A stretch of DNA of 64,000 nt from Brachypterus glaber. Taxonomy: Eukaryota > Arthropoda > Insecta > Coleoptera > Kateretidae. Under the pieces are notes generated by a model. The model made no database searches and was not told where the DNA came from. It saw only the letters and a list, made by a program, of their open reading frames with translations. Position numbers and translations under genes: made by a program. The stretch's first letter is position 1, and the number at the start of each line of letters is the position of its first letter. The stretch spans positions 81,266,895-81,330,894 of the forward strand of contig OY294044.1 of assembly GCA_958510825.1 (NCBI GenBank). The letters run 5' to 3'. This document shows positions 1 to 64,000 of this stretch, piece by piece.

Positions 1-2023
1 GTTAAACTTTGCCTAAAGCTGTATCTTTTGATCATGCTTAATAATAAAATTAGCGATATATACAAGGTGATTGATTACATTAACTCCGCTAAACTGAATT
101 AAATAACTTTATGTCTTTCTGATTATATTTGCATTTTGATATTGTCAAGATAAATATAATTATAATGGAAAATATGACTAACTTGCTTCAAGGTACTAAC
201 TACATACCGGGATTTTAGGATTCATGAGTCCCATTCTCTTTTAATCTGGTAATAAAAAACTCCGATATTAGCGGGCCACTACTTTAGTAGTTCTTATCAT
301 AAATACATACTTGATATACTAGATTTTTAAACGCCTTGAAAATGCTGCGTAAGTGTAGGTTACTCGCCAAAGCTAAACTTCATAGTAGTCATGTAATAGC
401 GCGGTGGTCCCAATTATAGCCAAAAATATTAATTATCTAAGTCATTAATTTAGAACCACACACTATTATTTGGAGGCGTATCAAATGCAAATAGCTGTAT
501 AGTTGCTATTTGGGTAGCGTGCCACCAGTAATAATATTACATAATATTATCACAATATCATATATCATATGATTACAAATGTTAATATAAGAATCTAATT
601 ACTACTTAATACTTATCTGACTTTCTTAGATGTTTCTTCGATGTCTTCATATATCACTAACTTTATATAGAAATGCGAAAGGTAAAAAACTTCAAATATA
701 TTTTAAATTAATTAAAATATATCTTGCCAATAAAACAAAAGGATTAAACAACAATTAAAAGAATTTAATGAAAGAAAATTGAAACAACAAAATATTTTAA
801 TTTGAAAGTTAAGTTAAGCTTAACATAGTATCTTTACCCTTCAGATATTTCTATACTCGCGGATTCAAATTTTCACATATTACGTTAATTCTAAAATTCC
901 CCTAAGACCCAACTTTACTTGACGACTACATATTTCCGAATCCCATTTTTGACCATAACTAAACACAGGCAAAACGTCCCTTCCCAAAGATGCCGAATCG
1001 GCATTGCCGATATACCAGTCATAAAACTATTAATGTAAATATCTGAGGAGTTTTCGATCAAAATAAACTGAATTACTTTAAATTACTGAAAATGAATTTA
1101 AATTTAATTAAGCGAAATTATTAAAAAAACTACTTCTACATATTGATTGATATTGATTTTCATAACATTGCTTCGAAGTAGAAAAAACCATTTTTACAAA
1201 CAATCCCTAACTATTGCCAGTATCTAAAACAACATCATTAAAGATATTCCCATATTTATTAATTAAGAAAACCGAATGAACCAATTAATTAGTCTAATAA
1301 AAATGTACACCCTTTTTATATAAACGTAAAATCTAAGAGTACCAAATATAAGATAAACATCTGCAAAAGCAAACTTCCTGTTTAGAACAATAAGTTTATC
1401 ACTTAGAATAATAATAAAATAAAAATACTCAATATATAGAGGGTGACCACTCTGTTACAGTCACATGTTGTTCTCGCACATTTCAATGAATTAGAAATCT
1501 AGGATGTCACTGAGTACTACTAAGAGCCGTAGCAAGGGGGAGAAAGTAAATTTTAACTTCTTAACGGAGTTCGGTAGAAGATGCATTAAAACGTTCGGTT
1601 ACATGCCCAATCTGTATTTTTTTTGCCATACTTAAGTTTTTTCCCTCCTATAGAGTCGCTCTAAAAATATTAAAAGCTTATTGCAAAAAAGTTCTTAAAA
1701 ATACAAAAGAGTCAGTGGTAAGTTTAGTTTGACAAATCAAACTAAAACCCGAGTTGTTTTCAGAAAAAAAAATGTGGAAATATAAGTTATTTTTTTTACT
1801 TTTTACATCGGCACTAACCTAGTTGGGATCTGATGAAGCTAATAACCGTCGATGGTGATACAATACATTATACAACATAAGTTTGTGTCTTCAATACCAA
1901 CCCAAAAAAATCCCTAAAAATATTATACAGTGTTATTCAGAAATAGAGTCATTAATTCTAAGGGGTGATTCTTTAAAGGAAAATATAAAAAAAGTTACTA
2001 TAAACATGTCTAAAAATCAGTCG
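1..2023. other. AT-rich non-coding stretch, nothing recognised
   Basis: I see no coding region, terminal repeat or long palindrome here. The sequence is AT-rich with many short A and T runs and frequent stops in all frames. Confidence 0.5.
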
Positions 2024-2219
2024 TACACAAAGAAAAATATTGTCTTAAATCAAGAATATGGTGATTTGTATATAACGAAGAGAATATATATTTTTTTATG
2101 CATACCATATTCTTATCCTTTCATATTTAAAGCATAATTTTGCTTTAAAGGAGAATATATTCTCTTCGTAATATCCAAATCCCACATTCTTTATTTAAGA
2201 CAATATTTTTTTCTGTGTA
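2024..2219. repeat. Imperfect inverted repeat, arms about 67 bp
   Basis: The left arm (2024-2090) is nearly the reverse complement of the right arm (2153-2219), around a loop of about 62 bp. Both arms contain the AATATTGTCTTAAAT word and the ACGAAGAGAATATAT word. Short ORFs crossing it are by-products of the low-complexity arms. It is probably a small foldback MITE; I could not define target duplications. Confidence 0.65.
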
Positions 2220-2995
2220 ATATTTTTTTGTTGTATTTTTTGAATAAAAATAAATATATCTACAAAATTTTAGAATGATATCTTTTTTCTTTCTATATAA
2301 AAAAATTTTAAAAAATATTTTTAAAATTTAAAGGTAAAAATCCCTTAAAGTTACAAAATTGATGGCCGATTTCAAATTTGAGAACTTTTTGTAACTTAAT
2401 AGCAGAATCATTCTCATGAAAGGCAGTATGTGTACATTGTTTGCCTAAAGTCTTGTATTTAAATGCGTATAATTTAAAACCTAGCCATAGGATTACAAAA
2501 ACAAAAAACTATAGTTTTAATATATATAGTTTGCAACTTGAAACAAATTATCAAAAAATTGACCAAATTCACGGAAAGTCAAAATCACATGAGGACTGTG
2601 CAGGGTTCTTTGCAACTGTCCATCAAATATTATTTAAAAGCTGTAGACCTTTTACTGACTTTTCAGCGAATACTCCAGCGAATTTCATGAATGACGCCCA
2701 CATAATTTTCCACACACACACACAACCCCACTCACTGTTACATAGTTCTCGTAATTACAAGTCACACTCACACATTAAGCAACTAATTTTAATTAAACCA
2801 GAATATAATTATACTATACAACCCTGTATTGCGTTGCTCAAAACTTTAGAATTAAATTTCACTTGAAAAATATAATGTAAAGGAGTTGCCCTCACGTAGA
2901 TCGTAGTTTTTTTTACATGGAAAAGTGTAATTAAAATTTTGTAGATAACACAGCCACACAAAAAGAAAAATAGGCTCGTAATTTTTACGCAGACC
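2220..2995. other. Non-coding stretch with a short CA run
   Basis: A 141-codon open frame (2441-2866, +) has no recognisable domain, begins at TTG, and spans a CA-rich low-complexity run near 2710-2726. I treat it as chance. Nothing else is recognised. Confidence 0.45.
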
Positions 2996-3205
2996 ATTGT
3001 ATTTCTATGTATTTTGAGTCGCTATATCAAAATTGAGGGTCAAAATAGCACCTTCTCGGATTAGTTTTGAAGATAACCTCGAAAAACTTTCCTTTTAAAT
3101 ACTCAAAAATAAGGTTTTTCGATTTTATTTCCAAAACTAATCTGATGAGGTGCTATTTTAACCTCAAATTTGGATTCAAAGTCTCAAAATACATAGGAAT
3201 ACAAT
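2996..3205. repeat. Palindromic repeat related to the centre of the 6742-8088 foldback
   Basis: The arms pair across about 210 bp: ATTGTATTTCTATGTATTTT at the left end is mirrored by an equivalent word at the right end, and TCAAAATAGCACCTT is mirrored by AGGTGCTATTTTAACC. The same TATGTATTTTGAGxCGCT and AAAATAGCACCTT words form the centre of the element at 6742-8088. This looks like the central hairpin of that family without its outer arms. Confidence 0.65.
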
Positions 3206-3296
3206 AGTCTCCGCAAAAAGTCCAAACCTAGCGACAACCATCATTCTCCACCACGGACTCAATATCTGCTGCAATAGGGCGGCACTGGCGTTTCGT

Positions 3297-4561
3297 CTAA
3301 CCCATACGAGTGCCTGAGAAATAAGTACAGCACTCATAAGGCCGCGTTATGTCTACGGATGTATGCAGAGACCGCATATGTTGAACATGCTGATAGCAAA
3401 TGCATAATGGTATCTGGCTCTTTCCGACAGGCCCTGCAGTTAATATTAGGTAAACCCATAACGCGGCTTCGGTAGACCAATGTGTTAAAAACGCCATCTT
3501 GGCAAGCAAGAATGAATCCCTCGGTCTCCGACTTCAGCCCACCTGACCTCAAAAAAGCAAAAGTCAGTTTTTTGGATAAGCCAAGGTCTTCTATGATCTT
3601 AAAGAAGATTCCATGCATTGGCTTATCAATATGTAACTGCATGAGCATCGAATGCTAGGCAGATTTTATGTGGGCTTTTAACTGAACGGGACCCAACTCG
3701 GTTATCGAGTTTTGAGTTTTCCTTTTAGTGTCGAAAATGAGACCAAGTTCATCAACTGCTCTCGTGGCCGCCCTAAAGATAAAGGCTCCAGCACCTGCTA
3801 CTTCATGGTCATGGACCAAGCGTAGCAGGGGATCTCTGCTCCTAATGATTTTACAGGCTGTATCCAAAACCACTCTATTGTGGAGATACTCCAAACCTAA
3901 GAGTCCACGACCACCTTGATTTCGTGGAAGGTACAGTCGTGAAACGGACGATCTTGGATGCAAGCTTCTATAGAGGTGCATAAGCTTACGAGTACTTACG
4001 TCGAGTTGGCGCAGCTCATTTACTGTCCACTTAATAAACTCCGAATGAGTAAAGTAGGATCGGAACAGCAAGCATATTTGTGGCAGACACCTTGTTTATT
4101 CCAGACAATTCTGATGACCAGATTTGTCTGAGCCGATGTCTGTACTTACTGCGGAGAGCGTCTTTAACTGTTCTTACTTCCTGGGTATGTCGCTGTTCTA
4201 CCCCCAGGTAGGTGTACGTCTCTCCGGCATTCAAATGCTTCCGTCCACAAGCTGCGCGTCCTCGCCAAAGTCTATTGATCCCTCTCCCTCTCTTGAAATG
4301 CACCAGTGCATATTTATCCATGCCAAATTTCATGCCGATAGCNNNNNNNNNNNNNNNNNNNNNNNNNNNNNNNNNNNNNNNNNNNNNNNNNNNNNNNNNN
4401 NNNNNNNNNNNNNNNNNNNNNNNNNNNNNNNNNNNNNNNNNNNNNNNNNNNNNNNNNNNNNNNNNNNNNNNNNNNNNNNNNNNNNNNNNNNNNNNNNNNN
4501 NNNNNNNNNNNNNNNNNNNNNNNNNNNNNNNNNNNNNNNNNNCTAAACTGTTGCATCTCAA
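3297..4561 (-). pseudogene. Non-LTR retrotransposon reverse transcriptase, C-terminal part, broken
   Basis: Read on the minus strand, overlapping open pieces (4561-4031, 4071-3655, 3648-3334, 3509-3297) give the end of a LINE polyprotein. They include a post-RT segment with the words TYTYLGVEQ, AVPILLYSFGVY and YLPRNQGGRGLL, and then a zinc-binding motif of the C-x2-C-x8-H-x4-C type (CRACRKEPDTIMHLLSAC) followed by IRRHN. The GGRGLL...C-x2-C...RHN arrangement resembles the R2/R4-like group of LINEs; that placement is from memory and uncertain. Frame changes between pieces, and an N gap where the RT core should be, mean it is not functional as assembled. Confidence 0.75.
4343..4542. other. Assembly gap (200 N)
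   Basis: Exactly 200 consecutive N. A round number suggests a placeholder gap of unknown true size. Open frames that cross it are meaningless over the gap. Confidence 0.99.
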
Positions 4562-4599
4562 AAGTAGTTCATTTCAACACCTGGTTAATGCCCCCCACG

Positions 4600-4881
4600 C
4601 TTTCCACCACTATTCTCAAGGCTCCGGTGACGATGCGATATTAAATTGAGCTAGTTTCGAGGATCAGGTTGCAAGTCTTTGAAACTCAAAGACTCAACCA
4701 AGAGGAACTAAGAGATCTCCCCTGGGCCAATATCCTGACCTTTATTGAAAGGACGGGCAGGTTCAAGGAGGACTCAAATTAGTAAATGGCTGGGATTGCC
4801 TGGGGTGACAAAAAGGGCCAGAAATGGCCTAGTTGTCCGGCTTTGGCCAACCCAAAAATTTACTACTACTACTACTACTAG
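4600..4881 (+). pseudogene. 3' end of a second non-LTR retrotransposon with (ACT)n tail
   Basis: Plus-strand reading from about 4680 to the TAG at 4781 gives a C-terminal peptide with the words LNQEELRDLPWANIL and FIERTGRFKED, typical of the last residues of a LINE ORF2. A short GC-richer 3' UTR follows, ending in (TAC/ACT)n at 4861-4881. The orientation is opposite to the LINE on the other side of the gap, so two different insertions, or an inverted assembly, meet here. I have not identified the clade. Confidence 0.5.
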
Positions 4882-5005
4882 TTTCGAGATACAACGGTTT
4901 AGAGCTAAGGTATGTATATACAGTAATTCGTTTAGGCAATATATGTATAGATAAAACTTTAATTATGCATGTACATGTATATACAGTAATTTGTTAGGCA
5001 ATATA
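4882..5005. repeat. Short direct repeat
   Basis: A word of about 30 bp (GTATATACAGTAATT followed by GTTTAGGCAATATA) occurs near 4914 and again near 4978. It ends immediately next to the MITE that starts at 5006. Confidence 0.5.
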
Positions 5006-5520
5006 CAGGGTGATCAGTAACTGCTATGCCAAAATTTAAGAGGTGATTCAACATCCAAAAATATAAACAAAAGTTCTATAAAGGTTGGTCCGGAAATGAG
5101 CCTTAAGGGAGCTACTGCCCTTCGAATATGACATATTGAATGGGAAACAAAAAAAGCAACAATAAAATTTTAATGCTACAATGTGATTCTTCATTTAAAA
5201 CTGAGCAAAAAAGTATTCTTCACCAAAACACCTATATTAAAGGAGTAATAGCCTTTTAAAAATTGACAATTTTTACGTCTAGTGACGCCTCTGGATAAAT
5301 TCAAAAAATAAATTAACAGAAACTTATTGCCCTTATTAATACTAGTATACATGCAAAAGCTCGTTGCTCTAGCTTAAAGGGTATCAGAGTTATTAATTAA
5401 AAACATTATTTTATTACAATTTCAAAGGGCCGGAACTCCCTTAGGGCTCAATTGCGGACCAACGTTTGTAGGATTTTTTTTTTCATATTTTTGGATGTAG
5501 AACCACCTCTTAAATTTTGG
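5006..5520. mobile_element. Palindromic MITE, CAGGGTGATCAGTAACTG family
   Basis: The left end, CAGGGTGATCAGTAACTG after TA, leads into CCAAAATTTAAGAGGTG and CATCCAAAAATAT. The right side carries the reverse complement of these inner words (ACCACCTCTTAAATTTTGG) but lacks the outer 20 bp, so the right terminus is truncated. The internal words CTCTGGATAAATT and TACTAGTATACA recur near 46910-47000, where the opposite terminus (CAGTTACTGATCACCCTG) is kept. A TA flank suggests a Tc1/mariner-type non-autonomous element. Confidence 0.7.
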
Positions 5521-5715
5521 TTTAAATATGCACAAAAAATAAAGAAGCATGCAAAATTTTATTTAATGGCGATTTCTCCCGTTAGATTAGACAGGGACAA
5601 AAGTTCTACCCAAAAAGGATAGAAGACATACATACACTCCCACTTACACCCAACCAAACAAATCTGTATTTGTTCTTTGTTGAACAAATACAATATTAAC
5701 TTGGCCGGGCGAAAA

Positions 5716-5718
<3 letters not shown>
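5521..5718. other. Spacer with a diverged half-copy of the next palindrome
   Basis: Around 5645-5718 the words CCCAACCAAACAAAT, TGTATTTGTT and GAAAAGTGTA echo the hairpin at 5865-5949, suggesting an older diverged copy. Nothing else is recognised. Confidence 0.4.

Positions 5719-5767
<49 letters not shown>
5719..5767. repeat. (TA)n microsatellite
   Basis: Uninterrupted alternating TA, about 24 copies. Confidence 0.95.
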
Positions 5768-5771
<4 letters not shown>

Positions 5772-5864
5772 TTATTAAAGAAATTACTGGCGCCATCTAA
5801 ATTTTAGTAGAATTATCTTATTCTACAGATTTACATTAGCTATGTTCGTTCGTGCCGCTCAGTG

Positions 5865-5949
5865 CTACACTTTCCGGCCAACCAAATAAATACTGTATTT
5901 GTTGTATCAAAACAATCACAGTATTTATTTGGTTGGCTGGAAAGTGTAG
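5865..5949. repeat. Short hairpin MITE, 31-bp arms
   Basis: The left arm (5865-5895) and right arm (5919-5949) are reverse complements with one mismatch, around a 23-bp loop. The ends read CTACACTTTCCGGCCAACC and, on the right, its complement. This is a minimal stem-loop element. Confidence 0.85.
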
Positions 5950-6420
5950 CAAAAATGAGATAGAGATAGGGTAGACGTCTTTTGTATCATAATTCTAGTT
6001 GTAAAGAGCTCAATTTAAATTAATTAAAATATATTATCCAGTGAGCCCTAAAAATACATCTAGAAGAAAATTTAAAAAGGTTTTTGAATAAAGCTTATAT
6101 AAGCTTGTTTTTTTATATTTAGCTTCTTTATATTATATGAAAATACTTTTCCGATGAAAGGTGTTTTTGTTGATTTTTCCCTCAAATAAAAGTAAAAACA
6201 TCCATCAATTTAATTGAAAATTCTGATCAGGCACATAAAAAGATTACGAACATTTTAATTAAATTTAAACACAGAAAAATAAAATTGTATTTGCATTTTT
6301 CTCCCTAGTTAAAACTATATTTAAAATTATTTTTGATGAATATTTCTTGCAATAGGAGCTACTTCCTCATGTCAATTATCATTGTAAAGCTAATTATAGT
6401 TTTCATACCAAAAAAAAACT
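5950..6420. other. Non-coding stretch, nothing recognised
   Basis: AT-rich, with stops in all frames and no clear repeat structure. Confidence 0.4.
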
Positions 6421-6665
6421 CTAAGGAGTGTATCTGGCGTGACAAGAAAAACAACCATCATTCGACACTTGCTCACATTTTATGATTCTGCTATTGTTGT
6501 ATGAGACTCCAGAACTGAAAAATTTTATACAAATTGTACAGACACGATGTCGACACCTGATGTATTTGGTTAGCTTAAACTTTATTTCAATAAGTGGAGA
6601 AATAATAATTTCTTTGTATCTGGCGTGACACAATTGTGCAAGTTTGTATTTTAATTAAAGAATCT
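6421..6665. repeat. Dispersed repeat copy (uninterrupted form of 39010-40120)
   Basis: Its reverse complement matches the sequence on both sides of the 39175-39897 insertion: TTTAATTAAAATACAAACT, GTCACGCCAGATACAAAG, GTGTCGACATCGTGTCT, GTCTCATACAA and AAGTGTCGAATG in the same order. The word TATCTGGCGTGACA occurs twice, about 190 bp apart. A 70-codon minus-strand frame (6633-6421) is cysteine-rich (CRHRVCTIC, CEQ, CFSC) but matches no family I know, so I do not call it a gene. Confidence 0.7.
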
Positions 6666-6741
6666 GTTATCAAGATATTTATGTTTGCTCTTGAATGAAA
6701 TAAATGAAACAACTTATACTACAAGTATTTGTTAATAATAA

Positions 6742-8088
6742 CACTGGGCGACAAATCTGAAGATTTCTCTGAGATTCCAGAAATTTATACTAATTTTGGG
6801 TCGCTGAATCCAAATCCGAAGGCCGTTTGGTCTCCATCACCCTCAAATTTTTTTATATCATAAAAAAAGTTAAAATTAGGAAAATTGATTTTGTGTAATT
6901 ACAAGAAAATGCTTTGACTTATCACATTAAAATTAAGTACGGTTAATAGTGGTAATATAAGTTATTTATTACCCTATTTACCCAAAAATACAACTGTGTG
7001 TATGTCAGAGGCGTGCGTTCTAAAGTGTTTCTGTAATATATTTCTCCAACAAAATTTATGTTTAAGAATTTTACAATTTTGATAAAAAATTATTATTTAT
7101 TGATTAATTTTACGTAAAAAACATATTGGACCTTTTGATCAAAGGTCAATAGTTTTCGAGAAAAATAGGTTTAAACATATCTCTGCAAGTTCAACTAAGA
7201 AAAAAACTACTGCCAACAAGATAATACTTTCTCCTATTGGTCTAGGTTTATTAAAATAAAAATAAATTAATAAATTAAAAAAAAAATATTTTTTTTTCCC
7301 GAATAAAGTCTCTTTTTTAGTTTTAAAGAAAAAAAAAATAAAAAAAAAATAAAAAAAGTTTTAACCCCATTTTACCCCCTTACCCCACCCCGATTTTTAT
7401 CAAAAAAAAAATATCCTAGCCACACAAAAAAAGGTCAATAGTTTTTTTTTCCTATGTATTTTGAGGCGCTGAATCCGAATTTGAAGTCAAAATAGCACCT
7501 TATCCAATTAGTTTTCCAGGTGATGTGCTATTTTGACCTCAAATTCGGATCCAGCCCCTCAAAATACATAGGAAAAAAAACTATTGACCTTTTTTGTGTG
7601 GCTAGGATATTTTTTTTTGATAAAAATTAGGGTGGGGTAAGGGGGTAAAATGGGGTTAAAACTTTTTTTTATTTTTTTTTTCAATTTATTTTTCGTTAAA
7701 ACGAAAAAGGGACTTTTTTCGGAAAAAAAAATTATTTTTTTTTTATTTATTTATTTATTTTTATTTTAATAAACCTAGACCTATAGGCGAAAGTATTATC
7801 TTGTTGGTCGTAAAATTAATCAATAAATAATAATTTTTTATCGAAATTGTAATATTCTTAGACATAAATTTTGTTGGAGAAATATATTACAGAAACACTT
7901 TAGAACGCACGCCTCTGACATACAAACAATTGTATTTTTGGGTAAGTAGGGGAATAAATAACTTATATTACCACTATTAATCGTACTAAATTTTAATGTC
8001 AAAGCATTTTCTTGTAATTAAACAAAATCTAGTATAAACCTATGTCTGGAATCTCAGTTAGAGAAATCTTCAGATTTGTCGACCAGTG
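6742..8088. mobile_element. Foldback DNA transposon, CACTGGGCGACA ends, TAA duplication
   Basis: A 1347-bp near-complete palindrome. The left end CACTGGGCGACAAATCTGAA is matched by the complement at the right end (CAGATTTGTCGACCAGTG). TAA flanks both sides (6739-6741 and 8089-8091), a perfect 3-bp TWA target duplication. The arms contain AACCTAGACCTATAGGCGAA, poly(A/T) blocks and AAAATGGGGTTAAAAC. The centre (about 7440-7590) is the palindrome also seen at 2996-3205. There is no transposase. CACTR ends with TWA duplications fit the CACTA/Mirage/Chapaev group (Chapaev3-like); PIF/Harbinger is the alternative by duplication length alone. Confidence 0.8.
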
Positions 8089-8091
8089 TAA

Positions 8092-8922
8092 TTATTAAGA
8101 AATACTAAATAATTTATTTTTATATTTACACGAAAAATACAATACAATACAATACCAACAAAAAAAAAACAAAATTAAAAAGCATAAAAAACCTATAAAA
8201 TACAGAAAAAATCTAAAAAAACATTCTAGTAACTCTTTAAAAAGAGTAATTTTTTATCTTAATACGAAACAGGATCTTCCTTTATTTTAATTAACTTTTT
8301 TTTGGTACTCGGTACTAGTTGCAAAATTATTGCTGTACAATAATTGTAGAATATTTAACTAAAAGGGTCCAAATACAAATTAATGATGAGCGAAAAAGTA
8401 AATGGTGTGGAACTGTACCTTGTATTACTATTTATTTCAATTTACAGTTTACAGAGTCCTGGAGAGCCCTAAATATTAAAGGGAGTGTTTGTTAAATTAT
8501 TAGGTTATGACTGATGAAACTTAATGGCCTGTGTGTCTTTTATTTCTATAAAAAATGAGCTCTTTGTAAATTTTTATAAAAAAATACTGACATTCCCTTT
8601 TCCTATCCTTTAGCCTAAAACTTTCTACAAGATTTTGCATTGTAAAATGGGTGTTTAAAAGACAACCAGGTTATTTATTATTCAGATGATCAGCGTATAA
8701 ACTAAAAAGTACTTGGTACTTTTTTACCTTTATATTATATTCTTCGTAGGACAATGTACCAGAAGAGTATTATACGATGCTTCTTAAATTTACAACATGG
8801 TCACTATTTACCTTAGATAAAAAAATATTGAGATTTTTATACATAGCGTATCTAAAAATTGGCCCCTTTAACATTTGAACTGCTTAAGATATAAACTTAA
8901 ACAGTGAAACACTTAAGCCAAA
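8092..8922. other. Non-coding stretch, nothing recognised
   Basis: AT-rich DNA between two CACTR elements. No gene, repeat pair or hairpin longer than background was seen. Confidence 0.4.
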
Positions 8923-8925
8923 TAA

Positions 8926-10071
8926 CACTAGGCAACAAATCGCAACTTTTTTTTTGCCCCGATCGGAAAGTAAATTTTTCTTACTAATTCGAGGGCGTAG
9001 AATCCGAATCTGACCTTAGAAAAATTCCAGCACCTAAAATTTTTGAGATATAAGTTCAGGTAATAATGACGTTTTTTTTTCAAAATCTTTAAAAAAAAGA
9101 GTAGAATTTTGAAAATTTTAGTGTATATTAAAAAAAAATACGAGGAATTCAAAAATCTATATGTCAAGAACCTACTGTCAGAGTAAGTACGCAAAAAAAA
9201 TAAAAAGGTTAAAATGAAAGTGCAGAGTTTACTTAATTGCTCATTTGTGGCAAAACTATCAAATTTTTGTAAAAAATTTATAGAACTTAATTTGTAGATT
9301 ATAAAATTCTTTACAAAAATATTTAATTTAATTTTTACAAATATTTTTTTATTTTGCTTAGTTTGTTCCTAAAAATTAAATAAATGAAAAAGATATAACA
9401 AGTGTAAACTTTTTTCCCGAGCCCAAAAAATATATTTTTCTTATCAATTTAAAGGCGCAGAATCCAAATTTGACCTTCAGCACGTCTTATTTTTTAAATT
9501 TTAGTACATGCAATTATGCCAATTTAAAAATAATTTATAAAACAAAATATTGTGTATTTTTTTTTTAATGGTTCTACATTATAAAAATGTTCCTTTATTA
9601 CATAAGAACCATAATACGTAACATTTTTTTAGTTAATTTTTGACCCCATAGTAATGATTTTTGACAATTTTTAGCATGAGTAGGTAGCGATAAGCTTGTC
9701 CCCTTATGCGCCCTTCTTCTTACCTTCCATCCCTACTTAGTTTTGTCATATTATCCATTTTTTTTTAATAATTTTTTTTCATAATATCCCTATTTATTCT
9801 ACCTATGAATTTAAAGTTTCTATGTTTTAAGTTGGGTATTTTTTAACTAATATTGAGTCGCCGAATCCAAATTTGTCCTTGGAATATTTTTGTCTCCCCT
9901 GATTTTAGAACAAAAGAGAGATAAAATAATGATTTTTTAACATTTTTATCTTATTTTTCTCAGAAAACTTAGGTAATAAAAATATTCTGAGGCCAGATTC
10001 GGTTTCAGCGACCCAAAATTAGTTAAAAAACATATGACTCCAATCGGGGCAAGAAACCGTGTTGCCTAGTG
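8926..10071. mobile_element. Non-autonomous DNA transposon, CACTAGGCAACA ends, TAA duplication (copy 1)
   Basis: 1146 bp from CACTAGGCAACA to TGTTGCCTAGTG with TAA on both sides (8923-8925, 10072-10074). The same family sits at 15991-17116. Inside, a module beginning near GCCCCGATCGGAAAG and containing GCGTAGAATCCGAATCTGACC occurs at the start, again near 9405-9480 (GCGCAGAATCCAAATTTGACC), and in direct and inverted form near the right end (9855-10010), so the element is built from repeated modules. It has no transposase. The terminal sequence resembles the 6742-8088 foldback (CACTGGGCGACA), so the two families are probably related. Confidence 0.85.
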
Positions 10072-10074
10072 TAA

Positions 10075-10915
10075 TTTGTCTGAATACATTTGATACGTTT
10101 AGTTGCCCAATGGAGGTAGTGGGTGAGGGGAATAGTCCAAGATCCCAGCAGAGCTCCCAGACCTACGTCATTTTACTGCAGATAAGATTTTTTTCAGAAA
10201 ATGTGTAGTGTGTAGTTATAAAACGTGTGCGTACTTGCTAGCTTGAAAGCGGGACCCCTTTACAAGGCATATCAAGGGAATACGCAATATACACTGTAAA
10301 GAGTATATTATAGAATGCGAAGCATTATATATCATTAGGGCATGTTTAGATATGTTATATTTTATATCCGTTAATATCACATTTAGAAATTCAAATTTCA
10401 AAGCCTTTCCATAAAAGTATTTCTAAAGTTTCAACCACAAACTTTAAGTTTAAGGTTTTGCGTATACATTACATATAGCTTGGGCTTAGTAAAACTTTGC
10501 GATGTCTTACAAATCACTTCAAATTTTAATACTAATTTTATAAAAATATTTTATAGGCACTGCGATTTTTTTTTAATTGAAGAAAAATAAAAATATGTTG
10601 ATTAGCAATAGTTGATAACATTTTAAGCAATCATTACAAAAAAAATTATATATAAATTATATTTCCTACATATTTGATAATCATTTTGCTTCAGAATAAA
10701 TCGCAGAAAACTGTATACAATTGTATTGTAATGTTGTACTAAAAGCGACTTTATATGACTGTAACTCTAAAACAAAAGGTAGTGAAAGGGTTTTGTTTTT
10801 TATGAAATTATAGCTTTATAAGTCTAGAATGCCTGAAAAAAAATATATATCAATATCTTTATTACTAACGCAAAAAAAACTCTAATAATTCTTAAACGGA
10901 CAGTATGTCACCCTA
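10075..10915. other. Non-coding stretch with the AATGCGAAGCATT motif
   Basis: No gene. A 13-bp perfect hairpin word (AATGC-GAA-GCATT) lies at 10314-10326 in a context (GAGTATATTATAG before, ATATATC after) that recurs near 35790, 37897 and 52595. This marks a dispersed repeat. Confidence 0.5.
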
Positions 10916-12283
10916 GGATGGACCTTATAATTTTTTATTATCTTAAAATTTTCATTTAGATGTAACTAGAAAATTCTTAAAATGTGAGAGTGATTAAACT
11001 TCAATTAGGGTGCTAAGAAATCGTAAAAAATCGTTATCGACTTAAATTTTTATTTTTCCTTTTGAGCATACAAAATGATGTGCCAAATTTCAAAATGATC
11101 AAAAGATTTTAACCCGCGTCGAAAATCTGCCAAAGTTGTCCCTGACAATAAAATTTACCAGAAAAGTCGAACTGTAAACAAACATTTTAAAAAGTATCAA
11201 ACAAGACTTAATTTATTTTTATTTAATGCATTCATAATATTAAAATGATTTAACTAAAACTAAACGAGCTTAGTGCCAAATAAAAGCTCCTAAATATTTG
11301 GCGCTTAGCTCGTTTTGTTTTAGTTAAATCATTTTAATATTATAAATAGTTATTAGAATGCATTAAATAAAAATAAATTCAATCCGATATGATACGCTTT
11401 TAAAATGTTTGTTTACCGTTTACCGTGCTAAGCGCCAAATATTTAGGAGCTCTTATTTGGCGCTTAGCTCGTTTTGTTTTAGTTAAATTATTTTAATATT
11501 ATGAATAGTTAGAATGCATTAAATGAAAATAAATTCAGTCCGATATGATACGTTTTTAAAATGTTTGTTTACCGTTTGACTCAAAATTATAGTTGAAATT
11601 AGTAACTTTGGCGGGTTTTCGGCACGGGTTAGAATCTTTTGATCAAATTGAAATTTGGTACATAATTTTCTATGCTCAAAAGGAAAATAATAAGAATACA
11701 AGCCCTTTAAATTTTTCACTTGTTAAAAAATTACAGATAATTTTCAACGTTTTTTAACGATTTATTATTTATTTTCATTTAATGCATTCTAACTATTCAT
11801 AATATTAAAATGATTTAACTAAAACAAAACGTGCTAAGCGCCAAATATTTAGCTTTTATTTGGCGCTTAGATTGTTTTGTTTTAGTTAAATCATTTTAAT
11901 ATTATGAATAGTTAGAATGCATTAAATGAAAATAAATTCAGTTCTATATGATACGTTTTTAAAATGTTTGTTTACCGTTTGACTCAAAATTATAGTTGAA
12001 ATTAGTAACTTTGGCGGATTTTCGGTACGGGTTAGAATCTTTTGATTAAATTGAAATTTGGTACATAATTTTGTATGCTCAAAAGGAAAAAATTAAGAAT
12101 TCAAGCCCTTTAACTTACAATTTACAGACAATTTTCAACGATTTTTAACGATTTCTGGTAATTTTATAGAGTTTAGGGCCCTCATTAGCACCCTTAGTGA
12201 AGTTAGATCACTCTCATATTTTCAGAATTTTCTAGATACACCTAAATAAATATTTAAGATAATAAAAAATATAAGGTCCACCC
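10916..12283. mobile_element. Large foldback repeat, GGATGGACCTTATA ends (copy A)
   Basis: The left end GGATGGACCTTATA pairs with TATAAGGTCCACCC at the right. Next come paired inner blocks: ATGTGAGAGTGATTAAACTTC, then TTTTGAGCATACAAAAT, then the roughly 110-bp module with GCGCTTAGCTCGTTTTGTTT and TTTAATATTATGAATAGTTA. The last module alternates orientation several times between about 11200 and 11990, giving hairpins within the palindrome. There is no coding capacity and no clear target duplication. A second copy with insertions lies at 19261-21373. Confidence 0.8.
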
Positions 12284-12591
12284 TTTGATTTTTTTTTGTT
12301 ACGATTCCTAAAACATTTTTTTTTCATTGTAGCTTTAATAGTATAACAGGTACGGAATGTGACTTATTTCGCAGAAGCCAATGTTTTGCACGAGCCGCGC
12401 AGTGACAAGTGCGGAAACGTCGCCGAAGTTGCGAATGCAATAAATATACTTTCCGACAAGTCTACATAACTTTTTTCCTACGAGCCCAACAAAAATATAA
12501 TATATATTTTAAAATAAATATTATCTATTATGAAAGACAATATTAGTGGCATATCGGACAGAAGGGAAAATTAGAAAAAAGTCAGGTATCA
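12284..12591. other. Non-coding stretch, nothing firm
   Basis: About 300 bp without gene or clear repeat. The GC-richer piece at 12380-12430 (GTGCGGAAACGTCGCC) is not assigned. Confidence 0.35.
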
Positions 12592-12655
12592 GTCTGGATT
12601 CGAACAAGAGTCGCCACGGTTTCCGGCCTGGCGCTCTACGAACTGAGACGCCCGT
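12592..12655 (-). repeat. tRNA-like head of a SINE
   Basis: On the minus strand there is an A-box-like CTCAGTTCGTAGAGCG and, about 35 bp later, a B-box-like TTGTTCGAATCC, separated by a degenerate anticodon arm. The T-arm has a mismatch and the anticodon loop does not fit a functional tRNA. I read it as a tRNA-derived SINE head or tRNA pseudogene; the body would extend toward about 12500. Confidence 0.45.
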
Positions 12656-13078
12656 TCGAAAACTAACTAATTGGACATGCCTTCTTTTCTTTTTCCTCTC
12701 AAATTTGTTAGTTGTTAATTAAAGGAAAGATGGTTTGGATTAATTTTGTTAGTGGGAATAAACTCAATATACAATTTCTTAAGAGCCCTTTTACCCCTTC
12801 ACTCTTGTATCGTTCACATATAGGAACTTCAACACAGATCGAGATGCGGTCTCTAACATTGTATTTTAGCCAAATTATTAGAAATATATAAGAAGTATTT
12901 ATTAATGACATCAAAAATACTTCTTATATTATCTATTTTTTTTAAATCAAGATAAAATCCTTATTTAAAATAATTAGATTGATTAAAATTAAAAATATTA
13001 AAAAATTACAGAAAAATAAATAATTTAGAGGTGCAGTTTTGCTAAAATTCTTGTATCTACGTCAACCTTGATAAATTA
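12656..13078. other. Non-coding stretch with one 15-bp hairpin
   Basis: A perfect hairpin with ATATAAGAAGTATTT arms lies at 12886-12900 and 12915-12929. No gene or other element is recognised. Confidence 0.5.
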
Positions 13079-13314
13079 TTTGTTTGTTTGTTAGTTTTGT
13101 TTGGTTTGTTTGTTTAACCTCGTACCATTCTACTTAATTAAGCATCTCCTAAGTCCAGGACTCGTTTGGGCTAGTAGTAGAGGGAACCACCGGCTTATAG
13201 TGACTTTCGAACCAATTTATAGGGAGTGTCCGTTTCACTAATCGCCTTCGCAAAATTTCAATTATTAATTAACTGAAAAAGGCAAATCGGCGCCAGTGGG
13301 AATCGAACTCACGC
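13079..13314 (-). mobile_element. SINE fragment, 5'-truncated
   Basis: On the minus strand it begins at the B-box region (GCGTGAGTTCGATTCCCACT). It continues through CGCCGATTTGCC, CGGACACTCCCTATAAATTG, GCCGGTGGTTCCCTCTACTA and GCTTAATTAAGTAGAATGG and ends in a CAAA-rich tail. The copy at 19440-19730 has the same order and keeps the A box, so this is the 3' two-thirds of the same SINE. Confidence 0.75.
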
Positions 13315-13547
13315 ATGAAAAAACGTCCAATAAAATGGTACATACATATTTTGAAACAAAAAATCATGATTGCTTTGCTTTTCCACACATGTATGATATT
13401 ATTTCTCACGCGTATGAAATATGACACTTTCCTTCTCTCTAAATTGTGTGAAATTTTTTGTTTTCACAGGTGGTCGTAGGAAAAATAACTTTTTGACTAA
13501 TTTCAGATACCTAGTTGCTGATTTGTTTTGTCATATACAGTGCGGTC
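13315..13547. other. Short spacer, nothing recognised
   Basis: About 230 bp of AT-rich DNA up to the TA flank of the next element. Confidence 0.4.
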
Positions 13548-14314
13548 CAAAAGTCACCCCCCTTTTAACTTTTGAACTAGTTGAGATATCGACTTTAATT
13601 TTAGAACTCTTAAATAAGACTACTTAAACTATCTTTTGGCATATATTTGATATTTTCAGCTCTTAAAATGTGGGCAGGGGGGCAGGGGGACATTTTTTTA
13701 AATGGAAAGGGGGGTCGTGTGATACATCATTTTAAAGCTTATAAAATTTTTTATTTAAACTAACATTTTTAATTTTTTTTTAAATGTTTTTTAAGGTTTT
13801 GATTTTTCAATTTTTTGTGCTAAAACGTTCGATTTTTTAAGTTTTTTTTTAAATTTTTATTTATGTCAACTAAAATTAGTTTAAAAGTATAATTAACATT
13901 TTTTTATGATGAAATTAGGCATTTTTAAAAAAATATTTGTTTTTTTTTTAAGGAATTTTGACATTAATACCCATTTTCAACCCCATTTTAAACCCAAAAA
14001 AATATATTTTTTTTTTAATTTAAAAACATGGAGTTAAATGGAGAATTTTATAAGCTTTAAAATGATGTATAACACGACCCCTCTTTCCATTTAAAAAAAT
14101 GTGCCCCCATGCCCCCGTGCCCACATTTTAAGAGCTGAAAATATCAAATATATGCCAAAAGATAGTTTAAGTAGTCTTATTTAAGAGTTCTAAAGTATTA
14201 AATATATGCTAAAAGATAGTTTAAGTTGTCTTATTTAAAAGTTCCAAATTTGAAGTCGATATCTCAACTGGTTCAAAAGTTAAGAGGGGGGGGGGTGACT
14301 TTTGGACCGCTCTG
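13548..14314. mobile_element. Foldback MITE with CAGTGCGGTCCAAAAGTC ends, TA duplication
   Basis: 767-bp palindrome. CAGTGCGGTCCAAAAGTCAC at the left pairs with GTGACTTTTGGACCGCTCTG at the right, and both sides are flanked by TA (13546-13547, 14315-14316). Paired inner words include GATATCGACTT, TAAGACTACTTAAACTATC and GTGGGCAGGGGGGCA. In the right arm the block around AAAGATAGTTTAAG is duplicated. TA flanks and CAGTG-CGGTCCAAAAGT ends fit the Tc1/mariner group. No transposase. Confidence 0.85.
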
Positions 14315-14439
14315 TATTTGGCTGAAACACTACTTTTTTGTACTTTTGGCGAAGGTGCCAACACAGAATTTGAATCCTTTATTACACATTCCCACAAAAA
14401 ATAATAAAGTCAAATACTATTAACCAGACTAAATTTTTC

Positions 14440-15694
14440 GGCAGACTAACATCTCTACTCTAAATTTCTCTACTCCCTAACATCCCTACTCCATAACATC
14501 CCTACTCTATAACAACTCTACTCCATGACATCTCTACTCCATAACATCTCTACTCCATAACATCCCTACTCCATAACATCCCTACTCCCCAACAACCCTG
14601 CTCCGTAACATCTCTACTCTATAACATCTCTACTCCATAACATCTCTACTCCGTAACATCTCTACTCCGCACTATATGCACTTGATTAGCAACCTATTAA
14701 GTAAGTGCTTTGCGGAACAATGTACAATGTTTTTTTTTCATTATCATATACGATAATAAAGCTATAGCTAGAAAGTGCTATAATAGCCTAGACGCATACA
14801 AATTTATTGTTTATTTAATTACATATTAAAAATAAATAATATCATTATATCGGAGGAAAAAAAACTATATTTTAAGAAAAAATGTGTTTATAATAATAAA
14901 AAAAAAATAAAATTTTTATATAACAATATAAGTATTTAATATAAATGTTTAACAATGTATTATAAGTATTTTTTTTTAGTCTTCGACGCACAAACATACC
15001 TGCGACCTACGGACTTGGAGTCTTGGTGGTATATTTGTTCCCTGTATATGTACCTCCAAGTCCCGTCTCTTTGCCCGCGTACTCTTAACATGTTCTAATA
15101 AAAAAAAACAAAATATTCTAATAAATAAGGTATTATTGAACTAAATATTTTAAATGTAAAAATTCAAATTGCTTACCGTGACAAATATTTTTTTGACTTA
15201 AGTCAATTTTATAAAAGGTGCTAAAACACCTTTTGTACAGAACTGTAAAACAATAATTATCGAAATTGTCACAAAGTTTTTTTAAATTAAATTAACAAAT
15301 ATATTACTATGTATATTTAAGTTTGTATTTATAACATACGTCTGTAATTTTTTTTTATTTTGTATAAAAACAAACACTTACTAGGAAAAATTGTGATAAA
15401 ATAATGTACTTTGTTCCGTCAATCACTCCTTAATTAATAAGTTGCTAATCAAGTGCATATAGTGCGGAGTAGAGATGTTACGGAGTAGAGATGTTATGGA
15501 GTAGAGATGTTATAGAGTAGAGATGTTACGGAGTAGGGTTGTTGGGGAGTAGGGATGTTATGGAGTAGGGATGTTATGGAGTAGAGATGTTATGGAGTAG
15601 AGATGTTATGGAGTAGAGTTGTTATGGAGTAGGGATGTTATGGAGTAGAGATGTTACGAAGTAGTGAAATTTAGAGTAGAGATGTTAGTCTGCC
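14440..15694. mobile_element. Foldback element with minisatellite inverted ends and 8-bp duplication
   Basis: 1255 bp. Both ends begin GGCAGACTAACATCTCTACTC (inverted on the right). Each end is a block of about 240 bp of imperfect tandem 15-16-mers (ATCTCTACTCCATAAC type), in opposite orientations at 14440-14680 and 15455-15694, followed by the paired word TATGCACTTGATTAGCAAC. The non-repetitive middle (about 14710-15430) shows no ORF. AATTTTTC flanks both sides exactly (14432-14439, 15695-15702). Inverted tandem ends recall Drosophila FB elements; an 8-bp duplication points to a hAT- or P-like transposase in trans. Confidence 0.85.
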
Positions 15695-15702
15695 AATTTT
15701 TC

Positions 15703-15987
15703 TTACCTATTTTGGTGTGCTGAAAATGAATTTGACAGTGAAAAAGCTAGATCGAGATCTTTAAAGTTATCTTGCGCAAACGCAAACTATTGAATTTTGA
15801 GAGTTGTGCACAAAGACACTTTTAATCAGAAACTCAAAAACTATAATGTATTCAAAATTCAGCCAAATCGGACCGGAACTACTTTTTCATAAGACCGAGT
15901 TTTCGAGATTTCTAAGGTACTCTAGTACATAAACTATTGATTTTTGGGAGTTGTGCCCTTAAAACCTTTTGGAATAAAGCAGTAATA
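15703..15987. other. Spacer, nothing recognised
   Basis: The words TTGAATTTTGAGAGTTGTGC and TTGATTTTTGGGAGTTGTGCC, about 125 bp apart, suggest a diverged direct repeat. No gene. Confidence 0.4.
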
Positions 15988-15990
15988 TTA

Positions 15991-17116
15991 CACTAGGCAA
16001 CAAATCTCAACTTTTTTTTGCCCCGATCGGAAAGTAAATTTTTCTTACTAATTCGAGGGCGTAGAAACCGAATCTGACCTTAGAAAAATTTCAGCACCTA
16101 AAGTTTTTGAGATATAACTCCAGGAAATAATAACGCTTTTTTTCAAAATCTTAAAAAAATAGAGTAGGATTTTGAAAATTTTAGGGTATATTAAAAAAAA
16201 TACGAGGAACTCAAAGAGTAAGTACGCGAAAACAAAATAAAAAGCTTAAAATGAAAGTGCAGACTTTACTTAATTGCTCTTTTGTGGCAAAACTATCAAA
16301 TCTGTATAAAAATTTTATGGGACTTAATTTGTAGATTATAAAATTCTCTACAAAAATATTTATACAAATGTTTTTTTATTTTGCTTATTGTTCGTAAAAA
16401 GTAAATAAATGAGAAAGAAACAAAATTAAAGTACACAGTGTAAACTTTTTTCCCGAGCCCAAAAAATATATTCTTCTTATCAATTTAAAGGCGCAGAATC
16501 CAAATTTGACCTTGAAAAAATCCAGCACGTCTTATTTTTTAAATTTTAGTACAGGCAGTTATGCCAATTTAAAAATAATTTATAAAACAAAATATTGTGT
16601 ATTTTTTTTTTGTTTTTTTAATGGTGTTATATCATAAAAATGTTACTTTATTACATAAAAAATATATTACGTAACATTTTTTAGTTCATTTTTGACCCCC
16701 TAGTAATGATTTTTGTAAATTTTTAGCATGAGTACGTGGCGATACGCTTGCCCCCTTATGCACTCTTCTCCTTACCCTCCACCACTACTTAGTTTTCTCA
16801 CATTATCAATTTTTTTTTAATATTTTTTTTTCATAATATCCCCATTTATTCTACCTATGAATTTAAAGTTTCCATGTTTTAAGTTGGGTATTTTTTAACT
16901 AATCACTGAATCTAAATTTGTCCTCGGAATGTTTTTATCTCCCATGATTTTAGAACAAAAGAGGGATAAAATAATGATTTTTTAACATTTTTATTTAATT
17001 TTTCTCAGAAAACTTAGGTAATAGTAATATTCTAAGGCCAGATTCGGTTTCAGCGAACCAAGATTAGTTAAAAAACATATGACTCCAATCAGGGCAAGAA
17101 ACCGTGTTGCCTAGTG
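15991..17116. mobile_element. Non-autonomous DNA transposon, CACTAGGCAACA ends, TTA duplication (copy 2)
   Basis: 1126 bp, same family and orientation as 8926-10071, alignable along its whole length with small indels. TTA flanks both sides (15988-15990, 17117-17119). The TTA here against TAA in copy 1 shows that TWA is the target duplication and not part of the element. No coding capacity. Confidence 0.87.
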
Positions 17117-17119
17117 TTA

Positions 17120-17253
17120 TTGGCTGATTTTTATGGGTTTTTAAAACTTTTAAGGCATATTTTTCATTAAAATTGTATTCTTTCCGTTTCAATGACGGGG
17201 CGTAGCATAAAAACTACCAAACAGGCGGAAAAAACAGACCCAAGCCAAAGAGT
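17120..17253. repeat. Dispersed repeat, left half (continues at 18199)
   Basis: The words TTTTAAGGCATATTTTTCA, AATTGTATTCTTTCCGTTTC, CACCAAACAGGCG-like and CAAGCCAAAGAGTTTAGG correspond in order to 37205-37330. The repeat is interrupted by the Harbinger-type MITE and resumes at 18199 (TTAAGTTGGACATTTAAATAG). The 37 kb copy is the uninterrupted form. Confidence 0.7.
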
Positions 17254-17256
17254 TTA

Positions 17257-18195
17257 GGTAACGTTCAAGTACTACGTAACGCAAATTTTGATCATTTTGG
17301 ATCCCCACCCCCACCCCCCCCCTATAACGCTATTTTCCTATAGAATAGAATAGAATTTATTTTTATGCTTGAACACAAAATTGCATTATACATACGTCAA
17401 ATATAAATATGATTTAAAAATACACATAGTAATAAATAGTAATTTGAGTAAAAAGTTCAAATATGGATAAGTTTAAAAAAAATAAATAAATAAATAAATT
17501 AATTTAAATTACAATACAATTAAAATCACAAAAAATTTAAGATCACATAAAAAATACTATACTGTTTACATCACAGAAAAATACTGTTTACAGATCCCGA
17601 AAATCATTCGAAAGATATTCATTGAAATCAAAAAATGCTTTTGAGATAAGATACTTTTTGATAAGATTTTTAAAAGTTATTTGTTTGTAGTTGCGAAAAT
17701 GAGGTGGCAACACATTGAAGAACTTGATACAGTAATAGTTAGTTCCAGAAGATGCCCGTCTCAGTCTCAGGAAAGGAGGGTTTATGTTAGTTGCTTGTCT
17801 TGTGTCATGGCTATGCACAGAGCTATGCTGAGAAAAGTTATTTATATTTTTCTTAATATATAGTAGGCACTCTAGAATGTATAGGCAGGGAAACGTAAGC
17901 ACACCCAATCTGATAAAGCTTAATCGACAGTTCTCTCTATAGCCCAGTCGATCAATGATCCGTACTGCCCTCCTCTGCAATCCAAAAATTCTATCCATGG
18001 AGGAAGAGTGGCCCCAAACTAAGATGCCGTAACTAAGAGAAGATTGGATTACAGAGAAGTATACAATACGAAGTACATTTTTGGACAGGGAGCAAGAGAG
18101 ACTACGTAGAAGGTAACAGCCTTAACATGGGCGTAACACTCCAAAATGACCCCCACCCCCCCCCTAGGAGCGTTACGTAATACTTGAACGTTCCC
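17257..18195. mobile_element. Harbinger-type MITE carrying a LINE insertion
   Basis: The ends read GGTAACGTTCAAGTACTACG at the left and CGTAATACTTGAACGTTCCC at the right, flanked by TTA on both sides (17254-17256, 18196-18198). GTTCAAGTATTACGTAACGC-type ends with a 3-bp TWA duplication fit PIF/Harbinger MITEs. The intact 132-bp relative at 35000-35131 shows that the central 17343-18118 segment is foreign. Confidence 0.85.
17343..18118 (-). pseudogene. 3' end of a jockey/CR1-like LINE inserted in the MITE
   Basis: On the minus strand one frame is open from about 18118 to 17588. It covers the RT-distal region, with the words YFSVIQSSLSYGILVWGHSS, IFGLQRRAVRII, RLGVLTFPCLYILE, SHDTRQ and FNVLPPHFRN, and then a stop. 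A 3' UTR follows down to a short TTCTA repeat at 17343-17360. It is a 5'-truncated copy missing the RT core, so it is dead on arrival. The insertion point is known from the empty MITE copy (35000-35131), between TTTTCCTATA and the ATTAACATG-like word. Confidence 0.8.
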
Positions 18196-18198
18196 TTA

Positions 18199-18703
18199 GG
18201 TTAAGTTGGACATTTAAATAGCCAGTTCGTTTATTTCACTGTATTTGTGACTTTTATTTAAACTTAATATTTTTGTTACAGGGCAAAAACACATTTAAAA
18301 TGGAGGACGACATAAACCAAAGAATAAAATGAGTCCTGCAAAGCACGAATCTCGGAGAGGATGTGTCCGTCCGCCACATTTCGACATACTGTAAGTTATT
18401 TAGTTATTTTATACAGGATCCACATTCTCATTTTATCTAATATTTCCGTTTCATAATTACGTTTTTGCAGTTACTGTTTGCGTGTTATAATAAGCTATAT
18501 CTTAAAACATGTTTAGTGTTTCTTTATTTATTGTAAAACAGTTTTGGGGATTTCTTTTTGTTCATAAGTCGGTAACAAAAACAAATGAAAACCAGATGAA
18601 AAGTTGCAAGCATCATATCAAAACATCGGCACTAGGCAATAATACGAAACGTTATGAAAAGGAAAGTTGTGTGAATAGGCAACCATTAATACACCTGCAT
18701 GTT
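18199..18703. other. Repeat end and an exon-like segment
   Basis: The first 45 bp finish the dispersed repeat. Then 18282-18390 looks like an exon: TTTTTGTTACAG precedes it, an ATG (18300) opens ten codons that end at TGA (18330), and GTAAGT follows at 18391. The frame after the stop stays open to the donor site. With no protein match and an early stop I do not call a gene. Confidence 0.35.
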
Positions 18704-18975
18704 TCATAATTTAAGTTTGAAAGTCTGTATCTCTAAAATGTTATGTTTTAGAAAAAACTGAATATAACATTTTTTGTAGGGCTTAAAAGAGATTTTATTT
18801 GAAATAGTATTATTTTGGTACTGACGAGGGCCTGAAACTGCAGTCGACAGTGATATTGTGCAATGATTAGAAAATAGATTGTTGGAATATTTAATTAATA
18901 TGTTTATAATTTTAATTAAAATAAAATAAATCCTGTCCTTGTTCCTGTGACAATTATAATTATCAATCATTAATG
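18704..18975. repeat. Dispersed repeat related to 48713-49640
   Basis: The words ACTGACGAGGGCCTGAAACTG, GATTAGAAAATAGATTGTTGGA, TTTATAATTTTAATTAAAATAA and TCCTGTCCTTG match, in order, the repeat near 49112-49160 and 48840-48905. Confidence 0.6.
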
Positions 18976-19260
18976 GATGCTCACACTTAAAAAATAAAAA
19001 ACCTTATTAGCCTATCAATTATGCTTTGTAATATAAAGTTTAGGTTATGATTGCTTGAATTTAATACATTAAATATTTAAAATTCTAATTAATAAAAACC
19101 CTAACTCTCATTAATTAGTTTTTTAAATAAAACAAAACAGGCTTTTTTTGTAAAGATTAATTCTTTATTTTCATGCAATTAAAAAAAACACTGACAGCAA
19201 TACAATAAAGTTAATTGCTTGTGCGATAATCCTCTTTCTAAGTTAAATGCTGTAACCTTA
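18976..19260. repeat. Satellite-like unit shared with 22855-23215
   Basis: The words GTAAAGATTAATTCTTT, ACACTGACAGCAATACAATAAA and AATTGCTTGTGCGATAATCC recur at 22900-22995 and 23100-23190. No coding. Confidence 0.55.
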
Positions 19261-19439
19261 GGGTGGAGCTTATATTTTTTTATTATCTTAAAAATTTCAT
19301 TTATGTGTAACTACATAGAAAACTTTGAAATGTGAGAGTGATTAAACTTCTCTAAGGGTCCTAATTGGGCCCCTAAAACTTGTAAAATTACCCATAAATC
19401 ATAAAAATTCGTTGAAAACTGTCTGTAAGTTTTGTATAA

Positions 19440-19730
19440 GTGAAAATGCTGGTTATATATTTGTTTATATGTTTGTTTAACCTCGTACTAGTTTACTTAA
19501 TTAAGCATCCCCTACGTCCAGGACTTGTGTGGGCTAGTAGTAGAGGGAACCACCGGCTTATACTGACTTTCGAACCAGTTTATAGGGAGTGTCCGTTTCA
19601 CTTATCGCCTTCGCCAAGTAAAAATTATTAATTAACTAAAAAAGGCAAATCGGCGTCAGTGAAAATCGAACTCACGCTAGTAGGCTTGCTATGTACACGC
19701 GCTAGCCACTACGTTGTGCCTTCCATGGAG
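19440..19730 (-). mobile_element. tRNA-derived SINE, nearly full length
   Basis: On the minus strand the head begins near GGCACAACGTAGTGGCTAGC (A box TAGTGGCTAGCGCG), followed by GTGAGTTCGATTTTCAC (B box). Then comes the same body as 13079-13314 and a tail of ATAAACAAATATA. The A-to-B spacing is that of a tRNA, and the head would act as an internal RNA polymerase III promoter. It lies inside foldback copy B. Confidence 0.75.
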
Positions 19731-19911
19731 TCTTATTTTTTTTTTCTTTTGAGCATACAAAATTATGTGCCAAATTTCAAAATGATCAAAACATTGTAAC
19801 CCGTGCCGAAAATCCACCAAAGTTGACCCTAAAGCACTAAAATTTACGGTAAAAAAACACTTTAACAGATCGGACTGAATTTATTTTTATTGAATGCATT
19901 CTAATATTTTT

Positions 19912-20827
19912 TTTTAAACTGCAGTCTGGTTAACTTTGGTGATGATACTAACCTCCTGGTAAAAGCAAAGAATTACCAAGAACTATTGCGCTTTCTTGAA
20001 ACGTGTATCAAAAATCTCCTACACTGGCTGCAAAAAAATAAGTTACTCCTAAATAAGGAAAAAACTAACATTATAATGTTCAAGACTTCAAGGTCCAATT
20101 TCATTACCCCCGAAGTTGTATCATTCGATAACATGTTAGTAAGCACTACAGATAACACAAAATTTTTGGGCTTAGTCCTGGATGAAAATTTACACTGGGA
20201 CTTGCACACAGAACATTTAGGTAAAAAATTAAATTCAACACAGTATTCCTTACGAGTGTTAAAGTCTTATGTAAATTTTCAAACATCAAAAGCTGTTTAC
20301 TACTCAAACTTTCAGTCTGTTCTGAGGTATGGTATAATTTTCTGGGGGCAGAGTACACATGCACCGGATTTGTTCACTATCCAGAAGCGGACGCTTCGTA
20401 CAATTTTAGTTTAGGTTATAATGAATCTTGTAGAGGCCACATTACACATATTGACATTGACAGGCTTATACTTGTATGAGCTTCTCGTGTTTATTTTCAA
20501 AAATAAATCGCTATTTCAGCCCCTGAGGTCCAACAGGCGTCTTGAATATAATTTTCCAAGACATAGACTTGCGCAATTTGAAAAAGGCTCCTTTTATGCT
20601 GCAATAAGTGTTTTCAATCAATTACCAGAAGATATAAAAACGGTAACGAACTTTAACATGTACAAAAGACGTATTTTAACATTTTTAATAAATTTAGAAC
20701 CATATAAAATATCTGAATATTTTAACTAAATTTGTAATTGAATTTTTATACTTTATTAGTAATTTTTATTTTTGTATTTTTTGAGACAAGTTTCATGTTC
20801 ATGATTCATAATTATTGAAATAAACGT

Positions 20828-20883
<56 letters not shown>

Positions 20884-20884
20884 T
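19912..20884 (+). pseudogene. 3' end of a jockey/CR1-like LINE with (TTTA)n tail
   Basis: The reading frame starts within the RT catalytic motif (FGDDTNLL at about 19935, the YADD box with Tyr-Ala changed to Phe-Gly). It continues through WLQKNKLLLNKEKTNIIMF, TKFLGLVLDENLHWDLH, LRYGIIFWGQS and IQKRTLRTIL to a stop at 20412. A second open piece (20421-20729) holds the C-terminal domain (FPRHRL, AISVFNQLPEDIK). The (TTTA)n tail runs 20827-20884. It is 5'-truncated, split by one stop or frame change, and inserted in foldback copy B. Confidence 0.85.
20827..20884. repeat. (TTTA)n tail of the LINE
   Basis: About 14 tandem TTTA copies directly after the LINE 3' UTR. Confidence 0.95.
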
Positions 20885-21376
20885 AATATTAAAATAATTT
20901 ATCTAAAACAAAACGGGCTAAGCGCCAAATAAGAGCTTATTTGGCGCTTAGCTCGTTTTGTTTTAGTTAAATCATTTTAATATTATGAATAATTATTAGA
21001 ATGCATTAAATAAAAATAAATTCAGTTTGACACATTTTAAAATGTTTGTAGAAATTTGCCAATTTCAATGTTTTAGGGGCGACTTTGGCTGATTTTCGAA
21101 GGATTTTCGGCACGGGTTAGAATCTTTTGATTATGGAATTAGGCATATAATTTTGTATGCTCAGATAGGCAAAAATTATATTTCAAACTCTAAATTTTTC
21201 ACTTATATAATTACAGGTCATTTTCAACGATTCTATAAGATTTATGGGTAATTTTACTAATTTTAGGTGCCCAATTAGGACCTTTAGAGATGTTTGATCA
21301 CTCTCATATTTTTAGAATTTACTAGTTACACCTAAATGAAAATTTTAAGACAATAAAAAAGCATAAGGTCCACTGT

Positions 21377-21891
21377 ACTGCCCTGCTAAGACAAGTTTTC
21401 CTATCTGCAAAAATTCACTTTTTGAGATAAGCACACCAATGAATTGCTTTACACTAGCCCCATGTGCTTACTAAAAAGAAATGTCCTATCTAAAAGCCAA
21501 ATCCTAAAAATTAGCTTAAGATGTTTGTCCTATGTGGAAAATTTTCAATGTTTTCTAAATAGAATTGTCCTAGCTAGTCTTTGCTAGACGAATAAGTCAG
21601 GACTAGGACTAACTTTACAGATCTTAGTGATTTGATTGGACTTTTTAGATCATTTTGTCCTAATTTTCTTAGATAGAACAAATGCATTTGGTATGACAAG
21701 TTATTTTTCTGACAAAAAAAATATATATTTTTTGTCAAAGGATATTGCGTAGTTTTGATTTAAAATAAAGCAGAACCCAACACCATATTTATTTAAACAT
21801 GTTTTTAAAAAGTGCAAACAAAAACAATAAAACAGGCCTTATCTCAAAACATCTAATTTACAGATAGGACAACTTGTCTTAGAAGGGCAGT
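21377..21891. mobile_element. MITE with ACTGCCCTKCTAAGACAAGT ends
   Basis: The left 30 bp (ACTGCCCTGCTAAGACAAGT...) and the right 30 bp (inverted) match with two differences. The 515-bp interior has no ORF. TTTGTCAAAGG and GACAAAAAA words near 21710-21740 form a small hairpin. The left end abuts foldback copy B. Target duplication unclear. Confidence 0.7.
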
Positions 21892-22215
21892 GTAGCCTGT
21901 CTACACGAATAAAAATAATATCTTAATCCAACAAAAATGATTTATTTGGACATATTTTTCATTATAAGAATTGTTTTAAAGAAAATATGAAAAAATTTAC
22001 AGAGGATAGTTTGCTTTTTTAACATGATGTAGGCATTTATTTTCCATTAAGTTATTTGGCTTATTTTCCATGAAAATATTAAAGTTTAATAGGAAAATAT
22101 ATTTGCTATCACTTGGGTTTAAAAAATTTTGAATTATGAAAAAAAATCCACATTTATAAGTTTTCAAAGAAAAAACTACGTTTGACAGTAAAATGAATTA
22201 TTTACTTGCATGTCA
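21892..22215. other. Spacer, nothing recognised
   Basis: About 320 bp of AT-rich sequence without recognisable features. Confidence 0.4.
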
Positions 22216-22487
22216 AGCAAAAACCAACGAACTAACAACTCTTCTCTCTAGAACAAGCATACCGTTAATATAAAGTATCGCCAACATCTCAGTTTGTTTG
22301 TAAACAAATAGTAGGTATATTCAGGCCTCAACAATAACAATTACCAGTAACTGTTATTGTTGTCTCTGTTAGAACAAAGCTGTGCGAGTAAGAGAGACAA
22401 ATGTATATGTTGGCTACGTTTTTGTCAGTTTTTACAAATGAAATGCCTATTCTAGAGAGAAGAGTTATTAGTTTGTCGGCAAAAACC
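22216..22487. repeat. Palindrome with hairpin centre
   Basis: The outer arms pair (AACAACTCTTCTCTCTAGAA near 22227 with TTCTAGAGAGAAGAGTTATTA near 22450). The centre 22328-22361 is itself a near-perfect hairpin (CAACAATAACAATTACCAG and its complement). Likely a small foldback element. Confidence 0.65.
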
Positions 22488-22561
22488 TTGTTACCCCTGT
22501 AAGGTAACACTTTCGCGGCTGTTACTCACTCGAGTCAAAGATTAAAAAATTATATCATCAC

Positions 22562-22662
22562 TAGTATAGTATAGTATAGTATAGTATAGTATAGTATAGT
22601 ATAGTATAGTATAGTATAGTATAGTATAGTATAGTATAGTATAGTATAGTATAGTATAGTAT
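22562..22662. repeat. (AGTAT)n pentanucleotide microsatellite
   Basis: About 20 uninterrupted copies of AGTAT. The minus-strand ORF through it (YYTIL repeats) is an artefact. Confidence 0.97.
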
Positions 22663-23349
22663 TGCTCGAGTACCTCCCCAAAGTTCCGACGGAATACTCA
22701 GCTTAAATATCTTTATGAGTCGATGTAACACACTTTGATACACCAACGCAAAACTCTGATGTATTACCATATGATACATCGGCAGCGAACGTGTTCAAAT
22801 TACTAAAACAACTAGATTTTAATTTATTATTTTTTATTATAAACTTTTTATTAGAGCATTTTATGTAAAGGTTTGTTTTTCCAAACAAAAAAGAGCGATT
22901 AAATTATTTATGCAAAAAAATCGTGATTTATTTTTTTAATATAGAAAACATTGACAGACCAACAATAAAATAAATTGCTTGTGCAATAATTTCTTTAAAA
23001 CAATGTGTCAAACACATACATTATCTAATAAAAATTATAATTATTAAACAAACTTTTTAGTTAATTAATTTTTTAATAACGGTTCTTATAAAAAACAAAA
23101 CAAGCATTTTATGTAAAGCTTTGTTTTTCTGCAAATAAAAAACTCTGACAACCCTACAATAAACCTAATTGCCTGTGATAATCCCTTTTGCTAAGTTAAA
23201 GGGTGTAGTCTATCTATAAAAACCTTGTTATCCCTGTCATTTAGGTTTCATATTTCATCTGGGGTGCGTCTGGATTTCTACTCCACTATCACAAAACACT
23301 AAACCTTTACATAATTTATACAATGACGGTTAGGGTGGTCTTTTCATTA
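22663..23349. repeat. Diverged tandem satellite units
   Basis: The block GCATTTTATGTAAAGGTTTG...AACATTGACAGACCAACAATAAA...AATTGCTTGTGCAATAAT (22857-22995) recurs at 23104-23190 and once at 19140-19240. The phrase AAAAACCTTGTTAYCCCTGT occurs at 22484 and 23218. No coding. Confidence 0.55.
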
Positions 23350-24068
23350 TAGTCCAGTCAAATAATATCTAAATACACGGTGTCCCACGGTAGACAAATC
23401 AGTCAAATTGTGGCGTTATTATCAAAGCTATTAAAATATATTTTTTACCAGTCAATATAGACCTAGTTACCTTCAATTTACGCCAGAAAAAAGTGTTGTA
23501 CTTTTTTCTGTTTTTAGGCTAGAGCAACAAACAGAATTTTTTTTTAGCATAATAACATTTTTTAACGCCAAAATTTAAAGAAATAATATCATTTCTTTAT
23601 CATATGAAAAAATGGTAAGTGCATTATGGAATGACCCCGCTAATGTAAAAGAGAGGATGCTATGAAAATAAATGTTTGCAAATATGACGTTCACGATAAA
23701 AATAAATGTCAAATCTAATGTTATAAATTAGATTTTTACTTAGACTTAGTAAGGACCTTGTGGACTAGGGTATTTTACACTACAGAGTGTATTACTTAAT
23801 TACTAATAAATTTTGATTTTTTGCGCTCAATCAAATTTTTTAATTGGTATGATTGGATTAATCTTAGATTAATCTTAGCAGTTTTTTTTACAAAGTCAAG
23901 TCTATATCATAATGAAAGTATTGGTAAAGCAAGTTATTATAAAACCTATTGGACAACTTATGATAAAACATGTTTTATAATTATGAGATTTTAAAAAACA
24001 TAATTAATTAGCTTGTAAAGAACCCCCTTCCCTCGCAGTTGCATGAAGTTGCAGCTGGTTCATATTAG

Positions 24069-24680
24069 CAGGGGGGTGCAGGGGGTACAGATTACCCCGG
24101 GCCCGGTCTCGAAGGGGGCCCGGCGACAGAAGTTTTTAATAAACAGTTTATTTATTTATACTCCCCCAGATAAGGCGTCAAAATGAGCAAATAAGTAGAT
24201 CTCGTTCCAAATGAGCAATAGAAAAAATTTCGCCGCGGCAGCGCTTAAGCCTTTTTGGATTTTTGTAAAAAATAATAGTGCAATGTTACTAGTGTTTTAA
24301 AATTTGTAAAAAAATTCGCCCGCGGCGCTAGGGCTAATTTAACTACGTATTTTTTTTAGTTCAAGCTTGCAAAAGCTTAAAATTTGTAAAAAAATTGCCT
24401 GCGGCGCCAGAGCTATCAAAATTGAAAAAAATTTCGCCTGCGGCGCTAAGACTTTATTATTTTTTACATACTTAAGCTTGCTGAACTATGAAAATAAAAC
24501 AGTCAGAAATTAACATAATTTGAAAAAATTTTCGACTGCGGCGCTTAGTTAATGAATGGGGGCGCCGCTTCGGCCCTCAGTGCCTTAGCTGCAGGCCTGC
24601 ATGGGACAATTATGTTTTGAAAAAATGGGGGCCCGAGTAAAAAGTTGCACCGGGGCCCGGGCTGGCTCTGTCCGGCCCTG
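24069..24680. mobile_element. hAT-type MITE nested in the mariner
   Basis: The ends read CAGGGGGGTGCAGGGGG at the left and GTCCGGCCCTG at the right, with the 8-bp duplication CATATTAG on both sides (24061-24068, 24681-24688). GC-rich subterminal blocks (CCCCGGGCCCGG) appear at both ends. The interior holds five degenerate tandem copies of a word like AAAATTTCGCCTGCGGCGCTA. 8-bp duplications and CAGGG ends are hAT hallmarks. No transposase. Confidence 0.88.
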
Positions 24681-25412
24681 CATATTAGGGTCACTTCATC
24701 TAGTCCTACTTCGTGCTTTTGTTCTTAGTCGTTTGTTTTGTTTTTTTGAACCAAACCAGACCAAAATTAGACCAAATACAGAAGAACAAAGGAAAAAAAC
24801 TGTCATATTATGGGCAATTTAGTCAATTAATTTATTGTTATGTAATAAATTACGTACATTTTGGTTGGAATTAAAAGTTAAATGATACTAAGAATAATTC
24901 CTATAAGTTAAAATAACAAATTGATTGTTATTATTAATATTATTTATTAATATGCGAAACGCAAGACGTATTTATGATATTTGAAATAATTAACTCATCA
25001 TTGTGTCAAATTCCATACATCTACAAAATATTACGCCTTTCTAGAATATTTTCAGTGTTATCAGAATTGTTTTGTACAATATTTCAAATAAATTTATGTT
25101 AGTCCTTAGGTTTTCCCAAATCACTCCAGTTCTGATGAAAAAAGGTCAAAATTACGCATCTAACTTCAGAGAATCATGGGAATATAAATGCCATTTCACA
25201 AAATCTATTATTAGCAAATAATTCTAATTCTTTGCTAGTCTTCCACGATTCAAATGGATTCAAATCAAGCAGCAAGTTAATATGTATCTGCATTGATCCT
25301 CTTCACCACATCGTCTACATAAGAAGCCCCCATTTTTAACACGATAAAGCAATTTAATTTTGTTTAGATGTCTGAGTCTGTCTGTGTATATATCTGTCTT
25401 TTTGTAAAGTAG

Positions 25413-26460
25413 TTAGTCATAGTCGTTTCGTAAATGTTCAAAAGTTCTCCCATCCTCCTGAATACACATAAAAAGCCTACTTTCAAAATTATGTCTGACT
25501 CGTTGAAGCATTACCGGTGTTATTTCGTTAAATGCTTCAACGATTCTTTGACGCATATTTTCAGGAGTGGTGGAAGCTTGTCGGTAAACCCTGTCCTTTA
25601 CAAATCCCCACAAAAAAAATCACACGGGGTTAAATCGGGTGATCTTGCTGGCCAGGCAATTTGACCACCACGACCTATCCATGTATTATAGTCTCATCCA
25701 AAAAAGTCCTCACCTCATGAAAAAAATGAGCAGGAGCCCCATCCTGCATAAAAATTATGTCATTTCGCAAATTTAGTGGTACGTCTTCTAAAAGTTCCGG
25801 TAATTCAAAAAATTTAGGTACATATTCCCATTTAGATGCCCATTAAAAAAGTAAGGTCCAATAACCGAATCCCCCAGTACCCCTCCCCAAACATTTAAAG
25901 ACCAAATCCGCTGGTTGTCAACATGCCTAACCCAATGCGGATTTTCAACAGACCAATAATGCATGTTATGCATGTTGACAACTCCATTGCTTTTAAATGT
26001 AGATTCGTCACTAAACAAAATTTTGGTAGAAAAGTCCTCGTAATTCCAAAAGTTCATCACAAAATCGAACCCTATTTTCAAAATCCCTCCTATGTAACTC
26101 TTGATTAAGATATAATTTATACGGATGTAATTTAGAATTTTTAATAACCCTACTAACTGATGTGCGTGATAAATGATGTTCCCTTGCGATTATCCTTGTG
26201 GACGTGTGGGGATCATTGATAACTGCTTCTTTAATTATAGTTATAGTTTCAGGATCTTTGGTTACTGGACTTTCGCAAACTTTTTTTATGTCCCTCACTC
26301 CTCCAGTATCCAAAAATAAATTAACAATTCTTCGTACGCTAAAGTAACTGATACTATCATCGGGGAACTTTTCTACTAATCTTCTTGTTGTTTCTCTTAA
26401 ATTTCGAGCACATTCTCCTTAAGTTAAAATAATTTCTTTCTTTACTTCTAAAGTTATCAT
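25413..26460 (-). pseudogene. Mariner-superfamily transposase (rosa-like), broken
   Basis: Cut-and-paste transposase, read on the minus strand from ATG at 26460. The N-terminal helix-turn-helix region has GECARNLRETTRRLVEKFP and SVRRIVNLFLDTGGV, similar to the DUF4817 domain of insect transposon proteins. The linker has TSTRIIAREHHLSRTSVSRV. The catalytic domain has ILFSDESTF (first Asp), WGGV, FMQDGAPAH (second Asp) and RSPDLTPCDFFLWG (third Asp). Spacing between the second and third Asp is about 40-41 residues, which suggests DD41D. A stop at about residue 13, a frame change near 26011-26081 and a further one near 25670 disable it. Confidence 0.8.
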
Positions 26461-27297
26461 TTTGGCATTCAAAACTTGGTTTTATAAAAATCTTGCTTTG
26501 TTAATTTTTTGATAATAATGTAAAATCAAATTTGACATTTATTGTCATCATATACGACTTATTTAAAAAATTTAATTTCAAGGCATCCTACTCTTTTGCC
26601 ATAGCGGGGTCATTCCATTATGCAATTGCCCTTTTTTAAGGTTTTATAAAATTAAGAATTTAAATCGAAAATTATTGTTTTTAGTGAAAAAAACTATCAT
26701 ATGATAAAGAAAAATTGTTACTTTTTTTAATTTTGGCATTTGAAAGTATTGTTATGCTTTTAAAAGTGCATGTGTGGAGCTCTAACTCAAAACCAAAAAA
26801 GAGTAGAGAACTTTTGTTTTGGGTCAATTAGGTCTATATTGACTGGTAAAAGTTTCATGTTGATATCTTTGTTAATAAAGCCACAGTTTGACTGATTTGT
26901 CTACCGTGGGACACCGTGTATAAATTGCAATAAATGCACACGGGCTGATATTTTAAAGGTTAGTAGGGATGGTAACAGAACACTCCTGTTACTTTTTTAC
27001 CGGATAATTTGCGTAAAAGGTGTTCGCTGTCTTGAATTTTAGGGCTGAGTGCGGTTATCTCGCTAAATATTTATGCGTCTTACGATAAATATGCGTATAA
27101 ACAATTTTGTTAAGGAGCAAATTTACAACAGTTTTTGGAAAAATCGTTTTTTAATTATTCAATCGAGTTATATTGAAAAATAGCCATGTTGGAGATAAAA
27201 CAGGTTTTTTCGACTTTAGCCAAATTATTTGTGAAAGGATAACATTGTTTGTAAGCAAACTTGAAACTTTTGAAATTCTGTATGTTTCATATAAGTA

Positions 27298-28558
27298 CGA
27301 GGGTGGTCCCAGAAGTATTCTGTCTGACGTATAGATGGCGGTTTGTTGATGAAAAGTATGACTATGCTAGAAAATACCAACCTTATAAAGCTTAAGTTTA
27401 ACATTTGACGACGCTAGGTTATTCGGTATTTGTTTGACAGCCATCAATAGTGAACGCTCTCAGTGAATTTGTAAAAATGGAAAAAATTGAACATCGTTAT
27501 GTGATACAATACTTTCATTGGAATGGCCTTAGTCCAACCAATATTAAAGCTGAGCTAGATTCTACTCTGGTGGAGTCTGCTCCTTCGTTTTCAACAGTAA
27601 CATTTTGGGTGGCAGAGTTTAAACTAGGCCATACCAGCTGCCAAGACGAACATCGCAGTGGTCGACCAAATGAGGTGACCACGCCAGAAATGGTAGAGAA
27701 AATCAAGAAAATTGTATTGGATGACAGTCGACTGAAAGTCCGCGAGCTTGCAGATATGCTAGGCATTTCAAAAAGTGTTATACATCGCATATTAACTGAA
27801 GATTTGCACATGAGAAAACTGTGCGCAAGATGGGTGCCGCGATTACTCACAATTGAACAAAAACAGCTCCTTGAGGATGTTTCAATCGAATGTTTGGCAA
27901 GTTTCAAAGCAATAAATTTGCATCGATTCGTAACAATGGGATACGCCACGCCTGAGATGAAGGAACAGTCAAAACAATGGACTGAAAAAGGAGAATCTGC
28001 TCCAAAATAGGCGAAGACAGTTCCATCTGCAGAAAAGGTCATGGCGTCAGTTTTTTGGGATGCGCGTGGGGTAATTTTCATTGATTATCTTAAGAAAGGA
28101 GGAACAATTAATCAATCAATTATGCAAACTTATTGCAGCGTTTAAATGATGAAATTAAGAAAAAACGGCCGTATTTGGCGAAAAAGAAAGTTTTATTTCA
28201 TCAAGACAATGGACCAGTTCACACATCCGTTATTGCGATGGCCAAAATCAATGAGTTAAAGTTTGAATTGCTTCCTCACGCACCCTATTCGCCAGACTTA
28301 GCCCCCTCGGATTATTTTCTGTTTCTGAACTTGAAAAAATGGCTCGGTGGTAAAAGATTTGCCAACAGTGAAGAGGTGGAGTCTGCGGTTGATGGCTATT
28401 TTGAGGAGCTCGACGATTCTCACTATAAACAGGGTATCTAAGCAATTGAACATCGCTTGTGTCAAACTAAAAGGAGACTATGTAGAAAAATAAAAATATT
28501 TTTTTCGATTTTTTTTGTGTTTTCTTTGTTAGGCCGACGAATTCTGGGACCACCCTCG
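27298..28558 (+). mobile_element. mariner element (DD34D), defective
   Basis: 1261 bp. CGAGGGTGGTCCCAGAAGTA at the left and TTCTGGGACCACCCTCG at the right form inverted ends, with TA on both sides (27296-27297, 28559-28560). It encloses a mariner transposase pseudogene and is inserted near the centre of the 23350-29065 palindrome. Confidence 0.92.
27477..28489 (+). pseudogene. mariner transposase with catalytic-site deletion
   Basis: Mariner transposase, ATG at 27477. The N-terminal HTH pair is visible (VIQYFHWNGLSPTNIKAEL, then HRSGRPNEVTTPE and LGISKSVIHRIL), followed by the WVPRLLT linker. In the catalytic domain the sequence runs from HRFVTM straight into a TPEMKEQ-like segment. The block that should hold the first catalytic Asp is missing. 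The second and third Asp remain in VLFHQDNGPVHTS and YSPDLAPSDYFLF, 34 residues apart. Additional lesions are a TAG at 28008, a frame change before 28133 and a TAA at 28439. It cannot be active. Confidence 0.9.
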
Positions 28559-29065
28559 TATTATGTATTTTCATAGCAATTTTGGTACGGTTACATAGTG
28601 TGCAATAGCTCTCTGTAACCGTACCAAAATACCGATAAAAGTTTTTAAGTTACATGAAACTTACAAAAATTTCAAGAGTTAAAAATTTGCTAACAACCAC
28701 TTTTATCCTTTGATGAATTATTTGGCTGAAAAATCGAAAAAAAAAACAATTTCACCCCCAATATGACCATTTTTGAATATTTATACCCCGATTGTTATTA
28801 ATATATTAAAAAAAATGATCCAAACAAAAATTGTTGGAAATTTCCTGCTTCACAAAATTGGTTATATGCATTTTTAAGGTATGCATATTTAGCGAGATAA
28901 TCGCACTCACCCCTAAAATTCGAGATAGCGGACACCCCTTACGTAAATCACCAGGCAGAAAACTAAAAGGAATTTTTTTACCATTCCCTAGTACCCTTTA
29001 AAATATCAGCCAGTGTACATTTATTGCCCTTCAACATAGGAATTTTTCGTTATTTGACTGGACTA

Positions 29066-30062
29066 ATAGAAATTCCTCGTTATTTGACTGGAGTCAAAAA
29101 AAGTTTGTATGAATCTCAAAAGAAGAGAAAATAAGGGATAGGTTAGTAGTGCACAGGCATGCGATCGTACCATTACGCACTATATTATAAACAGTTGGTA
29201 TTTCGGTTCTGTAAGTCTAGAGTGAAAGCAATTGCAAAAAAGAGATCAGAAAATTATTCTGCATGAGATGTAAAAAAAATTCACTTTATGACAACTTTTA
29301 ATGTTACATTAAAAATACAAATTTTTGCAATATTTTTCAAGAACCTGTTTCTTTGGAATGTTTATGTGAAATACGCAGAGCACTGCGTTACTAGTTTTTT
29401 TAACGAACATCTCGATAAACTGAGCCTGATACAGAACGATCTCTTCGAAATTTCGAAAAATTTATTATTTATATCATATTTAAGGTCCGCACTTTATCCC
29501 AGTCATATTTCTAAAAATTTTATGTGGCACAAGTTTTTAAACTAAACTTTTTTGGTCTTCTAGGTGTCATATTAGGACACTATTAATAATACCAACCGTA
29601 ATTTTTTAGTTCGCAATCGTACAAGAATATTCAGAGAATCTCTAAGAATATCTGATAAATATTAAACGTTCTTTTTTACGAAGTAAGAAATGTCACTTTC
29701 TCACTTATCATTAATGTAGACCAAAGTGTCTAAAGTACACGCAGTTTTTGTCAAGAATTATTACCTAAATATGTTTTTTTTTCAAATTATTTCTTTTAAT
29801 AATGGTTAATGGTAATGGGTTATGGTCTAAAAGAGATTTAATCATTAACCAAATCATTAATATTATTCTTCTATATTTTTCTTGAACCATATATTGATAT
29901 TCATATTTGTTTCTTGGGTTTTTGGCTCTCAAATTAAACATTAAATAAAAATTCTACATTTTATTTATATAAAAAAATTAGACATATGAACGTTTCGCCT
30001 TACCTTGAAGGCTTTCTCAATAAAAATAAAACTTAGGGGGCTAAAAGTACAAAAAAAAACTA
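29066..30062. other. Non-coding stretch with a dispersed repeat (29300-29445)
   Basis: 29300-29445 shares the words AAAAATACAAAT, TTTCTTTGGAATGTT, GCACTGCGTT, AACGA and GATAAACTGAGCCTGATACA with 54700-54835, in the same order. An 85-codon open frame across it has no recognisable domain. The remainder shows nothing. Confidence 0.55.
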
Positions 30063-30142
30063 TATGTAAACAGAACAAACATAAGTTATTTTATAATAAA
30101 AAAACTCAGGTATTTAACCTATATGTTTGTTCTGTTTACATA
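30063..30142. repeat. Perfect 21-bp hairpin
   Basis: TATGTAAACAGAACAAACATA (30063-30083) is exactly the reverse complement of 30122-30142, with a 38-bp loop. Confidence 0.9.
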
Positions 30143-31059
30143 ACAAATAACATTTTAGTGGCTATTATGCAAACAAAAATAATATGCTTTCAAACTTTTG
30201 AAAAAAAATTCCTAAACTATAAATACTTTTCAAACAAAATTTTTACCAGCTGTTACCAAAGAAGTGTTATTTAAAAAAAAAATCAAAAGAATTGGGTACT
30301 TCCCATTAAAGTTACAAGTTGATTAAAAGTGGGAGTTCCTAAAATATTGCTAAAAACATGTATTTTTTTAATTTATTATTTGATATTTCATAAGCCATAA
30401 AAGCTAGGATTGTTTTTTGTGGATAAATTATGTAGAAATAAGTGTTCTATCGATTAAATTTTGTTTCATTAAAATTGATGCAGTATATTTTGAGAAATTA
30501 GATCTCAAACTCAAGTGTTAATTCATTTGTCACGGATAGAAGTCAAAATCTTAATTTCTATTAGTTTATTATGGTATGAATTATATTCTCAACTAAATGT
30601 CAGTATAATCATTTTAATTTTTTCGGCTTTTCGGAGCTTTTGACTGTAAACTTAAATAAGAGAGTAATTCATTTGCGACTGGTGTTTAGTGTACTTTAAT
30701 GACTTTTAGTCTCGTGCAGTAAAAGCTTAAGTCCCAAACTAATTTCATAATATAGCTATATAGGCAAATTAAATATACTATTTTGTTGATACGATGTTTT
30801 TTATGTTGGGGCTATACTTCTAGTCTATCTTTTGTCTGAGGTATTAACCCCCAGTCAAAGGGCATTAGAGCAAAACGTTGCCAGTAACTCTTTAGGATAA
30901 ACTATTTCTTGTGAGAAGGGTAAATTGGTCCAATATATGGGCTTTTTGATTTATACCTGATCAAATGATCTCTTTCAGAAGGTCGTATCTTGGATTTTCT
31001 GGTGTTTACTTTATACGCCACAGTTCATGCTTAGCAAATTTTTTAAAAGCAAAGTATAT
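30143..31059. other. Non-coding stretch, nothing recognised
   Basis: AT-rich, with stops in all frames and no repeat partner recognised in the window. Confidence 0.4.
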
Positions 31060-31560
31060 ATAGGTCGGTTCAGAACTGACGGAACAAAATTAAGAGGTTA
31101 TTATACTCCAAAAATATGAAAAAAAAAATGAAAATGAGCTACGATCCCTCTGATACATCTAGATTGTAGTTTTTATTTCATATTTCATCTCTGGAACCCT
31201 ATAAAGCGCAGTAACGAATTTTAATACATACCTTAACATTAATAAAGGGTATCATTTTATGTTATTTTTGTTTGGCAATTTTTACCAGGGACGTGCAGAA
31301 TGGGAGGCCGATGTCACTTTTTAGATTAGAAAAAAACAATTTTTTTTTTGCTTAAAATTGAATCATTTTATTTTTTCCTGAACCGTCGAGAAAATCAAAA
31401 TAAGCAAAAAAAATATGTATGTCTGTCCGTCTATATTCCTGATAACTTAAGACCGCTTTAAGCTAGCGACTTCAAATTTGGTATGCAGATGTATTTTTAT
31501 ATTATCTTGGACAAAAAGTTCGTATTTGAGCAAAATCGGTTGAAGGGGGGTAAAAGGTGA
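31060..31560. repeat. Two dispersed repeat fragments
   Basis: 31060-31310 resembles half of the 5006-5520 MITE (TTAAGAGGTTATTATACTCC, CAAAAATATGAAAAAAA, TAATAAAGGGTA). 31415-31560 has TATGTCTGTCCGTC, GATAACTTAAGACCGCTTTA and GCGACTTCAAATTTGGTATG, words that recur at 50110-50220 and 50715-50830. Confidence 0.5.
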
Positions 31561-32523
31561 GTAAAATTTTTCTTTAGATGTATTTTTGTAAATTTAAAAA
31601 CCACATAAAAGGTAAAATAAAATTACACAAAAACCTTATTATCGTTTAATTTCCAAACTTATAAAACAATCTTGTTTAAATAAAAACGTGAATTTTTATT
31701 TAATATCTTTTTTTTCATAAGAATGTCCTCTCGCTCTCCAAGACAGATAGATTGTTATATGATTCGAGAAGCAGACCACTCTATCAAACCATATTATAGT
31801 TTATACGTGACTGCAGTCTGTCTGGCTGATATTTATTTAGTGGTTTTTATTCTTTTTATTTTTTTTTTCATGCATACATATTGTCCTTATTGAGATCTCT
31901 TTATTATACTCATCGCAGCTAGCAGAGGAGTATAATGGATATTTATAACAAATTTACAAGAAATAAAAATTTTCCTTTTAGCTTTTTTTATGTGAAAAGT
32001 TTTTTATGTTTATTATTTAATTTTATTATAGTTATCTTAAAATGTATATAATAAATATTTCGTTATGCTCTTTTATACACTGCAAAACTCAGTCCACTGG
32101 AATTTTCATAAAAAAGTAATTTTTATCATAAATTCTCTAATCATAGAAGTTTGTGATTTACATAGAAATTTATTTTTCTTTATTTGTAGATACTAGAAAT
32201 TTAGAGCTTAAAGTTGTCCGTCATTTTTGCATGCATTTTTCATTACTAAGTTTAAATTGTAAATTCTAAACTGTAGTAGGATATATACCCACATAATTAC
32301 GTTTAGCGAAACGCACTTAGTGCAAAGTTTATGAAATTTGGGTAATTATCACTACTGTTCAATTTTTTTAGTAGTAATTTAGCATTTCTCTACAAAAAAA
32401 AAATGAGGGCATTACAGCATTACCCAGGCACAGAAATAAATATTTTTATTTTTATATTAAATTTATTTATATTTCAAATTTATTTACAGCGGGCTGATTA
32501 TTGGTGTGTTAGGTAATTTTGTG
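31561..32523. other. Non-coding stretch with a small hairpin
   Basis: ATTATACTC at about 31913 pairs with GAGTATAAT around CGCAGCTAGCAG. A similar stem sits near 49890. CATGCATACAT-TTGTCCTTATTGAGAT (31871-31903) recurs at 35821-35850. No gene. Confidence 0.45.
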
Positions 32524-32967
32524 ATAAGTTATTAGTATGTGTAATATTTTCATGTTTTGCAAGATTTCGCAGTACCCTGTCGTCTTATTTCTGCCAGGGG
32601 ACTGAAAAAATACTTTATATTGCTTATTTAAATAACATAAGTTATTACTATGTGTAATATTCTTATGTTTTGCAAGATTTCTCAGTCCACTGTCGTCTTA
32701 TTTCTACCAGTGGACTGAAAAAATACTTTACATTGCTTATTTAAATAACATAAGTTATTAGTATGTGTAATATTTTTATGTTTTGCAAGATTTCTCAGTC
32801 CTCTATCGTCTTATTTCTACCAGGGGACTGAAAAAAATGCTTTATATTGCTTATTTAAAAAACATAAGTATGTGCAATATTTTTATGTTTTAAAATATTT
32901 CTCAGTCCCCTGTCGTGTTATTTCTGACAGGGAACTGAAAAAATACTTTATATTGCATTTAAATAGC
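32524..32967. repeat. Four tandem copies of a 113-bp repeat
   Basis: Units start near 32524, 32637, 32750 and 32862. Each holds TATGTGTAATATT, ATGTTTTGCAAGATTTC, a stem-loop of the form CAGTCCxCTG-TCGTCTTATTTCTxC-CAGxGGACTG, and TACTTTATATTGC(TTATTTAAA). The stem is conserved while one base pair differs between copies. Confidence 0.88.
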
Positions 32968-33257
32968 ATCCACATCATTTAGAAATAAAATACAATTAAA
33001 AAAAGAAGAAATCCTACAAAAAAAGAAGAAATAGTGAACGGTTAAGGTATCAGCGCATTTAAACTGACTCGAAAAGATGGTGACAAATAAAAGAAAAAGA
33101 AAAAAGTACCAAAAAAAAAGGAAAGGGACAAAGAAAACTTGTGAAATACATGAACCCAAGACAATATTGGCGTCAACAAAGAAATAAAAAAAAATCTTAT
33201 CATTTATCACAAAATTTTCAATATAATATTAATTAAAGATAAAATATTGATGCCCTT
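32968..33257. other. Spacer, nothing recognised
   Basis: A-rich on the plus strand. The 83-codon minus-strand frame (33210-32959) is phenylalanine-rich from T runs and is not a gene. Confidence 0.45.
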
Positions 33258-33482
33258 TACACACAGTGCGACCCTGCAATTTTATAGTTTTAAGAGATGT
33301 GCACCAAAAGTTTTTTTTAGATTAATAAATAAGGTTTATTGGTTATTAAAAATCACTATGTTTAAAAATCGCAACAGATCCTTTTGATAATTTAAAGCCT
33401 ATTTTAATATTTTTTTTATTTTCATTTTTTTTAAAACTCTTTTAAACGTATTATCTCGCCTAATAAATTAATTTAAAAAAAA

Positions 33483-34025
33483 TTACGCTAGGGGCTCACT
33501 AGTGAACCTTAAAAAAAGATGTTTGAGATCTGATTCGAGTTGTACTTCAGTTTTTGTTGTACCGAAACATTTATCGACGATTTTGTTCATCACATTGAAT
33601 GACGCAACAAATGGCATAACCAGAACTTGATTCACACTTCCCAGTACTTCTTTTGATTTTAATTCATTGGCATGCTTTAGGAGCTTTCTACAAGCATTTC
33701 CTTCGAAAATTTCTCCTTGATAATTCTTGGCAATTATATTTAAATTCTTGGGCCATTTAAGAGCGTTCTTTCTTCCCAGCAATGGGACCAGGCCTTTCCA
33801 AAAGAGGTGATTCACAAATCCTTGCAGCAAATGTAATTCAGGTATGATGCACTTCTGAAAAACTCGCACATTTTCGTTCTCTTCAAACAAAGGTTTATTG
33901 ATAACACTAAAAGACTCTTTGGCTCTTTTAATGTTCTTATCTAATGATAAACTAAATTTATTAAAATGAATTTCCAAATCACCATAGGTTCTTAGCTCCT
34001 TGGCAGCAGATTTATACGCTCTCAT
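33483..34025 (-). pseudogene. Transposase-like ORF fragment, left arm
   Basis: 180 codons on the minus strand (words AKELRTYGDLEIHFNKF, FQKCIIPELHLLQGFVNHLF, RKLLKHANELKSKEVLG, VLVMPFVASFNVMNKIVDKCFG, LESDLKHL). The frame then runs abruptly into the element's terminal region (RFTSEPLA), so the C-terminal part is deleted. I recognise this as a protein type found in transposons but not its exact family. It overlaps in sequence with the right-arm fragment, which retains more C-terminal residues. Confidence 0.6.
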
Positions 34026-34074
34026 TTCTTGCAGAGAAATATGACAATAGGAGCAAGGATAGGTTGACGTTGCA

Positions 34075-34503
34075 ATGCTTGTAGAAAGCTCCTAAAGCAT
34101 GCCAATGAATTAAAATCAAAAGAAGTACTGGGAAATGTGAATCAAGTTCTGGTTATGCCATTTGTTGCGTCATTCAATGTGATGAACAAAATCATCGATA
34201 AATGTTTCGGTACAACAAAAACTGAAGTACAACTCGAATCAGATCTCAAACATCTGGAAGCAGTTTTAATTGATTCCGGGGTATCAAAAACTCCTAAAAT
34301 TCATTGCATATTGCATCACCATAAAGACAGTGTTTCCTATTTAGAGAGTGGCTTAGGAATTTGGTCAGAACAGGCTGGGGAGTCTATTCACAGAGAATTC
34401 CTTACTGTCTAGAATAAACACAAAATGAATAATGTTAACGACCCACGCTATGGTCAGCAACTTTTAAAGGCAGTTATTGAATTTTCATCTAATAGGATTT
34501 AAT
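34075..34503 (+). pseudogene. Transposase-like ORF fragment, right arm
   Basis: The plus-strand frame from about 34075 repeats RKLLKHANELKSKEVLG and VLVMPFVASFNVMNKI. It continues past LESDLKHL with EAVLIDSGVSKTPKIHCIL, GLGIWSEQAGESIHREFL, a TAG at 34410, and then in the same frame YGQQLLKAVIEFSSN. The SEQAGESIHREF word carries conserved acidic residues and may hold the catalytic Glu of a DDE transposase; that is inference. An in-frame stop and the missing N-terminus make it non-functional. Confidence 0.6.
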
Positions 34504-34999
34504 TTAGTTTTTAAGGTAACGTTTTTTAAAAGTTTTTAGTTGTTAGATGTTTAAGAAAAATACAATACTAATTTGCAATTTAATTCAGCTATTAACGCGC
34601 AATAAATGGTATTTAATAGGATTTATAATTGTTTAAACTTTTTTTTAAGGTTCACTGAAGGGCTCACTAGCGTATTTTTTTTCAAATAAGTTTATTAGGC
34701 TAGATAATACGTTTAAAAGAGTTAAAAAAAAATGAAAATAAAAAAAAATATTAAAATAGGCTTAAAATTATCAAAAGGATCTGTTGCGATTTTTAAACAT
34801 AATGATTTTTAATAACCAATAAACCTATTTTATTAATCTAAAAAAAACTTTAGGTGCACATCTCTTAAAACTTATAAAATGCAGGGTCACACTGTGTACA
34901 GAATTTAGTTTAACCCTTACTCTCATCCTTAATCAATTTTTCTTTTGTTTAAAGAAAAAAACTCTTCGGACACTTTTGCTTTCCTGAGAAATGCCCTTA

Positions 35000-35131
35000 G
35001 GGAACTTTCAAGTATTATTTCGCTCCTAGGGGGGTGGGGGCCATTTTGGAGTGTTACGCTCATGTTAATGGTATAGGAAAATAGCGTTACAAATGATCAA
35101 AATTTGCGTTACGTAATACTTGAACGTTCCC
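35000..35131. mobile_element. Harbinger-type MITE, 132 bp, intact
   Basis: The ends GGGAACTTTCAAGTATTA and ATACTTGAACGTTCCC are flanked by TTA (34997-34999, 35132-35134). Internally it aligns (inverted) with the two outer parts of 17257-18195, without the LINE. Confidence 0.88.
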
Positions 35132-35134
35132 TTA

Positions 35135-36027
35135 TTATACGTTTAATTTGTAAACGTAATTTTTTGTCCAAAATAAAAAAGTCCTTCCGCATGTCACGTT
35201 TCTTTCCGACACGATAACTCAAGAAAGAATAATCCGAAAGACTTAAATTTTTTAGCAAAAGTCAACCTTAGTAAAGACACAAAGCCTATTAAAATTAAAA
35301 GAATTCCTCCAAAAATAATAAAGTTATCGGGGGCTAAATATTTAAGAAAAAAAAATTAGAAATAGTGGAAGACTAAATGATTTAATGAAAATTTACTTTT
35401 ATAAAAAAATCAATCGTACCAAATTTAAAAATAATACCGCCAAAAAACACAAAAGTTAAAGGATGCTAAACTTAAAAAAAAAATAGAAAAAAAATAGAAG
35501 GAAAAGTGCGGTAAAAATACTTAAGTTAAAAATAAAATTATCAAAAGGATTACTCGTATCAAATTTGAAAAAAAAATCCCCTAAAAACAAACTTTTCCAA
35601 ACCCAAACCTTTAAAAAATCGAAAAAATAGAAAGAAAGTTGTTATCAACAAAAATTACCTTTATTAAAGTCAATCATAACAAATATGTATACATATAAAG
35701 GGTGCAATGCAATTTTATTAAATTTAATTTAAAACTTTACCGGGAAAAAGCTACTTGAAACTGCAAGGAGTATACTTTAGAATATGAAGCACTATATATC
35801 TTGACAGCTTGTTTTTTTTTCATGCATACATTTTGTCCTTATTGAGATCCTTTTATTTTTATGGGATTTCATACGTTTTATGTGATTTGAATAGGTAATT
35901 TGAGTTGGGATCAAATATAATATCTACAAAGAATAAACATTTTGTATGTCGGCTGATCCTTATAAAAACGTCGTATGGTAACTAGTCTAAAAAATTTAAA
36001 AAAATATATACAAAGTTTCATATCGAC
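35135..36027. other. Non-coding stretch with dispersed repeat words
   Basis: Around 35755-35820 the phrase GGAGTATACTTTAGAATATGAAGCACTATATATC is a diverged member of the AATGCGAAGCATT repeat, followed by the CATGCATACATTTTGTCC word shared with 31871. Otherwise nothing. Confidence 0.45.
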
Positions 36028-36552
36028 GGCTTAGAGTGTTAACCTGCTAACCTGCTAACTCCACTTTTGGACGAAAATGATATCGTTCAAAGGAGGGTAC
36101 TTATTTACACCATCTGCCAAAAACAGGTAACTCTAAACTTTTCCAAAATATAACTTTTTCCATGATGCTAAAAGCTGCTAACTCCTCCACTTCCAGCAAA
36201 TATTTTAAAATGATTGCTTTTTTATGTTAAGTATGAAAAGTATTTTGTACTTTCATTTTCTAAAATAAAAACCTTTGCAATAACTTCTTTATTTTTTGAA
36301 AAATCTTTACCTAAAACCTGTCAAGTCCTTGATGGAAATTTGTCTCAAAGGTAGAAAACCTGCCAACTCCTTTTTAATTCAATGAAAATTAAGCCCAAAT
36401 TATTTTTTTTTTGTAGTTGATAGTTATTAAAACCCCCAAAACACGCTAATAAAGAAACGGGATTATACAATAATTTTAGAAATAATTATAAAGTTTTTTT
36501 CTTCTCCTGTAAAGTTTGGTCAAAAGGAGTTAGCGGGTTAACACTCTAAGCC
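36028..36552. mobile_element. MITE with GGCTTAGAGTGTTAACC ends
   Basis: GGCTTAGAGTGTTAACCTGC at the left is matched by its complement at the right (GCGGGTTAACACTCTAAGCC). GAC occurs at both flanks (36025-36027, 36553-36555), a possible 3-bp duplication. The word CTGCTAACTCC is repeated inside. 525 bp, non-coding. Confidence 0.75.
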
Positions 36553-36559
36553 GACGATA

Positions 36560-37095
36560 TATTAAAAATAAATTGTTTATAATAATTTTTAATACGTATA
36601 CCGTAAATTACGGTCCGTAATATAATATAATCCCGATCTCGAAATAAATATTCAGATTTGTGAAATTTATTCACGATCTTGATTTACCCCAAGAATCATC
36701 TAACTCAGGGACCCTCTGGTCTATAAAAAAATAAAAAAAAATAAAAAATAATATAGTTTTATGTTAGTTAGTTATCCGTTAACCCATGGTACCGTTAGGT
36801 GTCGGGTTTTGTTTTGCCTTTGCAAAAATTTTCCATATATTTCTATCCTTCGCCAGTTCTTTTGCATCCCTCCATGTAGTACGCCTTTCATTTAAAATTT
36901 CCCCTATTTCCTGATTCCTCCCAGTTGAATTTTTTGCATCCCATAGTTTTATATATTAAAAATAAATTGTTTATAATAGTTTTTAATAGGTATACCGTGA
37001 TATAGTCTAGTCCCGATCTAGAAATAAATCTCGGGATTGGCAGAATTAATCCTGATAACGATTTACCCCAAAAATCTTCGAGTACGGGTATTTTG
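36560..37095. repeat. Direct repeat pair flanking a LINE fragment
   Basis: The block ATATTAAAAATAAATTGTTT...GTATACCGT...AATCCCGATCTCGAAATAAAT...GATTTACCCCAA occurs at about 36557-36692 and again at 36951-37072. The LINE fragment between them may have been inserted with a long duplication, or the block is a tandem repeat. Confidence 0.6.
36779..36950 (-). pseudogene. C-terminal end of a LINE ORF2
   Basis: One minus-strand frame of about 55 codons reads WDAKNSTGRNQEIGEIL, RRTTWRDAKELAKDRNIW and ends PTPNGTMG-stop. The W-x-D-A-x2-L-A-x-D-R-x2-W pattern is typical of the last residues of several LINE ORF2 proteins. Only the C-terminus survives. Confidence 0.55.
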
Positions 37096-37199
37096 GGATC
37101 CCGATATTTCGGGATTGGAAACTCTAATCGTAATAGGAACAGGCTATATCTACTTCCGACGTACTGTACGTAGGTCGTACACCAAGCTGAGTGCAAGTC

Positions 37200-37375
37200 C
37201 AGTATTATTTTTGGCTATTTTAAAGCTTTTAAGGTATATTTTACTTCACAATTGTATTCTCCCCGTTTTAATTAGCATAAAAAACACCAAACAGGCGAAA
37301 GAACCAAACCAAACCAAAGAATTAGGTTATGTTACGTCGGACATTTAAATAGGCAGTTCGATCGTAATATAAGTT
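37200..37375. repeat. Dispersed repeat, uninterrupted copy
   Basis: Matches 17120-17253 plus 18199-18245 in order (TTTTAAGGTATATTTTACTTC, AATTGTATTCTCCCCGTTTT, CACCAAACAGGCGAAAGAAC, GGACATTTAAATAGGCAGTTCG), without the MITE. Confidence 0.7.
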
Positions 37376-37436
37376 CAGCAATTTGCGCCTTCGCCAAAAT
37401 TGTAAATATATCTGTTCACAGAAATAACAAATAAAA

Positions 37437-37486
37437 AACCCGATTTTATAAAAGTATCACGATACTTTTATAAAGTCCGGTTTATT
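37437..37486. repeat. Hairpin, about 23-bp arms
   Basis: AAACCCGATTTTATAAAAGT-AT and its complement surround a CACG loop. Near-perfect stem. Confidence 0.85.
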
Positions 37487-38368
37487 TATTTTTTTATTTT
37501 TTTTTGCGTTTTAAATAATTTTAACTTGAGTTTAAACATTCGGAAATAGCTATTTTCCTGTTCCTGTGTTCAAAACGGCTCTTTTCCTCAATAGATTGCA
37601 AGCAATCGATTTCGAAATAGCCTCTTTACGCATGTGTTAGGAACAATATTTTTTCTACAAGGGGAGTTAAAAATTAAATATGCTTTAATACTATATCAAA
37701 CAAATTTTATTTTTTTTTGAACTAGGAAAACAATCAACAGTTAAGAAATTTTAGCAGTTTTATAATTTTATGAATAAATATAACAAAAAAAAAACACATT
37801 ATGCAATTAAGAAATTAAACAATATTTAAGCGTGCGGAAAAAGCAATCTTTTCGCACGTATATGAGTGCGGAAAGATACGTCAGAGTATACAAAGGAATG
37901 CGAAGCATTGCATATCGTTATAACTTGTTTTTTATTTTAAGATTTATAAAATAATTAATAATAGCTAAAAATATAACTTGTGTATTGTATGTGTACAATG
38001 TTCATATGAACGATTTTAGTTAAGATTCGTATTTTTTTTTTGCCTTTAATCTTAGAATTGAACGTAAGCCTTAAATCAAATGTAATCCCAAAATAAATAT
38101 GCAATCACAGAAATAAAATAGGAATTTTTTTTAACGAACAACACAAATAAGTTTTCTCATTTATAGAAGATTAAACCAGCGAATTGTAAAAACCTAGTCT
38201 CTCAATTTGCTTTTAATATTTTAAGGGGAAACAACATATATGCAAATTTTACAAATTGAAAATAAAACTGAAATGGATTTTAAATAGCTATATGTTGGAA
38301 AATAATAGTCAGCCATTCTGTACTAGTACCAAGTACCAAAAAAAAGTCAAATGAACTACTTAAAACAG
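37487..38368. other. Non-coding stretch with AATGCGAAGCATT motif
   Basis: The hairpin word AATGCGAAGCATT is at 37897-37909 after CAGAGTATACAAAGG. The word GTGCGGAAA occurs twice just upstream. No gene. Confidence 0.5.
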
Positions 38369-38776
<408 letters not shown>

Positions 38777-39009
38777 AAAATAGCCTATTTCCAATTTTAA
38801 TCCTAATCATAATCTTAAAAGATAAACACTTTTTGAGTTCCGAAAATATTTTTTAGATGCAGTAATGCAAATCCGAAGTCTGTTTTTGGCGCCATTTTTA
38901 TTAATCTTCTGCCTCACCGGCCTGCAGGGGAATACCGTGTTTGTTTCGTGTAAATTTAAAAATTAATTATAAGTAAATACATTATTATAAGTTGTTTCAT
39001 TAGGGATTA
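38777..39009. other. Spacer, nothing recognised
   Basis: About 230 bp with no recognisable feature. Confidence 0.4.
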
Positions 39010-40120
39010 TAAATAAAAAAATTATCTTGGCAACAGATTTTTTAATTAAAATACAAACTCGCAAAATTATGTCACGCCTGATATGACACGCCAGTTACAA
39101 AGATATTATTATTTTTCCAAATATTGAAATAAAGTCTAATCTAAGCAAATAAATTAGGTGTCGATATCGTGTCTCGAGGGGCTGACCGCGAGGAAATCTT
39201 TTGTACAAGCCAAAGGAACTCAGGAGGAACTCTGGAGGAACTCCAAGAAACTTCGAGGAACTCTAAGAAACTCTGGAGGAACTCCGAGTAATTTCGAAGG
39301 AACTCCGAGGAACTCCGAAGGAACTCCGAGAAACTCCGGAGGAACTCTTTGCAAAAAGGAACTCTTTTGTACAAACTTCAGACGCAGTCAGAAACAATTA
39401 TTATTTATGCGTATTAACGTTTTTATTTTCAAACTAGATGAGCCGTTACAATCACCTTATCAAAACATCCTACCTTTGGGCGCCAATTTTTTTTTGAAGG
39501 GGCCAAGGCCAAGATTGGTAGAAATGGGACAAAGCTTTTTTCCTGTTATGGGGGGCCAATTTTTTTTTGAAGGGACGCCAAGTTTGGTAAAAACCGTCAG
39601 GGACAAAGCTTTTTTTCTTGAAGGTAATTTTTGGGCTCCAATTTTTGTTTTGGAAGGGGCGCCAAGTTTGGTACCGTCAGGGACAAAGATTTTTTTCAAG
39701 AAGGCATTTTTTGGGCGCCAAAAAGTAGTGCTTGCATAGCGGTAATTTCTACGGCTTATTTGCCAAAAATTACCCCTTCCAGAGAGGAACTCTTAAGGAA
39801 CACAGGAGGAACTCCCAAGGAACTCTGGAGGAACTCCGAGGAACTCTTTGCAAAAAGGAACTCTTTTGCACAAATTTCAGACGCGGTCAGCCCCTCGTCG
39901 TGTCTATATAATGTGTATAAAAAAATTTAACTCGGTAGTCTCATACAATTAACAGAATTTTAAATAAATTGGACCAAGTGTCGAATGTGAGTGGTTCAAG
40001 TGGGAAAACATAAGGAAAGTAGTTTTTATTACAAGTAATGTACATTAAAAATAATTTTAAATAGTTTTAGATTGATAGATATTGGTATTTCAAGTGTTAA
40101 ATTGTCACGCTAGATACAAA
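39010..40120. repeat. Dispersed repeat interrupted by the 39175-39897 element
   Basis: 39010-39174 and 39898-40120 together match the reverse complement of 6421-6665 (ATACAAACTCGC, GTCACGCCTGATAT, AGGTGTCGATATCGTGTCT, GTCTCATACAA, AAGTGTCGAATGTG). The repeat existed before the insertion. Confidence 0.7.
39175..39897. mobile_element. Repeat-built element with CGAGGGGCTGACCGCG ends, 8-bp duplication
   Basis: 723 bp. The inverted ends are CGAGGGGCTGACCGCG and CGCGGTCAGCCCCTCG, flanked by TCGTGTCT on both sides (39167-39174, 39898-39905). Inside are two direct blocks of imperfect GGAGGAACTCC repeats (39208-39365, 39780-39870), each ending CTTTGCAAAAAGGAACTCTT. Between them are three to four tandem units of about 75 bp with GGGCGCCAATTTTTTTTTGA and GGGACAAAGCTTTTTT. 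The 193-codon ORF across it is a repeat artefact. An 8-bp duplication suggests hAT- or P-like mobilisation. Confidence 0.82.
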
Positions 40121-40650
40121 AGCTGATAAGCTATCCTATTAGTAGATAAAATCTGTTAAAAATTAATTATTTTATCAAATTCTATTAAATGTTTCAAAAA
40201 ATGTAAGGTCTATGAGCAAATATTTTTCATAGCAGGTTTTATCTTAAAAGGAAGGCGATAAGTAACGAAATTACCCTAATTTAAATTTGCAGTAATACCT
40301 ATTAAAAATTCAAAAGTATTCCACCCCTTAATAAAATTTTCTTTAAAAGGCGCCAGACAAAATATGAAACAAAACAGTCTCTTGCTCATCCTCGGCAATT
40401 TATTCCAAAGGATAACTAGTTTTTTGCACCCCACAAATTTGTCTGTCTACGCTTTAAGGTTAACAAACCGGTTCACTCAAGTTAACTCGAATTAATCTAG
40501 ATCTGGATGAACAGTTGCAAGGACTGTATCAAGCGAATTACAAAAAAATACTCAGCAAGGACTCAAGCACATTTACACTAAGTAGTGACACGGTCCATGC
40601 TCTACGTACTTCAAAACAGTCTAAAGCAACGAGAAAGGCGCGCCTAGACG
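40121..40650. other. Non-coding stretch, nothing recognised
   Basis: A 60-codon open frame at 40515-40697 is lysine/threonine-rich and has no domain. Nothing else. Confidence 0.4.
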
Positions 40651-41470
40651 CGACGCACACGTGTAAAAAATACCAAAAAAACGGAAAAAAATCATGAAAC
40701 GTCGAATGTTGAATATTTATAAACCTTATTGTGTCCTCTAAATGATTTTAATACATTTTTTTGAAAATGTTTACGACCTTGCGTAAAAAATTAAATTTAA
40801 GTGGCACACTGCATACCGGGTGGGCCATTTAAAAGTTAAAAGTCCATATCTCAGAAACCGTATAAGATAGGTTTTTGAAATTTGGTACTAACCTTCAATA
40901 TCAAGGGGGACCCCTTTCTATCAAAGCAGGTTTTTATTTCATCCACAGCCTTAGGCGGGAGACGGGGTAACTTAAAAATTTTAAATAGAATAGGGGTGTT
41001 TTTTATTCAGATTCAAATTCAGATAAAAATTTACATAATTGACCGAAAAAGTTTTTTTTTCAACCTCAAAAACACTAAAATAAAAAACGCCATTTAAAAA
41101 ATTTAAAAAAATTGAATATTTTAAACCTAAAAATATACAAAAGAAATCAAATCTGAATTTTTTCCAAAAATTTAAATTTTTTTACCTGACGCGTCCGGAC
41201 ATGGAGATAATACCTTTCTATGATTTAATACCCCATATTTGTACTATACTTTAAAATTTAAAAAATACAGTCTTAAAAAAAATTAAGTGTAAGATATTGT
41301 ATATGCAATGTGCCACTTAAATTTAATTTTTTAAGCAAGACCGCAAACATTTAAAAAAAAATGGATATACATTATTTAGAGGACACTATAAGGTTTATAA
41401 ATATTCAACTTTCGACGCTTCATGATTTTTTTCCGTTTTTTTTGGATTTTTTTTTTACCTGTGTGCGTCG
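40651..41470. mobile_element. Foldback element, CGACGCACAC ends
   Basis: 820 bp. CGACGCACACGTGTAAAAAA and GTTGAATATTTATAAACCTTATTGTGTCC in the left arm pair with GGACACTATAAGGTTTATAAATATTCAAC and ACCTGTGTGCGTCG in the right. Both arms contain TTTAAGTGGCACA(C/T)TGCATA. The centre (40815-41190) carries TATCTCAGAAACCGTATAAGAT. One arm of this family is also tandemly repeated at 45800-46735. Confidence 0.78.
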
Positions 41471-41913
41471 TTAAAATAGCACAGGTCAACTAAAAGAAAA
41501 TTCTGGCAACAGACCAACTGTTTTAAGTTAATTTTGGGTCTTAGATTTCGAATCTGTAATCAGATTTTTCTGGAATCTGGATTCTGGATTTTTTTCTATA
41601 TGCACTTAAAATTGCTAATTTACAATACTTCATAAAGGTTTTTTCCCTAAAATACTGGCATTGGAGCGAGCATTTTGGCATTAACCAACGTTTTTAAGTC
41701 AACTTAAAGTTGCTAGTTTACACTATTCCATAAAGGTTTTTCCTAAAACACTAGCATTGGATCGAGCATTTTGGCATTAACCAAGATTTTTAAGATATAA
41801 AAATAAAATGCAAGAAATCGTATGCTTGCAGAATATTGATGGGCTCTTAAAAATTACAAAAACAGTTGCCTACTATGCAAATAAAAAGAGCTAAAAAAGA
41901 AAAATATTATGTA
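41471..41913. repeat. Two direct copies of a 98-bp unit
   Basis: 41603-41701 and 41702-41797 share ACTTAAARTTGCTARTTTAC, CATAAAGGTTTTT, GGATYGAGCATTTTGGCATT and AACCAACGTTTTTAAG in order. Confidence 0.75.
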
Positions 41914-42166
41914 CAGTTGTGGAACAAACATGCAAAAACCGATAAATCCATGTTATCTTATTTAGCAGAAAACTTGTACAGCGTAATCCCAATTTTTTTT
42001 AAAATCCTAAACCTGGCGAAAATTGTTCATGGGTGATATAATTATCGGCTTTTGCTTGTATATGATGCGCTATATCAAGCGCTACAAAATTATTAAAAAT
42101 CGATACATAGGTCAAAACATGCAAAAAGTGGATTTATCGGTTTTTGCATGTTTGCTCCACAATTGT
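41914..42166. mobile_element. Hairpin MITE, about 37-bp arms
   Basis: GTTGTGGAACAAACATGCAA...CCGATAAATCCA (41916-41950) is the reverse complement of 42129-42164. 253 bp including loop, non-coding. Confidence 0.75.
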
Positions 42167-42267
42167 TCTTGACTTTTGTTTTTATTATGTATTGAAATAA
42201 AAATAAATAAAAGGGTTTGCAAATACATTTTTTTTGTTAGTACTCGTACTACTTCTCTTAAGTGAAA
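42167..42267. other. Short spacer
   Basis: Nothing recognised. Confidence 0.4.
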
Positions 42268-42883
42268 TATGTCCAAATCTGATATTCGTAATCACCGACC
42301 TATAGCTATAATAAACAACTTCTCTAAGGTTCACATCTAGCAATCTTGCCTGTTTCACTCAGTTAATATCGGGGTGTATAGACAATTTTCTTCAAGCATA
42401 TTGTATACTGACTTCTCTAAGGCTTTCGAAAGACTCGATCACAGATTTCTTATCATGATGCTCGACATATTCGGTTTTTTAATTCCTCTCTTATGCCTAA
42501 TGATTACTTATTTATATAACAGAATGCAATATGTTGAATGCAGTGGTATAAAATCTGTTTATATACATTGCAGCGTCGGGTCAATTATGGGTCCACTGTT
42601 ATTTATCATTTTTATTAATGATCTAATAATGATCCTGATTAATGTATATGGTCTTCTTTTCGCAGACGATATGAAGTTATATAAGATAATCCAAAGTTTA
42701 ATTGATTGTATTCAACTACAAGATATTTTAGATACTGTAGTTAAATGATGCAATGAACACAAGTTACCCTTAAATGCCGATAAATGTCACACATTCAGTT
42801 TTACAAAAAAACTAAATTTCATCACTTTTGACTACAAAATGGACGGGCACAGTTTGGACAGACCTTTTGACAAAAAATTATCT

Positions 42884-43110
42884 TTTTATTTATTTATTTA
42901 TTTATTTAATTATTTATTGGTTTATAGTCGTTCTGGGACCTTACTCGAAGGTAGTTTATACCATATTTGACTGTTAATTACAATTAAATTTTATTTACAA
43001 AAACTTCCCCCATATGTTCCAAAATGTTCTTATCTGCATTTATCCATACAGCATATGGCAGTTTTTTTATGTCCATGATTGATTTCATATAAAAGATTCA
43101 GAAGAATTCC
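42884..43110 (-). mobile_element. 3' end of another LINE inserted in the first
   Basis: On the minus strand a short coding end (MDIKKLPYAVWINADKNIL) and 3' UTR lead to an (AAAT)n tail at 42884-42912. It lies in opposite orientation within the jockey-like LINE. Confidence 0.55.
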
Positions 43111-43499
43111 ATAAAAAATGTATAAAATTACAAAATATATCTGTTGACTTTGACATTAAACGTCATAGAAAAAAAAAAAAAAACACATAAACAACATTGT
43201 ATCCAAAGCTTACAAATCACTGGGGTATATTATTAGGAATATTAAATGTTTTAGCATTAAAACAGTTAATTTGCACTATATGTCCTATGTCAGATCACAT
43301 TTCGAATATTGTTCTGTAGTTTGGTGTTCTTATTATGCTGTTCTAATATCTGCTTTAGAAAACGTTTAAAGATGTTACCTCAAATATCTGTATCTTAGGA
43401 AATAAGGTAGTATCCAGCTAGAGGGATACCTAATGTGAATTTGTTAAACGATCTTTCCTCTTTCTTGATGCTTATCTTGAACTTCCCCCTCTCAACACT

Positions 43500-43772
43500 A
43501 ATTCAGATTACATCCCGTCAATCTAAACCAGGACAGCAACCAAAAAGTCAACCAAAAAGTGCAACACTTCGCAGAAATTGTGAAACATCCGAAAAAGAAC
43601 ATTCGATTTTGCTCTGCCGCCGAAATGGTGTGTTTTAGCAACTTACGGTTCCGGTTCTCGGTGCTCCAACTACCTGATAATAGTTGGTGAAGATTTCATC
43701 AAGAAACTAGCTGTAAGAGAGAAGTTATAGGTGAAACACTCACTCACATTCTTTTTGGGCCACCCTGTATAA
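43500..43772. mobile_element. Fragment ending in a TTTGGGCCACCCTGTAT terminus
   Basis: The right side ends CTTTTTGGGCCACCCTGTAT, a typical outer end of TA-flanked mariner-type MITEs. The left boundary is not clear. The fragment separates two parts of the jockey-like LINE. Confidence 0.4.
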
Positions 43773-43938
43773 CAATATTTACTCTAGGATTGATATTTTA
43801 AATACTTCTATTTGTAAAATAAAAAACTTTTTTGCTGTACCTGCTGTGATTACTGACATTGTTATTAAGTTTACTTAACATGACAAACTCTGTAATGGCA
43901 AAGACCTGTGTGAGTTTTTGAATAAATAAATAAATAAA

Positions 43939-45439
43939 GAAACCCTACCTGGAATCCTTAAAGTAGTACTGTCTGAAAGTACTTCCCAATTTGAGATTCT
44001 CAAAATATTATTTCTTTAAGTTCTCATGCTCACCTTATTTTAAACACTACAACCAGCTGATGCACCCATAAACATGAACTTAATTCGATGTTTGAAATTA
44101 GGATTTTCTAGGAAAGAAGTATTACTTGTGGTAGCCTAATAGATGGGGGACAGTTTGTCGCTATTTTGAGTTTTAGAAATATTGGTTTGCTGTTTGTTAA
44201 GATAAAAGAAAATAACTTGTGTCTAGATTGGATTGTGCTGAATAAGATATGTACTATTTTTAAATTGTTGTACCTAACTAGCATGTTTAGAATGAACTCT
44301 TAGAAAAACTCCCTATTTTTTTATTTGAACGTATACTGAAAGGTTTTTGTTACAAGGTGCATCCGGGTAACTATTTTAGAGTAATATGAAAAAATAACTA
44401 TTCTACATTACATTTATAAAAAATTACCCATGGAATACCATAGATGTACTTTTAGCAAAAATCCTTGGAACCCCATTTTTACAAAGATATGAAAATATGA
44501 AAAATAGGAAAATAGATACTCTGGCCGCCTTTTGGACATGGTTGCAAAATATCCTTGACAGTGTTTCAGTTAAAAACGTCTAGCTTTGTGGGTTTTTGCT
44601 CAAAAAAAAAATAAAAACGAAACTCAGGATTTTATTTTTTTGCTATAATTAAAAAAAAAAAATGACTGGTCAATTTCTCTTTCAGATTATTGATCAGCAT
44701 GAAAATGCGCAACTTTTTTCCAATTTAACCGATCTTGTATCTTCTATAATACCGAGCTTGAGGTCGAAAAACGGGAAACCTGTATAAAAAAATAAAAAAG
44801 CCGAAAAAGATTTTAAAATAATAAAAAATCTATAGATTTCTTTGATTCTCCCTTAAATTCCTGGTGATGATGAAAAGCCGAAACATAGGTGAATTAAATT
44901 TAAATTTAATATAGACCGTATGATACCGAATTTGAAATAAAAATCTAAAGTTTTCTTTGATTTTCTGTTAAAATTCTGATGATAACTATCAATTTTAACG
45001 AAACATGGAATTTTATTTAGCCTATGGTACGCGTAATCAAAACGAATCTGTTGACGCCTCGAAAGTCGGGTAAAAAATGGCACCCCTATAACTTTTTTTG
45101 TTATAAACGTTTTTTTCTCAAAATTTCAGGTCAATACTTAAATACGAAACAGCAATTTTTTCTGGTTGCTAAAACCAGAAATCAGCTCAAATCTAAAAAA
45201 ATATAATTATCAATTTACTAGCAATTTAAGTTTTAAATTAATAAATCAAAATGTTATATCTTACAATGAAAATGTAGATAAAATTGTCTATTTCTATATA
45301 AAAGTTTAAATGGCTAAAGTTTCCAGTTAACTTTTTTTTGCTCTTATGACTCAGTGTTTAGGAAAGTTAAAAATATCACAATATATAAGCTTCTAATAGA
45401 ACTACAATATACGACTTTAAGGAAAATAAATTGCACTTT
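43939..45439. other. Non-coding stretch with a weak internal duplication
   Basis: The segment near 44829-44895 (TTTCTTTGATTCTCCCTTAAATTCCTG, CGAAACATAGG) resembles 44945-45010. No gene or transposon recognised. Confidence 0.4.
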
Positions 45440-46735
45440 ATAGTTTCGGTTATAAGTTAAAAACTACGATTGCACACGAAATACACCTGCCAATAAATAC
45501 TTTTATCCAATACATACAGATAATAAGACAATTACCAGTTTTATTTTAAATAGATAAACTCAATAATAACCCCCGCGTGGCTTTTACTTTATTGAGTGGA
45601 TAATTATTTATTTTAACCACTCAACTGTCACTTGTCAAATTATTTTCTTGTAAATGTCAAAAATTTTTTTTATAAAAATATGAATTCCTAAGCTATTTAT
45701 TGGATAAAACCTTGTATGGTACTCATGGGTAAACCGATATTGCCCTCTCGAAAATTAACCTGCTTGGCTGACGCCTAGTACTAGTACCATAAATAACTAT
45801 TTCCTTCGACGCACACAGGTAAAAAATTAAAAAAAAAAAAACGGGAAAAAATCATGAAGCGTCGGAAGTTGAATATTTATAAACCTTATAATGTATATAC
45901 ATTTTTTTGAAGATGTTTGCGGTCTTGCTTAAAAAATTAAATTTAAGTGGCACATTGCATATACAATCTTACACTTATTTTGTTTAGGGCTGTATTTTTT
46001 AAATTTGAAAATATAGTACAAATATGGGGTATTAAATCATAGAAAGGTATTATCTCCATATAGTTTCGGTTATGAGTTAAAAACTACAATTGCATACGAA
46101 ATACACCTGTCAGTAAAAATCATGAAGCGTCGGAAGTTGAATATTTATAAACCTTATAATGTCCTCTAAATGATGTATATACATTTTTTTGAAAATGTTT
46201 GCCGTCTTGCTTAAAAAATTAAATTTAAGTGGCACATTGTATATACAATCTTACACTTATTTTGTTTAGGGCTGTATTTTTTAAATTTAAAAATATAGCA
46301 CAAATATGGGGTATTAAATCATAGAAAGGTATTATCTCCATAAAGTTTCGGTTATAAGTTAAAAACTACAATTGCACACGAAATACACCTGTCAATAAAT
46401 ACTTTTTCCTACGACGCACACAGGTAAAAAATTAAAAAAAAAACGGAAAAAAATCATCACTATAAACCTTAGTGTCCTCTGTATGATGTATATACATTTT
46501 TTTAAAAATATTTGCGGTCTTGCTTAAAAAATTAAATTTAAGTGGCACATTGCATATACAATCTTACACTTATTTAGTTTAGGGCTGTATTTTCCAAATT
46601 TGAAAATATAGTACAAATATGGGGTATTAAATCATAGAAAGGTATTATCTCCATAAAGTTTCGGTTATAAGTTAAAAACTACAATTGCACACGAAATACA
46701 CCTGCCAATAAATACTTTTTCCTACGACGCCCTTT
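45440..46735. repeat. Tandem array of roughly 300-bp units
   Basis: TAGTTTCGGTTATAAGTTAAAAACTAC occurs near 45440, 46062, 46342 and 46656. Between them come GACGCACACAGGTAAAAAATT, ATCATGAAGCGTCGGAAGTT, TTTAAGTGGCACATTG and GGGGTATTAAATCATAGAAAGG, in the same order in each unit. The block is the same sequence as one arm of the 40651-41470 foldback. Confidence 0.85.
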
Positions 46736-47062
46736 TTTGGTGGCACAAAATGTTACTTTCTCTTAAATGCTTTTTTTAACGGTTGCTCCTACAATTACAT
46801 TATATGACATTTTTTATGTATTTTTTTTTGAAGGAATCCATATTTTTTACAAAAAATCCAAAAAAGAATACACAGTTTGGGGCAAAAATGTGTGAGGCAC
46901 GCATCTGGATAAATTAAAAAAATATATACAAAAACTTATTGACCATATTAATACTAGTATACAAGCAAAAGCTCGTTGCTTTAACTTAAAGGGTACCAGA
47001 GTTTAACAGGTCATTCTAGACCTCTTAAATTTTGGCATGCCAGTTACTGATCACCCTGTATA
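46736..47062. mobile_element. Fragment of the CAGGGTGATCAGTAACTG MITE family
   Basis: It ends with CCTCTTAAATTTTGGCATGCCAGTTACTGATCACCCTG before TA, and shares TCTGGATAAATT, TACTAGTATACA and AAAGCTCGTTGCT with 5006-5520. The left terminus is missing. Confidence 0.65.
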
Positions 47063-48158
47063 TATTTTTAAGAGATATCAAAAAAGAAACTCATTTTAAA
47101 ATAGCTGTAGCTGTTGGCAAACTTTTTTTATACTGCTACCTACTAACCTAACCTAGTAAGTTTTGTTTAAAATTTTCCTCTAAATTTGTAAAAGTTTGCA
47201 AAATTAAATGATATCCACGAAATCTTACCAAAATTGACATATCAAGAGTTCAACAATTACAGAAATTGATCTCAATTTTTAACAAAATACACTGAAATTC
47301 GGATAATTTTATCCTTGTTGGCAGCAGGGCCTTCTCGTAATAAATTATCTCACATAATAAATTCTTTTGCCTCAATTTTCTTAAAATACTTAAATATATA
47401 TTTTTGTTAATAATTTAATAATGTATTTTGGGAAAAGAGTGTAGAAAAAATAGTGTACCCAACTCGCTCAGAAAATGTAATTTTCTCGCTTATTTTCTAT
47501 AAAGTCTTGGCATCCACCTCGTGCGTCTATATCAAACTCGTTACTATGACTCACTACTATTCCGTACAAGGGAAAAAATGGACGTGAAATAATATAAAAA
47601 ATTGAGGTAAAAATACCTTAGTTTACTAAATAATTTTACCATACTTGGCTATGTTTAATTCATGAAATTATGTATATAATGATGTTTCTATTTTGTCACT
47701 ATTATACTTACACGCATTTTGCGGGTTCTTATAGGCCCAGAGGAGTTTAGTACTTTTTTTCTTCTGGGTTGGCAACAGGATCCTGTCGACAAATAAATGG
47801 CGTCTTCCGTGAAAATTTCAACATCGCTTTTAAGTTTAGTTTTTTACGAAATTGTGTTTTAAGTTAATTTTTTTCGTGTTAATTATGGCTTGATTACTTG
47901 CAGTGAAAAAGGGAAGAGCTGACTATAAAAGATATCAAAATATGGTTTGTTCTTTGAATTTCAAATATTGCAAAATTTTTAATGCCAACCCAAAACAAAA
48001 ATACTTAAATCGGTCATCAATGTAAATGTAAGTTTTTTTTAATATTAGACCAAAATAGAAACACTCGTTTCAAAACACGTTTTTAGCACACTAGAACTTT
48101 AGAAAACTCGCCGCAAGCGGCTCGTTTTCTAAACTTGTTCGGGTGTTATGAAACTAGT
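47063..48158. other. Non-coding stretch, nothing recognised
   Basis: AT-rich. There is a small inverted pair near 48085-48130 (GAAAACTCGCCGC / GCGGCTCGTTTTC). Confidence 0.4.
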
Positions 48159-48370
48159 AGGGGTGACCGGGGCTAATTGTCTCACTTTTCATTCAAAGTC
48201 AGTTTTTTCCTTTATTTTTGTTTTTTTTTTTAATTGACCAAATGGTAATTTTAGCTGCATGTTTCAGTAATATTATTATAGGATAAAACATGGAAAAATT
48301 TACAGGGTATTAGAGTTATGATTTTTTTATGAAGTCTCGACAAATGCGACAACGTGCCCCGTCACGGCTC
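48159..48370. mobile_element. Short MITE, GGGGTGACCGGGGC ends
   Basis: GGGGTGACCGGGGCTAATTGTCTCA at the left pairs imperfectly with TGCGACAACGTGCCCCGTCAC at the right. About 210 bp. Confidence 0.55.
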
Positions 48371-48712
48371 TTAAAGTATATTTTTTTGAAGAAATATAAA
48401 GGTATTTAAAAAAAATATAAATAACTAATAAGACATGTGCCTTCCCAAAAGCCGATTTAAAATTACACAAAATTACAACAATAATATAAAATTATTTGAA
48501 ATTACATATATTTACATTAATTTACAGCTATTAATAATTACAGACAATGTAATTTTACAGAAAATTACTTGTCAGTTCAAGGTATCTTACTTATTGTTTC
48601 TATGAAATTTTTTACAAATCTTCCTTTACAGGGATCCATCGTCCGTTTTCTTTGTTAATTTTGTTAATCTACATTTTGATGAGAGACATTGTAAATGAAA
48701 ATAAAAAAATAT
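48371..48712. other. AT-rich spacer
   Basis: Low-complexity AATTACA-type words near 48460-48560. No gene. Confidence 0.45.
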
Positions 48713-48906
48713 AAGGACAGACATTTAATTTTAAACAAATTTATAAAAATATTAATTTATTATTCCATCAATCTATTTTTTAATGATCGTATAGAGTATA
48801 TTGGTAGACTGACTATCATTCTGTACGATGATTTGAAAATAGATTGATGGAATAATAAATTAATATTTTTATAATTTTGTTTAAAATTAAACATGTCTGT
48901 CCTTAA
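48713..48906. repeat. Inverted repeat, about 68-bp arms
   Basis: AAGGACAGACATTTAATTTT...CCATCAATCTATTTT pairs with AAAATAGATTGATGG...AATTAAACATGTCTGTCCTT. The loop contains CATTCTGTACGATGATTT, the uninterrupted form of the 49164 insertion site. Confidence 0.88.
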
Positions 48907-49163
48907 ATTCTACGTCTAACCAAACTTTAGTTGTACTGTGTGCTTGAGACACACAAGTCTTCAAAGTCTCCAGACTAGGAGAGGTATGAGTAGTTGTCTA
49001 CATCTAGCAATAGATGTCGCACAAGTATAAATTAATCTAATGACTTTACTTCTTTTGCGAATAAAATCTAAAAATGTTTTCTTAATCAGAGTGCAGAGTT
49101 GACTCTTGGTACTGAAGAGGGCCAGCAGCACGAAACTGTCAGTCTACCAATATCACTCTGTAC
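48907..49163. repeat. Dispersed repeat left of a MITE
   Basis: TACTGAAGAGGGCCAGCAGCA, ACTGTCAGTCTACCAATATCACTCTG match 48795-48823 (inverted/direct parts) and 18815-18870. It continues after the MITE at 49591 (GATAATTGGAAAATAGATTGATGG). Confidence 0.6.
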
Positions 49164-49586
49164 ACGGAAAGAAATTAGTGGGCTCTGCGCTATACATTAT
49201 AAGATATTTGGTAACAGTGGCAAATTATAGTGATTTAAGCTATAGATTATAAGGGACACAATAACTAATAATGTTAAAAATAAATTGGAAACGATTATAT
49301 ATATTACAGACACGATTATATTTATTACAGGCACTATTATAAATTTACAGAAATTTTATTATATTATAAAAATTATTAGCACGGACAATAATTAAATCTA
49401 TTTAAGCTATAAATGCCATACTATTTGTTATAATTTATTATTCACTAAACAATTAAAGTATTTCATATAAATTTTTACACTGACTGCCATAATTGTAAGA
49501 GAAAGCCTTGTATTTATATAATAAGCGATTATAATTTGCTTGGTATGTGTGTTATAGCGCTCCTAGCTATAATTTTTTTTTTCCGT
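49164..49586. mobile_element. MITE with ACGGAAARAAATTA ends, GTAC duplication
   Basis: 423 bp. ACGGAAAGAAATTAG at the left pairs with AATTTTTTTTTTCCGT at the right. GTAC is on both sides (49160-49163, 49587-49590). The repeat copy at 48815-48840 shows the empty target with a single GTAC. AT-rich interior, no ORF. Confidence 0.8.
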
Positions 49587-49590
49587 GTAC

Positions 49591-51500
49591 GATAATTGGA
49601 AAATAGATTGATGGAGTAATAAAAAAAATAAATTCTTCGACTATAACACATTACCTTTTTTTAAAACACTTTTATTTCCATTTTCTGTTAATTAAATTTT
49701 AATTTAGATTGAAATAAAGATTACCGACTATTTTACGATATATAGTTTTCTATAAAAATTATTATTTTCGCAAAGCTCTCTGGAGCTTTTCCTCTTCATA
49801 GTTAATTCATTGTAGTTGCATGTTACGATCTTTTTAATTAAAACCGCCTTCATGTAACTTCTTTATTAGCTCTAGTCTTGTTATACTCCTCGTAGCTTTA
49901 CAGCGGAGGAGATCACCATGAATGGGATACTTTTTTTTAAAGGGCTGGAAAATTAATTTTTAATCTTTTTTCCTTTATTTTCCCCATTTTAAAAACTTTC
50001 AAAATTTCGGGAAAACCTCGTATTCATGCAAAAATTTTCATTTTTTTTACGTATTTTTTACGTTTTATGACTTTTTATGTCGATATTAATAAATTTCGAA
50101 AAAAAAAATTCGCACGATCGGTTGGCCTGTCCGGGAAATCTTGTGTGCACTATTACTTAAGAACACTTTAAGCTAGAGATTTGAAATTTGGCATACAGGT
50201 ATGTTACCAAAAGTTGTCGCTCCGGATTGTTTTTGGTGAACATTGTGGTGCGGCAAGGGGGGCAAACGGGGAAAATACTTTTTTTTATTGATTGAAATTG
50301 AAATTTGATATATTAAGGTTGCTGAAATTGAATTTGATAAAAAAAAATTCTTTACCGCCTCGGGGTTTTTGTGGTTGACGAAATTGAATCTGATAATAAA
50401 ATTTTTCTTATTCCACCTCCTGAGGAGCGGGGTTAGATTTCGTGAAGATAGGTATATTAGGGTTTTTGCAAAAAGAAAATTAAACAAAAAGAAAGAAATA
50501 AAAATTGTAAAAAAAAATTTAAGTTTTTTTCTTTATTTTTTTCAATCATTTTTTGTTTTTCAAAAACTTTTTTTAAAGAAAAGAAAAATATTTTTTTATT
50601 TTTTTTTAAATATTTTTACTTTCCCCGAGGAAAGTCAAGCGTTAGTAAAAAAATTCTATTTTTTTACGTTTCTCGACGTTTTATATCCAAAAAATACGAT
50701 TTCCGCCAAAAAAAGATTCTGTCTGTCGGTTCGTCTGTCTGTCTGTCCGGAATATTTGTGACCACGATAACTTAAGAACGCTTCGAGCTAACGACGTCAA
50801 ATTTGGACCATCGGTTGATTATCCAAAGCTCTAGGCTGTTTTGGTAAAAATCGGATTGAGGTAAAATGGGGTAAAAACAATTTAAAAAAAATCAATTTAT
50901 TTTTCGTTTTACGGAAAAAGCGAGAAAAAATAAACTTTTAAATAAAAAAAAAAAATTGAAAAATAAAAAAATTTAAATTTTGTTTTTAGATTTTTTTTTT
51001 ATTTTTAATGAACCTAGGCCTATAGGGGAAAGTATTATTTTGTTGGCAGCGTTATTTTTAATTATTTGGAAAGTGCATAAAGCTGAAGTATGCAATGTTT
51101 TTTGCAAAGAAATTAAAAAAAAAAATAAAATCGACTTTATTTAATAAAAAACTGGTAACTAGTAGTTTTAGATCAAATTAAGCCCTTTTGGATCCATAAA
51201 TAAATAAATAAGCAAGAAACGTCAAAATTGTCGTTTTGGTATGGTTTTACTCTACCCTCTGAGGAATGGGGGGTAGTTTGCGTGAAAATTGGTATATTAG
51301 GTCTTTTAAGGTTGCTTAAAGTGAATCTGATAATAAAAAAAATTCAACTCCATCCCCTGAGGGGCGGGTTGTAGTTTTTTGAAAATTTGTATACTTATTG
51401 GGATTTTTGAGGTCGCTAAAACTGTATCTTAAAATATATTTTTTCTAAATTCACCACGGAAGTGAAAAATGGAAAGCTTTTTTACTGGGCAGTGTATTTT
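49591..51500. repeat. Mosaic of dispersed repeat fragments
   Basis: 50105-50260 and 50710-50870 both carry a CTGTC(C/T)G run followed by AACTTAAGAACRCTTYRAGCTA and TTTGGxxxAC, as at 31415-31560. CCTGAGGAGCGGGGTTAGATTTCGTGAA-type words occur near 50415, 51255 and 51355. 50870-51060 (TTTTCGTTTTACG, AACCTAGGCCTATAGGGGAA) matches an arm of the 6742-8088 foldback. The 104- and 130-codon frames here are low-complexity. Confidence 0.5.
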
Positions 51501-53152
51501 AGTTATCATATTTGGAAATAAAAGAACACGGTCCAAGTGTTAAACCTGAATAATATTTATTTTTACCCAAAATACAAGCATTAAAAAAACGTAACTTGTC
51601 CCATTTAAGAACACGATATTTTTGAATGTGTCAAAAATACAAAAGTGCCATTAAAGATAACGAATCATGAAAATAATAATTATTATTATAATTAATAACC
51701 ATAAACGTATGTTATTTCATAATAGGCTAAAAATATTTACGTTTATAATATAAGGACGCGAAATTTGTACCACTCAAAAATACTAACAATCTTATCAAAA
51801 ATATTAGGCTAAAAATATTTACCTTTATAATATATTTATATTCGATTATTTGCTATATATAACATGTTATGGGGGAGTAGCCAAAATATAAAATTTTAAA
51901 GCCTTTAATAATGCGGAAACCGGGGTATGAAGTGTATGAATTTTGATACAATTTGCGTTACGTAATATTTGAATTAGCTTATTCTTAGTTGTCAGGTTTA
52001 GACTCCCTGATTCGTTAGATTTAAATAACCTCAGTATAATTTGAGTATAAATTTATAAACCGCATTTGGTAAACGTGACTAACAAAAATAAAATATTGCG
52101 CGAGTGGTCTCGATTTTTGTATAGGCTTGGCCTGGTGAATTTATGAAAGAAGTGCCTACCAGTTGTCTGAAGTCATATCATACATTTAGTTCGAAGTCCA
52201 AAGTTCGGACCCCGAAAAATGTAAAAATAAAAAAAATGCACCCTTATGCGTTATATACGAATCTACACAACTTTTACAAATATCCGTGGGTCTTTCTGTG
52301 CGATTTCTTGTCCGCGCGAAAACTTCGATTGACAAAAAAAATTAGTCTTGGTAAGGATACAAAGCGTATTGTAATTAAAAAGAAATTCACTTTAAAATAA
52401 AAAAATATATGGGGGCTAAGCATGTAAAAAATTAAAAATACTGAAAAACTCGGATCAACTTCATTGCTTGAAGACAGATTATTTTAAAAAGATCAATTGT
52501 AAAAAAATGCTCTCAACAAAAAAGTTTTAGGGAAAAATCTTTCACGTAAAACCTCAAAAGAAAAAAAAAGCTGCTTGCAAGGAGTATACCGTAGAATGCA
52601 AAGCATTATACATCTTCTTGTTTTAATTAAAATAACGCTGCTGCAATTTTTATCCATCATCTTTGTAGCACACTTTAGAATATTGGCAAAGCCGGATGTG
52701 AGTTTAATTTTCACCAACCAAAATGCAAAAAAAAAACTTTTACTACGATCTAATAGAAAAGTTAACATTTCTAGAAAAACAAATGAAGTTTAGAGACTTC
52801 TAAATCACCTATTTCTTAGTATTTTACTTTTCTGCTCGTTACCATGACAGCAAGCAGAAAAGTGACTTTTTTCGCGTGTACAGTGTAGGCAACCGGCATG
52901 TTAATCATAAAACAGCTGTTAGTTATATGCGACGAGATGTTGGTCCTCCATTTTTTTAATATAAAATAGTTATTTATTTTGAATCAAATTTCAATTTCTT
53001 GTGCTAATTATTTGTGTGCTATATTATTGTTTTAAAAAAGGAACTATGGAGAGTTACTGTGATTAGGATTTACTTTTACATCAAAATACTTGCAGAAAAC
53101 TGTGCTGAAGTGCTGCGACCTTGTAAGAAATTTATTTATTTATTTTAGATCG
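51501..53152. other. Non-coding stretch with small repeat words
   Basis: 51955-51980 (TTTGCGTTACGTAATATTTGAA) is a remnant end of the Harbinger-type MITE. AATGCAAAGCATT (52595-52607) is a member of the dispersed hairpin motif. TACTTTTCTGCT / AGCAGAAAAGTGA near 52826-52865 is a short hairpin. The 85- and 91-codon frames have no domains. Confidence 0.45.
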
Positions 53153-53302
53153 TAGAAAAAATGTTGTTTGTATTACGAGCGCTAAATGTGAATTCTGCTT
53201 TCGCGTGATTGCTGATCTCGGCTAGATGCCACGATCAGCAAATTGCACGCTCAAAAATAAGTCATTTTGCGCTCTTAATACAAAAATAACCTTTTTCTAC
53301 AA
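53153..53302. repeat. Palindrome, about 150 bp
   Basis: GTAGAAAAAATGTTGTTTGTATTACGAGCGC-like left arm pairs with GCGCTCTTAATACAAAAATAACC at the right. The inner words GCGTGATTGCTGATC and GATCAGCAAATTGCACGC also pair. Confidence 0.75.
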
Positions 53303-53389
53303 ACGTCAGTAAAAGTATAATTTTTAACGAATGCTGTCACTGTCTAAAATGTAATTTAAAGGCACTGGTGTTAAAAGTAATTTACTTTT

Positions 53390-54335
53390 AGCACTGGTGA
53401 AGTTTGGGACAAAATTTGGCCTGCGATGCTTTTCTTGTTTTGTAGCGAGTTTTCCATATAGCCTTCCGCTACTGTACTGGACTTCCATCCACCGTGTCTT
53501 TTAATTGTAGTAAGATTAGCATCAGAATCTGCCAACAGCCGAATATCGTCGAAAGCAATGTCCAGTATAAAGGTGAGAATCAGGCAAATTTAGAAATTCA
53601 GCAATATTGGCATCTTACAAAACGTGTTAATTCCAACTGGAGTCGTGGCACGTTTATTCTTATTGTATTTTATGAAAATTCTTGAATGATTAGTGTTCTC
53701 TGGACGAAGGGCTATGTACTTTTTATAATACATAGTTCAAATATAATGAACATTCGTTGCACATTAGTTTTTGTGTCTGGTATATGCACAACTAGTGAAA
53801 TTCCTAAATCTTTGATATTATTCAATGTCAAGTTGCATAGTGCTTCGCTATGACAGGCTCCAAATACACCAAAAATTACGGCAACCTTCTGCATGAGATA
53901 TTTTTCATACTGCGCTTCTGCTAGAAATTTGTCGATTTGTTCCCTGGTCAACTTTCAACTTTTTTGGTCGATATTCTTCGCCCTTTCGCTTCAAAAAAGC
54001 AACAAGCTTGTAATATTTGCTTATGTCCTGATTGTTTATGTTCAACATCGCCTTCAACATGGAATAATTTGACCAAAGCGTTGACGATTTCCATATTTTG
54101 GACTTTTCTTCAAAGTATGCCAAAAGCACTGTTTCACTGAACTTGCCACTAACATTTTTCAGATCGCACCATCTCAAGAAACGATTGTACGAAAACTCGT
54201 GCCCTTGCTTTGACTTACTAGGCAATAACTCAAAAGTGGCTTTATTAGCAGCTTCTTCGATTTCCGCAGGGAGAAATTCATTTTCTTCATCACTTTCCAT
54301 GTCACGAGATTTGAAGTTACTTGTCAACAAAAGTC
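53390..54335 (-). pseudogene. Tyrosine recombinase (Crypton-like), broken
   Basis: On the minus strand the N-terminal SAM-like DNA-binding half is intact (54330-53905: words FSYNRFLRWCDLKNVSGKF, YFEEKSKIWKSSTLWSNYSM, YYKLVAFLKRKGEEYRPKK). A shifted frame (53951-53712) follows with LTLNNIKDLGISLVVHIPDTKTNVQR. Then a C-terminal piece near 53520-53400 contains LADSDANLTTIKRHGGWKSS and TVAEGYMENS. The catalytic box I region reads GACHSEALCNL, where an Arg is expected, the H-x-x-R part is not visible, and box II with the terminal Tyr remains. This matches proteins widespread in insect genomes related to Crypton transposons. It is inactive. Confidence 0.75.
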
Positions 54336-54886
54336 AAACTTTCATTACCTTAGCAACAATAAATTTTATGGACAACTGAATTTCAAAATGAAATTTTATA
54401 ATGTAAGATGCTTTGCGTTGATTTGTACTTTTAATAGTGTTTGTGGAAACAATAGTGTATGATATGTGTACTGAAAGTGATTTTATTTTATTCTAAGGGA
54501 TGGGACACTGCCTTCGGCGTCGTGTCTTAAACTTCCCTTCTCAAAAAATAAATTTAGCACTTATAAGTAAATAACTATTTTAAAACGGCATGCAACAAAA
54601 AACTTTTTTAACAGCCCTACTCTACCCTAATGTATATTCGGTTCTTATGCATGAATGGTCAAACATATTTACTTTGAGACAACTTTTACTTTTACCTTTA
54701 TATTAAAAATACAAATGTTAGCATTTTTTTTTCACGAAATAATTTCTTTGGAATGTTAATGGAAAATACACAGCACTAGCACTGCGTTCCAACTGAGTTA
54801 ACGAAAATTTGGATAAACTGAGCCTGATACATCATACTACAGAATAATGTTTTAGAATTAAAAAAAATATATATATATATATATAT
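54336..54886. repeat. Dispersed repeat copy and (AT)n run
   Basis: 54700-54835 matches 29300-29445 in order (AATAATTTCTTTGGAATGTT, GCACTGCGTTCC, GATAAACTGAGCCTGATACA). 54866-54886 is an AT run at the edge of the next element. Confidence 0.6.
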
Positions 54887-57519
54887 GAGGCATTCTTTCT
54901 GAACGAGCGACCCCCACTTAGCCAAAATTGGTGAGGTCCATTTGAGGTGTATAATGGCTCAAATAAAAGGTCTTGAAATCTACTTTCTAAATCTTAGTGG
55001 CCCTTACACTAAATCACTATAGGAGATCCAATATGGCCGCTAGAACCACGTGACCTTCACCACTTTTATTACTTAAACGACTATAAAACCACTCGCATGA
55101 ATCCGATTGAGGCCAAAAAGGGCCGAAATGAAAGTTCTTGAACTTTGCTTTCGAAAGCTGTGTGGTAAAAAATTTTTTGTTCACAAAAAGTCCAAAACCA
55201 CGTGGCTTTGGCGTTTTTACTTCAAAACATCAAAGAAATAAACTGTGGGGATTTTTGGGGTCGCTGATCATAAATCCAAAGTCAAATTTTTAAAATTCAA
55301 GATGGCGGATCCAATATGGCCGATGAGATTTTCCAAAATGAACCGATTCACGAAAAATTTGGTATGTGGGGGTTTTTGGCGTCACTGATCACGTATCCGA
55401 AATCAGATTTGTAAAATTCAAGATGGCGGATCCAATATGGCGGATGAGATTTTTTAAAACGAACCGATTCACGCCAAATTTGGTATGTGGGTGTTTTGGG
55501 GCCGCTAATTACGAATCTGAACGCAGATTTGTGAAATTTAATATGGCGGATCCAACAAGGCGAACGTTATTTTCAAAAATAAACCGATTTGCGCAAAATT
55601 TGACTTGTTAGGGTTTTTAAGGTCACTGATCACGTATTCGAAGTCAGATTTGTAAAATTCTAGATGGCGGGTCCATGTCACTTTGACATGTAGGCCATCT
55701 TTGGTTTTGTTGATTTTCAATTGTCATTATGTCCCTACATACCAATCTTCAAATCACTACGATAATCCAATCAAAATTTATAATAAGCATTTTTTCTAAA
55801 AATGACGGCTCGCTGCGCTCGCGGGAACGGCTAGTGTTTTTTGATTAAATTCTGTTTAAATATACACCATAAGCTTATATTTCAAATTTTAAGTCTCTGT
55901 GTCAATCCGATCAAAAGATATTAAGAAAACAAAAGGAAATCATGATGTGATTGTTTTGAACTGTAAGGCTAGCATTTTTTGGAATTTTTGTGTATGTGTT
56001 ATCTTTAAATAGTAACCATAAGCTTATATTTCAAATTTTAAGTCTCTACGTCAATTCGATGAAAATTTATTAAGGAAACAAAAATAAAAAAATATTTGGA
56101 CTTCACGGCTAGTATTTTTTTACTCTTAAACTATCCGATATAAAATATATACAATTAGCTTATATATCAAGTTTCAAGTCGATAGCTCATCCCGTTCAAA
56201 AGTGTAGAATCGCTTTGTTTTGCAAATATATAATAATAAATTCTGTTCTTCTTTAATGGCTGACTATTAATCGAACATTAAAATCTTCTCGAATTTTCTT
56301 CAATTGAATCTAAACAGTATTTTTTTTATACCACATTGGCTCAGAAACGTAATTTTAATTTTAATTTAAATAACTTCTGTTAGCCGACTTTAGCAAGTAG
56401 CAAGCGCTTATAAACCTGAATGGGACTCGAAGTTCTTTTACTAATTTTAAGAAAAAAATGCACCTATTCACGTGTTTTCGGTAGCCATTTTGTTTCTATT
56501 AAATTCAAGGCAGAGTTCTAGTAGAGAACGATATCTTTTATTTCAGCCTTTGACAACCTCAGTGAGACTCAAACAGTTCGTTTCTTTAATGTCTTGACGC
56601 AAAAACGCTAGAGATCCGAAGTCAAATTTGTAAAATTCAAGATGGCGGATTCAATATGGCGGACGAGATGTTCAAAAATAAACCTATTTATTACAAATTT
56701 GGTAAGTGAGGGTTTTTGAGGTTGTTGATTCAGAATCCGAAGTTAGTTTTGAAAAATTCAATATGAAGGATTCAATTTGGTGTACCAATTTTTGGAAACT
56801 TAACCGATTCTGCTAAAATTTTATTGACAGTCGTTTTTGAAGTCATGTTCATTACGTTATAACCCCATAACCCCAAATACCAAATTTGGCGTGAATCGGT
56901 TCATTTAAAAAAATCTGATCCGCCATATTGGATCCGCCATCTTGAATTTTACAAATCTGATTTCAGATACGTGATCGGAGACCCCAAAAACCCCCACATA
57001 CCAAATTTCGCGTGAATCGGTTTATTTTGGAAAATCTCATCGGCCATATTGGATCCGCCATCTTCAATTTTAAAAATTTGACTTTGGATTTATGATCAGC
57101 GACCCCAAAAATCCCCACACACCTACATAGACATCAATAAGAGTCAAACAGTTTATTTGTTTGATGTTTTGACGTAAAAACGCCAAAGCCACGTGGTTTT
57201 GGAGGCCATATTGGATTTTACGTGAACAAAAAAAATTTTACCACACAGCTTTCGAAAGCAAAGTTCAAGAACTTTCATTTCGGTCCTTTTTGGCCTCAAT
57301 CGGATTCATGCGAGTGGTTTTATAGTCGTTTAAGTAATAAAAGTGGTGAAGGTCACGTGGTTCTAGCGGCCATATTGGATCTCCTATAGTGATTTAGTGT
57401 AAGGGCCACTAAGATTTAGAAAGTAGATTTCAAGACCTTTTATTTGAGCCATTATAGACCTCAAATGGACCTCACCAATTTTGGCTAAGTGGGGGTCGCT
57501 CGTTCAGACAGAATGCCTC
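54887..57519. mobile_element. 2.6 kb foldback element, GAGGCATTCTKTCTGAACGA ends
   Basis: GAGGCATTCTTTCTGAACGAGCGACCCCC at the left is matched by its complement at the right (57491-57519), and the arms pair for several hundred bases (ATGGCTCAAATAAAAGGTCTTG, AGGAGATCCAATATGGCCGC). Inside, a 120-bp unit (GATGGCGGATCCAATATGGC, AACCGATTCACGCCAAATTTGG, GATCACGTATCCGAAATCAG) is tandem in the left arm (about 55245-55680) and recurs inverted in the right arm (56870-57110). Alternating AT lies on both flanks. No transposase. Confidence 0.85.
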
Positions 57520-57538
57520 ATATATATATATATATATA
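57520..57538. repeat. (AT)n between foldback and LTR
   Basis: 19 bp of alternating AT, directly followed by the LTR. Gypsy-type errantiviruses are known to insert in such sequence. Confidence 0.85.
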
Positions 57539-57786
57539 AGTTAACGACCTTCAGTCACTCACCTTTATTATATTAAATATCATTTCTGCTTATTATAATT
57601 TATAAACATTTCTTTATTAGGAAATAGCTTTGTAAGCATTTCACCTCAGATACCTAAAATGTATATTCCAAAACTTCAGTCTGTACTTAGCTTTGATCAA
57701 TAAACGAACTTGTATTTTTCTATCTAAATAAATTAATAAATTTATTTCCTTTTTAAAAACCTAACTTCGGGAACTCGGTAGATAAT
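57539..57786 (+). repeat. Probable 5' LTR
   Basis: It begins AGTTAACGACC directly after the AT run and ends GGTAGATAAT just before the primer-binding site, about 248 bp. AATAAA (57699-57704) is a candidate polyadenylation signal. AGTTAAC starts and short LTRs are usual for gypsy-type elements. The 3' copy is not in the window, so the exact ends are unconfirmed. Confidence 0.7.
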
Positions 57787-57801
57787 TGGCGCAGTCGGTA
57801 T
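57787..57801 (+). promoter_or_regulatory. Candidate primer-binding site (tRNA-Ser type)
   Basis: TGGCGCAGTCGGTAT starts immediately after the LTR. It resembles the complement of an insect tRNA-Ser 3' end used by several gypsy-group elements. The assignment is from memory. Confidence 0.7.
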
Positions 57802-57961
57802 TTCTTTGGGCGAATTAAGCAAAAATTCGTATCGGTTCGGCGATTTACCAGAGAAAAAAGAACCAGAAAAAATTCCGTGAAGACAGGACCAGCCAGGACA
57901 TCCAGGAGTGTGAGTGAACATCACAGCCAATGTACCAGGGGACGATCTTCACAATTCTACT

Positions 57962-57967
57962 GTAAGT
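57962..57967 (+). promoter_or_regulatory. Candidate splice donor for env mRNA
   Basis: GTAAGT lies in the leader just upstream of the first ATG. Errantiviral env is made from a spliced RNA with a leader donor, so this site is in a fitting position. Confidence 0.35.
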
Positions 57968-57971
57968 ACCT

Positions 57972-58178
57972 ATGTTTTTTAGAGGTCCCAGACAAGAAAT
58001 TTCAAGCTCAAGTTCTAGCTCAAGTGCAGGCTCAGAATTAGATTTAGAACAAACCCTAATTGATAACTTTAGTTTAGAAATTTTAAATTCATTTGAAAAC
58101 CTTAATATTAACGATATGGCTACAGGAAACGAACCTGTTGTACCCGTCCTTAAACATTTGATAATGATTCTGAAATGA
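57972..58178 (+). CDS. Short serine-rich leader ORF overlapping the USP start
   Basis: 68 codons. An eight-serine run (residues 11-18) is followed by an acidic segment (GSELDLEQTLIDNFSLEIL). I recognise no domain. Its TGA stop overlaps the USP ATG as ATGA (58175-58178), with the USP in the -1 frame. That geometry allows termination-reinitiation, or marks an old frame change that split one longer N-terminal region from the USP. It may be a remnant of a gag or host N-terminus. There is no close upstream competitor ATG after the donor-like site. Confidence 0.4.
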   Translation: MFFRGPRQEISSSSSSSSAGSELDLEQTLIDNFSLEILNSFENLNINDMATGNEPVVPVLKHLIMILK

Positions 58179-59329
58179 ACGATGATAAATTATACAACAC
58201 CAACAACAGTTTAAATTACAGTGATATTGATGATAACAGCGAGAAAAACTATATCACAAACAATAAGCCAGAGGTCGGAAGTCCAGTCAAAACTCTGGGT
58301 CTTAAAGGGTTAAAAAATATCGGGAATACCTGTTTCATGAACTCGGTCATTACATGCCTTTCGAACACGAAACTTTTGTTGGAATACTTAAAGAAGGACA
58401 GCTATATGCAGGACATCAACACCAATATATCAAGTATGCATGGAGCTTTAATTAAGACATTTGCCGATGTGATAAAACAGTTGTGGTCAGAAGATTCATC
58501 TGAACGGGTAGTAAACACGGTTTCTTTCAAGAGCCAAATCCAGATTTTCGCCCCCCAATTTACAGACTACAAACAACAGGACGCACAAGAATTTCTGCGG
58601 TACCTTTTAGAGGGACTTCACGAGGACGTTAACAGGGTAACGGAAAAACCTAAACCTATTTTTACCAAAATAGATGAAAAATTAACTGATAATGAAAAAT
58701 CTGCCGAATCATGGTCCAGATACCTCCGGATGGACGACTCTCGCATTTTGGACCTCTTCGTCGGACAACTGAAATCCACCCTCAAATGCACCTATTGCAG
58801 CCATTGTTCCGTCACATTCGAACCATTCTGGGACATTTCTCTCTCTCTTCCACAACACACTGGTCAATTAAGTTTATCACATTGTTTGGAATCCTTCACA
58901 CGGGAAGAATCGTTGGACGGTGATGAAAAACCTACATGTTCAAAATGCAAAAAGCGCAGAAAATGCACAAAATTCTTTAGAATTCAAAAATTCCCAAAAA
59001 TATTAGTAATTCACCTTAAACGCTTCTCCCCGATGACACAGTTTCAAAGTAAGCTCAAAGTCACCGTAGAATTCCCCCTAGAAGAATTAGATATGAGCAA
59101 TTATGCAGCAGAGTCCGTTGCACCCTCCAAATACAACTTATACGCCATTTCAAATCACAGTGGTACCACGTATAGCGGACACTACACCGCCTATTGTAAA
59201 CATCCCTATAATCATACGTGGCACGAATACAACGACTCTAGGGTATCTTCAATTTCACCAACATCCATCGTATCATGGAATGCTTACATATTATTGTACG
59301 AACAAGAAAGTCAAAAATCATATACTTGA
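58175..59329 (+). CDS. Ubiquitin-specific protease (USP2/USP21-like) inside a retrotransposon
   Basis: 384-aa cysteine protease of the USP family (peptidase C19), predicted to cleave ubiquitin from proteins. Residues 1-40 are a low-complexity, Asn/Asp-rich tail. The Cys box is GLKNIGNTCFMNS with the nucleophile Cys53. QQDAQEFLRYLLEGLH follows at 134-149, and DLFVGQLKSTLKCTYC at 193-208. Zinc-ribbon cysteines are Cys205/208 and Cys255/258. The His box is NHSGTTYSGHYTAYC with His336, and the third catalytic position is in EYNDS (Asn353/Asp354). The catalytic core is full length (about 340 aa), has no stops or introns, and looks closest to the USP2/USP8/USP21 group. It lies between the primer-binding site and gag of an errantivirus-like element. 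The start at 58175 is the first ATG of the frame. Alternative: a processed host gene that landed in the leader. Confidence 0.92.
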   Translation: MNDDKLYNTNNSLNYSDIDDNSEKNYITNNKPEVGSPVKTLGLKGLKNIGNTCFMNSVITCLSNTKLLLEYLKKDSYMQDINTNISSMHGALIKTFADVIKQLWSEDSSERVVNTVSFKSQIQIFAPQFTDYKQQDAQEFLRYLLEGLHEDVNRVTEKPKPIFTKIDEKLTDNEKSAESWSRYLRMDDSRILDLFVGQLKSTLKCTYCSHCSVTFEPFWDISLSLPQHTGQLSLSHCLESFTREESLDGDEKPTCSKCKKRRKCTKFFRIQKFPKILVIHLKRFSPMTQFQSKLKVTVEFPLEELDMSNYAAESVAPSKYNLYAISNHSGTTYSGHYTAYCKHPYNHTWHEYNDSRVSSISPTSIVSWNAYILLYEQESQKSYT

Positions 59330-59437
59330 GTTTATTTATTTCTTTTTTTTTACTTATTTGTTACTATTATTTGTTACTTGATTGTTAATTATTTTTTTTA
59401 ATTAATATGTATATTTCTATTAAAAAAAAAAAAAATT
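59330..59437 (+). other. AT-rich spacer ending in A14
   Basis: 108 bp from the USP stop to the gag ATG, T-rich and then AATTAATATGTATATTT and 14 consecutive A (59422-59435), two bases before ATG. The A run looks like a reverse-transcribed poly(A) tail of a captured USP mRNA. That is inference. Confidence 0.5.
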
Positions 59438-60460
59438 ATGGACTATATTAATATGATCCCAGATTTTCGGGGAGAAACAGAGCTTCTCCCTAGATTCATA
59501 GAAATCTGCGAAAAACTCGTAAACAAATTTTATAATACGACAGACCCGACAGACTTTCAAAACGAATATCTTATGTCAAGTATAATTTCCAAAATAAAAG
59601 GCGATGCAGCAATAAAAATATCTGCTTGCATAGTAAGTACTTGGGACGACCTTAAAATAGCTTTAACTAACACTTATTCAGATAAACGTGATGTGTTTAG
59701 TTTAAGCATAGAGATGACTGACCAACGACAACAATTTTCGGAATCTGTCTTTGATTTTTATCACCGAATTATTATGTACCTCAATTTACAAATAGCGTTT
59801 TTAAATATCCATGGGGATGATAATGAAAAACCTATAATAACAGGATATCTGCGAAAATACGCATTAAGAGTTCTACTAAGGGGCCTACGAGAACCTATAG
59901 GATCCTTAATGCGGACGAAAAATCCTGATGATTTAAATTCTGCACTTAATATGCTAACTAATGATTTTCAATTTGTTACGGAAAATCCTCGGGAAAATCA
60001 TAGACAGATCCCGCAGAGAAATTTTAGAAATCCAAAAAGTCCAAATCGTTACCCCCCACAAACAACAAGGCCCCTACAAATAACAAATTTTGCCCATAAT
60101 GCTAGGCAAAACTTTAATCCCAACCAAAATTTCCAAAATCAAAATAAGAATTTTTCTAATCAACCCGGCTCTGGTTCAAAAAATATGAATGTTTTTAAAC
60201 CTAACCCTAACCAGCCGTTGCCTAAACCAACGCCAATGAGTGTATCTACTCGAAATACACATAGAACAAATAATTATTTTAGACAAAATTTAACTCAAAA
60301 CAGCCCTAACTATACGGTAGAAGAGTTGTTCACTTTGCAAAACGAACCTATGGTGGAATTTCCCCCAGAAAATTTTAACGTACATTTGGGAAAATCAAAT
60401 AAAACTCCGGAAAATGAAAATTCGGAAATTTTTTTAGGAAATCTAGCCTCGGAAAATTAG
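59438..60460 (+). CDS. Gag-like protein of an errantivirus-type element
   Basis: 340 aa. The N-terminal two-thirds is a helical capsid-like domain (IPDFRGETELLPRFIEICE, ISACIVSTWDDLKIALTNTY, VFDFYHRIIMYLNLQIAF, RVLLRGLREPIGSLMRTKNP). The C-terminal third (about residues 185-300) is rich in Asn, Gln, Pro and Arg and probably binds RNA. There is no CCHC zinc knuckle, as is common in errantiviral Gag. It would assemble particles that package the element's RNA. The frame ends at TAG 60458-60460, and the pol frame (-1) is open over this end from about 60440. No internal stop, so this ORF may still be functional. Confidence 0.85.
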   Translation: MDYINMIPDFRGETELLPRFIEICEKLVNKFYNTTDPTDFQNEYLMSSIISKIKGDAAIKISACIVSTWDDLKIALTNTYSDKRDVFSLSIEMTDQRQQFSESVFDFYHRIIMYLNLQIAFLNIHGDDNEKPIITGYLRKYALRVLLRGLREPIGSLMRTKNPDDLNSALNMLTNDFQFVTENPRENHRQIPQRNFRNPKSPNRYPPQTTRPLQITNFAHNARQNFNPNQNFQNQNKNFSNQPGSGSKNMNVFKPNPNQPLPKPTPMSVSTRNTHRTNNYFRQNLTQNSPNYTVEELFTLQNEPMVEFPPENFNVHLGKSNKTPENENSEIFLGNLASEN

Positions 60461-60474
60461 AAAAAATTAATTTA

Positions 60475-62160
60475 ATGAGCCTAACGGACTCTAAAAGTGA
60501 GCTATCATATGTTATTTTTCCCGAACATAATTTAAAAGTTCTGATCGATAACGGTGCCACGAAAAGTTTCGTTAAGCCCGAAATTGCAAAAAGATTTTTT
60601 TCAGAAAATATAATCGATGATCCTTTTTTAATTTCTAGTGCTCATGGAAGTTCTTTGGAAAAGCATAGTACAAAGATCCCAAATTTTTACGGCAAAGAAT
60701 TAAAATTTCATCTATTTAATTTTCATAAAAATTTCGATATTCTCTTAGGTCTAGATAACCTTAGGAAACTTAATGCGGTAATTGACTTGTACAATAACGT
60801 ATTAATTACGCCTACACGTAGGATAAAAATTCATTTTTTTAACGTAGCTAATTCTTTGAATTGCATTGAAGTCCCGTCAGGGACGGAACAAATAATTAAA
60901 TTAAAAATTAAAAATATTAAAGAGGGCGATGTTTTCATCCCTTACACGAAAATTAACGGTCTGGAAATACCAGAATGCGTTTGTAACGTAAAAAATTTTA
61001 CTACAAACTGTAGTATTGTAAATCGTAGCGAAAAAAATATTTCTTTTGATTCCGATATTTCTATTGGGGTGGAAGAGTTCAACGAATATGAACACCGCCC
61101 TTGTGAAAATTTTAATAACTTTATGTTCCAAAAAGGCTCGTTTGATTTTTCTTCTTTACGCATGAACCACATGAATGCGGAAGAAAAACAAGCCATTTTA
61201 AATTTAATTAAGGAATATAGCGATTTAATTTATATTGAAGGGGATGTACTAACTTATACGGGTAAAGTTAAGCACCACATTCGAACTACAGATGAAATTC
61301 CTGTTTATTCGAAAACCTATAGATATCCCGAAATACATAGAAAAGAGGTGCGTAAACAAATAAATAGCCTTCTTAAACAAAAAATTATACGCCCCTCTTA
61401 CAGTCCGTGGAGTTCTCCAATATGGGTAGTTCCAAAAAAACCTGATGCTAGTGGGGAACCTAGATGGCGTATTGTTATCGACTATCGAAAGGTCAATGAT
61501 AAAACCATAGGGGATAAATACCCAATTCCTAATATTACCGACCTTTTGGATAAGTTGGGACGCTGTCTTTACTTCACTACATTAGATTTGGCATCCGGAT
61601 TTCATCAGATAGAAATGGCACCTGAAGATATAGAGAAAACTGCTTTTTCTACTGAAGGTGGCCACTTCGAATTTCTTAGAATGCCATTTGGCCTAAAATC
61701 GGCACCAACCACGCTCCAACGCGCAATGGACACCCTGCTACGCGGTATACTCAATAAATTTTGCCTGGTGTACCTGGATGACATAATAGTCTTTAGCTCC
61801 AGCTTACAGGAGCATCTGGACCACTTGAGACAAGTCTTTCAAAGATTACGCAATGCAAATTTTAAATTACAAATTAATAAATGCGATTTTCTAAAAAGGG
61901 AGATATCTTTTCTTGGACATATAGTTACCCCAGAAAGCGTAAAACCAAACCCCGATAAAATAAAAGCAATTGAAAATTACCCGATCCCCAAGACTCAAAA
62001 AGAAATCAAAGCATTTTTAGGATTGCTAGGCTACTACAGAAAATTTATAAAAGACTTCGCTAAAATAACGAAACCTTTTACTAACTGTTTAAAAAAGGGT
62101 AACAAAGTTAACGTAAACGACCCAGATTATATTAAATGTTTTAATTTGTGCAAAACATAA
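60475..62160 (+). CDS. pol: Pol, part 1: aspartic protease and reverse transcriptase
   Basis: 561 codons, in the -1 frame relative to gag. The first ATG is 60475, but the frame is open upstream across the gag stop, consistent with ribosomal frameshifting. A retropepsin-like motif LIDNGATKSFV (Asp25) has Asn where Thr or Ser is usual, and ILLGLDNL (about residue 89) corresponds to the second conserved block. The RT domain covers about residues 270-470: SPWSSPIWVVPKK, WRIVIDYRKVN, LDLASGFHQIEM (Asp371), FEFLRMPFGLKSAP, LVYLDDIIVFSSS (Asp435/436). The RT thumb/connection has FLGLLGYYRKFIKDFA. It ends at a TAA (62158-62160), after which the same frame continues with RNase H, so this is a premature stop and not the natural end. 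Confidence 0.92.
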   Translation: MSLTDSKSELSYVIFPEHNLKVLIDNGATKSFVKPEIAKRFFSENIIDDPFLISSAHGSSLEKHSTKIPNFYGKELKFHLFNFHKNFDILLGLDNLRKLNAVIDLYNNVLITPTRRIKIHFFNVANSLNCIEVPSGTEQIIKLKIKNIKEGDVFIPYTKINGLEIPECVCNVKNFTTNCSIVNRSEKNISFDSDISIGVEEFNEYEHRPCENFNNFMFQKGSFDFSSLRMNHMNAEEKQAILNLIKEYSDLIYIEGDVLTYTGKVKHHIRTTDEIPVYSKTYRYPEIHRKEVRKQINSLLKQKIIRPSYSPWSSPIWVVPKKPDASGEPRWRIVIDYRKVNDKTIGDKYPIPNITDLLDKLGRCLYFTTLDLASGFHQIEMAPEDIEKTAFSTEGGHFEFLRMPFGLKSAPTTLQRAMDTLLRGILNKFCLVYLDDIIVFSSSLQEHLDHLRQVFQRLRNANFKLQINKCDFLKREISFLGHIVTPESVKPNPDKIKAIENYPIPKTQKEIKAFLGLLGYYRKFIKDFAKITKPFTNCLKKGNKVNVNDPDYIKCFNLCKT

Positions 62161-63762
62161 TTGACAAATGAACCTATTTTGCAATATCCTGACTTCACTA
62201 AGCCTTTCGTTCTTAGTACTGATTCCAGTAGTTTCGCAATTGGTTCGGTCCTTTCGCAGCAGGTAGCTGGAAAAGATCTGCCAATAGCTTACGCCAGCAG
62301 AACTCTCAATGTTGCAGAGACTAAATACAGCACAATCCAAAGGGAACTTTTGGCTGTAGTTTGGGCCGTGAAATACTTTCGCCCCTATCTGTATGGCAGA
62401 CGCTTTAAAATTTTGACAGATCATAAACCACTCCAATGGCTCTTTTCTCTAAAAGAACCGGACTCAAAACTCACAAGATGGCGCTTAAAACTTGAAGAAT
62501 ACGACTATGAAGTCAGCTACAAAAAAGGTTCATTAAACACAAATGCAGACGCACTTAGCAGAGTTGAAATTAATAATTTAGAGTCGTACTCCCAAATTAT
62601 AGAGCAACACCCAGTCATTAGTAAAATAATTAAAAATAACATGTCTGTCGAAAACCCAAATGTTACAACTTTGCAAGATAACCTATTTAACTGTAACGAA
62701 AATATTTCACTAGCACACTGTGTTTCAGAATGCCTAACGATGAGTAAAGGCATAGCCCTAGATTTTAGGAAAAAGTTTAATCATATTAATACGCTAAAAA
62801 CCCAAAATAAAAAAATAGGAGAGGTGGCTTATCTAAGATACCCCAAAAGAAATATTTATTATCTTATTACTAAGGGCACTTTTAGGGATAAACCCACCTA
62901 TACCTCCGTTATTGTAGCACTAATAAGTCTGAAAAAACTTTGTCTAGATTTTAACGATAACATTATAGCAATGCCTAAAATAGCATCCGGTCTTGACAAA
63001 CTAGACTGGAACATAGTATTTAATTTAATAAAATTAATTTTTAAAAATTCTGAAATTAAAATTTTAATCTACGACACTGACATTTCAAAAACTCATAAAA
63101 TAGCTAACACCTTAGACAAACTGTCTAGCGTAGAAATAAACGTAACAAACGATAACGCCCTAGAGAATTACATGGAAAAATTTTATCAGAAACTAAATAA
63201 CGAAAACAAAGATAAGGATCATATTACCGCAGATAATATGTCTCTTATAGTTGAACCCGGTGACCATGAAAATACGATACACAGTTCAACAAAATTAAAA
63301 CCCTCAGAAATTTTGACAGGTCATTTAGAAACAAATTCCCCTTTTAGTTTAGAATTAGATAAACAAATTATGAATAATTATATTTTAAGTCACAAAGAAA
63401 AAGTTAAGTTACTATACCAAAAAATTAATGAAGGACTTCAAAAATCTAAAGAAAAAGTTATTAATAAGTGTAACGAAAACAGGGAAGATTTGCCCCAAAT
63501 CCCTGACAAAGTTTTTGTTAAAAATAAGCAAAGACAAAGTAAAACAAAAAATAAATATAAACCAGAAAAAATTAGAAGTCTTGACCCTGATCTTAAAACG
63601 GCCAAAATTACCCCAACCCACCACAATACTGTAGAAAAAATTCACCTCTCAAATATTAAAAGACCTAGGAAAAAACCCTATAACTTTAGAAATTTGACGG
63701 ACGAAAAAACTAATAATGAACCCATTCCAGGTCCTTCGCATCTGGATGGACAGCCGACATAA
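62161..63762 (+). CDS. pol: Pol, part 2: RNase H, OARD1-like macro domain, integrase C-terminal remnant
   Basis: 533 codons in the same frame as part 1, separated by a single TAA. RNase H is at residues 1-135 (VLSTDSSSFAIGSVL, QRELLAVVWAVKYFRPYLYG, ILTDHKPL, NTNADALSR; acidic residues Asp21, Glu62, Asp87, Asp130). Residues 171-305 form a macro domain. From about residue 362 the integrase C-terminal part resumes (HENTIHSSTKLKPSEIL, a basic stretch at 440-475, VEKIHLSNIKRP). The HHCC finger and D,D-35-E core expected between RNase H and this part are not visible. Either the macro domain replaced them, or they were deleted next to a macro domain that the family normally carries. Confidence 0.88.
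   Translation: MTNEPILQYPDFTKPFVLSTDSSSFAIGSVLSQQVAGKDLPIAYASRTLNVAETKYSTIQRELLAVVWAVKYFRPYLYGRRFKILTDHKPLQWLFSLKEPDSKLTRWRLKLEEYDYEVSYKKGSLNTNADALSRVEINNLESYSQIIEQHPVISKIIKNNMSVENPNVTTLQDNLFNCNENISLAHCVSECLTMSKGIALDFRKKFNHINTLKTQNKKIGEVAYLRYPKRNIYYLITKGTFRDKPTYTSVIVALISLKKLCLDFNDNIIAMPKIASGLDKLDWNIVFNLIKLIFKNSEIKILIYDTDISKTHKIANTLDKLSSVEINVTNDNALENYMEKFYQKLNNENKDKDHITADNMSLIVEPGDHENTIHSSTKLKPSEILTGHLETNSPFSLELDKQIMNNYILSHKEKVKLLYQKINEGLQKSKEKVINKCNENREDLPQIPDKVFVKNKQRQSKTKNKYKPEKIRSLDPDLKTAKITPTHHNTVEKIHLSNIKRPRKKPYNFRNLTDEKTNNEPIPGPSHLDGQPT
62671..63075 (+). other. Macro domain of the OARD1/TARG1 type within pol
   Basis: About 135 aa: ISLAHCVSECLTMSKGIAL at the start of the fold, FRKKFNHINTLKTQNKKIGE, then NIYYLITKGTF, KPTYTSVIVALISLKK, MPKIASGLDKLDWNIV and EIKILIYD. 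This order is that of OARD1 (TARG1), which hydrolyses ADP-ribose esters and O-acetyl-ADP-ribose. The positions equivalent to the catalytic Lys84 and Asp125 of the human enzyme are kept as Lys238 and Asp279 of pol part 2. The usual GCG before LD is ASG. Its role here could be removing ADP-ribose from element or host proteins; that is inference. Confidence 0.85.
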
Positions 63763-64000
63763 AGAATATCACCCAAAACTTGGGAATACTCCCCGTCAAC
63801 CTTGGCCCTGCAAAACTACAACGTACGGAACACACCCTTGTACACTTTTATTACCTTACCTTAAGCACCTGTATGACCAATTCGAAAATTTAAACGTAGA
63901 GTATAGTAAACTTAGTACAGTAACTTTAAATAAAACCTTATATAACTTCGAGTTAGAAAATTATAATAAAATAATTATTTTCACTAAGGATAAAATTAGA
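63746..64000 (+). pseudogene. Start of an env-like region, frame-broken and cut by window end
   Basis: Overlapping the end of pol, the sequence resembles the amino-terminal part of insect errantivirus envelope proteins (baculovirus F-like). The similarity is spread over two frames: the first stretch (about 63765-63855) reads in one frame and the following part (about 63860-64000) in another, where it stays open to the window edge from an ATG at 63746. So there is a frame break near 63855. No fusion peptide or membrane segment is within the window, and expression would need the spliced RNA. Confidence 0.5.

Follow-up and report, generated by a model that had tools for sequence, protein, structure and literature searches.

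A predicted USP2-type deubiquitinase at the C-terminus of LINE proteins in the genome of the beetle Brachypterus glaber

R2 elements carry fingers ahead of their reverse transcriptase (RT) and an endonuclease behind it; they end at this endonuclease and insert in rDNA. Proteases of the Ulp1-like kind, which occur in certain other LINEs, are of the SUMO type. The nearest precedents for the fusion described below, as far as the accessible parts of the literature tell, are the N-terminal Ulp1-like cysteine proteases of NeSL and Utopia-1_TSP, nematode LINEs with a restriction-like endonuclease (PMC4640811). Three deubiquitinase-like domains are attributed to Helinoto, a Helitron2 element (cited in PMC7599744), and LTR retrotransposons with additional captured ORFs have been presented as well (PMC5408684). 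The accessible part of PMC6338049, which concerns accessory domains, contains no ubiquitin terms, and no LINE with a ubiquitin-specific protease (USP) is described in the titles and opening lines of abstracts that searches of open-access full texts listed. We report here on a predicted USP of the USP2 type that forms the C-terminus of LINE proteins in B. glaber, and of which one copy lies in the window, i.e. the whole stretch of 64,000 nucleotides that was analysed.

The USP reading frame of the window (Table 1) is stop-free over 384 codons according to the ORF listing and its translation, and Pfam recognizes a UCH domain over residues 45–375 of the product (E 8.3e-70). The closest solved structures in PDB are catalytic domains of USP2 (E about 5e-116), and the 20 best relatives in the protein database share 72–78% identity with it, those that bear a species name being USP2 proteins of beetles. 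Cys53 of the Cys box, His336 of the His box and Asn353 of the Asn/Asp box, which we take to be the catalytic residues, as well as Cys205/208/255/258 of the zinc ribbon, presumably the zinc residues, are invariant across 27 aligned USP2 relatives (24 of them from named arthropods). By its UCH domain, its boxes, its zinc-ribbon cysteines and its position in a tree inside insect USP2, the product is a predicted USP2-type deubiquitinase, and the preliminary description of a 384-codon USP ORF with Cys, zinc-ribbon, His and Asn/Asp boxes is borne out by these searches. The protein nearest to the window USP (P0002, from Logan) seems by eye to be without the N-terminal motif that is conserved in other beetle USP2 and could be a diverged copy rather than a normal USP2 gene.

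Table 1. Features of the LINE insertion and of the surrounding LTR element (positions in the window).
Feature	Position	Strand	Basis
5' LTR of the LTR element (AGTTAAC...TTTTTAA), within a TA repeat	57539..57756	+	99.5% identical partner of 218 nt
gag, N-terminal piece, severed by the LINE insertion	57972..58152	+	alignment to the N-termini of Logan gag proteins (MSFRGP...PVLK)
5'-truncated family-A LINE copy inserted in gag	58153..59435	+	family-A loci matching from 58153
USP ORF, equal to the C-terminal 384 aa of the LINE protein (P0242 residues 994-1377)	58175..59329	+	Pfam, PDB and LINE-protein match
LINE 3' untranslated region, common to families A and C	59330..59421	+	comparison of copies
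Poly(A) tail, 14 A	59422..59435	+	sequence; L003, L007 and L010 have A-runs of comparable length here
gag, remainder	59438..60460	+	gag alignment; 133 protein-search relatives, 120 of them listed
LTR-element protease and RT, closed by an in-frame stop	60475..62160	+	Pfam RVP_2 and RVT_1; ORF ends
LTR-element pol continued in the same frame, RNase H	62161..63762	+	Pfam; ORF listing

A search of the genome (648 Mb) for this USP returned at least 111 matches (107 of 720 candidates scored), of which 65 span 94% or more of the USP; 55 of these 65 are stop-free. Stop-free frames of at least 500 aa were found at 40 of the 111 matches listed, and of at least 1250 aa at 10. Besides the place in the window (L001), 35 loci were fetched, which represent 33 distinct places (L002 is identical with L009, and L008 with L012). 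At 29 of the 33, coding sequence for a LINE RT/endonuclease lies upstream of the USP. The other four comprise L016, with a different gene in this position, and L033, L034 and L035, for which merely ~380–455 bases upstream of the USP were covered. At L016 (2349–7265; G000:C10:17370500-17379200) an ankyrin-repeat gene, by eye a channel of the TRP type and split by one stop codon, continues in frame into a USP that is 90% identical to that of the window and is followed by the LINE 3'UTR. Judged from its sequence this locus looks like a template-switch chimera; its in-frame join indicates that other sequences can be attached to the USP/LINE 3' end, which would fit template switching.

The two complete LINE ORFs, of 1371 and 1463 aa, combine in one frame a finger, an RT, a probable endonuclease and the USP. 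In the family-A protein of 1371 aa (L009), Pfam places a PHD-like finger at residues 31–74 (PHD matches in this family score under the curated Pfam cut-offs), RVT_1 at 346–542 and UCH at 1032–1362. The family-D protein of 1463 aa (L020) has RVT_1 at 343–544 and UCH at 1131–1461, with no N-terminal domain by Pfam and with a C2H2-type finger visible by eye in its translated N-terminus. With a PHD-like finger (A) or nothing (D) found N-terminally by Pfam, an N-terminal Ulp1-like protease in the style of NeSL and Utopia was not seen. The RVT_1 matches in the two ORFs have E-values of 4.3e-14 and 7.5e-18, and in PDB the R2 retrotransposon proteins (9nl3, 9dou) are nearest to the LINE RT (E about 3e-6). 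Between RT and USP, the motifs Cys-x-Cys...His...Cys and RPDG...WDFTC are invariant in four rows from families A, C and D; we take them to be the zinc knuckle and the restriction-like endonuclease of R2/NeSL-type LINEs, and this intervening region is accordingly annotated as a probable zinc knuckle plus restriction-like endonuclease. Pfam and PDB searches gave no match for the endonuclease region, and in an AlphaFold model that covers the endonuclease together with the USP (mean pLDDT 57) the endonuclease is poor and only the USP part usable. ORFs of family C also have the USP fused in frame. These comparisons show a LINE with a single ORF that encodes a finger, an RT, a putative endonuclease, a linker and a complete, predicted USP2-type protease at its C-terminus. 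Its catalytic and zinc residues are retained in L009 (A), L033 (C) and L020 (D), and zinc or Cys-box residues vary in some copies (L018, L019 and L029). Self-processing of the ORF by the USP was considered; LRGG is missing from both LINE ORFs.

The full-length family-D copies L023, L024 and L025 are 99.98–100% identical across ~4.75 kb with differing flanks. Among family A, the eight loci that were compared show 98.6–99.9% identity, several of them starting at different points, and complete elements of 4.3–4.8 kb are near-identical at separate loci; short unplaced contigs are the source of L025 and of several A copies, and some of the loci counted could be alternative haplotypes. The hallmarks of LINEs are found: 5' ends vary, the 3' end is common, A-runs occur in several copies and LTRs are absent, as judged from the printed flanks. 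By inspection, the flanks of 10 LINE copies are unlike one another. An 8-nt direct repeat can be recognized by eye around L024, and none is evident by eye around L023 and L025. Near-identical copies with differing 5' ends point to recent activity accompanied by 5' truncation, and we conclude from this sequence record that the USP-bearing LINE families have been recently mobile.

Old LINE lineages that carry the predicted USP number at least four (A, B, C and D), and the module proved to be younger than the lineages themselves. At fourfold-degenerate third positions, 59–73% of sites differ between lineages in the RT/endonuclease part, which is saturated, vs. 14–35% in the USP. This silent gap reaches Fisher P-values from 1.1e-2 to 3.8e-13 in nine between-lineage pairs, non-independent since members recur among them; 27–32 sites were scorable for B, and B vs. 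C was left out. Control pairs within family D show no such gap (L020 vs. L036, P 0.78 on 21 sites; L020 vs. L032, P 0.29 on 12 sites), so that a slow silent evolution of the USP is not a likely cause. In line with this, NG86 estimates of dS for the USP are 0.45–0.51 when A is set against C and D (four comparisons; dN/dS 0.22–0.26), vs. 2.6 in the RT and 3.1 in the endonuclease between A and D, and identity climbs from ~0.65 to ~0.84 at the border of the USP module. A saturated RT/endonuclease next to a much closer USP means that the module came later than the lineage split; on this silent-site evidence, it must have joined the LINE lineages or moved between them after their RT and endonuclease had separated.

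The origin of the module was traced in a tree with 33 USP2 rows (28 from named insects and 5 others, the USP2 gene of this species itself not being among them), in which a single clade (100/99.9) unites the 15 LINE USP rows. This clade is nested among beetle genes, next to two nitidulid beetles, at 94/78, a placement that is not strongly supported. Two diverged USP2-like proteins of Leptinotarsa decemlineata (P0045 and P0101) group with Leptinotarsa USP2, outside the LINE clade, and are by this grouping a putative separate USP2 duplication. By eye, the family-D linker resembles the N-terminal disordered stretch of USP2 proteins, suggesting that the capture included some of this stretch as well.

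A bolder reading, to which we give somewhat less than an even chance, is that the captured host deubiquitinase became a mobile module in its own right. Once fused to one LINE, it would have reached three or more further old LINE lineages of this genome through template switching, and purifying selection would have kept it in each since deubiquitination in cis would aid retrotransposition. The tree and the 3' ends bear directly on another scenario, in which host USP2 mRNA was captured several separate times at LINE 3' ends rather than once with subsequent exchange. We regard it as rather unlikely, even if the absence of the host's own gene from the tree, the differing linkers and the three kinds of 3'UTR (one common to A and C, another in D and another in B, represented by L029) lend it some weight; against it stand the single clade of all 15 LINE USP rows, the five columns (three of which belong to the linker) in which these rows share a state shown by at most 3% of 119 homologue rows, and the fact that A and C have the 3'UTR in common as well as the USP.

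Selection on the USP can be seen in the distribution of its changes. The window copy differs from the beetle majority (taken from 10 named beetles) at 62 positions, of which 10 fall in the 131 columns that are invariant in 12 named non-beetle arthropods, where 24.3 would be expected (P 1.6e-5); a looser comparison set that includes two weevils and one unnamed row agrees (9 of 62, 23.2 expected, P 1.4e-5). On the other side, dN/dS over the USP ORF between A and B (L029 vs. L009) is 0.37, above the other comparisons of A, and it is 0.83 in the linker between A and D, on 35 codons. The column test and the lower USP values of dN/dS show that the LINE-borne USP has evolved under purifying constraint, part of which may predate the capture. 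A USP that was merely a passive passenger, acquired by 3' transduction and kept for its good 3' end with no deubiquitinase function, is improbable under these circumstances. LINEs do offer a precedent in 3' transduction, and A and C share USP and 3'UTR as a block, but a passenger would hardly be fused in frame in the complete A and D ORFs and in those of family C, show a dN/dS of about 0.25 with substitutions that shun conserved columns, retain its catalytic and zinc residues, and persist in B and D despite their other 3'UTRs.

The window copy itself is incomplete. At 15 family-A loci (13 distinct places) the match to the window begins at exactly 58153, and all 15 have common LINE sequence upstream of the equivalent point that is missing from the window; searching the rest of the window with the family-A and family-D LINE proteins gave no further match. 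TTA at 58150–58152 and at 59436–59438 might be a 3-nt target duplication, a weak indication noted by eye. The common starting point and the poly(A) tail show that the USP of the window represents the 3' end of a polyadenylated, 5'-truncated LINE insertion, placed by alignment within the gag gene of an LTR element. The 3'UTR, rich in T, and the poly(A) had hinted at a host mRNA inserted directly into the LTR element; this was ruled out, since the same UTR trails the USP in the LINE copies.

This LTR element is errantivirus-like, with an LTR pair, gag and protease-RT-RNase H. The partner of its 5' LTR (218 nt, 99.5% identical) lies just past the window end (L037:1402–1619) and also adjoins a TA repeat. 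A small ORF at 57972–58178 (+) aligns to the N-terminus of gag relatives and the rest of gag follows at 59438–60460; the pieces on either side of the USP align with continuous gag relatives, from which we conclude that the element is interrupted inside a predicted gag. Fourteen aligned gag relatives run across the insertion point of the window with no USP, which is weak evidence because relatives were admitted only up to 1.75 times the query length and longer ones could be missed. In pol, an in-frame stop codon is found at 62158–62160, and Pfam detects no integrase within the part of pol in the window. The putative primer site TGGCGCAGTCGGTA at 57787 starts 30 nt past the LTR end as defined by the LTR pair, and by this gap its role as a primer site is unproven. 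A stretch after the RNase H (62650–63300, IAMPKIASGLDKLDW) looks by eye like a macro domain; Pfam lends this no support. Two inverted repeats of 328 nt (54868–55195 and 57211–57538), 98% complementary and with nested ~121-nt repeats between them, stop exactly at the start of the LTR element and perhaps belong to a foldback-type element. An ORF of 141 aa on the minus strand (53905–54330) is by eye like the N-terminal region of tyrosine-recombinase or Crypton-like proteins.

The preliminary description had assigned the USP to the errantivirus-like LTR element, between the primer-binding site and gag. Such a gene of the LTR element would agree with its location between the LTRs and in sense with gag, but it is scarcely credible, as the ORF lies inside gag and splits it, starts and ends as other LINE copies do, with poly(A), and has an LTR leader or gag beside it at none of the 33 other fetched places (some flanks being short); the USP thus occurs without the LTR retrotransposon, an outcome that the description had itself considered as speaking against its proposal. 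Its suggestion that the intact core reflects capture or selection in a retroelement holds as far as purifying constraint is concerned; the element is a LINE and not an LTR retrotransposon. It has next to no probability either that host USP2 gave rise to the copies as processed pseudogenes, dispersed by the machinery of LINEs and linked to them by coincidence, for although the copies are intronless and several have 3' A-runs, the USP has LINE coding sequence ahead of it at 29 of 33 places and the near-identical complete elements at separate loci have the in-frame fusion in common.

The explanation as a whole, in which the LINE-borne USP is shown while its acquisition, its spread by template switching and its activity in cis are inferred, appears to us highly probable. 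A LINE would have gained at its 3' end a host USP2 mRNA, comprising the catalytic domain and part of the disordered N-terminus, presumably when the RT switched templates. From there the module might have spread to other LINE lineages by a similar switch at the 3' end, at which LINE cDNA synthesis starts. With less certainty, the USP, being in cis with the particle of RT and RNA, would most likely take ubiquitin off the LINE protein, or off restriction factors or chromatin at the target site, and this removal of ubiquitin would raise retrotransposition.

A natural LINE protein with its own deubiquitinase raises the question whether ubiquitination limits LINE retrotransposition, which can be tested by a single mutation of a catalytic residue. 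The old split of the RT against the younger split of the USP points to an exchange of domains among LINE lineages (or to repeated capture) at the 3' end, the starting point of reverse transcription. Should the substrate have changed, the candidate residues of the USP are those which the LINE families share and which seldom occur in USP2.

Compared with R2 (PDB 9nl3, 9dou), whose RT is the nearest solved relative, the LINEs of B. glaber likewise appear to have fingers ahead of the RT and a putative endonuclease behind it; unlike R2, they possess a USP and their copies are found at unlike flanks. Helinoto, as cited in the accessible text, is also a mobile element with deubiquitinase-like domains, but it is a DNA transposon, and the elements of PMC5408684 have gained extra coding domains too, but are LTR elements, with deubiquitinases not mentioned in the accessible part of that paper. 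With NeSL and Utopia, as far as they are described in the accessible part of their source, these elements share the single-ORF LINE organization with fingers, RT and a C-terminal zinc finger/endonuclease (putative here), together with a captured protease of a ubiquitin-type pathway. Unlike them, with their N-terminal Ulp1-like protease, the LINEs of this beetle genome carry a predicted USP2-type deubiquitinase at the extreme C-terminus.
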